Assembly (NCBI RefSeq): GCF_023347535.1
Contig: NZ_CP094473.1
Location: forward strand, 1,178,001-1,242,000
Origin: Faecalibacterium sp. HTF-F
Lineage (GTDB): Bacteria; Bacillota; Clostridia; Oscillospirales; Ruminococcaceae
Length of the DNA stretch: 64,000 nt
Direction: 5' to 3'
Shown in pieces: positions 1-64,000 of the stretch. The notes under the pieces are model-generated. The model saw nothing but the letters and a program-made list of their open reading frames with translations. It made no database searches and was not told the DNA's origin. Each line of letters starts with the position of its first letter. Within the stretch, counting starts at the first letter, position 1. The position numbers and the translations under genes were made by a program.

Positions 1-438
1 GCCATCAACGACGGCGCTGCTGCTCTGGTCATCATGAGCGAGGAGAAGGCCAAGGAGCTGGGCGTGAAGCCTCTGGCTACCTGGGTTGCAGGTGCTCTGG
101 CAGGTGTTGAGCCCGAGGTCATGGGTCTGGGCCCCATCGCTGCTACCAAGAAGGTCATGGCTAAGACCGGCATGAGCGTTGCTGATATGGATCTGGTCGA
201 GGCAAACGAGGCCTTCGCAGCACAGTCCATCGCTGTCGGCGAGGCTCTGGGCTTCGATAAGGATAAGCTGAATGTCAACGGCGGCGCCATCGCTCTGGGC
301 CACCCGGTCGGCGCTTCCGGCGCTCGTATCCTGGTCACCCTGCTGTATGCTATGAAGCACCGTGGTGCTCACAAGGGTCTGGCTACCCTGTGCATCGGCG
401 GCGGTATGGGCTGCGCTACCATCGTTGAGATGGACTAA
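1..438 (+). CDS. thl: Acetyl-CoA acetyltransferase (thiolase), 3' part only
   Basis: The reading frame is already open at base 1, so the gene starts before the window and only the last 145 codons are seen. Thiolase condenses two acetyl-CoA to acetoacetyl-CoA, the entry step of butyrate synthesis. The C-terminal signatures are plain: NEAFAAQ, the catalytic-histidine motif GHPVGASG, and the catalytic-cysteine motif CIGGGMG close to the end. It is followed 120 bp later by crt on the same strand, in the usual thl-crt-hbd-bcd-etfBA order of butyrate producers. Identification is firm; the missing N-terminal half cannot be judged. Confidence 0.95.
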
Positions 439-468
439 ACTCCATTATTGGAGAACCTGACTGAATGA

Positions 469-518
469 CAGACCCGGGCAGGGGAGGAACCGGAGAGCCT
501 GCTCTGGCCCGGGGGCTG
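469..518 (+). other. Intercistronic hairpin between thl and crt
   Basis: CAG-CCCGGGC is mirrored by GCCCGGG-CTG about 25 bases further on, giving a GC-rich stem with a small bulge. No run of T follows, so it is unlikely to be a full terminator. It could stabilise or process the polycistronic mRNA so that thl and the downstream genes are expressed at different levels (inference). Confidence 0.5.
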
Positions 519-558
519 TTTATGATAACTGATAAGATTTGAATAGGAGGTTTTCACA

Positions 559-1344
559 ATGGCATTTGTAAAAACCGAGGTGCAGGGCGCAGTTGAGATC
601 ATCACCATCGACCGTCCCAAGGCACTGAATGCCCTGAACCCCGAAGTTCTGGCAGACCTGAAGGCTGCATTTGAGGCTGTGGATCAGGAGACTGTCCGCT
701 GCATCGTTCTGACCGGCGAAGGCGACAAGAGCTTCGTGGCAGGCGCTGATATCGGTTCCATGAGCACCATGACCAAGGCAGAGGGCGAGGCCTTCGGCAA
801 GCTGGGCAATGATGTGTTCCTGATGATCGAGAGCTTCCCCATCCCCGTCATTGCAGCCGTGAACGGCTTTGCACTGGGCGGCGGCAACGAGCTGGCAATG
901 AGCTGCGACATCCGCATCTGCTCTGACAACGCTGTGTTTGGTCAGCCTGAAGTTGGTCTGGGCATCACCCCGGGCTTCGGCGGCACTCAGCGTCTGGCAC
1001 GTCTGGTCGGCATGGGCATGGCAAAGCAGCTGGTCTACTCTGCTCTGAACATCAAGGCAGACGAGGCTCTGCGCATTGGTCTGGTGAACGCTGTGTATCC
1101 CCAGGCTGAGCTGATGGAGAACGTGCTGAAGCTGGCCGGCAAGATCGCAAAGAACGCACCCATCGCTGTACGCAACTGCAAGAAGGCAATCAACGGCGGC
1201 ATCAGCCTGCCCATCGAGAAGGCTGTTGAGGTCGAGGAAAAGCTGTTCGGCGACTGCTTCGAGACCCACGATCAGGTGGAGGGCATGAGCTGCTTCCTGT
1301 CCCGTGAGAAGCCGAAGCCCAAGGCAGTGTTCACCAACAACTAA
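559..1344 (+). CDS. crt: 3-hydroxybutyryl-CoA dehydratase (crotonase)
   Basis: This 261-residue enoyl-CoA hydratase dehydrates 3-hydroxybutyryl-CoA to crotonyl-CoA, the third step from acetyl-CoA to butyryl-CoA. The oxyanion-hole and catalytic segment GGGNELAMSCDI and the second catalytic segment QPEVGLG carry the two glutamates expected of a hydratase. Length is normal for the crotonase family. ATG 559 is preceded by a perfect AGGAGG at good spacing. It lies between thl and hbd in the butyrate operon. A long opposite-strand reading frame over this gene is a codon-use shadow. Crotonase-family paralogues with other acyl substrates exist, but operon context makes this assignment firm. Confidence 0.96.
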   Translation: MAFVKTEVQGAVEIITIDRPKALNALNPEVLADLKAAFEAVDQETVRCIVLTGEGDKSFVAGADIGSMSTMTKAEGEAFGKLGNDVFLMIESFPIPVIAAVNGFALGGGNELAMSCDIRICSDNAVFGQPEVGLGITPGFGGTQRLARLVGMGMAKQLVYSALNIKADEALRIGLVNAVYPQAELMENVLKLAGKIAKNAPIAVRNCKKAINGGISLPIEKAVEVEEKLFGDCFETHDQVEGMSCFLSREKPKPKAVFTNN

Positions 1345-1386
1345 TCCATTACTACATAATTTTTGATATTAAAGGAGAGGTTTCCT

Positions 1387-2259
1387 ATGAAGATCGGTGT
1401 TATCGGCGCTGGCACCATGGGCCAGGGCATCGCAAAGGCATTTGCACAGGTTGAGGGCAACACCGTTGCTCTGTGCGACATCAAGCAGGAGTGGGCCGAG
1501 AATGGTCTGGCAAAGATCAAGAAGGGCTACGAGAAGCTGGTTGCCAAGGGAAAGATGACGCAGGAAAAGGCAGACGCTATCGTTGCTGCCATCACCCCGG
1601 GCCTGAAGGAAGACCTGTGCGCTGACTGCGATCTGGTCGTTGAGGCTGCTTTTGAGGATATGAAGGTCAAGCAGACCACCTTCGGCGAGCTGGATAAGAT
1701 CTGCAAGCCTGAGTGCATCTTCGCTTCCAACACTTCTTCTCTGTCCATCACCGAGATCGGCAAGGGCGTTGGCCGTCCGCTGGTCGGCATGCACTTCTTC
1801 AACCCCGCAGACCGCATGAAGCTGATCGAGGTCATCGCAGGCTGCAACACTCCCGCTGAGACCGTTGAGAAGATCAAGGAGATCTCTGTTGCCATCGGCA
1901 AGCAGCCGGTTCAGGTCAACGAGGCTGCAGGCTTTGTCGTCAACCGCATCCTGATCCCCATGATCAACGAAGCAGCCTTCATCAAGATGGAAGGCGTTTC
2001 CGATATCGCCGGCATCGATACTGCTATGAAGCTGGGTGCCAACCACCCCATGGGTCCCCTGGAGCTGGGCGACTTCATCGGCCTGGATATCTGCCTGGCT
2101 ATCATGGACGTGCTGTACAAGGAGACCGGCGACAGCAAGTACCGTGCATGCCCGCTGATCCGTAAGATGGTCCGCGGCGGCAACCTGGGCTGCAAGAGCG
2201 GCAAGGGCTTCTACGTTTACAACGCAGACCGCACCAAGACCCCTGTTGACCAGCTGTAA
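1387..2259 (+). CDS. hbd: 3-hydroxybutyryl-CoA dehydrogenase
   Basis: This 290-residue NAD(P)-dependent enzyme reduces acetoacetyl-CoA to (S)-3-hydroxybutyryl-CoA. The N-terminal Rossmann motif is GAGTMGQGIA. MHFFNPADRMKLIEVI carries the catalytic histidine, and the C-terminal domain has NHPMGPLELGDFIGLD. The frame is open eight codons further upstream, but ATG 1387 follows GGAGAGG at the right distance and starts exactly at the family's usual MKIGVIGAG, so it is taken as the start. It is 42 bp after crt in the same operon. Confidence 0.96.
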   Translation: MKIGVIGAGTMGQGIAKAFAQVEGNTVALCDIKQEWAENGLAKIKKGYEKLVAKGKMTQEKADAIVAAITPGLKEDLCADCDLVVEAAFEDMKVKQTTFGELDKICKPECIFASNTSSLSITEIGKGVGRPLVGMHFFNPADRMKLIEVIAGCNTPAETVEKIKEISVAIGKQPVQVNEAAGFVVNRILIPMINEAAFIKMEGVSDIAGIDTAMKLGANHPMGPLELGDFIGLDICLAIMDVLYKETGDSKYRACPLIRKMVRGGNLGCKSGKGFYVYNADRTKTPVDQL

Positions 2260-2273
2260 ATTCTGATAAACGT

Positions 2274-2306
2274 TTCTCCCGACTATGGAAACACGGCCGG
2301 GAGGAA
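2274..2306 (+). other. Intercistronic hairpin between hbd and bcd
   Basis: TTTCTCCCG pairs with CGGGAGGAA across a 16-base loop. No T-run follows. With the similar hairpin ahead of crt it may tune relative mRNA levels inside the operon (inference). Confidence 0.45.
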
Positions 2307-2363
2307 TTTGTTTGCACCGGGCAATTCCGGTAAATGAAAAAGACCCGTTAGGAGGATATAGCG

Positions 2364-3533
2364 ATGGATTTTACTCTGTCCAAGCAGCAGCAGATGGTAC
2401 AGAAAATGTACCGCGAGTTTGCTGAGAACGAAGTCAAGCCCCTGGCAAAGAAGGTTGATGCGGAAGAGTACTTCCCCAAAGAGACCGTCGAAAAGATGGG
2501 CAAGCTCGGCATGATGGGCATTTATTTCCCGACTGAGGTCGGCGGTGCAGGCGGCGATGTGCTGTCCTACGTCATGGCAGTGGAAGAGCTGAGCAAGGTC
2601 TGCGGCACCACCGGTGTCATCGTCTCTGCTCACACCAGCCTGTGTGCTGCTCCTATTTATGAAAATGGTACTCCCGAGCAGAAGGCAAAGTATCTGCCCA
2701 AGCTGTGCAGCGGTGAGTGGCTGGGTGCTTTCGGCCTGACTGAGCCGGGTGCCGGCACCGACGCACAGGGCCAGCAGACCATTGCAAAGGAAGAGGACGA
2801 TTGCTGGGTGCTGAACGGCTCCAAGATCTTCATCACCAATGCAGGCTTTGCTGATGTGTTCATCGTCATTGCCGTCACCGACAATGTGCTGGACAAGAAG
2901 GGCCGTCCCACCAAGCTGTGCTCTGCTTTCATCGTGGAGCGTACCGACCCGGGCTTCTCCGTCGGTAAGGCTGAGGACAAGATGGGCATTCGCGGTTCTT
3001 CTACCTGCGAGCTGATCTTTGAGGACTGCCGCATTCCGAAGGATCGTATGCTGGGCGTGCGCGGCAAGGGCTTCCAGCTGGCTATGGCTACTCTGGATGG
3101 CGGCCGTATCGGTATCGCATCTCAGGCTCTGGGCATTGCCGAGGGCGCTCTGGAAGAGACCGTGGCTTACGTCAAGGAGCGCAAGCAGTTCGGCCGTGCC
3201 ATTGCAGCTTTCCAGAACACTCAGTTCGAGCTGGCTGAGATGAAGGCACGTGTTGAGGCTGCAAAGTATCTGGTCTACGCTGCTGCTCTGAAGAAGCAGG
3301 AAGCAATGGATGGCAAGAAGGTTCGTTACAGCGTCGAGGCTGCTCAGGCAAAGCTGATCGCAGCCCGCACCGCAAGCGATGTGACCCGCCGCTGCCTGCA
3401 GCTGTTCGGCGGTTACGGCTACACCCGTGACTATCCCATCGAGCGCATGATGCGTGATGCCAAGATCACTGAGATCTACGAGGGCACCAGCGAAGTGCAG
3501 ATGATGGTCATTTCCGGCGCGCTGCTGAAGTAA
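2364..3533 (+). CDS. bcd: Butyryl-CoA dehydrogenase
   Basis: This 389-residue FAD acyl-CoA dehydrogenase reduces crotonyl-CoA to butyryl-CoA. With EtfAB it forms the electron-bifurcating complex that oxidises NADH and also reduces ferredoxin. The flavin/substrate motif LTEPGAGTDA is present. The C-terminal IYEGTSEVQ holds the catalytic base glutamate of short-chain acyl-CoA dehydrogenases. ATG 2364 is preceded by AGGAGG. The gene directly precedes etfB (17 bp gap), the standard clostridial arrangement, which supports bifurcating rather than fatty-acid-degrading use (inference from family and context). Confidence 0.95.
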   Translation: MDFTLSKQQQMVQKMYREFAENEVKPLAKKVDAEEYFPKETVEKMGKLGMMGIYFPTEVGGAGGDVLSYVMAVEELSKVCGTTGVIVSAHTSLCAAPIYENGTPEQKAKYLPKLCSGEWLGAFGLTEPGAGTDAQGQQTIAKEEDDCWVLNGSKIFITNAGFADVFIVIAVTDNVLDKKGRPTKLCSAFIVERTDPGFSVGKAEDKMGIRGSSTCELIFEDCRIPKDRMLGVRGKGFQLAMATLDGGRIGIASQALGIAEGALEETVAYVKERKQFGRAIAAFQNTQFELAEMKARVEAAKYLVYAAALKKQEAMDGKKVRYSVEAAQAKLIAARTASDVTRRCLQLFGGYGYTRDYPIERMMRDAKITEIYEGTSEVQMMVISGALLK

Positions 3534-3550
3534 GGGAGGCAAGAGTTACA

Positions 3551-4345
3551 ATGAAAGCAATTGTTTGTGTAAAGCAGGTTCCTGATACCTCCGGCAAGGT
3601 GTCCGTCAAGCCCGATGGCACTCTGGACCGTGCTTCGATGGCTACCATCACCAACCCTGATGACCTGAACGCTCTGGAGGCTGCTCTGAAGCTCAAGGAC
3701 GCTACCGGCTGCGAAGTCGTTGTTGTTACCATGGGTCCTCCGCCGGCAGAAGGCATGCTGCGTGAGCTGCTGGCCCGCGGTGCAGATAAGGCTGTTCTGG
3801 TCTCCGGCCGTGAGTTCGGCGGTTCCGATACCTTCGCAACCAGCCAGATCCTGGCTGCTGCCGTCAACAAGATCGGTGTCGGCCCCGAGGACGTTGTGTT
3901 CTGCGGCCGTCAGGCAATCGATGGTGATACTGCTCAGGTCGGTCCTCAGATCGCTGAGAAGCTGCACCTGCCTCAGGTCACCTATGTGGCTGACATCCAG
4001 AAGGATGGCAACACCCTGACCGTGAAGCGTATGCTGGAGGACGGCTACATGATGGTCAAGGTGCAGACTCCCTGCCTGCTGACCTGCATCAAGGAGCTGA
4101 ACCAGCCCCGTTACATGAGCGTGAACGGCATCTTCACCTGCTATGACAAGCCGATGGAAGTGTTCGATTACAACGCACTGAAGGACGATCCGCTGATCGA
4201 GGTCGATACCATTGGTCTGAAGGGTTCTCCGACGAACGTCTTTAAGTCCTTCACTCCTCCGCAGAAGGGCGCAGGCACCATGCTCAAGGGCGACGATACT
4301 GCCGCACAGCTGGCTGGTATCCTGGCCAAGAAGCACCTGATCTGA
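3551..4345 (+). CDS. etfB: Electron transfer flavoprotein beta subunit
   Basis: This 264-residue EtfB begins MKAIVCVKQVPDT, the typical start of the family. Its central region carries the FAD-contacting segment FCGRQAIDGDTAQVGPQIAE. In bifurcating Etf the beta subunit binds NADH and the bifurcating flavin (family knowledge). It follows bcd by 17 bp and precedes etfA by 21 bp, so the three are surely cotranscribed. GGGAGG lies ahead of ATG 3551. Confidence 0.95.
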   Translation: MKAIVCVKQVPDTSGKVSVKPDGTLDRASMATITNPDDLNALEAALKLKDATGCEVVVVTMGPPPAEGMLRELLARGADKAVLVSGREFGGSDTFATSQILAAAVNKIGVGPEDVVFCGRQAIDGDTAQVGPQIAEKLHLPQVTYVADIQKDGNTLTVKRMLEDGYMMVKVQTPCLLTCIKELNQPRYMSVNGIFTCYDKPMEVFDYNALKDDPLIEVDTIGLKGSPTNVFKSFTPPQKGAGTMLKGDDTAAQLAGILAKKHLI

Positions 4346-4366
4346 TGAAAGGAGCATAGGATTACA

Positions 4367-5461
4367 ATGGCTGATTTTAACGAATACAAAGGCGTTTGGG
4401 TCTTCTGCGAGCAGCGCCAGGGCAAGCTGATGCCCACTGATTTCGAGCTGGTGAGCGAGGCCCGCAAGCTGGCTGATGAGCTGGGCTGCAAGGTCACTGG
4501 TCTGCTGCTGGGCGACAACGTGGAAGGCATTGCCAAGGAGCTGGGCGGCTATGGTGCCGATGAGGTCATGGTCTGCGACAGCCCCCTGCTGAAGGATTAC
4601 ACCACCGATGCATACGCTAAGGTCGTGTGCGACATGGTCAACGAGTACAAGCCCGAAGTCCTGCTGATCGGTGCAACCAACATCGGCCGCGATCTGGGCC
4701 CCCGCTGCGCAGCTCGTCTGCACACCGGCCTGACCGCTGATGCTACCCATCTGGACATCGACACTGCAAAGTACATCGATTTCCTGAAGGAGAGCTCCAC
4801 CATCGACCTGTCCAAGCAGAAGTTCGATATGGAAGACCGCAACCTGAAGATGACCCGTCCCGCATTCGGCGGCCATCTGATGGCTACCATCATCTGCCCC
4901 CGCTTCCGTCCGCAGATGTCCACCGTGCGTCCCGGCGTTATGAAGAAGGCTCCCTTCGATCAGGCCAAGGCTGATGCCTGCCAGATCGTGAAGCCCGCAT
5001 TCGCTCTGGCTGCTGATGACATCAAGACCGAGGTCCTGAGCGTTGAGAAGGCCGCTGAGAAGCTGGTCGATCTGATCGGCGCAGACGTGATCGTCTCTGT
5101 CGGCCGCGGCATCAGCAAGGATGTCCAGAAGGGCATTGAGCTGGCTGAGCAGCTGGCAGCTGCTCTGGGCGGCGGCGTTGTGGGCGCTTCCCGTGCCGTC
5201 ACCGATGCAGGCTGGATGACCGCTGACCATCAGGTTGGTCAGACCGGCAAGACCGTGCACCCCAAGATCTATGTTGCTCTGGGCATTTCCGGCGCTATCC
5301 AGCACACTGCTGGTATGCAGGACTCCGAGTGCATCATCGCTGTCAACAAGAACGAGGGTGCTCCCATCTTCGGCGTGGCTGACTACGGCATCGTGGGCGA
5401 TCTGTTCAAGGTCGTGCCCGAGCTGATCAAGCAGATCGAGGCAGCAAAGGCTGCTCAGTGA
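4367..5461 (+). CDS. etfA: Electron transfer flavoprotein alpha subunit
   Basis: This 364-residue EtfA has an N-terminal alpha/beta domain. The C-terminal FAD domain contains GRGISKD, the GASRAVTDAGW loop, QVGQTGKTV, ALGISGAIQH and a late NKNEGAPIFGVADYGIVGD, all hallmarks of the alpha-FAD site. It shuttles electrons between EtfB and Bcd. It is the last gene of the butyrate operon and is followed directly by a strong intrinsic terminator. GAAAGGAG precedes ATG 4367. Confidence 0.95.
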   Translation: MADFNEYKGVWVFCEQRQGKLMPTDFELVSEARKLADELGCKVTGLLLGDNVEGIAKELGGYGADEVMVCDSPLLKDYTTDAYAKVVCDMVNEYKPEVLLIGATNIGRDLGPRCAARLHTGLTADATHLDIDTAKYIDFLKESSTIDLSKQKFDMEDRNLKMTRPAFGGHLMATIICPRFRPQMSTVRPGVMKKAPFDQAKADACQIVKPAFALAADDIKTEVLSVEKAAEKLVDLIGADVIVSVGRGISKDVQKGIELAEQLAAALGGGVVGASRAVTDAGWMTADHQVGQTGKTVHPKIYVALGISGAIQHTAGMQDSECIIAVNKNEGAPIFGVADYGIVGDLFKVVPELIKQIEAAKAAQ

Positions 5462-5505
5462 TCGCCTGAAGCAAGATTTTTTCAATAGCATAGCCTGAAT
5501 TGTGG

Positions 5506-5539
5506 AAGGGCGGCTCTTCGGAGCCGCTCTTCTTTTTTT
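5506..5539 (+). terminator. Intrinsic terminator of the butyrate operon
   Basis: AAGGGCGGCTC / GAGCCGCTCTT form an 11-bp stem (one wobble) around a TTCG loop, followed by seven T in CTTTTTTTG. Confidence 0.9.
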
Positions 5540-6115
5540 GTTTGTCAAATGCTAAGGTGACGCATAAAAGACAGTGGACAAAACAGCAAGAGGCAGGGCT
5601 TCGCCAGAGGTCCTGCCTTTTTGCTCTGTTCGGCGATTCTTTGAACTATGTCCTTTTTGGCGGGGCTTGTTGCATTTTGCGTAATACTCGGTTCCGTCAG
5701 AGCAAAGAGTTAGAGTATTAAACTGTACGGAGGGACAGCACAGATGGGTTCGGAAGAACCGTCTGCGCTGTTTTTTGTTGCGGATGGTGCTGCAAAAGAG
5801 CGGATGCAGTGCAGGGATAGCCAGAGGAAGAAAAAGCAGCGTCTGAAAGTGCACACAAAGTGCAGCGAAACATGGAAAAACGGCTTTGAGTTAAGAAAAA
5901 GACGGAAATACACAATTAAAGCGTAACAAAATCGTGTTGCAAAAGTGAATTTCCGTACAAAAAGTGCCATGAGCAGCCTCCGAAAAAGGACGTATTGCAA
6001 CATTTGCATAACAATAAACCAACATTTAGAACGTGTTTGAGGCGCTTATAAAGGGCTTTTTAGGAGAAAAAAGCTCTAAAATTTTATGTGATTCATCAAA
6101 ACATGACTGAATCCC
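5540..6115. other. Non-coding stretch with further terminator-like hairpins
   Basis: No convincing gene is seen in these 576 bases. Two more plus-strand hairpins with T-runs occur: AGGCAGG/CCTGCCT at 5591-5622, and CAGC-CAGA...TCTG-GCTG with a GGTTC-GGAA-GAACC centre at 5736-5776 followed by six T. Such spaced terminators could mark the end of a short unannotated transcript, possibly a small RNA between about 5640 and 5776, but no clear promoter was found. The rest is AT-rich and carries scattered TTGCA pentamers at 5937, 5995 and 6004. Confidence 0.5.
5736..5776 (+). terminator. Terminator-like hairpin far downstream of etfA
   Basis: CAGC-A-CAGA-GGTTC is mirrored by GAACC-TCTG-C-GCTG around a GGAA loop, followed by TTTTTT. 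It lies about 200 bp beyond the operon terminator with no gene in front of it. Confidence 0.6.
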
Positions 6116-6144
6116 TTGACCATGAGACACTTTTGTGATACTAT
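6116..6144 (+). promoter_or_regulatory. Promoter of the CAP-domain gene
   Basis: TTGACC (6116-6121), a 17-base spacer and TACTAT (6139-6144) form a sigma-A-like promoter about 70 bp ahead of the coding start. The first GTTGCA box begins two bases after the -10. Confidence 0.6.
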
Positions 6145-6145
6145 T

Positions 6146-6195
6146 GTTGCACAACAGTTGCATTTGTGAAACGGTAGTGTTGCAAACAAGTTGCA
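6146..6195 (+). repeat. GTTGCA boxes phased at 11 bp in the promoter/leader
   Basis: GTTGCA begins at 6146, 6157, 6179 and 6190, i.e. spacings of 11, 22 and 11 bp, one DNA helical turn or a multiple. The first is part of GTTGCACAAC, a GTTG/CAAC dyad that recurs identically at 7300-7309 over the -35 of the next gene. This looks like an array for a regulator binding one face of the helix, covering the start of the transcript. The regulator is unknown. Confidence 0.55.
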
Positions 6196-6216
6196 AAAAC
6201 TTGCGGAGGATGTCTT

Positions 6217-7161
6217 ATGGAACTTGAGATGAAGATCGTAAAGAAGGTCGCAGCCGCTGCGATGGCCATGGCTGTGGTTTTTGGTGCCGCATCCCTCAAG
6301 CCTGTTGCCGCAAATGCTGCACAGGCCGGGTCTGAGACAGCTTCCGTGATGGAAGAAGAAAACTCCTTCCTGAGCCATCAGGATGAAGCTTACCAGAACG
6401 AGTTCCTGCGCCGTGTGAACAGCGAGCGCGCAAAGGCTGGCCTGAAGCCTGTCCAGCTGGGTGATAGCAGCCACAATAGTGCTGCTCAGGAGCGCGCGAA
6501 GGAACTGGCCTCTTCTTATTCTTACGTTCGTCCCAATGGCCAGCGCGATTTTACCGTCTTCGCAGAGAATGGCATCGAAGATGTGTCGATTGGCGAGGAC
6601 TACATGGCGGGCGTTTCCACCCCCGATGCAGCGGTAGATCAGTGGATGAATATTGATTTTGCCCGTGAGCGCATCCTGAACGCAGATGCGACCACCATGA
6701 GCGTGGGCCACTATGAAGGCGGCGTTTACAACAACTACTGGGTGCTGATCTTCTCTTATCCCGAAAACTCTTACACCAGCGACTATCGTCAGAGAGTTCT
6801 GGATCTGGTCAATGCAGAGCGCGCAAACTACGGCCTGCAGCCTCTGGTCATGGGGGACGCAAAGCTCACTGCAGCTGCACAGCATCGTGCTGAGGAGATC
6901 GCAACTGTGAACTCTCATGTGCGCCCCAATGGTTCCAAGTGGTACACCGTGCTCAGTGAATACGGTGTGACCGATGTTGCTTCCGGTGAGAATGCCGCAT
7001 GGGGCAGCGTTTCTCCTGAAGAGGTCGTAACGGCATGGATGAATTCCGAAGGCCACCGTGCGAATATTCTGGACCCGGAAGCCCGCGCAATGGGTGTTGG
7101 CTACTACTACAACAGCTCCAGCACCTGGGGCCATCAGTGGATCCAGCTTTTTACCAAGTAA
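6217..7161 (+). CDS. Secreted protein with two CAP/SCP domains
   Basis: This 314-residue exported protein has a signal peptide at residues 1-37 (basic KIVKK, hydrophobic core, cleavage near ANAAQA). Two tandem CAP (cysteine-rich secretory/PR-1-like) domains follow at about 58-185 and 188-314. The second keeps the family cavity residues: SHVRPNG with H234, GENAAWG, WMNSEGHRANIL with H280. The first has the same layout (YVRPNG, GEDYM, WMNIDFARERIL) but both cavity histidines are gone. Bacterial CAP proteins are surface or secreted and of mostly unknown activity. GGAGGA six bases before ATG 6217 sets the start. It is a single-gene unit with its own promoter and terminator. Confidence 0.85.
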   Translation: MELEMKIVKKVAAAAMAMAVVFGAASLKPVAANAAQAGSETASVMEEENSFLSHQDEAYQNEFLRRVNSERAKAGLKPVQLGDSSHNSAAQERAKELASSYSYVRPNGQRDFTVFAENGIEDVSIGEDYMAGVSTPDAAVDQWMNIDFARERILNADATTMSVGHYEGGVYNNYWVLIFSYPENSYTSDYRQRVLDLVNAERANYGLQPLVMGDAKLTAAAQHRAEEIATVNSHVRPNGSKWYTVLSEYGVTDVASGENAAWGSVSPEEVVTAWMNSEGHRANILDPEARAMGVGYYYNSSSTWGHQWIQLFTK

Positions 7162-7190
7162 TCATCGTAATCATATGCTTTCTTCAGAAA

Positions 7191-7224
7191 AATCGGTTGG
7201 GCCGCAGGGCTCAGCCGATTTTTT
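7191..7224 (+). terminator. Terminator of the CAP gene
   Basis: AATCGGTTGGGC pairs with GCTCAGCCGATT (wobbles included), followed by six T. Confidence 0.85.
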
Positions 7225-7299
7225 GTTGTCTTTTTTAAGAGCCGGGGGAGCTGAGGATCCGACCGAAAAGAAATGAAACAGATAACGTGTTCTGCAGTG

Positions 7300-7328
7300 G
7301 TTGCACAACGGCCGATTTATGTTATACT
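7300..7328 (+). promoter_or_regulatory. Promoter with overlapping GTTGCACAAC dyad
   Basis: TTGCAC (7301-7306), a 16-base spacer and TATACT (7323-7328). The dyad GTTGCACAAC (7300-7309) covers the -35 and is identical to 6146-6155, suggesting shared control with the CAP gene. Confidence 0.65.
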
Positions 7329-7358
7329 TATTCTGAATAAAAAGCAGGAGGAACCACC

Positions 7359-7979
7359 GTGGAGGATTACCGCACGATTCGTGGCACGGCCACAGGAGAA
7401 TACGAAGAAAAGAAGAGCCGCTTCATTGCATCCCTGTCTTTTGCGGACAGTGAGGAAGCCGCCGTTGCATTTCTGGAACAGGTGCGTGCGGCCAACCGGA
7501 CCGCGCGGCACAATGTATATGCTTACCGCCTGCGGGAAGGCAACCGGGAACGCTACTCGGACGATGGCGAACCGGCAAAAACGGCGGGGACCCCGGCGCT
7601 GGAAGTGCTGCAGCACAGCGGTCTGACCGATCTGATTGTGGTGGTGACCCGCTATTTTGGCGGTGTGCTGCTGGGCACCGGCGGCCTTGTGCGTGCCTAT
7701 ACGACGGCCACAGCCCGGGCATTGGAGAACGCCGAGGTGGTCACGGTGCGCAGCGTGGTGGAACTGAGCGTGACGGTGGATTACTCACTGTATGAGCGGG
7801 CCTCGCTGCTCATCGACGCGGCGGGAGCAAAACAGGCCGCACCGCAGTTCACGGACCGTGTGACTCTGTGCTGGCAGATGCCTGAGCACACGGAAGGCCC
7901 GCTGCTGGAGCAGCTGCGGGAGCTGACCCGGGGCGGAGCACAGGTCCATGTCTCGGAACCTTTCTACGCACCCTTTTGA
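7359..7979 (+). CDS. yigZ: YigZ/IMPACT family protein
   Basis: This 206-residue protein belongs to the UPF0029/IMPACT family. The conserved centre runs RHNVYAYRL, YSDDGEPAKTAGTPALEVL, then DLIVVVTRYFGGVLLGTGGLVRAYTTA. The C-terminal part matches the family's DUF1949 ferredoxin-like domain. The family is linked to translation regulation and nucleic-acid binding, but the bacterial role is not settled. The start is GTG 7359 behind AGGAGG; no ATG fits. The gene has its own promoter and precedes the dGTPase by 174 bp. Confidence 0.88.
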   Translation: MEDYRTIRGTATGEYEEKKSRFIASLSFADSEEAAVAFLEQVRAANRTARHNVYAYRLREGNRERYSDDGEPAKTAGTPALEVLQHSGLTDLIVVVTRYFGGVLLGTGGLVRAYTTATARALENAEVVTVRSVVELSVTVDYSLYERASLLIDAAGAKQAAPQFTDRVTLCWQMPEHTEGPLLEQLRELTRGGAQVHVSEPFYAPF

Positions 7980-8153
7980 TAAAAACTGCGTCCATAAGAG
8001 GACTTTTGAAAAAAACGGGCAAAATTTTGTGAAACGACAGGGTATTTCCCCCTTCGACAAACCGGGTGTGTTACAATTGCCGCGGGCGCAGCAATTGGGA
8101 TCGGCTGTGCCGAAGCAGAGAGGGGGAATGCTGAAAAAAGGAGGGGATCCTGT

Positions 8154-9152
8154 ATGAATGTACGACAGCGCACGGAAGAGATCGAACGTATGACCTTTGC
8201 ACCATGGGCGACCTTCAGCGACCAGAGCAGGGGGAGAATGGTGCAGGAGGAACAGGACCCGATCAGGCCGGTGTTCCAGCGCGACCGTGACCGGGTGCTG
8301 CACTGCAAGGCCTTCCGCCGCCTCAAGCAGAAAACGCAGGTATTTCTCTCGCCGGAAGGAGATCTGTACCGGACCCGGCTGACCCATACGCTGGAAGTTT
8401 CACAGATCGCCCGTACCATTGCCCGGGCCCTGCGGCTCAACGAGGATCTGACTGAGGCCATCAGTCTGGCCCATGATCTGGGGCATACGCCCTTTGGACA
8501 TGCGGGTGAGCAGGCGTTGAACGAGCTCTGCCCGGATGGCTTCAAGCACTATATGCAGAGCCTGCGTGTGGTGGACAGGCTGGAAAAGGACGGAAGGGGC
8601 CTGAACCTGACATGGGAGGTGCGCAACGGCATCGTGACCCACACCAAGGGGACGTGGGCGGCAACGCCGGAGGGACGCATCGTGCGCATGGCCGACCAGA
8701 TCGCCTTTGTGAACCATGATATCGAGGATGCCGTTCGTGCCGGGGTGCTGGACCCGGACATTCTGCCCAAAGAGTGCACGGCTGTGCTGGGCAGGACCAA
8801 ATCTGCCCGCATCACCACAATGATCAACAGCATTCTGGCCAACAGCGAAGGCGATGTGAAGGTGGGCACAGAGGAAAACGAGGCTTTCCTCGCGTTGCGC
8901 GACTTCATGTACGCTACGGTGTATGTGGACCGGAGCGCCAAGCGGGAGGAGCAGAAGGTGGGCAAGGTGATCGAAGAGCTGTATGAGTACTACCTGAGCC
9001 ACATCGATCAGATGTCCAACTTTTATGTCCAGCTGGCCTATCAGGAGGGCAGAGAGCGTGCCGTCACCGACTACATCAGCGGCATGAGCGATGAATTTGC
9101 CATCCGGACCTTTGAGGAAATTTTTGTGCCGCAGAAATGGCATGTGTTGTAA
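8154..9152 (+). CDS. dgt: dGTP triphosphohydrolase-like HD-domain protein
   Basis: This 332-residue HD hydrolase of the dGTPase family cleaves dNTPs to deoxynucleoside plus triphosphate. Residues from FQRDRDRVLHCKAFRRLKQKTQVF lead to the metal-binding H78 (TRLTHTLEVSQIAR) and H107-D108 (LAHDLGHTPFGHAGE). Length matches the short (type 2) form of the family. AAAGGAGG precedes ATG 8154. The next gene, dnaG, starts 26 bp after the stop; the dgt-dnaG-rpoD order is common in Clostridia and suggests one replication/transcription operon. Confidence 0.9.
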   Translation: MNVRQRTEEIERMTFAPWATFSDQSRGRMVQEEQDPIRPVFQRDRDRVLHCKAFRRLKQKTQVFLSPEGDLYRTRLTHTLEVSQIARTIARALRLNEDLTEAISLAHDLGHTPFGHAGEQALNELCPDGFKHYMQSLRVVDRLEKDGRGLNLTWEVRNGIVTHTKGTWAATPEGRIVRMADQIAFVNHDIEDAVRAGVLDPDILPKECTAVLGRTKSARITTMINSILANSEGDVKVGTEENEAFLALRDFMYATVYVDRSAKREEQKVGKVIEELYEYYLSHIDQMSNFYVQLAYQEGRERAVTDYISGMSDEFAIRTFEEIFVPQKWHVL

Positions 9153-9178
9153 ACTTTGAAAGGTTGTTTGAAAGATCC

Positions 9179-10954
9179 ATGATCCCACACGAATACATTG
9201 AGGAACTGACCCGCCGCACCGACATTGTGGAGCTGGTGGGCAGCTATGTGCAGCTCAAGCGCAAAGGGCGGCTGTACGGCGGTCTGTGTCCCTTCCACAG
9301 CGAGAAAACGCCCTCTTTCTATGTCTACCCGGACACCCAGAGCTTCTACTGCTTTGGCTGTCAGGCGGCAGGCGATGCCATCAGCTTTGTCAGAAAGATC
9401 AACAGCATCGATTACCCGGAGGCCGTCAAGCTGCTGGCGGCGCGGGCCGGAATGCCCGAACCGCAGGAGGACGACAAGACAGGCCGGATGCGCAGCCGCA
9501 TTCTTTCCATGAACAAGGAGGCTGCGCGCTTTTTCCATGCCTGTCTGAACTCCACCGTGGAGGAAGCACGGCAGGCGCGGGCCTACTGGCGGCGGCGCGG
9601 ACTGGACGATAAGACCATTGCACGGTTCGGGCTGGGCTATGCACCCGATGACGGACAGGCCCTGTACCTGTACCTGCGGGATAAGGGCTACAACCAGCAG
9701 GAGCTGGATGCCAGCGGCCTGTTCAAGCGCAGCCAGTCCGGCCGTATCTACTGCCTGTTCTGGAAGCGGGTGATGACCCCCATCTTTGACCTGCGGGGCA
9801 ATATCATCGCGTTCGGCGGGCGGGTGCTGGACGATTCCAAACCAAAGTATGTCAACAGCCCGGAAACGCTGGTGTACCACAAATCGGAAACGGTATTTGC
9901 ATTGCAGATCGCAAAGCGCAGTGCAGTGCGCCGGTTCGTGCTGTGTGAGGGCTACATGGACGTGATCAGTATGCATCAGGCGGGGATCGATACTGCGGTG
10001 TGCGCCTGCGGCACGGCCCTGACACCGGAGCAGGTGCGGCTCATCAGCGAATATGCAGATGAGGTCATTCTAAGCTACGATTCCGACGAGGCCGGCCAGA
10101 AGGCGACTCTGCGTTCACTGGAACTGTTCCGCAACAGCCCGGTGAAAGTGGGCGTTTTGCAGATCCCCGGGGCAAAAGACCCGGACGAGTACATCAAAAA
10201 GTACGGTGCAGAACGATTCAAGGCGCTGCTGGACGGTGTGGGCAATGCACTGGATTTCCGGCTGGGCCGCCTGCGCAGCCAGTACGATCTTGCACAGGAT
10301 GCGCAGCGGCTGGAATACGTCAAGGAAGCTTTGAATATGCTGGCAGAGCGCTCCAACCCTACTGAGCAGGAGGTGTATGCGGGCCGTCTGGCAGAGGAGA
10401 CCAATATCTCCAAAACAGCCATTATGACCCAGCTGGAAACGGCAGTGAAAAAGGCCGGAAACAGGCGCCGCTGGGAGAAACGGCAGCAGGTGCTCAAGTC
10501 CGGCGAAATGAACCAGATCAAGCTGCCCTACAGCGCGGGCGGCAGTCAGGCGCTGGGGATCGCAAGTGCACAGCAGCGGCTGCTGGCAGCGATCCTGCGG
10601 GAGCCGCAGTATCTGAAGCTGGCAGAGAAGGAGCTGTTGCCGGAGCAGTTCATCCAGCCCCAGCAAAAGGAGCTGTACGAGGCCATGCTTCGCTGCAGCA
10701 GGGAAGGCATTGAGCTCAACCTGACCACGCTGCGGGCCTATGTCAGTGAAGAAGCGCTGAATGAGCTGAGCCGTTTTGCGGCACAATACAGCGAAGTGAA
10801 TTGCACGCCGGACGATATCCGGCTGTATCTGGACCGCATTGCCCGGGGGATGCCCGTGGCAGGCAAGGCGGCGCATATGTCCAATGAGGAACTGAGTGAT
10901 TACCTCCAGTCGATGCGCGAAAAAAAGCAGGGAAGCGTTCCTGTAGAAGAATGA
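9179..10954 (+). CDS. dnaG: DNA primase
   Basis: This 591-residue primase makes RNA primers for replication. The N-terminal CHC2 zinc finger uses C37, H40, C58 and C61 (LCPFHSEKTPSF, FYCFGCQ). The catalytic core follows, with TOPRIM motifs FVLCEGYMDVI and the acidic YDSDEAG. The C-terminal third is the helicase-interaction region. The frame is open back to 9137 inside dgt, but ATG 9179 starts the usual MIPHEYIEEL and is preferred. It is followed by rpoD after 51 bp: the macromolecular-synthesis arrangement, here without rpsU. Confidence 0.94.
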   Translation: MIPHEYIEELTRRTDIVELVGSYVQLKRKGRLYGGLCPFHSEKTPSFYVYPDTQSFYCFGCQAAGDAISFVRKINSIDYPEAVKLLAARAGMPEPQEDDKTGRMRSRILSMNKEAARFFHACLNSTVEEARQARAYWRRRGLDDKTIARFGLGYAPDDGQALYLYLRDKGYNQQELDASGLFKRSQSGRIYCLFWKRVMTPIFDLRGNIIAFGGRVLDDSKPKYVNSPETLVYHKSETVFALQIAKRSAVRRFVLCEGYMDVISMHQAGIDTAVCACGTALTPEQVRLISEYADEVILSYDSDEAGQKATLRSLELFRNSPVKVGVLQIPGAKDPDEYIKKYGAERFKALLDGVGNALDFRLGRLRSQYDLAQDAQRLEYVKEALNMLAERSNPTEQEVYAGRLAEETNISKTAIMTQLETAVKKAGNRRRWEKRQQVLKSGEMNQIKLPYSAGGSQALGIASAQQRLLAAILREPQYLKLAEKELLPEQFIQPQQKELYEAMLRCSREGIELNLTTLRAYVSEEALNELSRFAAQYSEVNCTPDDIRLYLDRIARGMPVAGKAAHMSNEELSDYLQSMREKKQGSVPVEE

Positions 10955-11005
10955 GACCGCTGCTTTTCCCTCCGGCTGGAGCAGGAGCGGAAAGGAGCAG
11001 GAATC

Positions 11006-12085
11006 ATGCAGAAATTGTCGCAAACGGAGGAATTGGCCCGGGAGCTGGCCTCCCATGCCCGCCGTCACACCGTGACGCCGGAACAGATCAGCCGTGCTAT
11101 GGACGAGAAGGATTACGATGTGGCACAGCTGGATGAGCTGTATGCTGCATTGGAGACCCGCGGCGTACATCTGGCCGAAGAAGAGACCGAGCTGCCTGCA
11201 TTGGACGAAACGCAGATCGGCAGGCTGGAGCACGAGCTTTCGGCCGAAGGCGTGGCACTGGATGACCCGGTAAAGACCTATCTGAAGGAGATCGGACAGG
11301 TGCCGCTGCTGACGGCAGAACAGGAAACGGAGCTTGCCCGTGCGGCGCAGGCCGGAGACGAGGATGCCCGCCGTCGCCTGAGCGAAGCAAATCTGCGGCT
11401 GGTGGTGTCGGTGGCAAAACGCTACGCCGGGCGGGGACTGCCGTTTCTTGATCTGATCCAGGAGGGCAATCTGGGGCTGATGAAGGCTGCAGAAAAATTT
11501 GAGCCGGAACGGGGTTTCAAGTTCTCCACCTATGCCACATGGTGGATCCGGCAGTCCATCACACGGGCCATTGCGGATCAGGGGAGAACGATCCGCATCC
11601 CGGTGCATCTGGTGGAGAGCATCAACCGGGTCAAAAAGACGGCTGGCGACCTGCTGCGCAAAAATGGCCGGGAGCCTACGGTGGAGGAGATCGCCGTGCG
11701 GCTGGATATGGAGCCTGCCCGGGTGCGGGAGCTTTTGCAGTTGGCACAGGACCCCATCAGTCTGGAAACACCAGTGGGTGAAGAAGAGGACGCCCACCTT
11801 GAGGATTTTATTCAGGACGAGGAAGCGGGCGTCCCGGTGGATGAAGCCGGGCGGCAGCTGCTGCGCCGGGAGCTGTTCAGCGTGCTCAAGAGCCTGACGC
11901 CCCGGGAAGAGCGGGTGATCGCACTGCGGTTCGGGCTGGAGGATGGCCGGGCCCGCACACTGGAAGAATTGGGCAAAGAGTTCAATGTGACGCGGGAGCG
12001 GGTGCGGCAGATCGAAGCCAAGGCCCTGCGCAAGCTGCGGCACCCCAGCAGGGCAAAGCGCCTGCGGGATTACTTGGATGAGTGA
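11006..12085 (+). CDS. rpoD: Primary RNA polymerase sigma factor (sigma-A/RpoD)
   Basis: This 359-residue sigma-70 factor has a short region 1.1, region 1.2 ([18 protein letters not shown]), region 2 with [27 protein letters not shown] and the -10-melting helix [17 protein letters not shown], region 3, and region 4 with the -35-reading helix-turn-helix [30 protein letters not shown]. These match the housekeeping sigma, in line with the many TTGACA/TATAAT-like promoters in the window. AAAGGAGC precedes ATG 11006. A strong terminator follows. Confidence 0.94.
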
Positions 12086-12148
12086 ACGATTATAATTGCC
12101 GCCGCGTGCGCTCTGGCAATATTAGAGGAAACATTATTTTTTATATTT

Positions 12149-12189
12149 GCAGCTCAGAAAAGCCTGCGGGCTTTTCTGAGCTGCTTTTT
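12149..12189 (+). terminator. Terminator of dnaG-rpoD
   Basis: A perfect 16-bp stem (12149-12164 with 12169-12184; arm GCAGCTCAGAAAAGCC) around TGCG, followed by five T. Confidence 0.95.
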
Positions 12190-12408
12190 CACGAAAAAAG
12201 GACCACGAAGGAAAACGGACATATCCGACTGTAAAAGTAATACTCCAAAACACAAGAGCAAAGATAGACAAATTGCACAAGGGGATTATGAACAGGAACG
12301 TGCAAAATAAAAAAATCAAGACCCAAAACGGAAAAAAGCAACACACTGCCGGGTGTGCCGAAATTGAAAGAAAAATAAATTTATTTTGGCAAAAATCTGA
12401 AAAATGGC

Positions 12409-12437
12409 TTGACAACAAGACTTTTAGAGTTTATACT
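12409..12437 (+). promoter_or_regulatory. rpoB promoter
   Basis: TTGACA (12409-12414), an exact 17-base spacer and TATACT (12432-12437). It leaves an untranslated leader of about 190 bases to rpoB. The rest of the 450-bp gap after the rpoD terminator holds no gene. No binding leader for ribosomal protein L10/L12 can be expected here because rplJL are not upstream. Confidence 0.9.
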
Positions 12438-12632
12438 GTATTAGTATCACATAATGGACTAGTGCGCCAAAAAGGGGAACACAGAGGCAGCGGCTGGATG
12501 GGTCAAACCGGAAAGTTTGTGAAAAACGCCGAAAGGCTCCCTTCGACGCGGGTCGAATTATGTGTGTCTGCTCAAATTTGACCCGTGTATACGACATCCC
12601 GTAGAGTATAAAAGTAAGGAGTGGTTGATTTT

Positions 12633-15600
12633 ATGATGAAAGTCAAGCCCGTAAAGCTCGGCAAAACCGAGCGCATGAGCTTCTCCCACATCGACGAAGT
12701 CATCAGTATGCCGAACCTGATCGAGGTCCAGAAGAACTCTTATCAGTGGTTCCTGGACGAGGGCCTGAAAGAGGTCTTCCACGATATCGGCACCATTGAG
12801 GACTACACCGGCAATCTGGCACTGAGCTTTGTGGACTTCCGTCTGGATAAGGAGCCGAAGTACAGCATCAAGGAGTGCAAGGAGCGCGACGTGACCTATG
12901 CAGCACCCCTGCGCGTCACCGCCCGTCTGCTGAACAAGGAAACCGGTGAAGTGAAGGATCAGGAGATCTTCATGGGCGATTTCCCGCTGATGACCGATGC
13001 CGGCACCTTTGTGATCAACGGTGCAGAGCGTGCTATCGTCAGCCAGCTGGTCCGCTCTCCCGGCGTGTTCTACGGTGATGCCAAGGATAAGGTGGGCAAC
13101 GACCTGTACAGCGCAACCATGAACCCCAACCGTGGTGCATGGCTGGAGTACGAGACCGATGCTTCCGATGTGTTCTATGTCCGTATCGATAAGAACCGCA
13201 AGCTGCCGGTCACGGTGCTGTGCCGTGCACTGGGCCTGTCCACCAATGAGGACATCCTGAACTTCTTTGGCGACGATGAGCGCATCCTCGCTACTCTGGA
13301 AAAGGATACCACCAAGAATCAGGAAGAGGGCCTGCTGGAAGTCTACCGCAAGCTGCGCCCCGGCGAGCCTCCCACGGTGGAGTCCGCTACCAGCCAGATC
13401 AACATGCTGTTCTTCGACCCGCGTCGCTACGACCTGTCTCGTTTCGGCCGTTATAAGATGAACAAGAAGCTGTCTCTGGCCCGCCGCATCACCGGTCAGG
13501 TGGCTGCTGAGAATGTGGTTGCTCCGCTCACCGGCGAGATCCTGATCGAGGCCGGTGCCAAGATCACCCGCGAGCTGGCCGAGAAGGCTGACAACGCCGG
13601 TGTGAATTTGGTCGAGCTGAAGCTCGACGATCCCATGAAGGAAGAGAGCCGGAAGATCAAGGTCATCACCAATGGCTGTGTGGATGCACAGGGCTTCTTC
13701 TCCTTTGACGTGAAGGAGTGCGGCATCAACGAGCGCTGCTCCTTCGACGAGATCAAGAAGATCCTGGACACCACCTCTGATGTGGAAGAGCAGAAGGAGA
13801 TGCTGCGCCGCAACCACGACCAGCTGATCGGCCGCACCGTTACGGTTGCCGATATTCTGGCTTCCATCAACTACCTGAACGGTCTGGGCCACAACATTGG
13901 CACCACTGATGATATCGACCATCTGGGCAACCGCCGCATCCGCAGCGTGGGTGAGCTGCTGCAGAACCAGTTCCGCATCGGCTTCTCCCGCATGGAGCGC
14001 GTCATCCGTGAGCGCATGACCCTGCAGAGTCAGGATCAGAGCGTGATCACTCCGCAGGCCCTCATCAACATCCGTCCGGTGGTGGCGGCCATCAAGGAGT
14101 TCTTCGGTTCTTCTCCGCTGTCCCAGTTCATGGATCAGAACAACCCGCTGGCTGAGCTGACCCACAAGCGCCGTCTGTCTGCTCTGGGCCCCGGCGGTCT
14201 GAGCCGTGACCGCGCAGGTTTCGAGGTCCGCGACGTTCACTACAGCCACTACGGCCGTATGTGCCCCATCGAGACCCCTGAAGGCCCCAACATCGGTCTG
14301 ATCTCCTATCTGGCATCCTACGCAAAGATCAACGAATATGGCTTCGTGGAAGCTCCGTACCGCAAGGTCAAGAAGACCTACGACGAGAATGGCCGCCTGC
14401 TCGAGCAGGTTGTCACCGACGAAGTGGAGTATATGACCGCTGACGTTGAGGACGAGTACGTTGTGGCACAGGCCAACGAGCCGCTGGATGAGGGCAAGCA
14501 CTTCGTGCGTCCCCGCGTTTCTGCCCGCCGCCGCGATGAGATCCTGGAAATCGACGCAGAGAAGGTCGATTACATGGACGTTTCTCCGCGAATGATGGTC
14601 TCTGTTGCTACCGCATGCATCCCCTTCCTGGAGAACGATGACTGTAACCGTGCTCTGATGGGCTCCAACATGCAGCGTCAGGCAGTGCCTCTGATGGTCA
14701 CCCAGCAGCCCATCGTTGCTACCGGTATGGAATACAAGGCAGCTACCGACTCCGGCACCGCTGTTCTGGCAAAGAATGACGGTATCGTTGAGAAGATGGA
14801 TGCCGACCACGTTGTTGTGCGCAACAACAAGGGCGAGCTGGAGGACTATCCTCTGATCAAGTTCGCACGCTCCAATGCAGGCACCTGCATCAACCAGCGT
14901 CCCATCGTCGAGGTTGGCGAGAGCGTCAAGGCCGGTCAGGTGCTGGCCGACGGCCCTGCAATGCGCAATGGCGAGATCTCTCTGGGCAAGAACGCCCTGA
15001 TCGGCTTCATGACCTGGGAAGGCTACAACTACGAGGACGCCGTTCTGCTGAACGAGAAGATCGTGCGCGAGGACGTGTACACCTCCATTCATATTGAAGA
15101 GTACGAGACCGAGAGCCGCGACACCAAGCTGGGACCTGAGGAGATCACCCGTGATATCCCCAACGTCTCTGAGGATGCGCTGAAGGATCTGGACGAGCGC
15201 GGCATCATCCGCATCGGTGCCGAGGTCAAGAGCGGCGACATTCTGGTCGGTAAGGTCACCCCGAAGGGCGAGACCGAGCTGACCGCTGAGGAGCGCCTGC
15301 TGCGCGCCATCTTCGGCGAGAAGGCCCGCGAAGTGCGCGATACCTCTCTGCGTGTGCCCCACGGCGCATACGGCATCATCGTGGACGTCAAGGTGTTCAC
15401 CCCGGAGAACAGCGACGAGCTGCAGCCCGGCGTGCGCGAGGTCGTTCGCTGCTATATCGCCCAGAAGCGCAAGATCAGCGTCGGCGATAAGATGGCAGGC
15501 CGTCACGGCAACAAGGGTGTCGTTTCCCGCATTCTGCCGCAGGAGGACATGCCCTACCTGCCCGACGGCACCCCGCTGGACATCGTGCTGAACCCCCTGG

Positions 15601-16475
15601 GCGTTCCTTCCCGTATGAACATCGGTCAGGTGCTGGAAGTCAACCTGGGCTACGCTGCCAAGGCATGCGGCATCAAGGTCATGACTCCCGTCTTCGATTC
15701 CGCCCGTGAGAACGACATCGGCGATACCTTTGATACCGCCCGCGAGATGTGGCACGGTGAGAATGCTCCTGCATATCCCACCAAGCTCCCCAAGATCATG
15801 GGTGAGAAGGGCCACATCATCGACTTCTCCAAGATTGAGCTGGACCGCGATGGCAAGACCACCGTTTACGACGGCCGCACCGGTGAGAAGTTCGATAACC
15901 GCGTTACCGTCGGTTATATGTACTACCTGAAGCTGCATCACCTGGTCGATGATAAGATCCATGCACGTTCCACCGGCCCCTACTCTCTGGTCACTCAGCA
16001 GCCTCTGGGCGGCAAGGCCCAGTTTGGCGGCCAGCGCTTCGGCGAGATGGAAGTCTGGGCACTGGAAGCTTACGGCGCTGCATACACCCTGCAGGAGATC
16101 CTGACCGTCAAGTCCGACGACGTGGAGGGCCGTGTCAAGACCTACGAGGCGATTGTCAAGGGCGAGCCCATCCCGCAGCCCGGCATCCCCGAGTCCTTCC
16201 GTGTTATGCTCAAGGAACTGCAGTCTCTGGGTATGGACGTTGTCGTGCAGGATAAGGAAGGCAACGAGATCGACATGCGCCAAAACTTCGACGACGAAGA
16301 GACCGGCTTTGACATGCGCGATGTGGCCGGCACTGAGAATGTCGTACAGGAGAGCGAACTGCTCAACGATTACAATATTAAGGACGCCGATGCTGGCTTC
16401 GATGATCCTTCCGTGCTGGAGGACGATAACTCTGGCAGCGAGGCTCCCGCTTCTTCCGACGAAGTAGATTTCTGA
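12633..16475 (+). CDS. rpoB: RNA polymerase beta subunit
   Basis: This roughly 1280-residue core subunit carries [20 protein letters not shown], the rifampicin pocket, and the C-terminal [14 protein letters not shown] and [11 protein letters not shown] blocks. The rifampicin-determining segment keeps the sensitive residues ([21 protein letters not shown]), so no resistance substitution is seen. It ends in a long acidic tail rich in D, E and S. The frame reaches GTG 12621, but that overlaps the AAGGAG ribosome site; ATG 12633 (or 12636) is the realistic start. It is followed by rpoC. The 1241-codon antisense frame is a shadow of biased codon use. Confidence 0.97.
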
Positions 16476-16599
16476 TCAGAACAAAAACACAGGTCTGCTG
16501 CCCCTGACCGCGTGCTGCGGCAGGGGAGAGGCTTGTGCTCTGAATAAGAAAGCCGCCTGTATCATCGAGACAACAAGAGATTAAGGAAGGGTTCGTTTC

Positions 16600-19500
16600 A
16601 TGGAAAACAACGTTTTCGATTCGATCAAGATCGGCCTTGCCTCCCCGGAGCAGATCCGCAACTGGAGCTACGGCGAGGTCAAAAAGCCTGAAACCATCAA
16701 CTACCGTACCCTGAAGCCGGAGCGCGACGGCCTGTACTGCGAGCGCATTTTTGGACCTACCAAGGACTGGGAGTGCCACTGCGGCAAGTATAAGCGCATC
16801 CGCTACAAGGGCAAGATCTGCGACCGCTGCGGCGTTGAGGTCACCAAGGCCAAGGTCCGCCGTGAGCGCATGGGCCACATCGAGCTGGCCGCTCCCGTGA
16901 GCCATATCTGGTACTTCAAGGGCATCCCCAGCCGCATCGGCCTGATGCTGGACATCAGCCCCCGCCTGCTGGAGAAGGTCCTGTACTTTGCAAGCTATAT
17001 CGTCACCGATCCGGGCGCTACCCGTCTGGAAAAGAAGCAGCTGCTCACCGAGAGCGAGTACCGCGAAATGCGCGACCACTACGGTGATGAGTTCGAGGCT
17101 GCTATGGGCGCCGAGGCTATTCAGGATCTGCTGAAGGAGATCGATCTGGATCAGCTGAGCGCAGAGCTGACCGCTGAGGTGGAAAAGTCCTCCGGTCAGA
17201 AGCGCGTGCGCATCCTCAAGCGTCTGGAGGTCGTGGAGGCATTCCGCATTTCCGGCAACCGTCCCGAGTGGATGGTCATGGATGTGCTGCCTGTTCTGCC
17301 GCCTGACCTGCGCCCCATGGTCCAGCTGGATGGCGGCCGCTTCGCCACCTCCGACCTGAATGACCTGTACCGCCGCGTCATCAACCGCAACAACCGTCTG
17401 CGCCGTCTGCTGGAGCTGGGTGCTCCCGACATCATCGTGCGCAACGAGAAGCGCATGCTGCAGGAAGCAGTGGACAGCCTGATCGACAACGGCCGCCGCG
17501 GCCGTCCGGTCACCGGCCCCAACAACCGTGCGCTGAAGAGCCTGTCCGACCTGCTGAAGGGCAAGCAGGGCCGCTTCCGTCAGAACCTGCTGGGCAAGCG
17601 TGTTGACTACTCCGGCCGTTCCGTTATCGTCGTCGGCCCTGAGCTGAAGATGGATCAGTGCGGTCTGCCCAAGGAGATGGCTCTGGAGCTGTTCAAGCCC
17701 TTTGTCATGAAGGATCTGGTGGAGAAGGGCATCGCCAACAACATCAAGTCCGCCCGCAAGATGGTGGAGCGCGCAAAGCCTGAGGTCTGGGACAGCCTGG
17801 AAACCGTGATCAAGGGTCATCCCGTTCTGCTGAACCGTGCACCTACCCTGCACCGTCTGGGCATTCAGGCCTTCAACCCGGTGCTGGTGGAGGGCCGTGC
17901 CATCAAGCTGCACCCGCTGGCATGTACCGCATTCAACGCCGACTTCGACGGTGACCAGATGGCAGTGCATCTGCCTCTGGGCGAGGATGCCTGCCGTGAG
18001 GCCAAGATGCTGATGCTGGCTTCCGGCAACCTGCTGAAGCCCTCTGACGGCGCACCTGTTACCGTGCCTACGCAGGATATGATCCTGGGCAGCTACTACC
18101 TGACCACCGTTCGTGAAAACGATGAGGGTGCAGGCAAGGTGTTCCGCGATGAGAATGAGGCTCTGATGGCTTATGCAGAGCACATCGTCACCCTGCACGC
18201 ACCCATCAAGGTGCGCCGCACCATGGTGATCGATGGCGTGGAGCGCACCGGTCTGGTGGATGCTACCGTTGGCCGCATCATCTTCAACAACCCGGTTCCT
18301 CAGAATCTGGGCTATATCGACCGTACTGATCCCGAGCACTGGCTGGAGTACGAGGTCAGCTTCCGTGTGACAAAGAAAACCCTGCCCGACATCATTTCCC
18401 GCTGCATGACCCGCAACGGCACCCGCAAGTGTGCAAAGATGCTGGACGCCATCAAGGCGCAGGGCTACAAGTACTCCACTCTGTCTGCAATCTCCGTCGC
18501 TGTGTGCGATGCTGTGATCCCGCCGCAGAAGCAGGAGCTGATCGCTGAGGCTGATCAGCAGATCGCCAAGGTCGGCAAGCTGTTCAACCGCGGCCTGATC
18601 TCCGACAACGAGCGTTACAACCAGACCATCGCCATCTGGCAGGCTACCACTGATAAGGTCTCCAAGGCTCTGGCAGACAACCTGCCCAAGGACAACGAGA
18701 TCTATATGATGGCAGACTCCGGTGCTCGTGGTTCTATGAACCAGATCAAGCAGCTGGCCGGCATGCGCGGCCTGCTGGCAAACACCGCCGGCCACACCAT
18801 CGAGATGCCCATTCGCGCCAACTACCGTGAAGGTCTGAATATTCTGGAATATTTCGTTTCTGCCCGTGGCGCCCGTAAGGGTCTGGCAGATACCGCTCTG
18901 CGTACCGCTGACTCCGGCTACCTGACCCGCCGCATGGTCGATGTCTCTCAGGATGTCATCGTCCGCGAGATCGACTGCGGCACCACCGACGGCCTGTGGG
19001 TCTCCGAGATCCACGAGGGCAAGGAGAAGATCGAGAGCTTCCGCGAGCGTCTGATCGGCCGCTTTGCTGTGGGCGATGTGGTCAACCCCGTCACCGGCAA
19101 GGTGATCGTGCCGGAAGGCAAGATGATCGACCTGTACGACGCAAACGAGATCGAGGCAGCCGGCATCACCAAGCTGAAGATCCGCAGCCTGCTGACCTGC
19201 CGTGCAAAGACCGGTGTCTGCGCACGCTGCTATGGTTCCGATATGGCAAACGGTGAGCCGGTCCGTCTGGGTGAGTCTGTCGGTGTTATCGCCGCAGAGT
19301 CCATCGGTGAGCCCGGTACCCAGCTGACCATGCGTACCTTCCATACCGGCGGTATCGCATCTGCTGAAGATATCACACAGGGTCTTCCCCGTGTCGAGGA
19401 GCTGTTCGAGAGCCGCCGTCCCAAGAGCATGGCCATCATGAGCGAGATTTCCGGTGTCGTTTCTCAGGACGATACAAAGAAGAATGTCGTCATCAAGGTG

Positions 19501-20172
19501 ACCGGCAAGGACGAGACCGGTGCTGAGGTCGTGAAGAGCTACTCCATCCCGTTCACCCAGCATTCCCGCGTGATGCCGGGCGACCGTGTGGAGAAGGGCG
19601 ACATCATCACCCGTGAAGGTGTTCTGTATCCGCAGGATATTCTGGCGATCAAGGGTCTGGAGGATGTCCAGAACTACCTGATCAACGAGGTCCAGAAGGT
19701 TTACCGTCTGCAGGGCGTTGAAATCAACGATAAGCATATCGAGGTCATCGTCCGTCAGATGTGCCGCAAGGTGCGTGTGACCGATTCCGGTTCCTCCAAC
19801 CTGATCGGCGGTGCTCTGGCAAGCCGTCTGGAAGTGGAGAACATCAACGCCGATCTGCAGCAGCGCATCGATGCTGGTGAAGAGGGCCTGAAGCTGGTCG
19901 AGTATCAGCAGGTGCTGCTGGGCATCACCAAGGCTGCACTGGCCAATGACTCCTTCCTGTCTGCCGCATCCTTCCAGGAGACCACCCGCGTGCTGACTGA
20001 AGCTGCCATCAAGGGCAAAGTCGATCCGCTGGCCGGCCTGAAGGAGAACGTCATTATCGGTAAGCTGATCCCCGCAGGTACCGGTCTGCCGGAAGTCCGT
20101 GAGGATCTGAAGAATCGTGAGGCTGAGCGCGACGCTGAGGTCGCTGCCGAACAGGCAGCTGCTGCACAGTAA
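16600..20172 (+). CDS. rpoC: RNA polymerase beta' subunit
   Basis: This 1190-residue catalytic subunit has the N-terminal zinc finger [20 protein letters not shown], the Mg-binding active site NADFDGDQM, the trigger-loop/bridge-helix region around [21 protein letters not shown], and a second zinc site ending [13 protein letters not shown]. It starts at ATG 16600 behind AAGGAAGGG, 124 bp after rpoB. That gap contains a small GC hairpin (CCCCTG/CAGGGG, 16501-16526) without a T-run, so the two genes are taken to be one transcript. Confidence 0.97.
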
Positions 20173-20202
20173 GCAAAGCTCCTTCCTGAAAGTATAAAGC
20201 AC

Positions 20203-20241
20203 AGACCGTTCTGTGGGCAGCCGCCTGCAGAACGGTCTTTT
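20203..20241 (+). terminator. Terminator of rpoBC
   Basis: AGACCGTTCTG / CAGAACGGTCT form a perfect 11-bp stem followed by TTTT. The short T-run may allow some read-through toward rpsL. Confidence 0.75.
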
Positions 20242-20347
20242 GTATGTCCAAAACACAGAAGCAGGGGAGGAAAATAACAGCGTTTTGTCTCGAAAAAACA
20301 CTAAAAGAAAAAAACTGGAATAAACGAAAAAAACTTTGCAAAAACTG

Positions 20348-20376
20348 TTGACATCCGCCTGTAAAGCGAGTATTAT
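20348..20376 (+). promoter_or_regulatory. rpsL promoter
   Basis: TTGACA (20348-20353), a 17-base spacer and TATTAT (20371-20376). It drives rpsL-rpsG-fusA, separating them from rpoBC. Confidence 0.85.
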
Positions 20377-20462
20377 ATAACTGTTGCGCGTCCCTCATGG
20401 GGATAGTGCGGCAAAAAAGTCGGAAAAAGTCCGATGTTCATCATTAAGAAAGGAGAAACAAA

Positions 20463-20891
20463 ATGCCTACTTTTAACCAGCTTGTACGCAAAGGCCGTGA
20501 GGTTCTGACTACCAAGAGCACCGCTCCCGCCCTGCAGAAGACCTACAACTCTCAGAAGAAGCAGTATTCTGATCTGAGCAGCCCCCAGAAGCGTGGCGTG
20601 TGCACCGCTGTTCGTACCATGACCCCCAAGAAGCCTAACTCTGCTCTGCGTAAGGTTGCTCGTGTCCGCCTCACGAATGGTATCGAGGTCACCTCTTACA
20701 TTCCCGGTATCGGCCATAACCTGCAGGAGCACTCCGTCGTGCTGATCCGTGGCGGTCGTGTTAAGGACCTGCCCGGTGTGCGTTACCACATCATCCGTGG
20801 TACCCTGGATACTCAGGGTGTGGCAGGCCGTAATCAGGCCCGCTCCAAGTACGGCGCAAAGCGTCCTAAGGCCGGTGCTGCAAAGAAGTAA
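20463..20891 (+). CDS. rpsL: 30S ribosomal protein S12
   Basis: This 142-residue S12 of the decoding centre starts [12 protein letters not shown] and contains [20 protein letters not shown] and [16 protein letters not shown]. The streptomycin-relevant lysines in PKKPNS and in the GRVKDLPG loop are wild-type. AAGGAG precedes ATG 20463. It heads the str-type operon with rpsG 161 bp downstream. Confidence 0.97.
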
Positions 20892-21052
20892 TTGAGGACA
20901 ACCGCCATAAACGGCTTTCCATTATATAAATAACAAGTCCGCTGATAAAGCGGAGGGCAACAGTTTATGTAAAGGTCAGCTCTTTGTGACACAACGGGAG
21001 TTTTATTACTTTCGAGTACCGATGATATCATTCTGTGAAGGAGGGAAGAAAG

Positions 21053-21523
21053 ATGCCTAGAAGAGGTAACATTGCTAAGCGCGATGTCTTAGCTGATCCT
21101 ATTTACAATTCCAAGATGGTCACTCGTCTGGTCAACAGCGTTATGCTGGATGGCAAGAAGGGCGTCGCTCAGAAGATCGTTTACGAGGCTTTCTCCATGA
21201 TTCAGGAGAAGACCGGCAACGATCCTCTGGAGACTTTCGAGAAGGCGATGGAGAACATCATGCCCAGCCTCGAGTGCAAGACCCGCCGCGTTGGCGGTGC
21301 TAACTACCAGGTTCCTCTGGAAGTCAGCCCGGCTCGCCGTGAGACTCTGGGTCTGCGCTGGCTGACTGCCTACAGCCGCAGCCGTGGTGAGAAGACCATG
21401 GCTCAGCGTCTGGCTGCTGAAATCATGGATGCTGCCAACAACACTGGTAACGCCGTGAAGAAGCGTGAGGACACTCACAAGATGGCAGAAGCTAACAAGG
21501 CTTTCGCTCATTTCCGTTATTGA
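21053..21523 (+). CDS. rpsG: 30S ribosomal protein S7
   Basis: This 156-residue S7 nucleates the 30S head. It starts [18 protein letters not shown] and contains [14 protein letters not shown] and the C-terminal [15 protein letters not shown]. The frame is open six codons upstream, but ATG 21053 follows AAGGAGGG and gives the family start. It is 24 bp ahead of fusA. Confidence 0.97.
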
Positions 21524-21547
21524 TCTGTTCTGTAGGAGGTTAATTTC

Positions 21548-23674
21548 ATGGCTACACCCAGAGAAGTTTCTCTTCAGATGACGAGAAATATCGGCATTAT
21601 GGCCCATATCGATGCTGGTAAGACTACGACTACCGAGCGTATTCTGTACTACACTGGCATCAATCACAAGATCGGCGAAGTTCATGATGGCGGCGCTACC
21701 ATGGACTGGATGGTTCAGGAGCAGGAGCGTGGTATCACCATCACTTCCGCTGCTACCACCTGCTACTGGAGCCACTCTGAGACCCAGAAGGATCCGGTCG
21801 CATTCAAGAAGAACCGTCACCGCATCAACATTATCGACACTCCGGGCCACGTGGACTTCACTGTTGAGGTTCAGCGTTCCCTGCGCGTGCTGGACGGTTC
21901 TGTGACCGTTCTGGCTGCTAAGGGCGGTGTCGAGCCTCAGTCTGAGACCGTCTGGCGTCAGGCTGACGAGTACAAGGTCCCCCGCATGGTGTACGTCAAC
22001 AAGATGGATACCATGGGTGCTGACTTCTTCCGCTGCATCAAGATGCTGCACGATCGTCTGCACGCAAACGGCGTGGCGATCCAGCTGCCCATCGGTCAGG
22101 AGGATACCTTCCGCGGTATCGTTGACTTGGTCGATATGAACGCTGAGGTCTACTACGACGATATGGGCAACGACATGCGCACTGAGCCCATCCCCGAGGA
22201 TATGCGTGAGCAGGCCGAGGAGTACCACAACATTCTGGTCGAGGCTGTTGCCGAGAACGACGAAGAGTTGATGGAGAAGTACCTCGAGGGTGAGGAGATC
22301 ACCCGCGAGGAACTGAAGAAGGCTATCCGCAAGGAAACCATCGCCAACACTCTGGTGCCTGTGACCTGTGGCTCTTCCTATAAGAACCGCGGCGTGCAGA
22401 AGCTGCTGGATGCTATCGTTGACTATATGCCCGCACCTACCGATGTCGAGGACATCAAGGGTGTGAATCCTGAGACCGAAGAGCAGGAGACCCGTCCGTC
22501 TTCCGACGACGCACCCTTCGCAGCTCTGGCCTTCAAGATCGCTACCGACCCGTTCGTTGGTAAGTTGGCATACTTCCGTGTTTACTCCGGTAAGGTTGAG
22601 GCAGGTACCACTGTCTACAACTCCGTGAAGGACAGCAAGGAGCGTATGGGCCGCATCCTGCAGATGCATTCTAACCACCGCAAGGATATCGACTGCTGCT
22701 ATGCAGGTGATATCGCTGCTGTTGTCGGTCTGAAGAACACCACCACCGGTGACACTCTGTGTGATGAGAATCATCCCATCATTCTGGAGTCCATGAAGTT
22801 CCCCGAGCCTGTTATCCGCGTTGCCATCGAGCCTAAGACCAAGGCCGGCAACGAGAAGATGGGCATCGCGCTGGCAAAGCTGGCTGAAGAGGATCCGACC
22901 TTCAAGACCTACACCGACGAAGAGACCGGTCAGACCATTATCGCTGGTATGGGCGAGCTGCATCTGGAGATCATCGTTGACCGTCTGCTGCGTGAGTTCA
23001 AGGTTGAAGCAAATGTGGGTGCACCCCAGGTTGCTTACCGTGAGACCATCCGCAAAGAGGCCAACCAGGAGACCAAGTACGCACGTCAGTCCGGTGGTAA
23101 GGGCCAGTACGGTCATGTTAAGATCAAGATCGAGCCCAACGAGCCCGGCAAGGGTTACGAGTTCGTCAACGCCATCGTTGGCGGTGCCATCCCGAAGGAA
23201 TACATCCCGGCTATCGACAATGGTATCCAGGGTGCTATGAAGTCCGGCGTTCTGGCTGGTTATCCTGTCGTTGATGTCAAGGTCACCCTGTGGGATGGTT
23301 CTTATCATGAGGTCGACTCCTCTGAAATGGCCTTCTCCATTGCTGGTTCTATGGCATTCAAGGATGCTATGCGCAAGGCTGATCCGATCATCACCGAGCC
23401 CATCATGAAGGTTGCAGTTATCGTTCCCGATGAGTATCTGGGCGATGTTATCGGCGACCTGAATGCACGCCGTGGTCAGATCCAGGGCATGGAGGCTATG
23501 GCCGGTACTCAGCGTGTCAATGCATTTGTGCCTCTGGCTCAGATGTTCGGCTACGCTACCGACCTGCGTTCCAAGACTCAGGGTCGTGGCCAGTATGTCA
23601 TGGAGCCGTCTCACTACGAGCCGGTGCCCAAAAACATTGCTGACCAGATCATTGCTGGCCGCACCAAGGGCTGA
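21548..23674 (+). CDS. fusA: Elongation factor G
   Basis: This 708-residue translocase GTPase has G1 [16 protein letters not shown]2 [11 protein letters not shown]3 DTPGHVDF and G4 NKMD, followed by domains II-V. Domain IV carries [12 protein letters not shown] and the C-terminal end shows [23 protein letters not shown] precedes ATG 21548. It is the last gene of the rpsL operon; a hairpin follows. Confidence 0.97.
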
Positions 23675-23695
23675 TTCCTGAAAAATGGATAAAGA

Positions 23696-23728
23696 TTTTG
23701 CCGGGGTAGTGTAACTCCGGCAAAATTT
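23696..23728 (+). terminator. Hairpin after fusA
   Basis: TTTTGCCGG / CCGGCAAAA form a perfect 9-bp stem followed by only TTT. It is probably the fusA terminator and may be leaky. Confidence 0.65.
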
Positions 23729-23770
23729 CCTGTAAAAGCACTTGATTTTACAGGACAAATTTAGTAGAAT
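23729..23770 (+). promoter_or_regulatory. tuf promoter with the -35 inside a hairpin
   Basis: TTGATT (23742-23747), 17 bases and TAGAAT (23765-23770) make the promoter. The -35 overlaps the loop and right arm of a second perfect hairpin, CCTGTAAAA / TTTTACAGG (23729-23754). Any transcript reading through from fusA would carry this hairpin. Confidence 0.7.
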
Positions 23771-23849
23771 AGCCTTGCAATGCAATGTCTGCATCTTGCA
23801 GGGTTGTTGTAACCAAATATCAAAACCTAAATTAAGGGAGGATATTCCA

Positions 23850-25055
23850 ATGGCTGAAAAGGCAAAGTTCGACCGTTCTAAGCCGCATGTGAACATCGGC
23901 ACCATCGGTCACGTTGACCACGGCAAGACCACTCTGACCGCCGCTATCACCAAGTACCTGGCTCTGAAGGGCGACGCAGACTTCATGGACTATGCCAACA
24001 TCGATAAGGCTCCTGAGGAGCGTGCTCGTGGTATCACGATCAACTCCGCTCACGTTGAGTATCAGACCGAGGCTCGTCACTATGCTCACGTTGACTGCCC
24101 GGGCCATGCTGACTACGTTAAGAACATGATCACTGGTGCTGCTCAGATGGACGGCGCTATTCTGGTCGTTGCTGCTACCGATGGTCCCATGCCCCAGACC
24201 CGTGAGCACATCCTGCTGGCTCGTCAGGTCGGCGTGCCCTATATCGTCGTGTTCATGAACAAGTGCGATATGGTCGACGACGAAGAGCTGCTGGATCTGG
24301 TCGAGATGGAGATCCGTGAGCTGCTGAGCGAGTACGACTTCCCGGGCGACGATACCCCGATCATTCGTGGTTCCGCTCTGAAGGCTCTGGAGTCTACCTC
24401 TACCGATCCCAATGCTCCCGAGTATGCTTGCATCAAGGAGCTGATGGACGCTGTTGACAGCTATATCCCCAACCCCGATCGTGAGGAAGACAAGCCCTTC
24501 CTGATGCCCATCGAGGACGTCATGACCATTTCTGGCCGTGGTACCGTTGCAACCGGTCGTGTTGAGCGTGGTATTGCTAAGGTTGGCGATGCTATGGAGA
24601 TCGTCGGCATCAAGCCCGATCGTCTGAGCACCACCATCACCGGTCTGGAGATGTTCCGTAAGTCTCTGGACTTCGCTGAGGCTGGCGATAACATCGGCGC
24701 TCTGCTGCGTGGTGTTGATCGTACCCAGATCGAGCGTGGTCAGGTTCTGGCTAAGCCCGGTTCCGTGCACCCCCACAAGACCTTCGAGTCTCAGGTGTAC
24801 GTTCTGACCAAGGACGAAGGCGGCCGTCACACTCCGTTCTTCTCCAACTATCGTCCTCAGTTCTACTTCCGCACCACCGACGTGACCGGTATCATCACTC
24901 TGCCCGAAGGCACTGAGATGTGCATGCCCGGCGATAACGTCATGATGCACGTTGAGCTGCTGACCCCTGTTGCTATGGAAGAGGGCCTGCGTTTCGCTAT
25001 CCGTGAGGGTGGCCGTACCGTTGGTTCTGGCGTTGTTGGCAAGATCATTGAGTGA
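23850..25055 (+). CDS. tuf: Elongation factor Tu
   Basis: This 401-residue EF-Tu delivers aminoacyl-tRNA. The GTPase motifs are [22 protein letters not shown] and NKCD, with a single domain-II motif [13 protein letters not shown] and a regular C-terminus [13 protein letters not shown]. The frame is open 36 codons further up, but ATG 23850 after GGGAGG gives the family start [18 protein letters not shown]. Own promoter and two terminators make it a single unit. Codon use is strongly biased, as expected for very high expression. Confidence 0.97.
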
Positions 25056-25100
25056 TTTTGACCCTTCGCGCCTTTCCTAAGGCTAAAGGTTAAACTTACG

Positions 25101-25140
25101 AGAGACCTTCCCATTCCGGAGAGTGGGAAGGTCTCTTTTT
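25101..25140 (+). terminator. First tuf terminator
   Basis: A perfect 13-bp stem AGAGACCTTCCCA / TGGGAAGGTCTCT followed by five T. Confidence 0.95.
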
Positions 25141-25147
25141 GCTTTAG

Positions 25148-25179
25148 ATCCTCTGTCCGTAAGGGCAGGGGATTTTTTT
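25148..25179 (+). terminator. Second tuf terminator
   Basis: ATCCTCTGTCC / GGGCAGGGGAT form an 11-bp stem with wobbles around GTAA, followed by seven T. It acts as a backup to the first terminator. Confidence 0.8.
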
Positions 25180-25200
25180 GCGGCATGTCACAACTCTTTG

Positions 25201-25229
25201 TTTACAAAACAAGGTTGTTCTGGTATACT
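25201..25229 (+). promoter_or_regulatory. Promoter of the GyrI-like gene
   Basis: TTTACA (25201-25206), 17 bases and TATACT (25224-25229). Confidence 0.75.
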
Positions 25230-25321
25230 GAAAAAGGAAATGCCGGAAAAGTCCTATCGGCTGGTGCTGAGGGGATTTAGCAAAAAGAAGCAGTGAGAAC
25301 TTCCGGAAGGGGTAAAGAGTA

Positions 25322-25951
25322 ATGCCGTTTGATTATAAGAAAGAGTACAGGGAATTTTATCTCCCGCCGAAAAAACCGCATCTGATTACGATACCGCGTA
25401 TGAATTTTGTGGCAGTGCACGGCAAGGGCGACCCGAATGCTCCGGGTGGAGCCTATCAGGAGGCTATGGGAGTGCTGTACGGCATTGCTTTCACCATCAA
25501 AATGAGTTATAAGGGCAGCCACAAGATGGACGGCTATTTTGAATATGTGGTTCCACCGTTGGAGGGCTTGTGGCATCAGAAGGGCGTGGATGGCGTTGAC
25601 TATGCACATAAAGAAACATTTGAGTGGACATCCATGATCCGACTGCCAGAATTCGTGACGTCGGAAGCGTTTGATTGGGCCGTACAGGAAGCAACGGCAA
25701 AAAAGAAAAAGGATTTTTCCAAGGCGGAATTCCTGACCTATGACGAGGGACTTTGCGTTCAGTGCCTGCATATCGGCCCTTATGATGAAGAACCGAAAAC
25801 GCTGGCGCAGATGGATGCCTTTGCCGTAGAGCAGGGGTATAGGCTTGATTTTTCAGAGACACGCTTCCACCACGAAATTTATCTGAGCGATCCTCGCCGT
25901 GCTGCACCGGGGACACTGAAAACGGTGTTGCGGCATCCGGTGAAAAAATAA
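25322..25951 (+). CDS. GyrI-like small-molecule-binding domain protein
   Basis: This 209-residue single-domain protein resembles stand-alone GyrI-like/SOUL-type proteins: HLITIPRMNFVAVHGKGDPNAPGG, then IKMSYKGSHKMDGYFEYVVPPLEGLW, and the C-terminal QCLHIGPYDEEPKTLAQMDAF with FHHEIYLSDPRR. No DNA-binding domain is attached. The family binds or hydrolyses small hydrophobic or cationic molecules; the ligand here is unknown. It has its own promoter, and GGAAGGGG precedes ATG 25322. Confidence 0.8.
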   Translation: MPFDYKKEYREFYLPPKKPHLITIPRMNFVAVHGKGDPNAPGGAYQEAMGVLYGIAFTIKMSYKGSHKMDGYFEYVVPPLEGLWHQKGVDGVDYAHKETFEWTSMIRLPEFVTSEAFDWAVQEATAKKKKDFSKAEFLTYDEGLCVQCLHIGPYDEEPKTLAQMDAFAVEQGYRLDFSETRFHHEIYLSDPRRAAPGTLKTVLRHPVKK

Positions 25952-26053
25952 ATACAGGAAAATTCACAAATGATGTCGCTTTTATTTGGCAGATGTGCTA
26001 TACTAAAGTTACCTGTAGAAACACATTGAATGGATAAGGGAGGAGAGAATATC

Positions 26054-27604
26054 ATGCAGCATGAAACTGTTATCGTGCTGGATTTTGGCGGCCAGTACAA
26101 TCAGCTGATCGCGCGCCGTGTCCGCGAGAACAATGTCTACTGTGAGATCTATTCCTATAAAACCGATCTGTCGGTCATCAAGGCAAAGAACCCCAAGGGC
26201 ATCATCTTCACCGGTGGCCCCAACAGCGTTTATTTGGAGGATTCTCCCACGATCGACCCAGAGATCTTTACATGGGGTGTGCCTGTGCTGGGCATCTGTT
26301 ATGGCAGCCAGCTGATGATGCATCTGCTGGGCGGTCATGTCTGTCGCGCACCGGAGCGTGAGTACGGCAAGACGGAGGTGTTCGTGGACAATAACAGTAA
26401 AATGTTCACGGATGTACAGCCGTCCACCATCTGCTGGATGAGCCACAACGACTACATTGAGCAGGCGGCCCCGGGCTTTAAGATCACAGCCCACACGGTC
26501 AACTGCCCTGTAGCTGCGGCAGAGAACGAGGAAAAGGGCCTGTACGCAGTTCAGTTCCACCCGGAAGTGCTGCACACTGCGGAAGGCAAAAAGATGCTGC
26601 GCAACTTCGTGTACAACGTCTGTGGCTGCACCGGCGACTGGAAGATGGATTCCTTTGTGGAGAACAATGTCAAGGCCCTGCGTGAGCGCATCGGCGATGG
26701 CAAGGTGCTGTGCGCCCTGTCCGGCGGCGTGGATTCCTCCGTTCTGGCAGCTATGCTGGCTAAGGCCATCGGCAAACAGCTGACCTGTGTGTTCGTGGAC
26801 CACGGTCTGCTGCGTAAGAACGAGAAGGAAGAGGTCTGCGCAGTCTTCGGCCCGGGCAATGCCAATGGCTTTGATATCAACTTTATCTGTGTAGATGCCC
26901 GCGAGCGCTATTTCAGTAAGCTGGCAGGCGTCACGGAGCCGGAACGCAAGCGTAAGATCATCGGTGAAGAGTTCATCCGTGTGTTTGAAGAGCAGGCCAA
27001 GAAGATCGGCAAGGTGGATTTCCTCGCACAGGGTACGATCTACCCTGACGTGGTCGAGAGCGGTCTGGGCGGCGAGTCTACCGTTATCAAGAGCCACCAC
27101 AACGTAGGCGGTCTGCCCGACACCGTGGACTTCAAGGAGCTGGTGGAGCCGCTGCGCAACCTGTTCAAGGATGAAGTGCGTCAGGCCGGCCGTGAGCTGG
27201 GCCTGCCCGAATATCTGGTCAGCCGTCAGCCGTTCCCCGGCCCGGGTCTTGGCATCCGCATCATCGGTGAGGTGACCCCGGAGAAGGTGGCTATCGTGCA
27301 GGACGCCGATGCCATCTGGCGCGAAGAGATCGCAAAGGCTGGTCTGGATAAGGAAATCAGCCAGTACTATGCAGCCTTGACCAACATGCACAGTGTGGGC
27401 GTCATGGGCGACGAGCGCACCTATGATTACGCTGTGGCGCTGCGTGCTGTGACCACCACCGACTTTATGACGGCCGAGAGCTACAATATGCCTTGGGATG
27501 TTCTGGGCACTGTCACTAGCCGCATCGTCAATGAAGTCAAGCATGTGAACCGCGTGTTCTACGATTGCACCGGCAAACCGCCGGCAACGATCGAGCTCGA
27601 GTAA
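26054..27604 (+). CDS. guaA: GMP synthase (glutamine-hydrolysing)
   Basis: This 516-residue enzyme converts XMP to GMP using glutamine. The N-terminal amidotransferase has the nucleophile in GICYGSQ and FHPEVLH for the rest of the triad. The ATP-pyrophosphatase P-loop is LSGGVDSSV, and the C-terminal dimerisation domain ends in [13 protein letters not shown] 26054 follows GGGAGGAG and is preferred over the upstream ATG 26030. A TATACT -10 lies at 25999-26004. The last codons form the attachment site of the downstream mobile element; the coding sequence itself is intact. Confidence 0.96.
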
Positions 27605-27605
27605 T
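27592..27605 (+). other. attL: left att repeat at the guaA 3' end
   Basis: CGAGCTCGAGTAAT spans the last codons and stop of guaA and matches 13 of 14 bases at 34988-35001. The 3' end of guaA is a known insertion point for tyrosine-integrase islands, and an Xis/Int pair lies just inside. Confidence 0.75.
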
Positions 27606-27712
27606 CTGCAAAACCTGAAAAGTATTGATACAATGCGATATTTTGAGAACCAAAAGGTGCTCTGATACTGCTTTGATACTATCAGACGATTATTCATAAA
27701 GAGAGACATGAA

Positions 27713-27754
27713 AATGCCCTCTGAGAAACGGTAAGTTTTTCAGGGGGCATTTTT
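27713..27754 (+). terminator. Terminator after guaA / xre
   Basis: AATGCCCTCTGA / TCAGGGGGCATT form a 12-bp stem (one wobble) followed by a T-run. It lies between the converging guaA and xre genes; the minus strand also shows a T-run (AAAA at 27711-27714), so it could serve both. Confidence 0.8.
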
Positions 27755-27761
27755 GTGTCTT

Positions 27762-28265
27762 TTATTCTTTACGCCACTTTTTCTTCGGCTCGTACCGGCC
27801 GCAGCCGTCGGCGGTCTGTGGCCAGTTGAGCTTCCATTCCAGATACTCTTCCTTGGTGATCTCGCCCTCCCGGAGCTGCTTCTTACGGAGCTGCCACTCC
27901 TTTAAGAAGTCATCCAGCAGACGATACCGGAAACTGACTGCCATGTGCTTTTCAGGGAAATCCGGGTCGGTGGTGTCTGTGACCTCGTAGAGCCGGGTGC
28001 CGGGATAGTGCTCGTCCAGCTCGAACAGAGTGTACATCACATCCTCTGCGGCGTACAGGGTCGGCTCATAGAGAGACCGATAGTTCACATCCAATACCTC
28101 CGCAATCTTGCGGAGCAACTCTTCCTTGGGCGTACGGGTGTTGCTTTCGTATTGTGCGATACGGATGTCTGCGCTCTTCTCCTCAAACCCGATGGCAATG
28201 CCCAGTTCTTTCTGGGTCATACCTCGGAGGTTGCGGGCACGTTTGATGCGGTCACCGACTGCCAT
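27762..28265 (-). CDS. XRE-family repressor of the element
   Basis: This 167-residue protein has an N-terminal HTH_3 domain: RIKRARNLRGMTQKELGIAIGF, then IAQYESNTRTPKEELLRKIAEVLDV. An unassigned C-terminal region with a charged end (GRYEPKKKWRKE) follows. It is divergent from the xis-int genes with about 330 bp between, the usual arrangement of an element repressor controlling excision genes. Start ATG 28265 follows AGGAGG; the longer frame has no ribosome site. Likely operators are the GTTTAGTA/GCTTAGTA sites at 28392 and 28430 and the full palindrome near attR (inference). Confidence 0.85.
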   Translation of the reverse strand: MAVGDRIKRARNLRGMTQKELGIAIGFEEKSADIRIAQYESNTRTPKEELLRKIAEVLDVNYRSLYEPTLYAAEDVMYTLFELDEHYPGTRLYEVTDTTDPDFPEKHMAVSFRYRLLDDFLKEWQLRKKQLREGEITKEEYLEWKLNWPQTADGCGRYEPKKKWRKE

Positions 28266-28302
28266 GCGATTGCCTCCTGACTTAAACATATTTGTTGAAC
28301 CT

Positions 28303-28331
28303 AGTATAGCACAGAAAAATAGGAGGTGCAA
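28303..28331 (-). promoter_or_regulatory. Promoter of the xre gene
   Basis: On the minus strand TTGCAC (28331-28326), 17 bases, TATACT (28308-28303). Confidence 0.75.
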
Positions 28332-28374
28332 TAGAAAATAAACAAAAAAGTTTAATATTTTACCCGAAAGCCTC

Positions 28375-28403
28375 TTGACTTAACGGAATGTGTTTAGTAT
28401 AAT
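28375..28403 (+). promoter_or_regulatory. Promoter of xis-int, overlapping a candidate XRE half-site
   Basis: TTGACT (28375-28380), 17 bases and TATAAT (28398-28403). GTTTAGTA (28392-28399) overlaps the -10; GCTTAGTAA follows at 28430-28438. The roughly 195-base leader to xis is GC-rich and structured but holds no gene. Confidence 0.8.
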
Positions 28404-28598
28404 GAGAGCACAAAAAGATAAGCAAAAATGCTTAGTAAAATTGAATGGCCGCCAAACTGACCCAAACCGCCAAGACCTTCCGAAAGGAAGCGAGCGCTCC
28501 GCAAGGGGACGGCACAGCACCGCAAAGGGGATATGCCTGCCGGAAGTCAGCGTGGATGAAGCGGCACCGAAACGAAACCGACAAAGAAAGGACAAAAA

Positions 28599-28784
28599 AT
28601 GGCAAATAGCATTTTTATCAAGGCAGACGAGCTGGCAAAGGAGCTGGACATCTCGCAGGGTCTGGCGTACAAGATGATCGCCCAGTGGAACGAAGAACTG
28701 AGAGCCAAGGGCTACACGACCGTGGGAGGCCGGGTGAGCAGGAGGTACTATCAGGAGAAAATCTACGGGGCAGGAGAGGAGTGA
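28599..28784 (+). CDS. xis: Excisionase-like HTH protein
   Basis: This 61-residue basic protein starts MANSIFIKADELAKELDISQGLAYKM. It is a MerR/AlpA-type winged-helix DNA-binding domain typical of Xis proteins that steer an integrase toward excision. AAAGGA lies upstream of ATG 28599, and the integrase start follows four bases after the stop. No defect is visible in xis itself. Confidence 0.75.
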   Translation: MANSIFIKADELAKELDISQGLAYKMIAQWNEELRAKGYTTVGGRVSRRYYQEKIYGAGEE

Positions 28785-28788
28785 TAGG

Positions 28789-29226
28789 ATGCCAGCCTAC
28801 AAGGACAGCAAACAGGGCACATGGTACGCTTCCTTCTACTTTGAGAACTGGCAAGGTGTGAAGCAGAAGAAGCTGAAACGGGGGTTTGCCACCAAGAAGG
28901 ACGCTCTGACGTGGGAGCGGGAGTTCCTTCTTCAGCAGGCAGCAGACCTGACCATGACCTTTGAAGCCTTCGTGGAAATTTATGTCACGGACAAGAAAAA
29001 GCGACTCCGGGAAAACACATGGTTTACCAAGGAGCATATCATCCGAACGAAAATCTTACCGTATTTCAAAGAAAAGCGGCTCAGCGAGATCAAGCCGCGG
29101 GATGTAATCGCATGGCAGAACGAGATGCTGAACTACCGGGACAAAAACGGCAAGGCCTACTCGCCGACCTACCTCAAGACGCTGCATGGACAACTCAGTG
29201 CCATCCACCCCGGAAGCCCATCGTGA
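28789..29226 (+). pseudogene. Tyrosine integrase, N-terminal half only
   Basis: The 145 codons hold the arm-binding domain (GTWYASFYFENWQGVKQKKLKRGF) and the SAM-like core-binding domain (TFEAFVEIYV through SEIKPRDVIAWQNEML and TYLKTLHGQLSAI). The homology stops about residue 140, at base 29208. The catalytic domain with its R-H-R-Y residues, normally some 200-250 residues more, is absent. The frame ends six residues later in foreign sequence. It reads as a deletion whose other end lies inside the following ATPase gene. The product could still bind att DNA but cannot recombine. Confidence 0.85.
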
Positions 29227-30182
29227 ACGACCTGCTGTACAGCGGCACCTACCTCTTTGTAGGTGCGCCCAAGGTGGGTAAGTCCTTCTTCATGGGGCAG
29301 CTTGCCTACCATGTGGAGATGGGGCTTCCGCTGTGGGAGTACGAGGTGCATCAGGGCACCGTCCTCTACCTGGCATTGGAGGACGATTACGCCCGGCTGC
29401 AGCGGCGGCTCTCCCGGATGTTCGGGGTAGAGGAGACCAGCAATCTCTACTTCGCAACGCAGGCCAAGTCCGTGAGCGAGGGACTTGACCAGCAGTTGGA
29501 AGGCTTCATCCGGGAGCACCCGGATGTACGGCTCATCATCATCGACACCCTGCAGAAGGTGCGGGAGATCGGCGGTGACCGATACAGCTACGCCAGCGAC
29601 TACGAGATCGTGACCAAACTGAAAACTTTCAGCGACAGGTACGGCATCTGCCTGCTGGTGGTTCATCACACCCGGAAGATGGAAGCCGAGGACAGCTTTG
29701 ATATGATCTCCGGTACCAATGGCCTGCTGGGTGCAGCGGATGGCGCGTTCATCATGCAGAAGAAGCGGCGCACGGACAACACCGCCCTGCTGGACATCGT
29801 GGGGCGTGACCAGCCGGATCAGGAGCTGACATTGGAGTTCAACCGGGAACGCTGTGTGTGGGAGTTCCAAGGAGCCGAAACGGAACTCTGGAAACTGCCG
29901 CCCGACCCGCTTCTGGAAGCGGTGGCAAAGGTGCTCACCCCGGAACAGCCGGAGTGGAGTGGTACGCCCACGGAACTGCTGGAACGGCTGTCGGGTGTGA
30001 GCATACAGGCAAACATCCTGACCCGGAAGCTGAACGTGAGTGCCGACAGGCTCTACAACGATTATGGAATTCGGTACGAAAGCAGGCGCACTCATGAGGG
30101 CAGGGTAGTCAAATTAACGCTGGAAAATTCTGGGGGCGTGACGATTCGTGACGGTTGTGACGGTATTTTTGCTACTATGTAA
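29223..30182 (+). pseudogene. RepA-like AAA/RecA-fold ATPase, 5'-truncated
   Basis: A hexameric-helicase-type ATPase: Walker A GAPKVGKS, Walker B LIIIDTLQK, then VVHHTRKMEAED and ISGTNGLLGAADGAF, typical of RepA proteins of mobilizable elements. The C-terminal part is a winged-helix region (LSGVSIQANILTRKLNVSADRL). Homology starts abruptly at about PPRKPIVNDLLYSG, so the first few dozen residues are missing. The frame is open upstream only by chance, through the integrase. GTG 29223 overlaps the integrase stop (GTGA), so coupled translation of a nearly complete ATPase core is possible. The annotated start is therefore uncertain. Confidence 0.75.
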
Positions 30183-30223
30183 AATACCGTCACAATCGAC
30201 ACAACCGACACGGGATGGTGATA

Positions 30224-30460
30224 ATGATGAAAAATGTGCAGATTTCGCAGGAACTTTTCGTCGCCTTGCTGCATTATCATTTGAGCGGCGAAAATGAGTA
30301 CGAAGAGGTCATTGAGCAGGGTCTGGAGCAAAAATTGGATGCGATGCTGCGGCATGAGCTGTATGCCCAGTACAAGACAGCACCTACCGAGGAACAGCGG
30401 GAGCAGGCTCGGCAGGAGTATCTGGACAGACGAGGCGTGCCAGAAAGCTTCCGCTGGTGA
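30224..30460 (+). CDS. Small accessory protein of mobilizable elements
   Basis: A 78-residue acidic/basic helical protein (MKNVQISQELFVALLHYHL; later APTEEQREQARQEYLDRRG). It looks like a small protein often found between repA and mob genes in clostridial mobilizable elements; no function is established that I can name. ATG 30215, 30224 and 30227 are all possible starts; 30224/30227 fit the GGGATGGTG upstream best. Confidence 0.6.
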   Translation: MMKNVQISQELFVALLHYHLSGENEYEEVIEQGLEQKLDAMLRHELYAQYKTAPTEEQREQARQEYLDRRGVPESFRW

Positions 30461-30478
30461 GTCCCTCTATTGGCAAAG

Positions 30479-30660
30479 TACAGGAGCGTGTCACGCTCCT
30501 GTGAATGCAATCACGCAGGAAGGTGGTGTTGGACCGGGCAACGGCGAGGTACAGCGAAACCCCGTCCGCAGACGGAAGCCCCCGGCAGGGCGCAAAGGCA
30601 TCTTTTGATGGACGGAACGTCTGTCAAAAGTGCTTTTGCGTTACTTTCGACGAAAGTAAC
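30479..30660 (+). other. Candidate oriT region upstream of the relaxase
   Basis: Two tight hairpins flank this stretch: ACAGGAGCGT-GTC-ACGCTCCTGT (30479-30501) and GTTACTTTCG-A-CGAAAGTAAC (30640-30660), with a smaller CCGTC/GACGG between. Inverted repeats directly 5' of a MobV relaxase gene are the normal place for its transfer origin. The nick site itself cannot be pointed out. Confidence 0.45.
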
Positions 30661-30713
30661 AAAGCCTTTGCCGTGTCCGGCACCAGTTACTTCCACAGAG
30701 AAAGGACGTGCGA

Positions 30714-31982
30714 TTGAAAAGAACCATTTCCGCAATGCGGGGTCCCGGCTCCCTCAACCATAACCGGAGAAGTTTCACCGCTGAAAACGTAAACCCGGAG
30801 CGCAGCAGCCTGAATGTTGTGTACCGGGATGAACCGATTCAGAAGGTGTACCACGAACTGTTTGACGAGGCAGTGAACCGCTACAACGCCAAGCAGAAGC
30901 GCAAGGACCGCTGTATCAACGACTACTATGAGCACCTGCGGACAGGCAAGCAGGAAAAGCTCTTCCATGAGTTGATCGTCCAGATCGGCAACAAAGATGA
31001 TATGGGCGTCCTGACCGAGAACGGCGCACTGGCAAAGAAACTGCTGGACGAGTATATGCAGGGCTTCCAAGAGCGGAACCCGACACTGCGGGTGTTCGGA
31101 GCATTCCTCCACATGGATGAAGCTACGCCCCATCTGCACATCGACTTCGTGCCGTATGTGTCCGGCTGGAAGGGCGAAGGACTGGACACCAAGGTCTCCC
31201 TGAAGCAAGCTCTGAAGGCCTTGGGCTTTGCAGGCGGCTCCAAGCGAGAATCCGAGCTGAACCAGTGGATCAACGCCGAGAAAGAGCAGCTTGCTGCCGT
31301 GATGGAGCGGCACGGCATCGAGTGGGAACAGAAAGGCACCCACGAAGAGCACCTGTCTGTACTGGACTTCAAAAAGCAGGAGCGTAGTAAAGAGGTAGCG
31401 GCTCTGGAAACTGCCAAGCAGGAGTGCCAGACCGATCTGACCGAGATGCAGGAACAGCTGGAAACAGCGCAGACAGCCGTAGAAGCCGCTGAACAGCGGG
31501 TACAGAAAGCAGAGCTGACCTACCAGAAGCAGAGCCAGAAGCTGAACAAGCTGGCTCCCATCATGGAAGGGTTGGAAAACCTGTCAGCGCAGTACTCCCA
31601 GCGGCCGGAGGAATGGGTGCCGGAAGCAGCCACGTTTGAAACAGCCAAGAGCTACCGGGAGAAAAAGGCCATACCGCTGATCCAGAAGCTGGTGAAGGTA
31701 CTCTTTGCCCTCCATCGGAAGTACTGGGAGGTCAAGGATGAGCGGGATAAGTATCTGCACTTCTATCAGGACGAGAAGAAAGCTACCCATCATCTAAGCC
31801 AGCGGCTGAAAGAGGTGGAGGCTGAAAACTCTCAGCTCTATGCGATGAAACGTGATTTCAGGCGAGTATGGAACTATTTCGGTGCCGAAAAGATGCAGCA
31901 GGTCATTGGGCTTATGAGGGAGCAGGAGCAGACCACAGATAGGAGCCAGAAGAAGAACAGGCAGAACAGCGTAGAACTGTAA
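30714..31982 (+). CDS. mobV: MobV-family relaxase (Pre/Mob)
   Basis: This 422-residue relaxase would nick and pilot the element during conjugative mobilization. The N-terminal MKRTISAMRGPGSLNHNRR leads to the metal/active-site signature HMDEATPHLHIDFVP (H133, H140, H142). The second half is a coiled coil (about residues 220-290) followed by a basic tail. TTG 30714 is chosen as start because AAAGGA lies seven bases before it and it gives the family N-terminus; GTG 30708 sits too close to that site. No truncation is seen, so the element may still be mobilizable as part of a larger DNA if oriT works. Confidence 0.85.
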   Translation: MKRTISAMRGPGSLNHNRRSFTAENVNPERSSLNVVYRDEPIQKVYHELFDEAVNRYNAKQKRKDRCINDYYEHLRTGKQEKLFHELIVQIGNKDDMGVLTENGALAKKLLDEYMQGFQERNPTLRVFGAFLHMDEATPHLHIDFVPYVSGWKGEGLDTKVSLKQALKALGFAGGSKRESELNQWINAEKEQLAAVMERHGIEWEQKGTHEEHLSVLDFKKQERSKEVAALETAKQECQTDLTEMQEQLETAQTAVEAAEQRVQKAELTYQKQSQKLNKLAPIMEGLENLSAQYSQRPEEWVPEAATFETAKSYREKKAIPLIQKLVKVLFALHRKYWEVKDERDKYLHFYQDEKKATHHLSQRLKEVEAENSQLYAMKRDFRRVWNYFGAEKMQQVIGLMREQEQTTDRSQKKNRQNSVEL

Positions 31983-31989
31983 GCATAGC

Positions 31990-32023
31990 AGACCCCCGCC
32001 AGCATCTGCTAGCGGGGGTCTGT
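31990..32023 (+). other. Strong hairpin after the relaxase
   Basis: CAGACCCCCGC / GCGGGGGTCTG, perfect 11-bp stem. No T-run on either strand, so possibly an mRNA end stabiliser rather than a classical terminator. Confidence 0.55.
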
Positions 32024-32191
32024 ACATATAGGGGCAACTTTTCGGAAATTCCGAAGAGTTCAGGGCAGTTGTTAAGCGTTGCTTAATAACTTGGGCGGTC
32101 TGTCAACTATCCGGGATTTCCAGATGGTTCGAGTTTGGTGATGGGAATCATTAAGAAAAACTTAATGGTTGGAGCTTTTGAACAGGAAAGA

Positions 32192-32220
32192 TTGAAAGAA
32201 AAAAGCATATTTGGTATAAT
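32192..32220 (+). promoter_or_regulatory. Promoter of the GmrSD-like gene
   Basis: TTGAAA (32192-32197), 17 bases and TATAAT (32215-32220). The cargo gene thus has its own strong promoter, independent of the mob genes. Confidence 0.8.
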
Positions 32221-32238
32221 CAGAAAAAATGATGGGAG

Positions 32239-34806
32239 ATGGACTGCGGCGTGAAAATTGAAGAAGGTCGAATTATAAATGACTTTATCGAACCGAATAA
32301 GTGCCAATATGCAATTCCTGTTTACCAACGCAACTATGAATGGTCAGCTGAACAGTGTAGGAAACTGTTTGTCGATGTAGTAACTGCGCATAAAAGAGAT
32401 CGTAGACATTTTTGCGGATCGGTTGTATATGCGCCTTTGAAGAGCGAAAAGAAAATCAACTACTATGTTGTTATTGATGGTCAGCAGCGACTGACAACAA
32501 TTTATATTCTGATAAAAGCACTGATAGATAAAGCTGTTACAGATGAGGAAAAGAAATCGTTGGCGGAAGTTCTATTCAATGTTGACAAATTCAAAAGATA
32601 CAATATTGATGATTCTAGCAAACTAAAGCTAAAGCCAATAAAAAGCGATAATAATCAACTCATGCTGTTGATGGAAGATCATGCTGAACAGATGGATAGG
32701 ACGAGTGGCATTTATCGGAACTATGAGCTGTTTTGCGATTTGATTCAGGAATTTTTAAATGATAACCCGGACATGGGGGTTGGCAATATCTACGATGGTC
32801 TTGAACATTTGACCTGCGCAGAGATTAAGCTGGATGATGATGACGATAATGCACAGGAAATTTTTGAACGAATCAATTCTACAGGCGTTCCGCTAAGTTT
32901 GTCAGATAAAATCCGAAACTTTGTTTTAATGACAGATACAGACCAAGATCGTTTATATGAGGATTACTGGCTGAAAGCAGAGCAGATGCTGTCCAAAGAT
33001 CAGTTGGAGGGATTCTTCCTTGACTATCTGAATTTCAAAATGGATGGATTTGCTAAGGAGAGTACGGCCTATGATGAGTTTAAGGCTCTCTATGCACGTG
33101 GGCAGTATACCAATGAATCTATGCTGGAAGAGATTTACCACTATGTCCAGCAATATCATGCTTTCTATTATGGCGATGAAAAACGGTTCAGCAGTACAGT
33201 AAACCATTTGCTGAGAAGTTTGCAGACCCTGAAACAGACTACGGTGTATCTGTTCCTGTTCAGTGTGTTTGATGACTTCGATGCTGGCGTAATCGATGAT
33301 GAAACACTCTGCAAAGTTCTTCGGTTGCTCCTGAATTACAGTATCCGCCGCTTGATTTGCGAAGTAGGTTCAAACTCGCTGCGTGGCTTGTATAAGACCC
33401 TTTACGGACGGGTGTTCAATCGCCCGGAAAATAAGAACAACTACTATGATTCCATCGTGTCTTTCCTACTTCAGCTGACATCTAAGGATGTGATGCCCAG
33501 CGATGCAGAGTTCGTGGCAGCACTGAAAGAACGTAATCTTTATCGGAAGAACGCGCTGTGTAAGTATTTGCTTGTGGCAATCGAAAATCAGGGTAAAGAG
33601 CAAATCAAGACAGATGCTTTGACCATCGAGCATATCATGCCGCAGAACAAGAATCTATCGACTGCATGGCAGAGAATGCTCGGTACGGATTGGGAGTTAG
33701 TGCGAGAACGATATCTGCATACATTGGGTAATTTAACGCTGACAGGTTATAACAGTGAACTAGGTGATCTGCCGTTTGCAGAGAAACTTGATAAGCTTGC
33801 AGAGGAAAATACTCATGTTACCGTCCTTTATAGTGATGTAAAGAACAAAACAGAGTGGAATGCGCAGACAATGGAATCTCGTGCAGAGCGTCTATCTGAA
33901 GAAGTTTTGAAACTCTTTCCCATTGAGTTGCCAACAACAAAGGTTGATTTTTCTGATCCGCGCTATCGGCTGTACACGGTGTCTGACCCACATAATGCGA
34001 CCTATAAGTTCGTCAACTACTATGAGCTTCTAGGTGAAAGGGTCAGTGCTGATAGTTTTGCCTTTATGGTTCGTTCGGTGGCTGGTAAGCTGTACGACTT
34101 AAACAGTAGCATTATTGATCGTATGGCGCGAAATTTGGAAGTGTTTCCAGCGTGGCAAAATCCGGTATTTGCTTACGATAAGGACGCCATCCGAAATGCA
34201 GTAAAGCTGAAAAATGACAGCGATATTTACATCAGCACGGGATATTCTGCGTATGACTGCATCTGTTTTATCAAGGCACTTTTGAAGAAGTATGACCTTG
34301 ATTTGGAAGAAGACTTTGTTTACAGTGCTCGGCCAAATAGCACAGCATTGACTGGAATAAATTGGAAAAATATTGCACAGGAGTGGTGCGAAGAACGGGA
34401 CAAGAGAGGTGAAATTGTATTTGATATAAAGAATTGCGAAGGCAGATATGTCCGTTTTACAACCCCATTCTTGAATAGCGTGATACCGACAAATGAAGAC
34501 ATACTAAGTCCATGGAAGACAAACAATTACTATTTCTATGAAATTACGAGCGATAAAAATGAGTTGTATGTACAACTTTATTTTTACTGTAAGGGCATTA
34601 CCGACGAAATGCGAACGGCATTCCAGAAGTTGGCTAATCTAACCGATGGAGGAAAGTTGACACAGGGATACAGATTATTCTTCAAATCATCTGTATTTAC
34701 TCAGGCAGAGAATAGTACGAAGTCGGAAATCAAGAATCACTTATATCGATGCTTAGAAGAAGTGCGTGCGTTTGAAATGACGATTCAAGATAAATGGGAC
34801 TCCTAA
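32239..34806 (+). CDS. GmrSD-like DUF262/DUF1524 protein (predicted defence nuclease)
   Basis: This 855-residue protein has an N-terminal DUF262 (ParB/GmrS-like NTP-binding) with IPVYQRNYEWS (26-36) and VIDGQQRLTTI (78-88). A helical middle leads to a DUF1524 HNH-type nuclease with IEHIMPQN (463-470) and GNLTLTGYNS (497-506). GmrSD-type proteins are type IV restriction enzymes against modified phage DNA; that activity is inferred. Residues from about 570 on, with a repeated-looking YRLY/FVNYYELLG module and a WKNIAQEW...YFYEITSD module, were not recognised. It is clearly more AT-rich than its neighbours, in keeping with recent transfer. ATG 32239 or GTG 32251 could be the start. It stands alone with no methylase partner. 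Confidence 0.8.
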   Translation: MDCGVKIEEGRIINDFIEPNKCQYAIPVYQRNYEWSAEQCRKLFVDVVTAHKRDRRHFCGSVVYAPLKSEKKINYYVVIDGQQRLTTIYILIKALIDKAVTDEEKKSLAEVLFNVDKFKRYNIDDSSKLKLKPIKSDNNQLMLLMEDHAEQMDRTSGIYRNYELFCDLIQEFLNDNPDMGVGNIYDGLEHLTCAEIKLDDDDDNAQEIFERINSTGVPLSLSDKIRNFVLMTDTDQDRLYEDYWLKAEQMLSKDQLEGFFLDYLNFKMDGFAKESTAYDEFKALYARGQYTNESMLEEIYHYVQQYHAFYYGDEKRFSSTVNHLLRSLQTLKQTTVYLFLFSVFDDFDAGVIDDETLCKVLRLLLNYSIRRLICEVGSNSLRGLYKTLYGRVFNRPENKNNYYDSIVSFLLQLTSKDVMPSDAEFVAALKERNLYRKNALCKYLLVAIENQGKEQIKTDALTIEHIMPQNKNLSTAWQRMLGTDWELVRERYLHTLGNLTLTGYNSELGDLPFAEKLDKLAEENTHVTVLYSDVKNKTEWNAQTMESRAERLSEEVLKLFPIELPTTKVDFSDPRYRLYTVSDPHNATYKFVNYYELLGERVSADSFAFMVRSVAGKLYDLNSSIIDRMARNLEVFPAWQNPVFAYDKDAIRNAVKLKNDSDIYISTGYSAYDCICFIKALLKKYDLDLEEDFVYSARPNSTALTGINWKNIAQEWCEERDKRGEIVFDIKNCEGRYVRFTTPFLNSVIPTNEDILSPWKTNNYYFYEITSDKNELYVQLYFYCKGITDEMRTAFQKLANLTDGGKLTQGYRLFFKSSVFTQAENSTKSEIKNHLYRCLEEVRAFEMTIQDKWDS

Positions 34807-34949
34807 AAGGCAGTTGCATCTTGAACGTAAATACGTTATAATACTCACAGAGATCCCGCTGGTTGTGTGATACTATCCTGATACTAAAAAATCAACAAAC
34901 CACATCTACCACGGCAATCTCATGAAAAAGTGAACATCCAAGAATAGAC

Positions 34950-34973
34950 TTACTAAACAAATTTGTTTAGTAA
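34950..34973. promoter_or_regulatory. Perfect 24-bp palindrome near attR
   Basis: TTACTAAACAAA followed by its exact reverse complement. The half-site GTTTAGTA also occurs over the xis promoter -10 (28392) and nearly at 28430, so this may be a full operator for the element's XRE repressor or a site for Xis/Int. Confidence 0.55.
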
Positions 34974-34987
34974 AAATCCGGACTTAC

Positions 34988-35001
34988 CGAGCTCGAATAA
35001 T
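34988..35001 (+). other. attR: right att repeat
   Basis: CGAGCTCGAATAAT, 13/14 identical to the guaA 3' end at 27592-27605. The single difference (A for G) leaves an equivalent glutamate codon and stop, as expected when an element brings its own version of the guaA tail. Confidence 0.75.
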
Positions 35002-35058
35002 GGAATTACGCGAACTTTCAACGTTGCTATGAGCAAAATTGAAAGATAAATCGCACCG

Positions 35059-35228
35059 TGACATTAGTTTGACATTAAGCCGCGAAAAAGCACACAGAAT
35101 TATAATTCAACGAGCCTTCGCAGTTTAACATTTGAGAATAATTTGAAAGACCCCTGAAAGTGACGAGAAATCGAAACTTTCAGGGGTCTTTTTGACATTA
35201 TTGACATTAAGAAATGACCGTGACATTA
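35059..35228 (+). repeat. Five TGACATTA direct repeats
   Basis: TGACATTA begins at 35059, 35070, 35193, 35202 and 35221, in two clusters. Clustered short direct repeats next to an att site resemble integrase arm-binding sites or iterons. They lie outside attR, so they may belong to an older, lost element. Confidence 0.45.
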
Positions 35229-35281
35229 TCGAAAATAAGGCACTGTTGCCTGACAGTGGGGTGATACTATATCGCTGATAT

Positions 35282-35380
35282 GTGGCCGTTGGCTTCATCG
35301 TCATTCTCCTGCTCAGCCCGAAGTTCTTCGAAATCTTCCACGGCTATTTGGCTGATCTGAAGCGGAAAGAACGTTCCTAA
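35282..35380 (+). pseudogene. C-terminal remnant of a membrane protein
   Basis: After an in-frame stop, 32 codons read VAVGFIVILLLSPKFFEIF and end LADLKRKERS before TAA 35378: a hydrophobic helix plus a positively charged tail, typical of the end of an integral membrane protein. No start signal or upstream part exists in the window. It may be the leftover of a gene cut away by an integration or deletion at this hot spot; chance similarity cannot be excluded. Confidence 0.4.
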
Positions 35381-35492
35381 GCCATATCATACCTCCCCCA
35401 ATAAACTTCATGGAAGTCTTGGCTGCGGCGCAGACAGTCCACGCTTGTCCATCGTTACCAGTGCTATGTATGATACTATATAAAACCAAAAG

Positions 35493-35540
35493 AAACCCGG
35501 GGCCCTCTGAGTCGTTTGACTTTGAAAGGGTTCCGGGTTT
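35493..35540 (-). terminator. pyrG terminator
   Basis: AAACCCGGGGCCCT / AGGGTTCCGGGTTT, 14 bp with two wobbles. On the minus strand it is followed by a T-rich tract (TTTCTTTTGGTTTTA). It lies about 60 bp after the pyrG stop. Confidence 0.8.
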
Positions 35541-35598
35541 TGTGCGATGTATTCTTGAGAAGCTGTTCTGCTGCAGCGACCCTCATTTATTGGAGACT

Positions 35599-37242
35599 TT
35601 ACATGTGCAGCAGGCTGCGCTGCTCGCTGGCGCGAAACTTGAGCGCAGCAGCGATAAAGGCCTTGAACAGCGGGTGAGCGCGGTTGGGACGGCTCTTGAA
35701 CTCCGGATGGAACTGTGCGCCCAAATGGAAGTCACGGCCGGGCAGCTCCACAGTCTCCACCAGACGACCGTCCGGGCTGGTGCCGGAAATGACAAGACCG
35801 GCATCCTGCATTTCCTGACGGAATTCGTTGTTGAACTCGTAGCGGTGGCGGTGGCGCTCCCAGATCTCGGCCTCGCCGTAGCATTCGGCCATCTTGGTGC
35901 CGGGTGCAACCTTGCAGGGATATTTACCCAGACGCATGGTGCCGCCTTTGGGAATGTTGCCCTGCTGGTCGGCCATCAGCGCGATCACGTTGTGCTTGCC
36001 GTCCGGGGTGAATTCGCTGGAATTGGCGTCCTTGTAGCCCAGAACGCCCCGGGCAAACTCCATTACCATGATCTGCATGCCAAGGCAGATGCCGAAGTAG
36101 GGAACATGGTTCTCGCGGGCATACTGTGCAGCCTGGATCATGCCCTCAATGCCGCGGTCGCCGAAACCGCCCGGCACGATGATGCCGTCCACATCTGCAA
36201 AGGCCTCCCGGCAGGCGGCCTGATCGGTCAGGTCCTCACTCTCCACCCAGCGGATCTCTACCTGACTGTCGTTCTCAAAACCGGCATGATACAGGCTTTC
36301 CATCACAGAAAGGTAAGCATCATGCAGCTTGACGTACTTGCCCACCAGTGCAATGCTGCAGGTCTTGCTGCGGGTGGCAATGCGGGACACGACCTGCTTC
36401 CACTCGGTCAGGTCGGCAGGAGGAACGTCCAGCTTGAGTTTCTTCACCACGACCTCGTCCAGACCACCGGTGTGCAGCATCAGCGGGCACTGGTACAGGC
36501 TGGGCATGGTCAGGTTCTCGATCACACACTCCGGCTTCACATTGCAGAAGGTGCTGATCTTGCGGCGGATGTCGCCGCCCACGCTGCCGTCCGCACGCAG
36601 GATGATAATGTCGGGATTCACACCCATGCCCTGCAGCTCTTTCACAGAGTGCTGTGCGGGCTTGGATTTGTATTCGTCCGAGCCGGAAATGTAGGGCACC
36701 AGCACCACATGGATGTAGCAGCAGTTGTCACGGCCCTGCTCCAGACCCACCTGACGGATGGCCTCGAGGAAGGGCTGGCTTTCGATATCACCGGTCGTGC
36801 CGCCAATCTCGGTAATGACCACGTCAGCCTCAGTGGAGGAAGCCAGATTGTAGATGTAGCTCTTGATCTCGTTGGTGATGTGGGGGATGATCTGCACGGT
36901 CTGGCCCAGGTATGCACCCTGACGTTCCTTGTTCAGCACGTTCCAGTACACCTTGCCGGTGGTCAGGTTGGAGTATTTGTTCAGGTTCTCGTCGATGAAG
37001 CGCTCGTAGTGGCCCAGATCCAGATCGGTCTCGGTGCCGTCATCCGTCACGAACACTTCGCCGTGCTGCAGCGGGCTCATGGTACCCGGGTCTACGTTCA
37101 CATAGGGGTCCAGCTTCTGGCTGGCTACCTTCAGACCGCGGCACTTGAGCAAACGGCCCAGCGATGCGGCCGTGATGCCCTTGCCCAGACCGGAAACGAC
37201 ACCGCCGGTGACAAAGATGAATTTGGTTTGTTTCTCTGCCAT
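35599..37242 (-). CDS. pyrG: CTP synthase
   Basis: This 547-residue enzyme makes CTP from UTP with glutamine. The synthetase P-loop is [20 protein letters not shown]. The amidotransferase half has [10 protein letters not shown], the nucleophile in YFGICLGMQ and HPEFKSRP for the triad. The frame extends 45 codons upstream without family similarity; ATG 37242 with CTCCT (AGGAG on the minus strand) just ahead is used. It is the last gene of the glnN-glnA-ANTAR-pyrG run but has its own promoter. Confidence 0.95.
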
Positions 37243-37378
37243 AGAATTTCCTCCTCTATTTTTGCTTTTCTGAATTTTTCCCTTATAAACCTTTGTAAAT
37301 TCTTTCAGGCAAACGGTCTTGCTCTCTGCCTCTCCCAAAATGAGCCGGTGAAAGCAAGGATACTTTTCCCAATCCAAT

Positions 37379-37408
37379 ATTATACACCCATGTCCTCATA
37401 ATTTTCAA
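37379..37408 (-). promoter_or_regulatory. pyrG promoter inside the ANTAR gene end
   Basis: On the minus strand TTGAAA (37408-37403), 18 bases, TATAAT (37384-37379). The transcript would start near a GGGAAAA at 37370. Some Gram-positive pyrG genes are attenuated through G-addition at a GGG start, but here the fourth base is A, not C, and no good leader terminator was found. Confidence 0.55.
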
Positions 37409-37958
37409 GGACTTCCTGTGCAATTTCTGTGCGGTCACGACGGGTATCCATGGCCTGTTTTTCTATGTAGCGGTGTGCTTCGGCTTCGGTCATGTGCTCG
37501 TGCTCCACAAGGCAGCACTTTGCACGGCTGACCAGCCGCACCTGTGCGATCTTTTCCTGTAAGCGGGCGTTCTCCTGCCGGGCACGCAGCAGCCGGTGAT
37601 TGCCGGCCGCTGCCATGTGCATGGCCTGCACAAAAAAGGCAGTGCTGAAGGGCTTTGACAGCAGCAATACCCCCTGCTCGCTCAAAGGGCCCAGCAGCTG
37701 CTCAGCCTGTGCGGCTTTGACCAGAAACACAACGCCGGCATCTGTTTTTTCCACAGCATTGATGCACACCTCATGCCCGAATTCATCGGGCAGGGGAGAG
37801 TTGACCACGATCAGCTCAAAATCCGATTCCGTCATGCGACGCCGGGCTTCGGCTCCGCTGGGAATGATCACCGGGCGGCTGTAGCCCATTTCGGTCAGCC
37901 GTGCAGCGATATACTCGTTGGAGCTTGCACCGGCACTTACGATCAGTGCACGTCCCAT
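37380..37958 (-). CDS. ANTAR-domain antiterminator with degenerate receiver
   Basis: This 192-residue protein has a response-regulator-like receiver (1-115) and a C-terminal ANTAR RNA-binding domain (about 130-188: [21 protein letters not shown] through [11 protein letters not shown]). ANTAR proteins bind paired hairpins with A1-G4 hexaloops in leaders and prevent termination. The phospho-acceptor aspartate of the receiver is replaced by N53 ([10 protein letters not shown]), while the lysine of SKPF is kept, so control is probably not by phosphorylation. It lies 41 bp after glnA on the same strand, as do NitR-type regulators of glutamine synthetase in Clostridia. Its likely target is the glnN leader. 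Confidence 0.85.
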
Positions 37959-37999
37959 TTCCCTCGCTCCTTTCTCCTACACACTCTTTTTTGCAGGGG

Positions 38000-39319
38000 T
38001 CAGATGGCGTTGAAGTAATGGGTGCGCTCGTATTCAGCAGGGTCGGATGCATGTTTCAGTGCTTCACAGCGCTTGAGCTCCTCGGTGAAGTACCGGGTGG
38101 CAAGCTGCTCGGGCAGCACTCGGCGCAAAAATTCGCTCTCCTCAGCGGCCTGCACGGCCTCTTCCAGACTGGCGGGCAGAGTCTCAAGACCGAGCCCCTC
38201 AGCCATGGAGGGGTCGAACAGATTCTTGTTCACGGGGGCAGGAAGCACCATGCGGTTCTCAATGCCGTCCAATCCGGCAGCCAGCACCAGACCAATGGCC
38301 AGATAGGGGTTGCAGGCAGGGTCCGGGCTGCGCAGCTCCATGCGGCAGTTGTCGCCCTTTACCTGCGGGATGCGCACCAGCTGGCTGCGGTTCTGGCGGC
38401 TCCAGCTCACATAGCGGGGCGCTTCATCGCAGCCAAAGCGCTGATAGCTGTTGGGCAGAGGGTTGGTGAACACGGTCAGCTCCCGGCTGTGGGCCAGCAC
38501 ACCGGCCATAAAGCTTCCTGCAATGCTGTCCGGGGCAATGTCGCCCTCAAACAGGTTGCGGCCATCCATGTAAAGGGACAGGTTGATGTGCAGGCCGCTG
38601 CCCGCCTGATCCGGCAGGGGCTTGGGCAGGAAGCTTGCGTGGATGCCGCTGCGGGTGGCAATGGCGCGCACGATCTGCTTGAACATCATCACGTTGTCGG
38701 CGGTCTTGAGGGGGCCTGCGTGGTGGCAGTCGATCTCGTTCTGGCCGTTGCCGCTTTCGTGATGGCTGTGCTGAGGGCTCATGCCCATCTGCTCCATGGT
38801 CAGGCAGATGTCCCGGCGGAGGTTCTCGCCTGCGTCCAGCGGGGCCACGTCAAAGTAGCCGCCAAAGTCGATGGGGATACGGGTGGGGCGGCCCCGGTCA
38901 TCGTTCTCGAACAGGTAAAACTCACACTCTGCGCCCACGTTGCAGGTGATGCCCAGCTTTTTGAATTTGCGGTTCACGCTGCGCAGAAAGCCGCGGCAGT
39001 TGCCGCCAAAGGGCTGGCCGTCCGGCTTTTCCACATCACAGAAGAACTGCATCACCCGGCCCTCGGTAGGGCGCCAGGGAAGAATGGTCACGGTGGACAG
39101 ATCCGGCCGCAGCACAAGGTCGCTTTCCTCCACCTTCATGAAGCCGGCAATGGAACTGCCGTCGAAGCAGACACCGTCTTCCAGAGCTTTGGGCAGATCG
39201 TTTGCCAGCACGGCAATGTTCTTCTGAGTGCCAAAGATATCGCAGAAGGCAAAGCGCACAAATTTGACGTTGTTGTCCTCCACAAAATCAAGGATGTCCT
39301 GTTGGGTCGAATAGCTCAT
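38000..39319 (-). CDS. glnA: Glutamine synthetase, type I
   Basis: This 439-residue GS-I condenses glutamate and ammonia. Motifs: FCDIFGTQKN, FDGSSIAGF, the catalytic GAECEFYLF and HHESGNGQNEID, GSGLHINLS, and the ATP-binding NPYLAIG. Length matches the GSI-alpha group, which is not adenylylated. It follows glnN by 149 bp, a gap containing a hairpin, and precedes the ANTAR gene. The start is ATG 39319 with GAAAGG upstream. Confidence 0.95.
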   Translation of the reverse strand: MSYSTQQDILDFVEDNNVKFVRFAFCDIFGTQKNIAVLANDLPKALEDGVCFDGSSIAGFMKVEESDLVLRPDLSTVTILPWRPTEGRVMQFFCDVEKPDGQPFGGNCRGFLRSVNRKFKKLGITCNVGAECEFYLFENDDRGRPTRIPIDFGGYFDVAPLDAGENLRRDICLTMEQMGMSPQHSHHESGNGQNEIDCHHAGPLKTADNVMMFKQIVRAIATRSGIHASFLPKPLPDQAGSGLHINLSLYMDGRNLFEGDIAPDSIAGSFMAGVLAHSRELTVFTNPLPNSYQRFGCDEAPRYVSWSRQNRSQLVRIPQVKGDNCRMELRSPDPACNPYLAIGLVLAAGLDGIENRMVLPAPVNKNLFDPSMAEGLGLETLPASLEEAVQAAEESEFLRRVLPEQLATRYFTEELKRCEALKHASDPAEYERTHYFNAI

Positions 39320-39344
39320 AATGGTTTCCCTTTCAAATAAAACG

Positions 39345-39383
39345 CCTAAAGGCCTGCCCTCAGAATGGGAGCAGGTCTTTAGG
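39345..39383 (-). terminator. Hairpin between glnN and glnA
   Basis: CCTAAAG-CCTGC pairs with GCAGG-CTTTAGG (one mismatch), loop of 13. On the minus strand it is followed by CGTTTTATTT. It is either a partial terminator of glnN or an attenuator for glnA, ending 25 bp before the glnA start. No A1-G4 hexaloop was found beside it. Confidence 0.6.
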
Positions 39384-39468
39384 CTGGTGTAAGAAATAGG
39401 AAAAGGAGAATGGCAATTTTAAATTCCGCAGCCTACGGATGCTATTCTGCTGTTACGCTGATGAAAGA

Positions 39469-41556
<2,088 letters not shown>

Positions 41557-41652
41557 AAATCCTACTCCTTACTTGATCTTATTTTTCTTACCCTTTCGTC
41601 TGCATTCTGGTCTGCCGCAATGCCGCACCCAGAAGTACGAAAGCTTCTTAAC

Positions 41653-41699
41653 AAAAACAGCGCTGCGAGTCAGGAGGTGACCCACAGCGCCGTTGCTGT
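41653..41699 (-). promoter_or_regulatory. ANTAR-type antiterminator hairpin overlapping a leader terminator
   Basis: On the minus strand ACAGC-AACGGC-GCTGT (41699-41684) is a 5-bp stem with a hexaloop having A at 1 and G at 4, the signature of ANTAR targets. Its right half overlaps CGGCGCTG (41692-41685), which otherwise pairs with CAGCGCTG (41665-41658) to form a terminator followed by TTTTT (41657-41653), about 95 bases before glnN. The two folds are mutually exclusive. ANTAR sites normally have two such hairpins; only one is clear here. Confidence 0.6.
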
Positions 41700-41709
41700 C
41701 TATGGTTTG

Positions 41710-41738
41710 ATTATAGCCGCTGCCGGGCAAAAAGGCAA
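41710..41738 (-). promoter_or_regulatory. glnN promoter
   Basis: On the minus strand TTGCCT (41738-41733), 17 bases, TATAAT (41715-41710). Transcription would begin just ahead of the ANTAR-type hairpin. Confidence 0.7.
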
Positions 41739-41842
41739 TTGACAAATCTGACGATTCTGCACAAGCAGCTTCCGGCATTTTTGGAGCATCCGCACTTGGT
41801 ATGACTTTTTAAGAGGACGAACCCTCTCCGCCCGATGGGAGA

Positions 41843-42014
41843 AACCCTCTCAGTCATTGCTTGCGCAATGCCAGCTCTCCCGAAGGGCGAGCTTTTATCC
41901 AGCTGCTGGGTAAGTTTATTCATCATCGGAAAAAATCGTTGTTTTCCGTCCCTGCTCATAAAGCTCCCCCCTCGGGGGAGCTGGCAAAGCCGTCAGGCTT
42001 TGACTGAGAGGGTT
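41843..42014. repeat. MITE-like element with 14-bp terminal inverted repeats
   Basis: AACCCTCTCAGTCA at 41843-41856 is matched exactly by TGACTGAGAGGGTT at 42001-42014. The 172-bp body has no gene but is a chain of hairpins: ATTGC/GCAAT, AGCTC-CCC/GGG-GAGCT, AGCTCCCC/GGGGAGCT and AAAGCC/GGCTTT. Size, perfect ends and lack of coding fit a miniature inverted-repeat element. No target duplication was obvious. Confidence 0.7.
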
Positions 42015-42108
42015 CAGGCAGCGCAGCAAAAAGATGCATTTACCCGATGGGGTCCCTTCTGGTGAAAATGTGTTTTTAATATACGGTGCCATTACCCGCT
42101 ACGGCCCC

Positions 42109-42235
42109 GCTTCGTGAAAAAGAGCTTCCGGAAAATCCGCAGATTTTCCGGAAGCTCAAACATTAAAAATAAAATTTCCGCTGAAGATGCCCAGAGTGAA
42201 ACGGAGGGCATTCAAATCGTCAAATTACCTGAAAG
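42109..42235. repeat. 3'-end hairpin repeat, copy A
   Basis: The pattern is CGTGAAAAA, a variable perfect hairpin, AAATAAAATT, then a conserved block GARRCGGAGRGCATTCAAATCGT, running into the stop codon of the minus-strand methyltransferase gene. The same order and conserved block occur at 50189-50303 at the end of livF. The hairpin arms differ completely between the copies, so the flanks, not the stem, are conserved. Confidence 0.55.
42117..42157 (-). terminator. Terminator of the RlmI-like gene
   Basis: GAGCTTCCGGAAAAT and its exact complement form a perfect 15-bp stem around CCGCAG. On the minus strand five T follow. It is part of a roughly 110-bp repeat also present after livF. Confidence 0.85.
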
Positions 42236-43446
42236 AGGAAGAACTTCAGATAATTCGTTTCCGGCACGCCCCACAGGATCGGGTGATCCGGAGCCTGCTG
42301 CTTCACTTCGATCTGCCGCAGCTGGCGGTGCGCATCCTTTGCTGCTGCACGCAGCATCTTGATGAACAGCTCCTCGGTGGCAAAGTGGGAGCAGCTGGCA
42401 GTTGCCAGATAGCCGCCGCGGGGCAGCAGCTTCATGGCGCGGTAGTTGATCTCCTTGTAGCCGCGCATGGCGTTTTCTACGGTGCGGCGCGCCTTGGTAA
42501 AGGCCGGCGGGTCCAGAATGATAAAATCGTAGGGGTGCCCCTCTTTTTCCAAGCGGGGCAGCAGCTCAAAGGTGTTCTCGCACAAAAAGTCCATATTGGT
42601 CAGACCGTTGCGCTGGGCATTGCGCTGCGCCATGGCAATGGCCTCGGCGCTGATGTCGGCGGCGGTCACACGGGCAGCGCCGCCCGCAGCGGCGTTCAGT
42701 GCAAAGCTGCCGGTGTGGGTAAAGCAGTCCAGCACGGTGTGGCCTGCGGCAAGGCGTGCCACAGCCCGGCGGTTGTACTTCTGGTCAAGGAAGAAGCCGG
42801 TCTTCTGCCCATTCTCGAAGTCCACATGGTAGTAAACGCCGTTCTCGCAGATCTCGGTCTGGGTGCTTGACGGATGAGTCTCACCGGGCAGCTCAAACCA
42901 GCCTTTGTTCTGCTCAAGACCTTCCTTGGCGCGCAGAGCCTCATCGTTGCGCTCGTAGATGCCATCGATGGTCTGGCCGTCGGCACGCAGGACTTCTGCC
43001 AGAATGGGAAAGAGGACGGGCTTGAGCTTTTCCATGCCCACGCTCAGGGTCTGGGTGACGAGGATGTTGCTGAACCGGTCCACCGTCAGCCCGGGGAACT
43101 GGTCGGCCTCGCCAAAAATGACGCGGCAGGCAGAAAGGTCTGCGGGTTCCAGCACGGTTTTGCGGTAACTCCATGCATATTCCACCCGGCGGCGCCAGAA
43201 AGCTGCATCAAAGGTGTCATTGGCGTTGCGGGAGATCAGCCGCACGCGGATCTTGCTCTTGAGCGAAACGAAGCCGGTGCCAAGGTAGGAACCCTTGGTG
43301 CTGACCACATCGGCCAGAGTGCCGTTTTCCGGCTCATTTTCCGGGGAATTGAGGATGTCGTTCTCGTACACCCATGGATGCCCGCCCACCAGCAGGCCCT
43401 CGGCGTGTTTGTTGACGGTATACACAGGGTAAGCGCGTTCTTTCAT
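42220..43446 (-). CDS. rlmI: RlmI-family 23S rRNA (cytosine-C5) methyltransferase
   Basis: This 408-residue class I SAM-dependent methyltransferase has an N-terminal PUA-like domain (about 1-75, GHPWVYENDI), a middle EEHEE-type part, and a Rossmann methyltransferase domain with motif I LDCFTHTGSFALNAA, acidic TAADIS, motif IV FIILDPPAF and motif VI TASCS. RlmI methylates C1962 in 23S rRNA; the exact target here is inferred from the family. Start ATG 43446. The stop codon lies inside a repeated sequence block. Minus-strand single gene, divergent from the CYTH gene. Confidence 0.85.
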   Translation of the reverse strand: MKERAYPVYTVNKHAEGLLVGGHPWVYENDILNSPENEPENGTLADVVSTKGSYLGTGFVSLKSKIRVRLISRNANDTFDAAFWRRRVEYAWSYRKTVLEPADLSACRVIFGEADQFPGLTVDRFSNILVTQTLSVGMEKLKPVLFPILAEVLRADGQTIDGIYERNDEALRAKEGLEQNKGWFELPGETHPSSTQTEICENGVYYHVDFENGQKTGFFLDQKYNRRAVARLAAGHTVLDCFTHTGSFALNAAAGGAARVTAADISAEAIAMAQRNAQRNGLTNMDFLCENTFELLPRLEKEGHPYDFIILDPPAFTKARRTVENAMRGYKEINYRAMKLLPRGGYLATASCSHFATEELFIKMLRAAAKDAHRQLRQIEVKQQAPDHPILWGVPETNYLKFFLFQVI

Positions 43447-43587
43447 ATGGTTCTCCTTATCATGAACGAACTCCCTTCGTCCCGCGTTTGCAGACAGAAG
43501 GAGTAAAAATCTACTCTTTATAATAGCACAAAATCATGTTATTATAAATAAGAAATGCCAAAAAACCGCATGAAAGAGGGATGCATT

Positions 43588-44076
43588 ATGGAAATCGAAC
43601 GCAAATGGATGGTGAAGGGCTGGCCGGAGGGGCTGCCCCTCAGGGAGGAATTTGCCATGCGGCAGGGCTATATCAGCGTGCGGCCCACCGTGCGTATCCG
43701 GGAAGAAGCCCTCACCGGCGGCAGAACGGACTACATCCTCTGCTTCAAATCCGGGGGCGGCCTTGCCCGCGAGGAGATCGAGCGCAGCATCGACAAAGCG
43801 CTGTTTGAGGATCTGGAACACAAGATCATCGGCAAACCTCTCATTCCGAAGCTGCGCCGCAGCTACACCCTGCCGGACGGTTCTGTGCTGGAAGTGAACC
43901 ATGTGGACGAAGGCCAGCCCACCGAGTTCTGGTATGCCGAGGTGGAGTACCCCACGGTGGAAGCGGCCCTTGCATGGCAGCCGGAAAACTGCGGCCTTGG
44001 TGCATACCTCAGCGATGAGGTGACCGGTCAGCCCGGCCAGAGCATGGGTGAATACTGGGTGGAGACGAGGGGATAA
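43588..44076 (+). CDS. CYTH-domain protein (triphosphate tunnel enzyme-like)
   Basis: This 162-residue protein starts MEIERKWMVKG with the CYTH signature ExExK, then VRIREE, DYILCFKSGGG, EIERSI, KLRRSYTL and EVEYPTVEAA. These supply the charged residues lining the triphosphate tunnel. CYTH proteins act on triphosphates (inorganic triphosphatase, adenylate cyclase-like, thiamine-triphosphatase); the substrate here is open. ATG 43588 follows AAAGAGGG; the frame upstream to 43555 is unlikely. A 231-bp inverted-repeat element begins seven bases after the stop. Confidence 0.8.
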   Translation: MEIERKWMVKGWPEGLPLREEFAMRQGYISVRPTVRIREEALTGGRTDYILCFKSGGGLAREEIERSIDKALFEDLEHKIIGKPLIPKLRRSYTLPDGSVLEVNHVDEGQPTEFWYAEVEYPTVEAALAWQPENCGLGAYLSDEVTGQPGQSMGEYWVETRG

Positions 44077-44082
44077 ACGTCG

Positions 44083-44313
44083 GCCAGCGGGTCGGAAGTT
44101 TCCTCCTCGGACACGAAATACGGGTTGCGGTACCCAGCAGCTGCTTCGCATCCGCTTGCATCTCGCTGTCCGCGGCCTCAACAACAGCTCCCTGCTTCCG
44201 CCACTGGCGGCGGTCACTGTTGTTGCAAGCCATTCCATCGCCCGCCCTATTGCCTGCGGCAACAGGGTCCCACCCCAGCGGACGGTCCTCGGAGAAACTT
44301 CCGACCCGCTGGC
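44083..44313. repeat. 231-bp element with 20-bp perfect terminal inverted repeats
   Basis: Bases 44083-44102 (arm GCCAGCGGGTCGGAAG...) recur as the exact reverse complement at 44294-44313. Inside are CAACAACAG/CTGTTGTTG enclosing CCGCC/GGCGG, and CCCT-TTGCC/GGCAA-AGGG. There is no gene. It sits between the CYTH and rhomboid genes and ends 38 bp before the rhomboid frame opens. A non-autonomous, highly folded repeat is the best description. Confidence 0.7.
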
Positions 44314-44395
44314 ATGTCCTACAGATATACAAAGAAGGGAATGACAACTCACGAAAAAAGTCAAATTAAAACTGGAGCTGCAATACAACTCCCCT

Positions 44396-44983
44396 GTGAT
44401 CCTCACATTTTTCCTGCTGTCACTTCTGGTGCTGTTCCTCGACCAGTGGACGGACGGGTGGACAACCATGCACCTGTTCTGCGTCTACCGCTCCTCGCTG
44501 AAAGACCCGCTGTTCTACATCCGGCTGTTCGGCCATGTGCTGGGCCATGCCAGCTGGGACCACTTTCTGAACAACATGCTACTGCTGCTCGTTGTTGGCC
44601 CGCCAATGGAAGAAAAGTACGGCAGCAAGCCGCTTTTGTGCGGCATGGTGTTCACTGCTCTGGTCACCGGTGTGCTGCAATGCGTGCTGTTCCCGCGTTC
44701 GGGGCTGCTGGGCGCGTCCGGCATCGTGTTCATGCTCATCATGCTCTCCTCGCTGGCGGGCTTTTCCGGAGGCATCCCGGTCACCATGCTGCTGGTTGCA
44801 GCGCTGTACTTTGGTCAGCAGGTGTACGATATCATTTTTGTGCATGATAATGTGGCAAACTTCATGCACATTGTGGGCGGCTTATGTGGCACAGCCTTTG
44901 GCTATTACAGTGCACTGCACAGCCGCCGCAGACCGGCAAAAGCGGTGAAGTTTTCCAGCACGAACGGCCGCCGGAAGCACTGA
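44396..44983 (+). CDS. Rhomboid-family intramembrane serine protease
   Basis: This protein of at least 195 residues has about six membrane helices. The nucleophile serine is in GLLGASGIVFML (GxSG) and the partner histidine in NFMHIVGGLCGTAFGY. The membrane-entry motif is NNMLLLLVVGPPMEEKYG. Rhomboids cut membrane-spanning substrates inside the lipid bilayer. GTG 44396 is the first usable start, but the frame upstream reads KKVKLKLELQYNSP, a natural N-terminus, preceded at 44351 by ACG where an ATG would be expected, ten bases after AAGGGA. The true start may be a mutated or non-standard codon. Confidence 0.8.
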   Translation: MILTFFLLSLLVLFLDQWTDGWTTMHLFCVYRSSLKDPLFYIRLFGHVLGHASWDHFLNNMLLLLVVGPPMEEKYGSKPLLCGMVFTALVTGVLQCVLFPRSGLLGASGIVFMLIMLSSLAGFSGGIPVTMLLVAALYFGQQVYDIIFVHDNVANFMHIVGGLCGTAFGYYSALHSRRRPAKAVKFSSTNGRRKH

Positions 44984-45029
44984 ACCCACTGCAAACATAG
45001 GCTGATTTTGAAAAATTTGCAAACAGGTA

Positions 45030-45057
45030 TTGACAAACGAAAAATCCGTGGTTTAAT
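45030..45057 (+). promoter_or_regulatory. trp promoter
   Basis: TTGACA (45030-45035), 16 bases, TTTAAT (45052-45057), about 25 bp ahead of the T-box leader. Confidence 0.8.
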
Positions 45058-45082
45058 ATAGCCAAATTCAATACACTAAACC

Positions 45083-45402
45083 GTTGAAGCGGAGATAACG
45101 GCGAACCACGCCTGTACAGAGAGCCTGCGCAGCTGAGAAGCAGACCGGAAACAGTTCGTCAAGGAAAGTGTGATTTTGCGTCACTTTTCCCGAAATGGAC
45201 CGCTGAGGGTGCAGGGAACTGCGGTGCTTTTACCGCACAGTATTCTGCAACGTGAGGGCGTACGTCAGTTGCCGGGGATGTGTTGGCATCCCGCCAAGTG
45301 CATGGGGTCATACCCATGAAATCAGGGTGGTACCGCGGATAAAAGGCCAAGCTTTATTCGTCCCTGACAGAAGAGCGTTCTTCTGTCGGGGGCGTTTTGT
45401 TT
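45083..45402 (+). promoter_or_regulatory. Tryptophan T-box leader
   Basis: A classic T-box riboswitch. A long stem I begins near 45083, with the probable specifier TGG at 45196-45198 (GAAATGGACCGC), fitting tRNA-Trp. The T-box AGGGTGGTACCGCGG lies at 45324-45338 and pairs with the uncharged tRNA end. A terminator follows at 45359-45398 (CGTCCCTGACAGAAG / CTTCTGTCGGGGGCG, then TTTT). Uncharged tRNA-Trp lets transcription continue into the trp genes. All core parts look intact. Confidence 0.93.
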
Positions 45403-45405
45403 TAT

Positions 45406-45437
45406 ACTCCTTCGGCAGAAGAGCCGGGGGAGTTTTT
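45406..45437 (+). terminator. Second terminator behind the T-box
   Basis: ACTCCTTCGGC / GCCGGGGGAGT (wobbles) around AGAAGA, followed by five T, only 10 bases after the T-box terminator and 24 bp before the first codon. It is not part of the standard T-box fold and would lower read-through even when the T-box is open. Confidence 0.7.
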
Positions 45438-45460
45438 GTTTTACCGGGAGGGAAAAAGCC

Positions 45461-45674
45461 ATGAAGATACGGCCCACACTGGACGAAGTATCACTCGCTG
45501 GCAGCAGACCCCGCCACCATGCCGCCGGAACTCAAAGTAACGGCCCGCACCGCCGATGGCGAAGTGATGGCAGTGCAGCACACAAAATATCCCATTTACG
45601 GTGTGCAGTTCCATCTGGAATCCATCCTGACCCCGCAGGGCCGGTCGATCTTGAAAAATTTTATGGAGGGTTAA
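45461..45674 (+). pseudogene. trpE-trpG: trpE/trpG deletion scar (anthranilate synthase lost)
   Basis: The first ten codons, MKIRPTLDEV, look like the start of TrpE. At about 45487 the sequence jumps, one frame over, into the C-terminal end of TrpG: YHSLAADPATMPPEL, then EVMAVQHTKYPIYGVQFHLES and ILKNFMEG before TAA 45672 (61 codons). Nearly all of trpE and most of trpG are gone, so chorismate cannot become anthranilate by this locus. In the trpE frame a 73-codon chimera runs on to TGA 45680-45682, overlapping the trpD start as ATGA, so translation is still coupled into trpD. The TrpG part is certain; the TrpE part rests on ten residues plus position. Confidence 0.85.
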
Positions 45675-45678
45675 GAAA

Positions 45679-46710
45679 ATGATCAAGGAAGCAATCGTGA
45701 AGATCGTCAGCAAACAGGACCTGACCTATGACGAAGCCTACGCCGTGATGAACGAGATCATGAGCGGCGAGACCACGCCCACCCAGAACGCAGCCTTTCT
45801 GGCGGCACTCTCCACCAAGAGCGCCAAGGCGGAGACGACCGACGAGATCGCAGGCTGCGCTGCTGCCATGCGGGACCACGCCACCAAGGTGGATGCCGGC
45901 ATGGAGCTTTTCGAGATCGTAGGCACCGGCGGCGACAACGCCCACAGCTTTAATATCTCCACCACCTCGGCGCTGGTGGCGGCGGCAGGGGGCATGAAGG
46001 TGGCCAAGCACGGCAACCGGGCCGCATCCTCCCAGTGCGGCACCGCCGACTGTCTGGAAGCACTGGGCGTGAACATTCAGCAGAGCCCCGCCCGCTGCGT
46101 GGAACTGCTGAACGAGGTGGGTATCTGCTTCTTTTTTGCCCAGAAGTACCACGCCTCCATGAAGTACGTGGGCCCCATCCGCAGGGAACTGGGCTTCCGC
46201 ACCGTGTTCAACATCCTTGGACCGCTCACCAATCCCGGTTCGCCTGCCATGCAGCTGCTGGGCGTCTACGATGAATACCTTGTAGAGCCGCTGGCACAGG
46301 TGCTCATCAGTCTGGGGGTCCGGCGCGGTATGGTGGTCTACGGCAAGGATAAACTGGACGAGATCTCCCTCAGTGCTCCCACCAGAGTGTGTGAGATCAA
46401 GGATGGCTGGTACAAGTGCTACACCATCACGCCGGAGCAGTTCGGTCTGACCCGCTGCGAAAAGGCCGACCTTGTGGGCGGTGCCCCGGCAGAAAATGCC
46501 GCCATCACTCGCGCCATTCTGGCAGGCGAGAAGGGCCCCAAGCGTGACGCCGTTCTGCTGAACGCGGGCGCATCCCTCTACATCGGCGGCAAGGCCGAGA
46601 CGGTGGCGGAGGGCATCGCACTGGCTGCACAGCTGATCGACAGCGGCAAGGCAGCGGCTGTGCTGGAAAAGTTCATCGAAGTGAGCAACCGTCCGGAGGA
46701 AAATGCATGA
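45679..46710 (+). CDS. trpD: Anthranilate phosphoribosyltransferase
   Basis: This 343-residue enzyme joins anthranilate and PRPP. It carries the PRPP-binding [24 protein letters not shown], then [21 protein letters not shown] and the anthranilate-site region [22 protein letters not shown]. It is intact. ATG 45679 follows GGAGGG and overlaps the stop of the out-of-frame trpE/G chimera. It is the first complete gene of the remaining trpDCFBA operon; it overlaps trpC by four bases. Confidence 0.95.
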
Positions 46711-47489
46711 ACATCTTAGACCAGATGGCCGAACACGCCCGGCAGCGGGTGGAAGCGGCAAAGCAGACCCTGCCGCTGGCCGAAATAAAGCGGCAGGCGC
46801 TGTCCCTGCCCAAAGGGGACTTCCGGTTTGAAAAAGCCCTTGCAAAGCCGGGGCTTGCTTTTATCTGTGAGTGTAAAAAAGCATCGCCCTCCAAGGGGCT
46901 CATCGCACCGGAGTTCCCATACCTGCAGATCGCAAGAGAATACGAAGCCGCCGGGGCAGATGCCATCTCGGTGCTGACCGAGCCAAAGTGGTTCCTTGGC
47001 AGTGACGACTATCTGAAGGAGATCGCTTCTGCTGTCTCCACACCCTGCCTGCGCAAGGATTTTACCGTGGATGCGTACATGATCTACGAAGCAAAGCTTC
47101 TGGGCGCTTCGGCGGTGCTGCTCATCTGCGCGATTCTGAACGATGCACAGCTCAAAGAGTATCTTGCCATCTGCGAGGACTTGGGACTCTCCGCTCTGGT
47201 GGAAGCCCATGATGACGCCGAAGTGGACCGGGCACTTGCCGCCGGGGCACGCATCCTCGGTGTGAACAACCGCAACCTGAAAACCTTCACGGTGGACACC
47301 GAAAACAGCCGCCGCCTGCGGGCCCGTATCCCGCAGGATGTGCTTTTTGTCTCGGAAAGCGGCGTAAAAACTGCCGAAGATGTTTCCGGGCTTGCAGCCA
47401 TCGGGGCAGACGCAGTGCTCATTGGTGAAACGCTCATGCGTGCGCCGGATAAGACCGCAAAGCTGCGGGAATTGAAAGGACTGCTATGA
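46707..47489 (+). CDS. trpC: Indole-3-glycerol phosphate synthase
   Basis: This 260-residue TIM-barrel enzyme closes the indole ring. [15 protein letters not shown] holds the catalytic lysine segment. Also seen are [29 protein letters not shown] and [17 protein letters not shown] overlaps with trpD before it and trpF after it imply coupled translation. Confidence 0.95.
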
Positions 47490-48106
47490 CAAGGATCAAA
47501 TTGTGCGGCCTGACCCGTCCGGAGGAGATCGCAGCGGCAAATGCCCTGCAGCCGGAGTACATCGGCTTTGTGTTTGCCCCCAAAAGCAGACGGTATGTTT
47601 CCCGGGAATTGGCCGCAGAATTAAAAGCACAGCTTTCCCCCGGGATCCAGGCCGTGGGCGTGTTCGTGAACGAAGCACCGGAAACGGTGGCGGGCCTGCT
47701 GAATGCGGGCATTATCGATATTGCCCAGCTCCACGGGCAGGAGGATGCTGCTTACCTTGCCCGGCTGCGGGGGCTGACCGCAAGGCCGCTCTGGCAGGCA
47801 TTCCGCGTGACGGATGCCGAAAGCCTTGCAAAGGCGGAAAAAAGCCCGGCAGACCTTGTTCTGCTGGATTCCGGCGCAGGCGGAACGGGCAGGGCCTTTG
47901 ACTGGGCGCTGCTGGAAAATTTCAAGCGGGATTATCTTCTTGCCGGAGGGCTTGGCCCGGAGAATGCGGCCGATGCTGTGGAGCGTCTGCACCCCTATGG
48001 GGTGGATGTGAGCTCCGGCATTGAGACGGCAGGGAAGAAGGACCCCGAAAAGATGGCGGCATTCGTGGCCGCGGTACGCAAAAACGACCAATCAGGAAAG
48101 GAATGA
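47486..48106 (+). CDS. trpF: Phosphoribosylanthranilate isomerase
   Basis: This 206-residue TIM barrel isomerises PRA to CdRP. It starts [15 protein letters not shown] with the catalytic cysteine, and has GFVFAPKSRRYVS, VGVFVNE, AQLHGQED and the catalytic aspartate region VLLDSGAGGTGRAFDW, ending YGVDVSSGIE. Overlaps trpC by four bases; six bases to trpB. Confidence 0.94.
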   Translation: MTRIKLCGLTRPEEIAAANALQPEYIGFVFAPKSRRYVSRELAAELKAQLSPGIQAVGVFVNEAPETVAGLLNAGIIDIAQLHGQEDAAYLARLRGLTARPLWQAFRVTDAESLAKAEKSPADLVLLDSGAGGTGRAFDWALLENFKRDYLLAGGLGPENAADAVERLHPYGVDVSSGIETAGKKDPEKMAAFVAAVRKNDQSGKE

Positions 48107-48112
48107 ACGACC

Positions 48113-49303
48113 ATGACAAACCCCAACGGACGCTTTGGCATCCACGGCGGACAATATATCCCCGAAACGCTGATGAATGCCGTCATTGAACTGGAAGAGG
48201 CCTACAACCATTACAAAGATGACCCGGAGTTCAATCGGGAGCTCACCGAACTGCTCAACGAGTACGCAGGCCGCCCCAGCCGCCTGTACTATGCAAAAAA
48301 GATGACCGAGGACCTCGGCGGTGCAAAGATCTACCTCAAGCGCGAGGACCTGAATCACACCGGTGCGCACAAGATCAACAATGTTCTCGGGCAGGCGCTG
48401 CTGGCCAAAAAGATGGGCAAGACCCGCCTCATCGCCGAGACCGGTGCCGGTCAGCATGGCGTTGCCACCGCCACTGCCGCTGCCCTGATGGGCATGGAGT
48501 GCGTGGTGTTCATGGGCGAGGAGGACACCAAACGTCAGGCACTGAACGTCTACCGGATGCGTCTTTTGGGCGCAGAGGTCATTCCCGTCACCAGCGGCAC
48601 CGGCACGCTGAAGGATGCCGTGTCCGAAGCCATGCGCGAGTGGACCAGCCGCATCAGCGACACCCATTACTGCCTTGGCTCGGTGATGGGCCCGCATCCG
48701 TTCCCCACCATCGTGCGTGATTTTCAGGCCGTTATTTCCAAGGAGATCAAGGAGCAGATGCTGGAAAAGGAAGGCCGCCTGCCGGATGCCGTCATTGCCT
48801 GCGTGGGCGGCGGCTCCAACGCCATTGGCAGTTTCTACAATTTCATCAACGACAAAACCGTGCGTCTCATCGGCTGTGAGGCCGCAGGCCGCGGCACCGA
48901 TACCTTTGAGACTGCCGCCACCATCAATACGGGCCGTCTGGGCATTTTCCACGGCATGAAGTCCTATTTCTGTCAGGATGAATACGGTCAGATCGCGCCG
49001 GTCTACTCCATTTCTGCCGGTCTGGATTATCCCGGCATCGGCCCGGAGCACGCATGGCTGCATGATATCGGCCGCGCCGAGTATGTGGCAATTACGGACG
49101 ACGAAGCTGTGAACGCATTTGAATATCTGGCACGCACCGAGGGCATCATCCCGGCCATTGAATCGGCCCACGCCGTGGCCCATGCCATCCGGCTGGCACC
49201 CACTATGGACAAGGACCAGATCATTGTCATCACCATTTCCGGCCGCGGCGATAAGGACTGCGCCGCCATTGCCCGCTACAGAGGGGAGGATCTTCATGAG
49301 TAA
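48113..49303 (+). CDS. trpB: Tryptophan synthase beta chain
   Basis: This 396-residue PLP enzyme joins indole and serine. It starts [16 protein letters not shown]. The PLP lysine is in [14 protein letters not shown], then [13 protein letters not shown], the phosphate-binding [10 protein letters not shown] and the C-terminal SGRGDKD. Its indole comes from TrpA or, in a strain lacking anthranilate synthase, from outside. It overlaps trpA by eight bases. Confidence 0.96.
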
Positions 49304-50069
49304 CATTGCAAAGGCCTTTGCCAACGGCAAGGCGTTCATTCCGTTCATCACCTGCGGCGACCCGGATCTGGAAACCACTGCCGCCGCCGTCCGCGCCATG
49401 GCGGCAAACGGTGCCGACCTCATTGAGCTGGGCATCCCGTTCTCGGACCCCACCGCCGAGGGCCCGGTCATTCAGGGGGCCAACATCCGCGCCCTGAAAG
49501 CGGGGACCACCACGGATAAGGTCTTTGACTTCGTCCGCGAGGTGCGGAAGGATGTTTCGATCCCCATGGTGTTCATGACCTATGCAAATGTCGTGTTCTC
49601 CTACGGCGCAGAGCGGTTCATCTCCACCTGCGCGGAGATCGGCATTGACGGGCTGATCCTGCCCGATCTGCCCTATGAGGAAAAGGACGAATTTCTGCCC
49701 ATCTGCCGCAAATACGGCGTGGACCTGATCTCAATGATCGCCCCTACCTCTGAAAACCGCATTGCCATGATCGCCAAAGAAGCCGAGGGATTTTTGTATA
49801 TCGTGTCCAGTCTGGGCGTCACCGGAACCCGCAGCGAGATCAAGACCGACCTTGCGTCCATCGTGAAGGTGGTGCGGGAAAACACCGCAGTGCCCTGTGC
49901 CATCGGCTTTGGAATCTCCACACCGGAGCAGGCGGCAAAGATGGCGGGCATCGCCGATGGTGCGATCGTGGGTTCCGCCGTCATCAAGCTGCTGGAGCAG
50001 TACGGCAAGGATGCCCCGGAGCAGATCGGTGCCTATGTCAAGCGCATGAAGGATGCCGTAAGAGGATAA
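49296..50069 (+). CDS. trpA: Tryptophan synthase alpha chain
   Basis: This 257-residue TIM barrel cleaves indole-3-glycerol phosphate. The catalytic glutamate is in [21 protein letters not shown] and the catalytic aspartate in [20 protein letters not shown] and GFGISTPEQ form the phosphate site. ATG 49296 after GGGGAGG starts MSNIAKAF; the longer frame upstream lies in trpB and is ignored. Last gene of the operon, followed by a terminator. Confidence 0.95.
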
Positions 50070-50099
50070 GAATATTCATAGAATATAACTTTACCGTTT

Positions 50100-50141
50100 G
50101 CGAAGAAGAAATGACTGGGGGTCATTTCCTCTTCGCTTTTT
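50100..50141 (+). terminator. trp operon terminator
   Basis: GCGAAGA-GAAATGAC / GTCATTTC-TCTTCGC, a 15-bp stem with one bulged pair, followed by five T. Confidence 0.92.
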
Positions 50142-50188
50142 GCTGTAAATTTTGGAGCTCAAAATGCATTGAACGGAACGGCCTTTCT

Positions 50189-50303
50189 CGTGAAAAAAGT
50201 GGTCTGGAAACAACCGCGGTTGTTTCCAGACCACAAATAAAATTATAAATTCCTCTGCTTATGCTCAAAGCGAAGCGGAGAGCATTCAAATCGTTCTGAA
50301 AGC
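50189..50303. repeat. 3'-end hairpin repeat, copy B
   Basis: It has the same layout as 42109-42235: CGTGAAAAA, a variable perfect hairpin, AAATAAAATT, and a conserved GAAGCGGAGAGCATTCAAATCG block, ending next to the stop codon of minus-strand livF. Confidence 0.55.
50193..50234 (-). terminator. liv operon terminator (36-bp perfect palindrome)
   Basis: GTGGTCTGGAAACAACCG (50199-50216) is followed at once by its exact reverse complement (50217-50234). On the minus strand six T follow. Part of repeat copy B. Confidence 0.85.
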
Positions 50304-50309
50304 AAAAAA

Positions 50310-51023
50310 TCAATTGCGCTTTTTGCCAAGGTAAGCTGCCTTGACGCTTTCGTCTGCCAGCAGTTCGGTGCCGGTACCGGAAAGGGTCAGAGTGCCGGTC
50401 TCCAATACGTAAGCGTAGTCGGCCACCTTCAAGGCCATGTTTGCGTTCTGCTCGTTCAGCAGCACGGTGATGCCCTGCTGGTTCACGGTGCGGATGATGT
50501 CAAAGATCTCCCGCACCACAATGGGCGCAAGACCAAGGCTGGGCTCGTCCAGCATCAGCAGCTTGGGCTTGCTCATCAGAGCGCGGCCCACGGCCAGCAT
50601 CTGCTGCTCGCCGCCGGAAAGGGTACCGGCGCTCTGCCAGCTGCGCTCTTCCAGACGGGGAAAGAGCTTGAACACCCACTGCAGGTCTTTCTCGGTTTCA
50701 GCTTTGTCCTTGCGCAGGTATGCGCCGATCTTCAGGTTTTCCAGTACAGTCAGGTCGGCAAACACCCGGCGGCCCTCCGGCGACATGGCAATGCCGCTGG
50801 CAACGATCTGGTCAATGGGCTTGCCCAGTATTTCCTGACCGTTCCACAAAATGGAGCCGCTCTGTGCCTTTACAAGGCCGGAAATGGTGCGCATCAGGGT
50901 GGACTTGCCTGCGCCGTTGGCACCGATCAGGGTGACGATCTTTCCCTCGGGTACGGTCAGCGACACGCCGCGCAAAGCCTGAATCCCGCCGTAGGAAACA
51001 TGTAAATCCTTGATCTCAAGCAT
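50310..51023 (-). CDS. livF: Branched-chain amino acid ABC transporter ATPase LivF
   Basis: This 237-residue ABC ATPase has Walker A GANGAGKST, signature LSGGEQQML, Walker B LLMLDEPSLGLAP and the H-loop-type NEQNAN of LivF proteins. It works with LivG on the inner face of the LivHM channel. ATG 51023 gives MLEIKDLHVSYGG and overlaps livG by eight bases; the frame beyond is unlikely. Last gene of livKHMGF. Confidence 0.92.
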   Translation of the reverse strand: MLEIKDLHVSYGGIQALRGVSLTVPEGKIVTLIGANGAGKSTLMRTISGLVKAQSGSILWNGQEILGKPIDQIVASGIAMSPEGRRVFADLTVLENLKIGAYLRKDKAETEKDLQWVFKLFPRLEERSWQSAGTLSGGEQQMLAVGRALMSKPKLLMLDEPSLGLAPIVVREIFDIIRTVNQQGITVLLNEQNANMALKVADYAYVLETGTLTLSGTGTELLADESVKAAYLGKKRN

Positions 51024-51858
51024 CTTCGTCCACCCCCAGATAAGCGTCAATGACCCGCGGGTCGTTCTGCACCTCGGCAGGCGTGCCCTCGGCGATCAGA
51101 CGGCCAAAGTCCAGTACATAGACCCGGTCAGAAATATCCATCACCAGATCCATATGGTGCTCGATCATGAACACCGTCAGTCTGAAATCGGTGCGGATGC
51201 GGTCGATAAAAGCAGTCAGCTCTTCGGTCTCCTGCGGGTTCATACCGGCAGCAGGCTCATCCAGCAGCAGCAGCTTCGGTTCGGTGGCAAGGGCACGCGC
51301 GATCTCCACACGGCGCTGCAGGCCGTAGGGCAGGCCGGTAGCCAGTTCATTGCGCACATCCTCAAGGCCCAGCACATGCAGCAGGTTTTCGCACTCCTCA
51401 CGCTGACGCTTTTCCTCATCTGCATTCAGCCGGAAGGTAGCGCTCAGCAGGTTGGCCGAGCGACGGCAGTGCTTGGCGATGAGCACGTTCTCAAACACGG
51501 TCTGGCTCTTCCACAGACGGATATTCTGGAAGGTGCGGGCAATGCCCATTTGGGTGATCTTATCGGGCGTGGGGGTAATAATGTGGGAATACTTGCCCGC
51601 GTTCTGGCCCTTATAGAGCTTTTTCATCTTGCCGTGGGGCGTGTTCTCAATGATCTTGCGCCCCTCGAACCACACTGCGCCATTGGTGGGCGCATACACG
51701 CCGGTAACAACGTTGAACGCGGTGGTCTTGCCGGCACCGTTGGGGCCGATGAGGGAGACAATCTGATCTTTATCCACCTTCAGGTTCAGATTGTCCACAG
51801 CCACCACGCCGCCAAACTGCATCGTGGCGTTTTCAATGGTCAATACGTTTTCACTCAT
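51016..51858 (-). CDS. livG: Branched-chain amino acid ABC transporter ATPase LivG
   Basis: This 280-residue ABC ATPase has Walker A GPNGAGKTTAFNVVTGVY, a LivG-type insertion (about 65-130), the degenerate signature LPYGLQRRVEIARAL, Walker B LLLLDEPAAGMNP and the H-loop IEHHMD. It overlaps livM by four bases and livF by eight. Confidence 0.93.
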   Translation of the reverse strand: MSENVLTIENATMQFGGVVAVDNLNLKVDKDQIVSLIGPNGAGKTTAFNVVTGVYAPTNGAVWFEGRKIIENTPHGKMKKLYKGQNAGKYSHIITPTPDKITQMGIARTFQNIRLWKSQTVFENVLIAKHCRRSANLLSATFRLNADEEKRQREECENLLHVLGLEDVRNELATGLPYGLQRRVEIARALATEPKLLLLDEPAAGMNPQETEELTAFIDRIRTDFRLTVFMIEHHMDLVMDISDRVYVLDFGRLIAEGTPAEVQNDPRVIDAYLGVDEDA

Positions 51859-53015
51859 TTGGAACGCGCCTCCTTTTTGGCAGCTTTTGCAGTGGATGCG
51901 GGCTTTTTCTGGAACAATTCACGGTCGCCCATGATGCCCTTGCGGAAGAACAGCACCACCGCCATAATGATGATGCTGAACACCACCATGCGGAAGCCGG
52001 AACGCAGCAGCGGCACACGGAAGCCGCCGATCCAGGTCTCGTTGTCGAGGAAGCGCAGCAGCCATTCGGAGCTGGCAATGAACAGGAAGGACGCGATGAT
52101 GGAACCGGACACCGAGCCGATGCCGCCAATGACCACGATCAGCAGGATCTCGTAGGTCATGCTGGATTTGAAGGTGGTGGCCTGCACGCTGGCCTGATAC
52201 ATGGCCAGCATTGCGCCGGAGATACCGGCAAAGAAGCTGCTGATGATAAAGCTCATGCGCTTGTGGCTGGCAAGGTTGATGCCCATGGCTTCGGCAGCGA
52301 TCTCATCGTCACGGATGGCCTTGAAGGCACGGCCATAGGTGGAGTTGATGAGCAGCAGGATGATGGCGATGCACACACCGGAAAAGAGAAAGGGCATCAC
52401 CGTTTCCAGATGCAGGGTCGTGCCGCCCAGCGAAAGGTTGAAGCTGGCAAAGCTGGTGAAACCGTACAGAAGGTTGGAGCCGTTGGTCAGCGGGCCAAAG
52501 CCTTCGTAAACCACGGCGGCACGGATGATCTCGGCAAAGCCCAGTGTGGCAATGGCAAGGTAGTCACTCTTCAGCTTCAGCACCGGCAGGCCGATGAGGA
52601 AGGCGAACAGCGCTGCGATAAAACCGGCCAGGATCAGGCAGAAGACAACGCCCAGCAGCAGGCCGAAGCCGCCCAGAGGTTTGGAGAGCAGCTCCGGGAT
52701 GGAGAAGCCGATGCCGCCGTTTGCATAGCGCTGGTAGATGGATTTCTGCGAAGCGGCGGGAATGGTGAGGATGGCGTAGGTGTAGGCACCCAGCAGCATA
52801 AAGCCTGCCTGCCCCAGACTGAACAGGCCGGTAAAGCCGTTCAGCAGGTTCATGGACACCGCCACCAGCGCATAAATGGCGCCCTTGCGCAGCACGGTCA
52901 GCAGCATGGAGGGCACAAAGCTCAGGTTATCCAGTGCCAGCAGCACCAGCAGCAGGGCGGCCAGCGCCAGCGCAGCCCGGAGATAGATGCGTTTTTTCTC
53001 TTGTTTCATGGTCAT
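51855..53015 (-). CDS. livM: Branched-chain amino acid ABC transporter permease LivM
   Basis: A permease of about 386 residues with a long N-terminal region, ten or so hydrophobic segments, and the EAA-like loop AFKAIRDDEIAAEAMGIN typical of LivM. GSVSGSIIASFLF matches the family C-terminal half. ATG 53015 shares a base with the livH stop (TGATG); GTG 53018 and ATG 53009 are alternatives. Confidence 0.92.
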   Translation of the reverse strand: MTMKQEKKRIYLRAALALAALLLVLLALDNLSFVPSMLLTVLRKGAIYALVAVSMNLLNGFTGLFSLGQAGFMLLGAYTYAILTIPAASQKSIYQRYANGGIGFSIPELLSKPLGGFGLLLGVVFCLILAGFIAALFAFLIGLPVLKLKSDYLAIATLGFAEIIRAAVVYEGFGPLTNGSNLLYGFTSFASFNLSLGGTTLHLETVMPFLFSGVCIAIILLLINSTYGRAFKAIRDDEIAAEAMGINLASHKRMSFIISSFFAGISGAMLAMYQASVQATTFKSSMTYEILLIVVIGGIGSVSGSIIASFLFIASSEWLLRFLDNETWIGGFRVPLLRSGFRMVVFSIIIMAVVLFFRKGIMGDRELFQKKPASTAKAAKKEARSK

Positions 53016-53893
53016 CACACTTTCTCGGTCAGGTTTTCACTGAACAGGCCGGTAGGCTTTACCGCCAGCACCACGATCAGCAGTGCAAAGGTGAAGGCAT
53101 CGCTGAAGGTGGTGGCACCGGCACCCTTGATCAGGCTTTCACAGATGCCGATGATGAAGCCGCCGATGACAGCGCCCGGAATGGAACCGATGCCGCCGAA
53201 CACGGCTGCCACAAAGGCTTTCAGGCCCGGCATGGCACCCACGGTAGGCGTGACCGCCGTGTAATTGGAAAAATACATCATGGAACCGATGGCCGCAAGA
53301 AAGCTGCCTACCGCAAAGGTAAAGGAGATGACATTGTTGATCTTGATGCCCATCAGCTGAGCGGTCTCAAAATCGCGGGAAGCTGCGCGCATTGCCATGC
53401 CGATCTTGGTCTTCTGGATCAGGGTGACAAGCGCTGCCACCAGCACAATAACGAGGAACGGCGTTACGACTGTGACCCGCTTGGTCTGGCAGCCCAGCAC
53501 CGTGACAGTGTCGCTGATCCAGGGCAGAGCCGGGTACTGCTTGGCCAGACCGCCGGTGACATACCACATGGAGTTCTGCAAAAGGTAGGACATACCGATC
53601 GCAGAGATCATCACCGACATGCGCGGCGCAGTGCGCAGGGGCTTGTAGGCGATCTTTTCCACTGCGATGCCCAGCAGCACCGTTGCCACCACCACCAGCG
53701 GGATGGAAATGGTCAGCGGAAGGGAAGCAGTAGCGTACACCATCAGAAAACCGGCTACGGTAAAGATATCGCCGTGGGCAAAGTTGATCAGGCGCAGGAT
53801 GCCGTACACCATCGTGTAGCCAATGGCAATCAATGCATACTGGCCGCCCACCGAGATACCTGCCAGCAAATAGGGCAGAAACTTTGCAGCCAT
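53015..53893 (-). CDS. livH: Branched-chain amino acid ABC transporter permease LivH
   Basis: This 292-residue permease has GISVGGQYALIAIGYTMVYGILRLINFAHGD, the EAA-like MRAASRDFETAQLMGI and FGGIGSIPGAVIGGFIIG. ATG 53893 is preceded by GGAGGG on the minus strand; the frame upstream is not used. Confidence 0.92.
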   Translation of the reverse strand: MAAKFLPYLLAGISVGGQYALIAIGYTMVYGILRLINFAHGDIFTVAGFLMVYATASLPLTISIPLVVVATVLLGIAVEKIAYKPLRTAPRMSVMISAIGMSYLLQNSMWYVTGGLAKQYPALPWISDTVTVLGCQTKRVTVVTPFLVIVLVAALVTLIQKTKIGMAMRAASRDFETAQLMGIKINNVISFTFAVGSFLAAIGSMMYFSNYTAVTPTVGAMPGLKAFVAAVFGGIGSIPGAVIGGFIIGICESLIKGAGATTFSDAFTFALLIVVLAVKPTGLFSENLTEKV

Positions 53894-53941
53894 AAGGGAA
53901 ACCCTCCATTTCTTACAACTTTTATTTTGATACAAGCAAAG

Positions 53942-53969
53942 CGCAGGCGGAGAATGGCTCCTGCCTGCG
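53942..53969 (-). other. Hairpin between livK and livH
   Basis: CGCAGGC-GGAG / CTCC-GCCTGCG with a one-base bulge. No real T-run. Such hairpins after the binding-protein gene commonly give excess binding protein over permease (inference). Confidence 0.6.
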
Positions 53970-53989
53970 TTTTGCGGTTTAAAACCTTA

Positions 53990-55207
53990 TCAGCCTTCCA
54001 CGCTCTGGGTCTTGACGAACTCGAATGCGCCGTCGGCGGCCTTCTTGATGTAGGCCATATCCTTGTTGGCATCACCGGTGGTCTGGTCAAAGGTGATGCT
54101 GCCGGTCACGCCGTCGTAGTTTACGCCGTACAGGGCATCGCGGATGGCGGTGCCGTCGGTGCTGCCTGCTGCCTTGATGGCTTCCAGAGCTACCATGTAG
54201 GCATCGTAGCCCAGAGCGGAAACAGCTGCCACGATGTCGTTGCCGCCGTTGTTGGTCAGCTTCTGGCTGTCGGCGTTCAGCCACTCCTTAAAGCCGGTGA
54301 CGAACTCCTTGGCTGCGCCGGAATCATCGTTCTCGTCGAAGAAGGTAGAGCAGTAGACCTGCACGCTGGTGCCCTTCTGTGCGTCCAGAATAACGCTGGA
54401 CTCCCATGTGTCGCCTGCGGTAATGGGCTTGTCAAAGCCTGCAGAGGCGGCCTGTGTGATGATCTGGGCGGCATAGGTGGTGGCGCAAGGTGCAAAGATC
54501 ACATCTGCACCGGCGTTGATGGCGTTCTGGATGTAGGCAGAAAAGTCCGAGGTGCCCTCGGGGAACTGCTCGCTGGTAACAGTGCCGCCCAGATCCTCAA
54601 AAGCGTTGACGAAGTAGGTGGCCAGACCGGAGCCGTAGTCCTCGCCCAGCATGCTCAGCACGTAGGCGTTGGCAGCACTGAACTCATCCTTTGCAAAGTT
54701 TGCCATGACCGAGCCCTGGAACGGGTCAAGGAAGCAGACACGGAAGTAGTAGGGGTTGGCCTCGGTCACGGCGGGGTTGGTGCAGGAGCAGCCGATGGCC
54801 GGGATGGAAGCGGACTGGAAGGTGGGAGCGGCTGCAATGGAAACACCGGAGCCGTAGCTGCCCAGCACGATGGACACCTTCTTGGAGACCAGCTCCTGTG
54901 CAGCAGTCACGGCCTTATCGGTGCTGGACTGGTTATCCACCTCTACCAGTTCAACGTTATAAGTCTCACCGCCGATCTCCACGGTGGGAGCAAGGCTGTT
55001 GGCGTACTCGACGCCCAGCACTTCCTGCTTGCCGCCTGCGCCATTATCACCGGAAGCTGGCTCAAACACGCCAACGCGGATGGTCTTGCCGCCTGCAGAA
55101 GAGCCGCTTGCGGAACCGCCAGAAGAAGAGCAGCCTGCCAGAGCTGCCGCAGCTGCGGTAATGCCTGCAGCCTTCAGAAAATCACGGCGAGAAATGAATG
55201 CTTTCAT
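53990..55207 (-). CDS. livK: Branched-chain amino acid binding lipoprotein LivK
   Basis: This 405-residue periplasmic-binding-type protein (Leu/Ile/Val receptor fold) starts IRVGVFEPASGDNGAGGKQEVLG after its signal. It is anchored as a lipoprotein by AALAGC. The signal also contains SRRDFLKAAG, a full twin-arginine (Tat) motif, unusual for a LivK. AKDEFSAANAYVLSMLGEDYGSG and QIITQAASAGFDKPITAGDTWES are family-typical. Start ATG 55207 behind GAGGAGG; a longer in-frame reading has no ribosome site. It heads livKHMGF. The ligand is probably branched-chain or related amino acids. Confidence 0.9.
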   Translation of the reverse strand: MKAFISRRDFLKAAGITAAAAALAGCSSSGGSASGSSAGGKTIRVGVFEPASGDNGAGGKQEVLGVEYANSLAPTVEIGGETYNVELVEVDNQSSTDKAVTAAQELVSKKVSIVLGSYGSGVSIAAAPTFQSASIPAIGCSCTNPAVTEANPYYFRVCFLDPFQGSVMANFAKDEFSAANAYVLSMLGEDYGSGLATYFVNAFEDLGGTVTSEQFPEGTSDFSAYIQNAINAGADVIFAPCATTYAAQIITQAASAGFDKPITAGDTWESSVILDAQKGTSVQVYCSTFFDENDDSGAAKEFVTGFKEWLNADSQKLTNNGGNDIVAAVSALGYDAYMVALEAIKAAGSTDGTAIRDALYGVNYDGVTGSITFDQTTGDANKDMAYIKKAADGAFEFVKTQSVEG

Positions 55208-55250
55208 AAGAAACGCCTCCTCTAATTTCTTAACACTTTCCCAGAAAAAC

Positions 55251-55299
55251 AAAAAGCCCGCAATGGCGCACGTGACCTGAAGGCCTGCACCATTGCGGG
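55251..55299 (-). promoter_or_regulatory. Attenuator-like terminator before livK
   Basis: CCCGCAATGG / CCATTGCGGG, perfect 10-bp stem with a 23-base loop; on the minus strand TTTTTGTTTTTC follows. Being downstream of the likely promoter and just before the gene, it probably attenuates livKHMGF; the sensor is unknown. Confidence 0.6.
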
Positions 55300-55540
55300 T
55301 TCCTGACATTGTTTTAGCACAGCCGGGCGGCATTGTCCAGCAGAAAATGCATTCCGGGCAAAACTTTGGCAGATGAGAAGAATCTGCCGCGCTTTTTGCA
55401 GAGGCATTTTGTTCACTTTTTGCAAGAAGTGTACTCCGTGGAAAAACAGAAACTGCCCGCAGTGGTTTGCACCACGGACAGCGTTTGCGAAAAAATCACG
55501 AGAAGTCGGACTTTTAATGCCTGCCTGACTGCGCAAAAGA

Positions 55541-55586
55541 AAATGCACCCGGCTGCTGTGGTCCTGCCCACACGCCGGGTGCATTT
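55541..55586 (-). terminator. tenA terminator
   Basis: AAATGCACCCGGC / GCCGGGTGCATTT, perfect 13-bp stem. On the minus strand it is followed by TCTTTT. It lies 16 bp after the tenA stop. Confidence 0.85.
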
Positions 55587-55601
55587 TTATGTTCAGAATA
55601 A

Positions 55602-56279
55602 TTACAGGTCGCTGCGGGGCAAAGCCGCCATGGCCCAGAAATCCAGCTCATACACAGAGCAGGCATGGAAGATCTCGCGGCAGCGGGCAAGGCGCTCCGG
55701 GCTCAGGCCCTTACAGGTCTTTTCTGCAAATGCAGCCCAGTCGCGGCAGGCTTCCTCGTAGTCCCTGCCTGCATAGTCTGCCACCAGCGCACCATAGGGG
55801 GCATCCTGCACAGCGGGGTGCTCTTTCAGCAGCTTCTGGAAGATCCAGCTGTAGCTCAGCATGCAGGGCAGGCAGGCCATCATGCACTCGGCTGCGTCCT
55901 CGCTGTTTCTGGCGGTGTCGATCATGTAGTCCACATAGGCGCGGTTCTCCGGCCGCAGCGGCAGGCTCTGGATGCCCTCATCGGTCAGCCCGAACTGCCT
56001 CAGGCAGCGCAGGCGTTCGGCGTCCTCGTTCTCGTTTACGAAGGACAGCAGGGAATAGTAGGTGCGGATGGTCTGCATATCTGCCGCCTTGGTCATGCCC
56101 CATGCGAACACCTTGGCATATTCCCGCAGGTAAAGGCTGTCCTCTACAATGTAGCCCTTAAAGCAGGCTTCGTCCAGCGTGCCGTCCGCAAGTCTTTCCA
56201 GAAATTCCGAATGCAGGCACTGCTCCCACACGGGCAGGCTTTCCTGTACCAGCTGCTGCACAAAAGACTGCTCACTCAC
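55602..56279 (-). CDS. tenA: TenA/thiaminase II-like protein
   Basis: This roughly 225-residue helical protein of the TenA family salvages thiamin breakdown products to hydroxymethylpyrimidine. Family features include FLERLADGTLDEACFKGYIVEDSLYLREYAKVFA, the ACLPCMLSYSWI cysteine region and the C-terminal SVYELDFWAMA glutamate. GTG 56279 fits GGGAGA eight bases before; TTG 56285 is an alternative. It overlaps the thiD end and shares its TPP riboswitch. Confidence 0.88.
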   Translation of the reverse strand: MSEQSFVQQLVQESLPVWEQCLHSEFLERLADGTLDEACFKGYIVEDSLYLREYAKVFAWGMTKAADMQTIRTYYSLLSFVNENEDAERLRCLRQFGLTDEGIQSLPLRPENRAYVDYMIDTARNSEDAAECMMACLPCMLSYSWIFQKLLKEHPAVQDAPYGALVADYAGRDYEEACRDWAAFAEKTCKGLSPERLARCREIFHACSVYELDFWAMAALPRSDL

Positions 56280-57072
56280 CAACAAATTCTCCCTTCAGTG
56301 CAAACATGTGGTTCATGGGGCCGGAGCCATGGCCCAGATCCAGCATGGCAGAAAGACAGCCGGAAATATAGGCTTTTGCCCGCTCCACAGAAGTATCCAG
56401 ATCATAGCCCTTTGCCAGATTGGATGCAATGGCGCTGGACAGGGTGCAGCCGGTGCCGTGCGTATTGGGGTTGTCAATGCGTCTGCCCCGGAACCACTTG
56501 CCGCAGCCGTTCCGCCACAGCAGGTCGTCGGCGTCATTGATCTGGTGGCCGCCCTTGCACAGCACGGCGCAGTGATATTTTTCACTGATGCGCTGTGCGG
56601 CAGCTTCCATGCCTGCCGCGTCGGTGATCTTCATGCCGGAGAGGATCTCGGCCTCCGGGATATTGGGGGTGACGACCTCTGCCATGGGCAGCAGCTTTTC
56701 GGTCAGTGCCTGCACGGCGTCATCCCGCAGCAGCTTGGAACCGGAGGTGGCTACCATCACGGGATCCACCACGATATGCTTTGCATCATAGCTGCGCAGC
56801 TTCTCAGCAATTACCCCGATCAGCTCAGCCGAGGATACCATGCCGATCTTGACGGCGTCCGGGTAGATGTCGGTAAAAATGGCGTCGATCTCCTGCGCCA
56901 GAAATTCCGGGGTGGCTTCAAAAATGCCGGTAACACCGGTGGTGTTCTGGGCGGTCAGGGCGGTGATGGCGCTCATGGCATACACGCCGTTGGCGGTCAT
57001 GGTCTTGATATCGGCCTGAATGCCGGCACCGCCGCTGGAATCGCTGCCGGCAATGGTCAATGCGGTTTTCAT
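56272..57072 (-). CDS. thiD: Hydroxymethylpyrimidine (phosphate) kinase
   Basis: This 266-residue ribokinase-fold enzyme phosphorylates HMP and HMP-P. It starts MKTALTIAGSDSSGGAGIQADIKT, with GVYAMSAITALTAQNT, VVDPVMVATSGSKLL, and the anion-hole/catalytic region NPNTHGTGCTLSSAIA. AAGGAAG precedes ATG 57072. With tenA it forms a two-gene HMP salvage operon behind a TPP riboswitch. Confidence 0.95.
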   Translation of the reverse strand: MKTALTIAGSDSSGGAGIQADIKTMTANGVYAMSAITALTAQNTTGVTGIFEATPEFLAQEIDAIFTDIYPDAVKIGMVSSAELIGVIAEKLRSYDAKHIVVDPVMVATSGSKLLRDDAVQALTEKLLPMAEVVTPNIPEAEILSGMKITDAAGMEAAAQRISEKYHCAVLCKGGHQINDADDLLWRNGCGKWFRGRRIDNPNTHGTGCTLSSAIASNLAKGYDLDTSVERAKAYISGCLSAMLDLGHGSGPMNHMFALKGEFVGE

Positions 57073-57093
57073 AGCAATAACTTCCTTTGCATC

Positions 57094-57130
57094 AAAATGC
57101 GGAAATGCCCACAAGGAGACATTTCCGCAT
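57094..57130 (-). terminator. Expression-platform terminator of the TPP riboswitch
   Basis: ATGCGGAAATG / CATTTCCGCAT, perfect 11-bp stem followed on the minus strand by TTTTGAT. It lies between the aptamer and thiD. Confidence 0.8.
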
Positions 57131-57134
57131 GCTG

Positions 57135-57214
57135 AAGCAGTGGTATCTCCCTACGTTGGCATTATCCAAATCAGGTCACAGGTCTGGGCAGACAGCCCAC
57201 TCTCAGCCTGCTTT
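57135..57214 (-). promoter_or_regulatory. TPP riboswitch (THI element)
   Basis: On the minus strand the conserved parts appear in order: closing stem AAGCAG/CTGCTT, CTGAGAGTGGG, ACCTGATTTGGATAATGCC and AACGTAGGGAGA. This is the textbook thiamin-pyrophosphate aptamer; TPP should favour the terminator downstream and shut off thiD-tenA. Confidence 0.96.
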
Positions 57215-57280
57215 TGCAAGCTCCCTTTTCTGTGCACAAGCATACCACAGTGCAGCTTTATTTGCAAGTAGTGCCGGGCT

Positions 57281-57308
57281 TTGCAAAGCGTAGCGAACGT
57301 GGTAAAAT
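57281..57308 (+). promoter_or_regulatory. Promoter of the LOG-family gene
   Basis: TTGCAA (57281-57286), 16 bases, TAAAAT (57303-57308). Confidence 0.65.
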
Positions 57309-57334
57309 GAGAAAAAACAAAAAGGGGAAACACC

Positions 57335-57871
57335 ATGAACATTACAGTCTATCTTGGGGCAAATGAAGGCAGCGATCCGGCATTGGCAGCGGCTGTCCGG
57401 GAGCTGGGCAGCTGGATCGGCGCAAACGGGCATCACCTTGTATACGGCGGTTCCCGCAGCGGTCTGATGGGCCTGCTGGCGCAGAGCGCACTGGATGCGG
57501 GCGGCACCGTGACCGGTGTAGAGCCGCAGTTTTTTATTCAGCAGGAGCTGCAGCATGATGGCCTGACCGAATTGATCGTTACCAGAGACATGGCTGAGCG
57601 CAAGACGAAGATGATCGAGCTGGGGGATGCCTTTATCGCATTCCCCGGCGGCACCGGCACGCTGGAAGAAATTGCAGAAGTGATGTCCCGGGTCTCGCTG
57701 GGTCAGTTGGATGCGCCCTGCATCCTTTATGATCTGAACGGCTACTACGACAGCCTGAAGGCACTGCTGGACAAAATGATCGAGAAGGGGCTTTCCACGC
57801 CGCAGCGCCAGCGGGGCATCCGATTTGCGGCGAATCTGGAAGAGATCACAACAATTTTGAATAAAGCCTAA
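57335..57871 (+). CDS. LOG-family Rossmann protein (TIGR00730)
   Basis: This 178-residue protein has LVYGGSRSGLMG near the N-terminus, MAERKTKM and the hallmark FPGGTGTLEEI of lysine-decarboxylase-like LOG proteins. These act as nucleoside 5'-monophosphate phosphoribohydrolases (cytokinin-activating type). The exact substrate in this bacterium is unknown; old lysine decarboxylase labels are not supported. Own promoter and terminator. Confidence 0.88.
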   Translation: MNITVYLGANEGSDPALAAAVRELGSWIGANGHHLVYGGSRSGLMGLLAQSALDAGGTVTGVEPQFFIQQELQHDGLTELIVTRDMAERKTKMIELGDAFIAFPGGTGTLEEIAEVMSRVSLGQLDAPCILYDLNGYYDSLKALLDKMIEKGLSTPQRQRGIRFAANLEEITTILNKA

Positions 57872-57910
57872 AAGGGAACGCTTCTCACGGCCGGGAAGCG
57901 TTCCCTTTTT
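57871..57910. terminator. Bidirectional terminator
   Basis: AAAGGGAACGCTTC / GAAGCGTTCCCTTT, perfect 14-bp stem with TTTTT beyond on the plus strand and a shorter run on the minus strand; it lies between two converging genes. Confidence 0.9.
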
Positions 57911-57913
57911 ATA

Positions 57914-58810
57914 TCATTCTCCCAGAGCAGTGCGGATATTTGCCAGCACCTTCTGGCTCAGCAGCACAAAGGCCTGCTTGGTGCGCCCGGCGGAAACATT
58001 GGCGCAGTGTACGTTCTCGCGTTCAAAAAAGCCCTCGCCCACCGGGCCTGCAGCGGCGCGGGTATCGCAGAAGAAATGGGTGCCTGGCAGAGTGAGCCAA
58101 TCTTCCAGTGCGGCCGAGTCAAAGCCCGGACCGATGGAGGTGTTGAACAGCACCTTTCCCTCGCCCAGCTGCGCAAATTCGTCTTTGCCCAGCAGCAGGA
58201 CGTTTTTGTTCAGGCAGGTGAACACCACCTCGCTCTCGGTCAGCAGCTGTGCCAGCGGCTTGTAGGCCATGCCGGAGGCTTCGGCATCGGACTTGCGGGT
58301 GCGGCTGTAATAGGCAATGTCGGCACCCATAAACTGCAGCGCATCGGCGATCATTTTGCCGGACACACCCAGCCCGACGATGCCGACCTTCAGCCCGGTG
58401 ATCTCCACAGGCTCGTCCCGCAGCATGGGCATTCCAAAACCGTGCAGGATGCCGATGAGCTCGTGCAGAACGTACTCCACAACGCCGCGGTCGCCGTAGT
58501 CCCGGATGCCCAGCACTTTGATGCTGCGGGTGCGGGCATAGGCGATATCTACGTTGGCGCTCTCCTCCGAGTACAGACTGCAGCACATGCCGATGTAACG
58601 GATATTCGGGCAGCGCTCGATCACGCTTTTGCCCATGCGGGAGGTATAGCTCAGAAGCGCGGCATCTGCATCCCCGATACGCCGCACGATCTCGTCATCG
58701 TCCGCCGGGATATCGCGGTACAGGGTCACCTCTTCTGCATACTGATGCAGCTCCTGTTCAGCGGAGGGGATCAGGCTGACCGGCTCAATGGCTACCAGTT
58801 TATGGAACAT
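57914..58810 (-). CDS. D-isomer-specific 2-hydroxyacid dehydrogenase-like protein
   Basis: This 298-residue NAD-dependent dehydrogenase fold has the Rossmann motif VGIVGLGVSGKMIADAL followed by IAYYSRTRKSD, and the late HCANVSAGRTKQA segment. The usual catalytic arginine of the NTxRG motif is not present: the sequence reads FNTSIGPGFDS. The true substrate, or even enzyme activity, is therefore open. It lies 15 bp after an aspartate-dehydrogenase-like gene in a two-gene unit, hinting at a shared amino/keto-acid pathway. Confidence 0.7.
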   Translation of the reverse strand: MFHKLVAIEPVSLIPSAEQELHQYAEEVTLYRDIPADDDEIVRRIGDADAALLSYTSRMGKSVIERCPNIRYIGMCCSLYSEESANVDIAYARTRSIKVLGIRDYGDRGVVEYVLHELIGILHGFGMPMLRDEPVEITGLKVGIVGLGVSGKMIADALQFMGADIAYYSRTRKSDAEASGMAYKPLAQLLTESEVVFTCLNKNVLLLGKDEFAQLGEGKVLFNTSIGPGFDSAALEDWLTLPGTHFFCDTRAAAGPVGEGFFERENVHCANVSAGRTKQAFVLLSQKVLANIRTALGE

Positions 58811-58825
58811 GTGCAGATCCTCCTT

Positions 58826-59626
58826 TTAATAGAAACACACAGGGGAAGCGAGATTGCGCAGCAGGGAAACCACACTCCAGCCAGCAATGGCGCTGGTGGA
58901 AGAGCAGATGTCCACCACAGCCTTCACACCCTCGATCTCGGCAGTGATGCGGTGATCGTCACCCACCCAGCCGGGGACCGAATGCATGGTCACGCCGGTG
59001 ATCTCCGGGCCGGTGGTGGCCAGAGAGGTGGCCACGGCTACGTTGACCCGGCGCGGGAAGGTGGCAATGGCTTGCTTGGCATTGCCGGTGAACACAGTGG
59101 TCTTTTCCGTATCGGTGAGCAGGTGCTCCTCCCATACGGGCGTGTTGCGGAAGCCCCTTGCGCCGGTGTGGGTCTCGATGCCTGCGGTCTCGGCCAGCTG
59201 CTGGGCCTGAGCCATCAGGGTGACGGTCTGCAGTACATCAAAGCCGCCGATGGCACCGCTTGCCAGATGCACCTTGGCATCACCCTCTGCGGCAGCGGCC
59301 TTGACCTGCTCATAAAAGGCAAGGTCTGCAAACGCGCCAATGGAAATGATGACCAGGTTCACGCCTTTTTTCAGCACAGGCACAGCCATGGCGCGCACAG
59401 CCTCCACCGAAGCGGTCTCCACGATGTACTCTGGCTCCAGCGCCAGCAGAGCATCCACATCGTCACACACGGCACAGCCCACTGTTTCGGCAGTCTTTTC
59501 TGCCGAAGCACGGGTGCGGCTGGTCACGCCCACCAGCTCGTAGTCCGGCAGAAGACCGTTCTTCCATGCATCGGCCACAATGTTGCCCAGAAATCCGCAG
59601 CCTACGATACCAAATTTTGTTTTCAT
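58826..59626 (-). CDS. Aspartate dehydrogenase-like protein (NadX/DUF108)
   Basis: This 266-residue protein starts with a Rossmann FGIVGCGFLGNIVADAW. The substrate domain signatures are HLASGAIGGFDVLQ and TFPRRVNVAVATSLAT, as in L-aspartate dehydrogenase, which forms iminoaspartate (NAD synthesis) or oxaloacetate. No nadA/nadC is adjacent in the window, so the role is uncertain. It is first in the minus-strand pair and divergent from chrA. Confidence 0.75.
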   Translation of the reverse strand: MKTKFGIVGCGFLGNIVADAWKNGLLPDYELVGVTSRTRASAEKTAETVGCAVCDDVDALLALEPEYIVETASVEAVRAMAVPVLKKGVNLVIISIGAFADLAFYEQVKAAAAEGDAKVHLASGAIGGFDVLQTVTLMAQAQQLAETAGIETHTGARGFRNTPVWEEHLLTDTEKTTVFTGNAKQAIATFPRRVNVAVATSLATTGPEITGVTMHSVPGWVGDDHRITAEIEGVKAVVDICSSTSAIAGWSVVSLLRNLASPVCFY

Positions 59627-59705
59627 ATCCTAAACTCCTTTTTCTGCTTTTTCCAAAGAAAGCAGCATATTCCATTAAAGTATATCATATGAAAACAAAA
59701 AATGA

Positions 59706-59711
59706 TATAAT
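59706..59711 (+). promoter_or_regulatory. -10 element of the chromate transporter operon
   Basis: TATAAT 24 bp before the first ATG. No convincing -35 is seen. The facing minus-strand TATACT at 59684-59679 probably serves the aspartate-dehydrogenase-like gene, so the two promoters overlap. Confidence 0.5.
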
Positions 59712-59734
59712 AAGGTGCAAGAAAGGAGAAAGCT

Positions 59735-60307
59735 ATGTCGAAAACAAAGGAGCTTTTCTGGACGTTTTTCAAAATTGGAGCGTTCACGTTTGGCGGCGGC
59801 TATGCCATGGTGGCTTTGCTGCAGAATGAATTTGTGGAAGAGAAAAAGTGGTTGACAAAAGAAGAATTTCTGGACATGGTGGCAATTGCGGAGTCTACGC
59901 CCGGCCCGGTGGCGGTGAACAGTGCCACCTATATCGGCTACAAGATCGAGGGTGCGGCAGGCGCGGCGGCGTCCACGGTGGCGGTGTGTCTCCCGTCCTT
60001 CGCGGTCATTTATCTGATCTCGCTGTTCTTTGACCAGTTCCTCCGCCTTTCGGTGGTGGCAAGTGCGTTCCACGGTATTCAGGTGTGTGTGATCTATCTG
60101 ATCCTTTCCGCCGGACTGAAGATGCTGAAGGAGCTGGAACACAGCGTCTTCAATATCGTCATCCTGACCACGGTTGCGGCAGCGATGGTGGGCTGTTCCA
60201 TTGCAGCAGTGTCCTTCTCTTCCATTTTTTACATCCTGTTCAGCGGTGCGGCCGGGCTGCTGGTGTATGCAGTACAGCAGCTGCGGAAGGGGGAGAAGAA
60301 GCCGTGA
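59735..60307 (+). CDS. chrA: Chromate transporter, N-type half (ChrA-like)
   Basis: This 190-residue membrane protein is one half of a split CHR-family transporter. FKIGAFTFGGGYAMVALLQNEFVEEKKWLTKEEFLDMVAIAESTPGPVAVNSATYIGYKIEG-type motifs are the CHR signature. The pair forms the equivalent of full-length ChrA, which exports chromate with proton or sulfate; in gut anaerobes the natural ion is not known. GAAAGGAG precedes ATG 59735. It overlaps the second half by four bases. Confidence 0.85.
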   Translation: MSKTKELFWTFFKIGAFTFGGGYAMVALLQNEFVEEKKWLTKEEFLDMVAIAESTPGPVAVNSATYIGYKIEGAAGAAASTVAVCLPSFAVIYLISLFFDQFLRLSVVASAFHGIQVCVIYLILSAGLKMLKELEHSVFNIVILTTVAAAMVGCSIAAVSFSSIFYILFSGAAGLLVYAVQQLRKGEKKP

Positions 60308-60876
60308 TCTATGTAGAACTTTTCTGGAATTTCCTCGTGATCGGTGCGCTGTCCTTCGGCGGCGGCTACGGGATGATCTCGCTGGTGCGGGAAACGGTCT
60401 TAGGACACGGCTGGCTGACGGAAGGCGAATTTCTCAGCTTCATTGCCGTGTCGGAATCCACACCCGGCCCGCTGGCCATCAATATGGCCACCTTCATCGG
60501 TGCTTCACAGGGCGGCTTCTGGGGTGCGCTGTGCGCGACATTGGGCGTGGTGCTGCCGTCCTTTGTCATTATCCTGCTCGTTGCATCGGTGCTGCAGAAC
60601 CTGATGAAGTATGCGGGAGTCAACGCAGTTCTTGGCGGCGTTCGTCCCTGTGTGGTGGCGATGATCCTGGCAACTGCTGTCAACATGGCGCTTTCTACGC
60701 TGGCCGGGTTTGCAGCGGACAAGGCAGGCATTGCACCGGATCTCCGTTCCATTGTGGTGTTCCTGCTGCTGTGGGGGCTGCATGCCCTTTGCCGCCGGAA
60801 AAAGGGCAAAGCACCATCGCCCATTGGGATGATCCTGCTCTCTGCAGGACTGGGGATCCTGTTCTGGGGAATATAA
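60304..60876 (+). CDS. chrA: Chromate transporter, C-type half (ChrA-like)
   Basis: This 190-residue second half carries ALSFGGGYGMISLVRETV, FIAVSESTPGPLAINMATFIG and GGVRPCVVAMI. The start is GTG 60304, overlapping the TGA of the first half (GTGA). The two proteins are of equal length and clearly paralogous, as in other bicistronic CHR systems; they should insert with opposite topology. Confidence 0.85.
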   Translation: MIYVELFWNFLVIGALSFGGGYGMISLVRETVLGHGWLTEGEFLSFIAVSESTPGPLAINMATFIGASQGGFWGALCATLGVVLPSFVIILLVASVLQNLMKYAGVNAVLGGVRPCVVAMILATAVNMALSTLAGFAADKAGIAPDLRSIVVFLLLWGLHALCRRKKGKAPSPIGMILLSAGLGILFWGI

Positions 60877-60930
60877 GAATAAGCATTGCACGCTGCCTGA
60901 GGGGCATCCTGCTTCGGATGGCAGCTCCTG

Positions 60931-60976
60931 AAAAATGCGCCGGGAGGTTCCCAATAAACCTTTCCGGCGCATTTTT
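60931..60976 (+). terminator. chrA operon terminator
   Basis: AAAAATGCGCCGG / CCGGCGCATTTTT, perfect 13-bp stem with further pairing inside and T at the end. Confidence 0.9.
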
Positions 60977-60981
60977 GCTGC

Positions 60982-61019
60982 AAAAAAACCGGGCACAGAA
61001 AAAGTTCCGTGCCCGGTTT
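60982..61019 (-). terminator. Terminator of the lipoprotein gene
   Basis: AAACCGGGCAC / GTGCCCGGTTT, perfect 11-bp stem. On the minus strand a run of seven T follows. Confidence 0.88.
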
Positions 61020-61051
61020 GATCGTTCCTTGAACTAAGAGTGCTGCCTGAA

Positions 61052-61327
61052 TTATGCGGCAACAGAAGAAGCAGCTTCGCTGGAAGCAGCCTCACTGGAA
61101 GCGGCCTCAGAAGAAGCAGCCTCGCTGGATGCAGCCTCAGAAGAAGAACCGTTCTCCTCTGCAACAGCGGAAGAAGCGTCCTCCTCGGCCTCAGCAGCAA
61201 CAGAAGTGCTGGTAGAAGCAGCCTCGGAAGAGGATGCAGCAGTGGAGGAAGCAGAACCGCCGCAGGCAGTCATGCCAACAGCCAGAGCCAGAGCGACAAC
61301 AGCAACACAAACATTCTTGAGTTTCAT
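61052..61327 (-). CDS. Small lipoprotein with SSEAA repeats
   Basis: This 91-residue protein has a signal peptide with lipobox GMTAC (cysteine 22). After it, nearly the whole protein is low-complexity A, S and E, ending in a run of about six SSEAA pentapeptides. It is likely a surface-anchored, disordered, acidic stalk or spacer without a folded domain. It has a good promoter and strong terminator, so it is a real gene. No function is known to me. The repeat number may vary between strains. Confidence 0.75.
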   Translation of the reverse strand: MKLKNVCVAVVALALAVGMTACGGSASSTAASSSEAASTSTSVAAEAEEDASSAVAEENGSSSEAASSEAASSEAASSEAASSEAASSVAA

Positions 61328-61401
61328 ATCTAAAATCTCCTTGCTTCATGCAAAAGTATTCTTGCAGCTGCCCCACAGGAGGAGCCTTGCTGCAAGAAGA
61401 T

Positions 61402-61429
61402 ATTCTAGTCTTTTTATTTGAAAAATCAA
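61402..61429 (-). promoter_or_regulatory. Promoter of the lipoprotein gene
   Basis: On the minus strand TTGATT (61429-61424), 16 bases, TAGAAT (61407-61402); the same hexamers as the tuf promoter. Confidence 0.75.
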
Positions 61430-61765
61430 GAGCTTTTTGGGCAAAGAAGTGATATCTTCAAGAAAATCTACGCTTTTGTTATAATTTGTTGACGAAAGTC
61501 AAAGGCTTTTTGGCAAAATTGAACCGGAAGGCAAAGAAACGGCAGATGAGCTGGAACAACTTTTTATGAGGGTGGAAGGGTCGTATAATTTGTTCAGATA
61601 AAACCTGCGGAATAAGACTTTGCTCCGGACAGAAATAAAGCTGAGAGAATCTCGGGTGCGGATGCGGCCGACGCATTGCACGGGAAAGCTTTTTCAGGGC
61701 GTTCCGGACAGCTCTGCACCTTTTTACCTTTGCGCACATACAACGGGCAAAGGGGGAATGCTGTT
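61430..61765 (+). other. Long leader region before the ZIP gene
   Basis: Non-coding. A possible promoter is TTCAAG-N17-TATAAT near 61457-61485, and a second TATAAT lies at about 61585. Between 61627 and 61715 are two copies of TCCGGACAG and a hairpin GTGC-ATGCG / CGCAT-GCAC. The arrangement suggests a structured 5' leader, but no known metal riboswitch was recognised and no terminator is obvious. Confidence 0.4.
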
Positions 61766-62518
61766 TTGAACCGGATGATCTTGACTGCATGGGTGCTGCT
61801 GTTTCCGGCGGCGTGCACTACATTGGGCGCAGCGGGGGTGTTTTTGCTGCGGCGGCAGGCCCGGCCCTGCACACAGCGCATTTTGTGCGGCATGGCGGCA
61901 GGCATTATGCTGGCGGCCAGCGTGTGGAGCCTTTTGCTGCCCGCCATTGAGCGGGGACGCGGTCTGGCACTGCCTGCGTGGATCCCATCGGCGATAGGGC
62001 TCGTACTGGGCGCAGTGGGCCTTTTGCAGGTGGAGCAGTTTGCCGGGCAGCTGCTGGCAGGCGGGGCAGGGCACAGCGGCCGCATGATCCTGGCTGTGAC
62101 CTTACACAATCTGCCCGAGGGCATGGTGGCAGGGCTTGCCGCTGCCATGGCGTCGACCGGGGAGCCGGATGCCATCAGCGGGGCACTGGCACTGAGCCTT
62201 GGCATCGGCCTGCAGAATATCCCGGAAGGTGCGGCGGTCAGTCTGCCGCTGGCCCATGGCTCCTGTACACGGCTTCGGGCGTTTCTGGCGGGCGCTGCGT
62301 CCGGGCTGGTGGAGCCGCTGGGCGCATTGCTGGCCTTCGCCCTTGCGGAGCAGGTCGGTGCTGCACTGCCGTGGCTGCTCAGTGCGGCGGCAGGCTGCAT
62401 GGTGTGCGTGACCGCGCAGGAGATGATCCCGCAGGCGGTGGAAGAGGATGAGCCTGCCGGTGTGGTGAGCATCGTGCTGGGGTTTGCGCTGATGATGGCG
62501 CTTGATGTGGCATTATAA
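61766..62518 (+). CDS. ZIP-family metal transporter
   Basis: This 250-residue membrane protein has eight hydrophobic segments. The metal-path motifs are VTLHNLPEGMVAGLA (TM4) and GLQNIPEGAAVSLPLA (TM5), the diagnostic HNxPEG/QNxPEG pair of ZIP proteins; the second has Q instead of H. It imports Zn or other divalent metals (family inference). TTG 61766 eight bases after AGGGGGA is the best start; ATG 61775 is possible. Monocistronic. Confidence 0.85.
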   Translation: MNRMILTAWVLLFPAACTTLGAAGVFLLRRQARPCTQRILCGMAAGIMLAASVWSLLLPAIERGRGLALPAWIPSAIGLVLGAVGLLQVEQFAGQLLAGGAGHSGRMILAVTLHNLPEGMVAGLAAAMASTGEPDAISGALALSLGIGLQNIPEGAAVSLPLAHGSCTRLRAFLAGAASGLVEPLGALLAFALAEQVGAALPWLLSAAAGCMVCVTAQEMIPQAVEEDEPAGVVSIVLGFALMMALDVAL

Positions 62519-62787
62519 CCGATGAAAAGTCATACGATAACAAAATTCAGCACAGGCGTGGTCAAACTGAAAATTCCTGCATTTTTCGGAAAATCTTGCG
62601 TATGCGGAAATTTTATGATACCCTGTATGCAACGTATCCGCAAGAGGGTACGGGGCAAGAACGAACAGACACAAAGGTGTGACTGCCTGCTGAGGTGCGC
62701 ACCGGAGTGTGGAATAAGCATCCTGACATGCGGGCAGAGCCTTGAAAGGTTCCTGCCCGCATTTTTTAACAAGAGGGGGAAATCAGG
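62519..62787 (+). promoter_or_regulatory. Structured attenuator leader of the AGCS gene
   Basis: The terminator ATGCGGGCAG (62728-62737) / CTGCCCGCAT (62753-62762) plus six T ends 20 bases before the coding start. Upstream, CTGCCTGC (62683-62690) can pair with GCGGGCAG (62730-62737), an alternative antiterminator. Small hairpins CGTATCC/GGGTACG, ACAC/GTGT and GGTG/CACC precede it. This has the build of a riboswitch or protein-dependent switch, but it matches no class I know; glycine-riboswitch motifs are absent. Confidence 0.6.
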
Positions 62788-64000
62788 ATGCTGGATACCA
62801 TCACAAGCATCAACAGCGCGGTCAATGGAGTGGTCTGGGGGCCGATCGGTCTGGCGCTGCTGTTCGGCACCGGTCTGGTCATGACGGTGCGGACAGGCGG
62901 ATTTCAGTTCGGGCACGTTGGCCACTGGATGAAAAACACCATTGGAGCCATCTTTACCAACAAAAAGGTAACGGCCCATACGAACAAAGAGGATATGGCC
63001 ATCAGCCAGTTCCAAAGCCTTTGTACGGCGCTTGCGGCCACCATTGGTACGGGCAACATCGTGGGTGTTGCCACGGCGATCATCAGCGGCGGCCCGGGTG
63101 CCATCTTCTGGATGTGGGTCATGGCGATCCTCGGCATGATGACCAACTACTCCGAGAATGTTCTGGGTATTTTCTACCGCCGTAAGAACGAAAAGGGCGA
63201 GTGGTCCGGCGGTGCCATGTATTATCTGGCTGACGGTCTGGGGGCCAAGAAGGGCTGCAGGGCTCTGGGCCGGGTGCTGGCGGTCCTGTTCTCCTGCTTC
63301 TGCGTGCTGGCATCTTTCGGCATTGGCAACATGAGCCAGATCAACTCCATTGCAGGCAATATGAGCTCTGCGTTCAACATCCCGAACGTGGTCACAGGCG
63401 TTGCGCTGGTGCTTCTGTCCGCTCTGGTCATTCTGGGCGGTCTGAAGCGTGTGGCGGCTGTCACAGAGAAGATCGTCCCCGTTATGGCGATCATGTACAT
63501 TGTAGGCGCGCTGATCGTGGTGGGTGCACATTTCACGGCGATCCCTGCCGCATTTGCAGCCATCTTCAAGGGTGCGTTTGCACTGCCTGCAGCGGGCGGC
63601 GGTATTCTGGGCTACGGCATCTCGCAGGCCATCACATGGGGCTTCAAGCGCGGCGCATTCTCCAACGAAGCGGGCCTTGGCTCATCGGTCATGGTGCACT
63701 CGTCCTCCAATGTCCGGGAACCGGTGCAGCAGGGCATGTGGGGCATCTTTGAGGTCTTTGCTGACACCATCGTGGTCTGTACGCTTACGGCGCTGGTGGT
63801 GCTGACCACTGGCTTTGTGGATCTGGAAACCGGACACATGCTCTCCGATGTGCAGGGCAGTGCACTGGTGGGGCAGGCATTCTCCACCGTGTTCGGGCAC
63901 TACGGGCCCAAGTTCGTTGCAGTATCCATCCTGCTGTTTGCCTACTCCACTGTGCTGGGCTGGAGCCACTACGGCACCAAGGCCTTTGAGTATCTCTTTG
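62788..64000 (+). CDS. Alanine/glycine:cation symporter (AGCS family), 5' part
   Basis: The frame runs off the end of the window; 404 codons are visible. MLDTITSINSAVNGVVWGP begins the typical AGCS N-terminus, followed by the signature TALAATIGTGNIVGVATAI, GGPGAIFWMWVMAILGM, GEWSGGAMYYL and FSNEAGLGSSVMVH. It imports small amino acids with Na+ or H+. ATG 62788 has GAGGGGGA upstream. Regulated by the leader attenuator directly before it. Confidence 0.92.
   Translation, partial: MLDTITSINSAVNGVVWGPIGLALLFGTGLVMTVRTGGFQFGHVGHWMKNTIGAIFTNKKVTAHTNKEDMAISQFQSLCTALAATIGTGNIVGVATAIISGGPGAIFWMWVMAILGMMTNYSENVLGIFYRRKNEKGEWSGGAMYYLADGLGAKKGCRALGRVLAVLFSCFCVLASFGIGNMSQINSIAGNMSSAFNIPNVVTGVALVLLSALVILGGLKRVAAVTEKIVPVMAIMYIVGALIVVGAHFTAIPAAFAAIFKGAFALPAAGGGILGYGISQAITWGFKRGAFSNEAGLGSSVMVHSSSNVREPVQQGMWGIFEVFADTIVVCTLTALVVLTTGFVDLETGHMLSDVQGSALVGQAFSTVFGHYGPKFVAVSILLFAYSTVLGWSHYGTKAFEYLF

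Follow-up and report, generated by a model that had tools for sequence, protein, structure and literature searches.

The window, a stretch of 64,000 nucleotides from Faecalibacterium sp. HTF-F, raises the question of what a tryptophan operon is kept for once the enzyme of its first step is gone. The initial annotation had described ten TrpE-like codons that run out of frame into the final 61 codons of TrpG. We mapped the join against the intact operon of F. prausnitzii CNCM I-4541 (locus L014) and found the fusion as described (Table 1). The N-terminus of the scar ORF, MKIRPTLDEV, matches residues 1-10 of the intact 490-aa TrpE. The TrpE frame is abandoned after GTA at 45488-45490, and past the join a different frame encodes the final 61 of TrpG's 188 residues, with the stop at 45672-45674. 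Alignment to related genomes, a check that the initial annotation had proposed, sized the loss at 1822 bp and showed that its two ends share GTA. The deletion took nearly all of trpE and two-thirds of trpG, and the scar lies between the Trp T-box and trpDCFBA (45679-50069). We infer that GGAGG in the retained trpG tail is the trpD ribosome-binding site.

Table 1. Features of the cut tryptophan operon and its leader in the window.
Feature	Position	Strand	Evidence
Trp T-box leader RNA; specifier UGG, antiterminator GGUGGUACCGCG	45075..45368	+	RF00230 51.6 bits, E 1.8e-10; motifs as in homologous trp leaders
Scar ORF, 73 aa, 222 bp	45461..45682	+	starts with ten trpE codons and crosses the trpG tail in another frame; its TGA overlaps trpD ATG
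Deletion join GTA, 3-bp microhomology	45488..45490	+	1822 bp absent relative to CNCM I-4541 (L014)
trpG remnant, final 61 codons and stop	45489..45674	+	contains GGAGG at 45665-45669 ahead of trpD
trpD, anthranilate phosphoribosyltransferase, 343 aa	45679..46710	+	TIGR01245 403.5 bits, above cut-off; solved relatives
trpC, indole-3-glycerol phosphate synthase, 260 aa	46707..47489	+	NF001377 345.8 bits, above cut-off
trpF, phosphoribosylanthranilate isomerase, 206 aa	47486..48106	+	NF002298 E 1.9e-53, below cut-off; solved relatives
trpB, tryptophan synthase beta, 396 aa	48113..49303	+	TIGR00263 653.4 bits, above cut-off
trpA, tryptophan synthase alpha, 257 aa	49296..50069	+	TIGR00262 285.1 bits, above cut-off

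The identical junction was present in Faecalibacterium sp. I4-3-84 (G028, L015; NZ_CP094466.1). Because that genome, described as complete, carries the same junction, an assembly error, which had been named as a possible refutation, is very unlikely and was rejected. Chance is not an issue, since homology extends to the join from both sides and the scar is common to two genomes. One old deletion is likelier than two identical events. The initial annotation had spoken of "the strain"; the scar is indeed in this genome, but that wording was too narrow, as two species share it. Between 45490 and 45679 we counted four private changes in the window and three in I4-3-84, a divergence resembling that of the upstream DNA. 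Private changes in the trpG remnant were nonsynonymous in 3 of 6 cases, compared to 53/361 in the kept genes (P = 0.048, on very few changes). Within the remnant (45489-45671), the window has QFHLES in place of the QFHPES found in the scar relative and in intact TrpG. The scar ORF had no relative among the metagenome proteins searched, and the scar string was absent from the viral contigs searched.

We searched the host genome, a single contig of 2.776 Mb and 99.5% complete, for another source of anthranilate. PF00425, which covers TrpE, PabB and relatives, had no match there and matched 14/14 control genomes. This search, a check that had been called for, found no second trpE or pabB. The claim that tryptophan cannot be made from chorismate through this locus was upheld, and by this search the anthranilate-synthase step appears to be missing from the whole genome, beyond this locus. 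Chorismate synthase is present. Kynureninase (TIGR01814), which would supply anthranilate in the manner of Chlamydia caviae, was not found in the genome; 10 of the 14 control genomes matched, 2 of them above the cut-off.

The leader ahead of the scar carries a UGG specifier and an antiterminator as in homologous leaders, in agreement with its earlier designation as a Trp T-box. It scored 51.6 bits with RF00230 (E 1.8e-10) against a gathering score of 93, compared to 94.6 for a homologous leader (L063); another RF00230 search gave no match at the gathering score. We assigned the UGG specifier by register against other T-boxes. The specifier loop, AAAUGGACCGC, is identical in the other 23 of 24 loci scanned; nine of the 24 are Faecalibacterium operons or operons that are cut or lost, and 15 are intact operons picked by hand. 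The UGG specifier and the antiterminator GGUGGNACCGCG were both found in 24/24 loci, with the qualification that the search pattern itself required UGG. Their form throughout is UGG followed by A, and GGUGGYACCGCG.

The host genome holds 16 T-box matches (E 2.3e-10 or better), at least one further of which has a UGG specifier; specifier loops were read by eye, some not clearly. This second UGG T-box precedes an operon for a TrpX-type protein, a permease and an ATPase. The arrangement resembles that of Streptococcus suis, in which the available text of PMC9382623 places a tryptophan T-box before trpX of the trpXYZ importer. It differs in that the TrpX-type protein here scored 188.7 bits with NF041285, under the cut-off of 390, and the importer is putative. 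Judged by these genes, imported tryptophan would be an equally available route, and a tryptophan importer would make salvage unnecessary while tryptophan is present. According to the available text of PMC7360928, F. prausnitzii SL3/3 failed to grow when tryptophan was left out, and it lacks several genes.

The five genes behind the scar had been called intact, and we observed full-length open frames for all five in both scar species. TrpD, C, B and A passed NCBIfam cut-offs; TrpF fell under the cut-off of each matched sub-model yet is clearly TrpF (E 1.9e-53). Alignment with solved isomerases matches its Cys7 and the Asp in LLDS, and we take both residues to have roles in the isomerase. The alignment obtained for TrpC was to a designed enzyme and has no bearing on catalysis. 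Between the two scar genomes, omega was 0.064 for trpD, 0.085 for trpC, 0.20 for trpF, 0.030 for trpB and 0.053 for trpA, making trpB the most and trpF the least constrained. Two observations weaken dN/dS as proof that selection acted once the deletion had occurred: dS was 0.44-0.62 in the trp genes compared to 0.17-0.21 in three upstream genes (2-3 times), and identity drops right behind the scar. Because the trp genes are more diverged than the upstream genes, most of the measured constraint may predate the scar or stem from another lineage.

From 42500 to the scar, most bins of the two scar genomes are 92-99% identical, with one short bin at 83%. Behind the scar identity is 82-94.5%, and there the two genomes are about as distant from each other as each is from CNCM I-4541. 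A 19-kb control region gave 91.6-93.8% identity. Further downstream, to 62.5 kb, pieces are 85-90% alike, and I4-3-84 and a second relative (G029) are still at least 96% identical there. The drop at the scar and the downstream agreement of these two relatives point to a probable exchange with another lineage of the sequence behind the scar, either in this genome or in the common ancestor of I4-3-84 and G029. The alternative is transfer of the scar together with the upstream tract. Compared with the same two genomes, window positions 35598-62518 form a mosaic, ~94-96% identical before the scar and 85-90% behind, and identity of the control region to G029 shifts internally from 92% to 97%. Branched-chain-type ABC transporter genes (50310-53935, minus strand) separate trpA from the DNA that adjoins trpA in I4-3-84 and the T-box in G029.

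We next used lineage-private changes and a neutral-decay simulation, both affected by the same recombination problem. Private changes were nonsynonymous in 53/361 cases in the scar genomes and 27/199 in CNCM I-4541 (P = 0.80). For trpD, trpC and trpF together, the counts were 38/215 and 18/110 (P = 0.88). In trpF alone, 11/28 private changes on the window's branch were nonsynonymous compared to 5/26 on the other branch (P = 0.14), an excess that hints against maintained constraint. In simulations of neutral decay, the runs that escaped a stop numbered 0/300 at 0.095 substitutions per site (half the dS of the upstream genes), 1/300 at 0.05 and 39/300 at 0.02. These data suggest that the kept genes have no sign of relaxed constraint, in a test weakened by the downstream recombination. 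The earlier proposal that the kept enzymes may serve cross-feeding stands in part: the genes are intact and apparently unrelaxed, with the caveat that those behind the scar have recombined. Should scar and flank be of equal age, the genes behind the scar would not have drifted freely in the lineage that retained its own.

Among 31 Faecalibacterium genomes, one has the whole operon, two have the scar, one has an orphan T-box at the same site, and 28 lack a true TrpD. In 22/31, completeness is 90% or higher and contamination 5% or lower, so gaps may account for some of the absences. A TrpD search at E 0.001 or better matched 9/31 genomes. Three of these are true TrpD; the remaining six match at 28-30% over ~135 residues. 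Full-length operon TrpB occurs in the same three genomes, and weaker relatives (best 34-37% identical) occur in others. PF00425 matched 1/31. We located the upstream rhomboid gene in 28/31 genomes, with contig ends cutting five of these 28 loci, and found the specifier and antiterminator motifs after it in four: this genome, I4-3-84, CNCM I-4541 (G012) and G029. The CNCM I-4541 operon is complete, with TrpE of 490 aa and TrpG of 188 aa. It shares site, leader and gene order with the window, and its five counterparts of the kept proteins are 78-97% identical; it differs in having both trpE and trpG complete.

In G029 the T-box and terminator are fused to the downstream flank and the trp genes are gone; its identity to I4-3-84 is at least 99% over 44990-45485. 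The orphan T-box and terminator lie at 1650-2130 of its locus (L150), and the next gene is on the opposite strand. Intact trpE alleles may be common in metagenomes, because TrpE sequences 93-98% identical to that of CNCM I-4541 were plentiful among the matches listed (120 of 7981; for TrpD, 120 of 5806), and TrpE of other genera in the trpD-locus set (the best 80 of at least 585) reached at most 81% identity. The nearest matches in both searches carried no taxon.

We also looked for the same arrangement outside the genus. Among trpD loci from named genomes (the best 80 of at least 585 confirmed), 23 had no trpE beside trpD. These were the scar relative (L015), eight whose genomes we searched in full, and 14 others (nine with trpD alone, five with little upstream DNA). 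PF00425 was found elsewhere in four of the eight genomes and was not found in the other four (L033, L034, L050 and L063), all of which have a UGG T-box ahead of trpD. Remnants span TrpE 1-35 and TrpG 85-187 in L034, TrpE 1-28 and TrpG 147-187 in L050, and TrpE 1-46 and TrpG 137-186 in L063. As their end points differ, these three scars look like separate deletions; all three are from metagenome-assembled genomes, in which absence is less certain. L033 (Lachnoclostridium sp. An196) has no TrpE or TrpG remnant. L050 has no trpBA nearby. In L034 (5740-5830), trpF runs directly into trpA with no trpB between. The L034 and L050 operons may be decaying.

In a separately drawn sample of 393 Clostridia genomes, 183 had trpD above cut-off and 196 had PF00425. 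Nine of the 183 had no PF00425, this genome among them. The sole clear T-box-trpDCFBA operon without trpEG among the other eight was in G355 (L183). Sequence ends or changes close upstream of trpD in G397 and G062, and gene orders around trpD differ in G305 and G196. In G123 trpD is shortened and full copies of trpC and trpF are missing, and the trpD relatives in G248 and G097 are distant ones with neither trpBA nor trpC alongside. Outside the genus we therefore count five loci without trpEG behind a UGG T-box (three scars, two clean losses), in genomes without PF00425. Loss of trpEG behind a T-box seems to have been reached independently by unrelated gut bacteria. At most the first 46 of 490 TrpE codons are left in the four scars, this one included. 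This may reflect selection to be rid of the entire enzyme but retain the leader and the trpD ribosome-binding site; later erosion of a TrpE remnant would give the same picture.

Read from the sequence, the locus has a scar common to two species, an intact leader and five intact genes, in a genome with no PF00425 match. We consider it most likely, at a probability of roughly 65%, that the cut operon is in use as a tryptophan operon entered at anthranilate, and such an operon is probably still functional. One microhomology-type deletion would have removed the one enzyme found for the step from chorismate to anthranilate. The Trp T-box would sense uncharged tRNA-Trp and let transcription proceed straight onto trpD, whose ribosome-binding site would sit in the retained trpG tail. 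External anthranilate, with PRPP and serine, would then be converted to tryptophan by TrpD, F, C, A and B. TrpB could additionally take indole, and the TrpX-type importer behind the other T-box would be switched on in parallel. We infer the uptake and use of anthranilate, the function of the T-box, and such use as the reason for gene retention. Anthranilate entry is favored by the missing PF00425 and kynureninase alongside a chorismate synthase, by the unrelaxed state of trpD, trpC and trpF (needless for indole use), by the same cut arising repeatedly, and by five genes intact in both scar species when 300/300 simulated runs acquired stops at 0.095.

The chief competitor, which we regard as unlikely but well within consideration, is that imported tryptophan sustains the cell, that trpEG loss was the first step of decay, and that trpDCFBA persist by recency or recombination. 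The orphan T-box of G029 indicates that the operon can be lost, and 28/31 genus genomes are without true TrpD. Decay also agrees with the trpB missing near trpD in L034 and L050, the recombined downstream tract and the TrpX-type importer; these points, together with the trpF hint, count against anthranilate entry. However, two species with differing downstream genes retain all five intact behind the same scar, nonsynonymous changes are not in excess, and stop-free neutral runs were absent at 0.095, single at 0.05 and a minority at 0.02 substitutions per site. Chlamydia trachomatis salvages indole by trpBA. A similar use here, in which only TrpB (with TrpA) would matter, converting indole and serine to tryptophan with trpD, trpC and trpF as passengers, agrees with trpB having the lowest omega and with the partial trpR-trpBA set described for that species in the available text of PMC10242142. 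We consider it improbable, as trpD, trpC and trpF are intact and unrelaxed and L034 retains D, C, F and A with no trpB between. The locus is not a trpBA-only set of the C. trachomatis type. An anthranilate synthase of a hidden family would complete the pathway from chorismate and account for the chorismate synthase and the five kept genes, but PF00425 matches all 14 control genomes and has no match here, and we know of no other family that makes anthranilate from chorismate. We regard this last explanation as very improbable.

Anthranilate entry has described counterparts. The presence of TrpA, B, C, D and F with TrpEG absent, by the scar at the locus and the empty PF00425 search, is the gene content of variant A3, found in 38/2856 human gut genomes (Ashniev et al. 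2022, PMC9026213). The available text of that study proposes that A3 requires tryptophan or anthranilate, suggests anthranilate salvage, and finds tryptophan synthesis to vary more across gut genomes than any other amino-acid phenotype. The gene content matches this locus and the requirement is the one proposed here; the study differs in giving counts, with no deletion scars, T-box or selection in the text available, and Faecalibacterium is absent from its main text. The type, a dependence on a precursor from neighbours, is already described but has been little studied; what is added here is its history at base level, its recurrence and the retention of the T-box. As described in the available text of PMC10242142, Chlamydia caviae, C. 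felis and C. pecorum have trpR-trpDCFBA with kynU and prsA. They likewise have trpDCFBA without trpE and enter at anthranilate, but obtain it from kynurenine via KynU, whereas here no KynU was found and the leader is a T-box. The open-licence literature that we searched yielded no account of this scar, of trpEG being lost repeatedly behind a T-box, or of Faecalibacterium growing on anthranilate.

A broader proposal, which we put forward only tentatively, is that removal of trpEG behind an intact Trp T-box is recurrent and selected in gut Clostridia, converting a prototrophic operon to one for regulated anthranilate uptake in a guild that shares anthranilate, with recombination that replaces trpDCFBA keeping the operon working. 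As a natural experiment, the locus could reveal whether gut bacteria trade intermediates of a pathway as well as finished amino acids. It is suited to this by its single deletion, the intact sister CNCM I-4541, the operon-less G029 and the public scar genome I4-3-84. If anthranilate is used, models that call such strains plain tryptophan auxotrophs overlook one food.

We made three further observations on related loci. Antisense trpB fragments occur elsewhere in the genus, 173 bp in G018 (L159, 8004-8176) and 68 bp in G014 (L155, 7927-7994), 91% and 88% identical to the window, behind a gene that we take from its appearance to encode a LysR regulator. As 30/31 Faecalibacterium genomes are without a PF00425 match, the PabB-type step to p-aminobenzoate is also missing from them. 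A THF riboswitch (75.1 bits) lies near the cut trp operon of L033, at 2237-2335.
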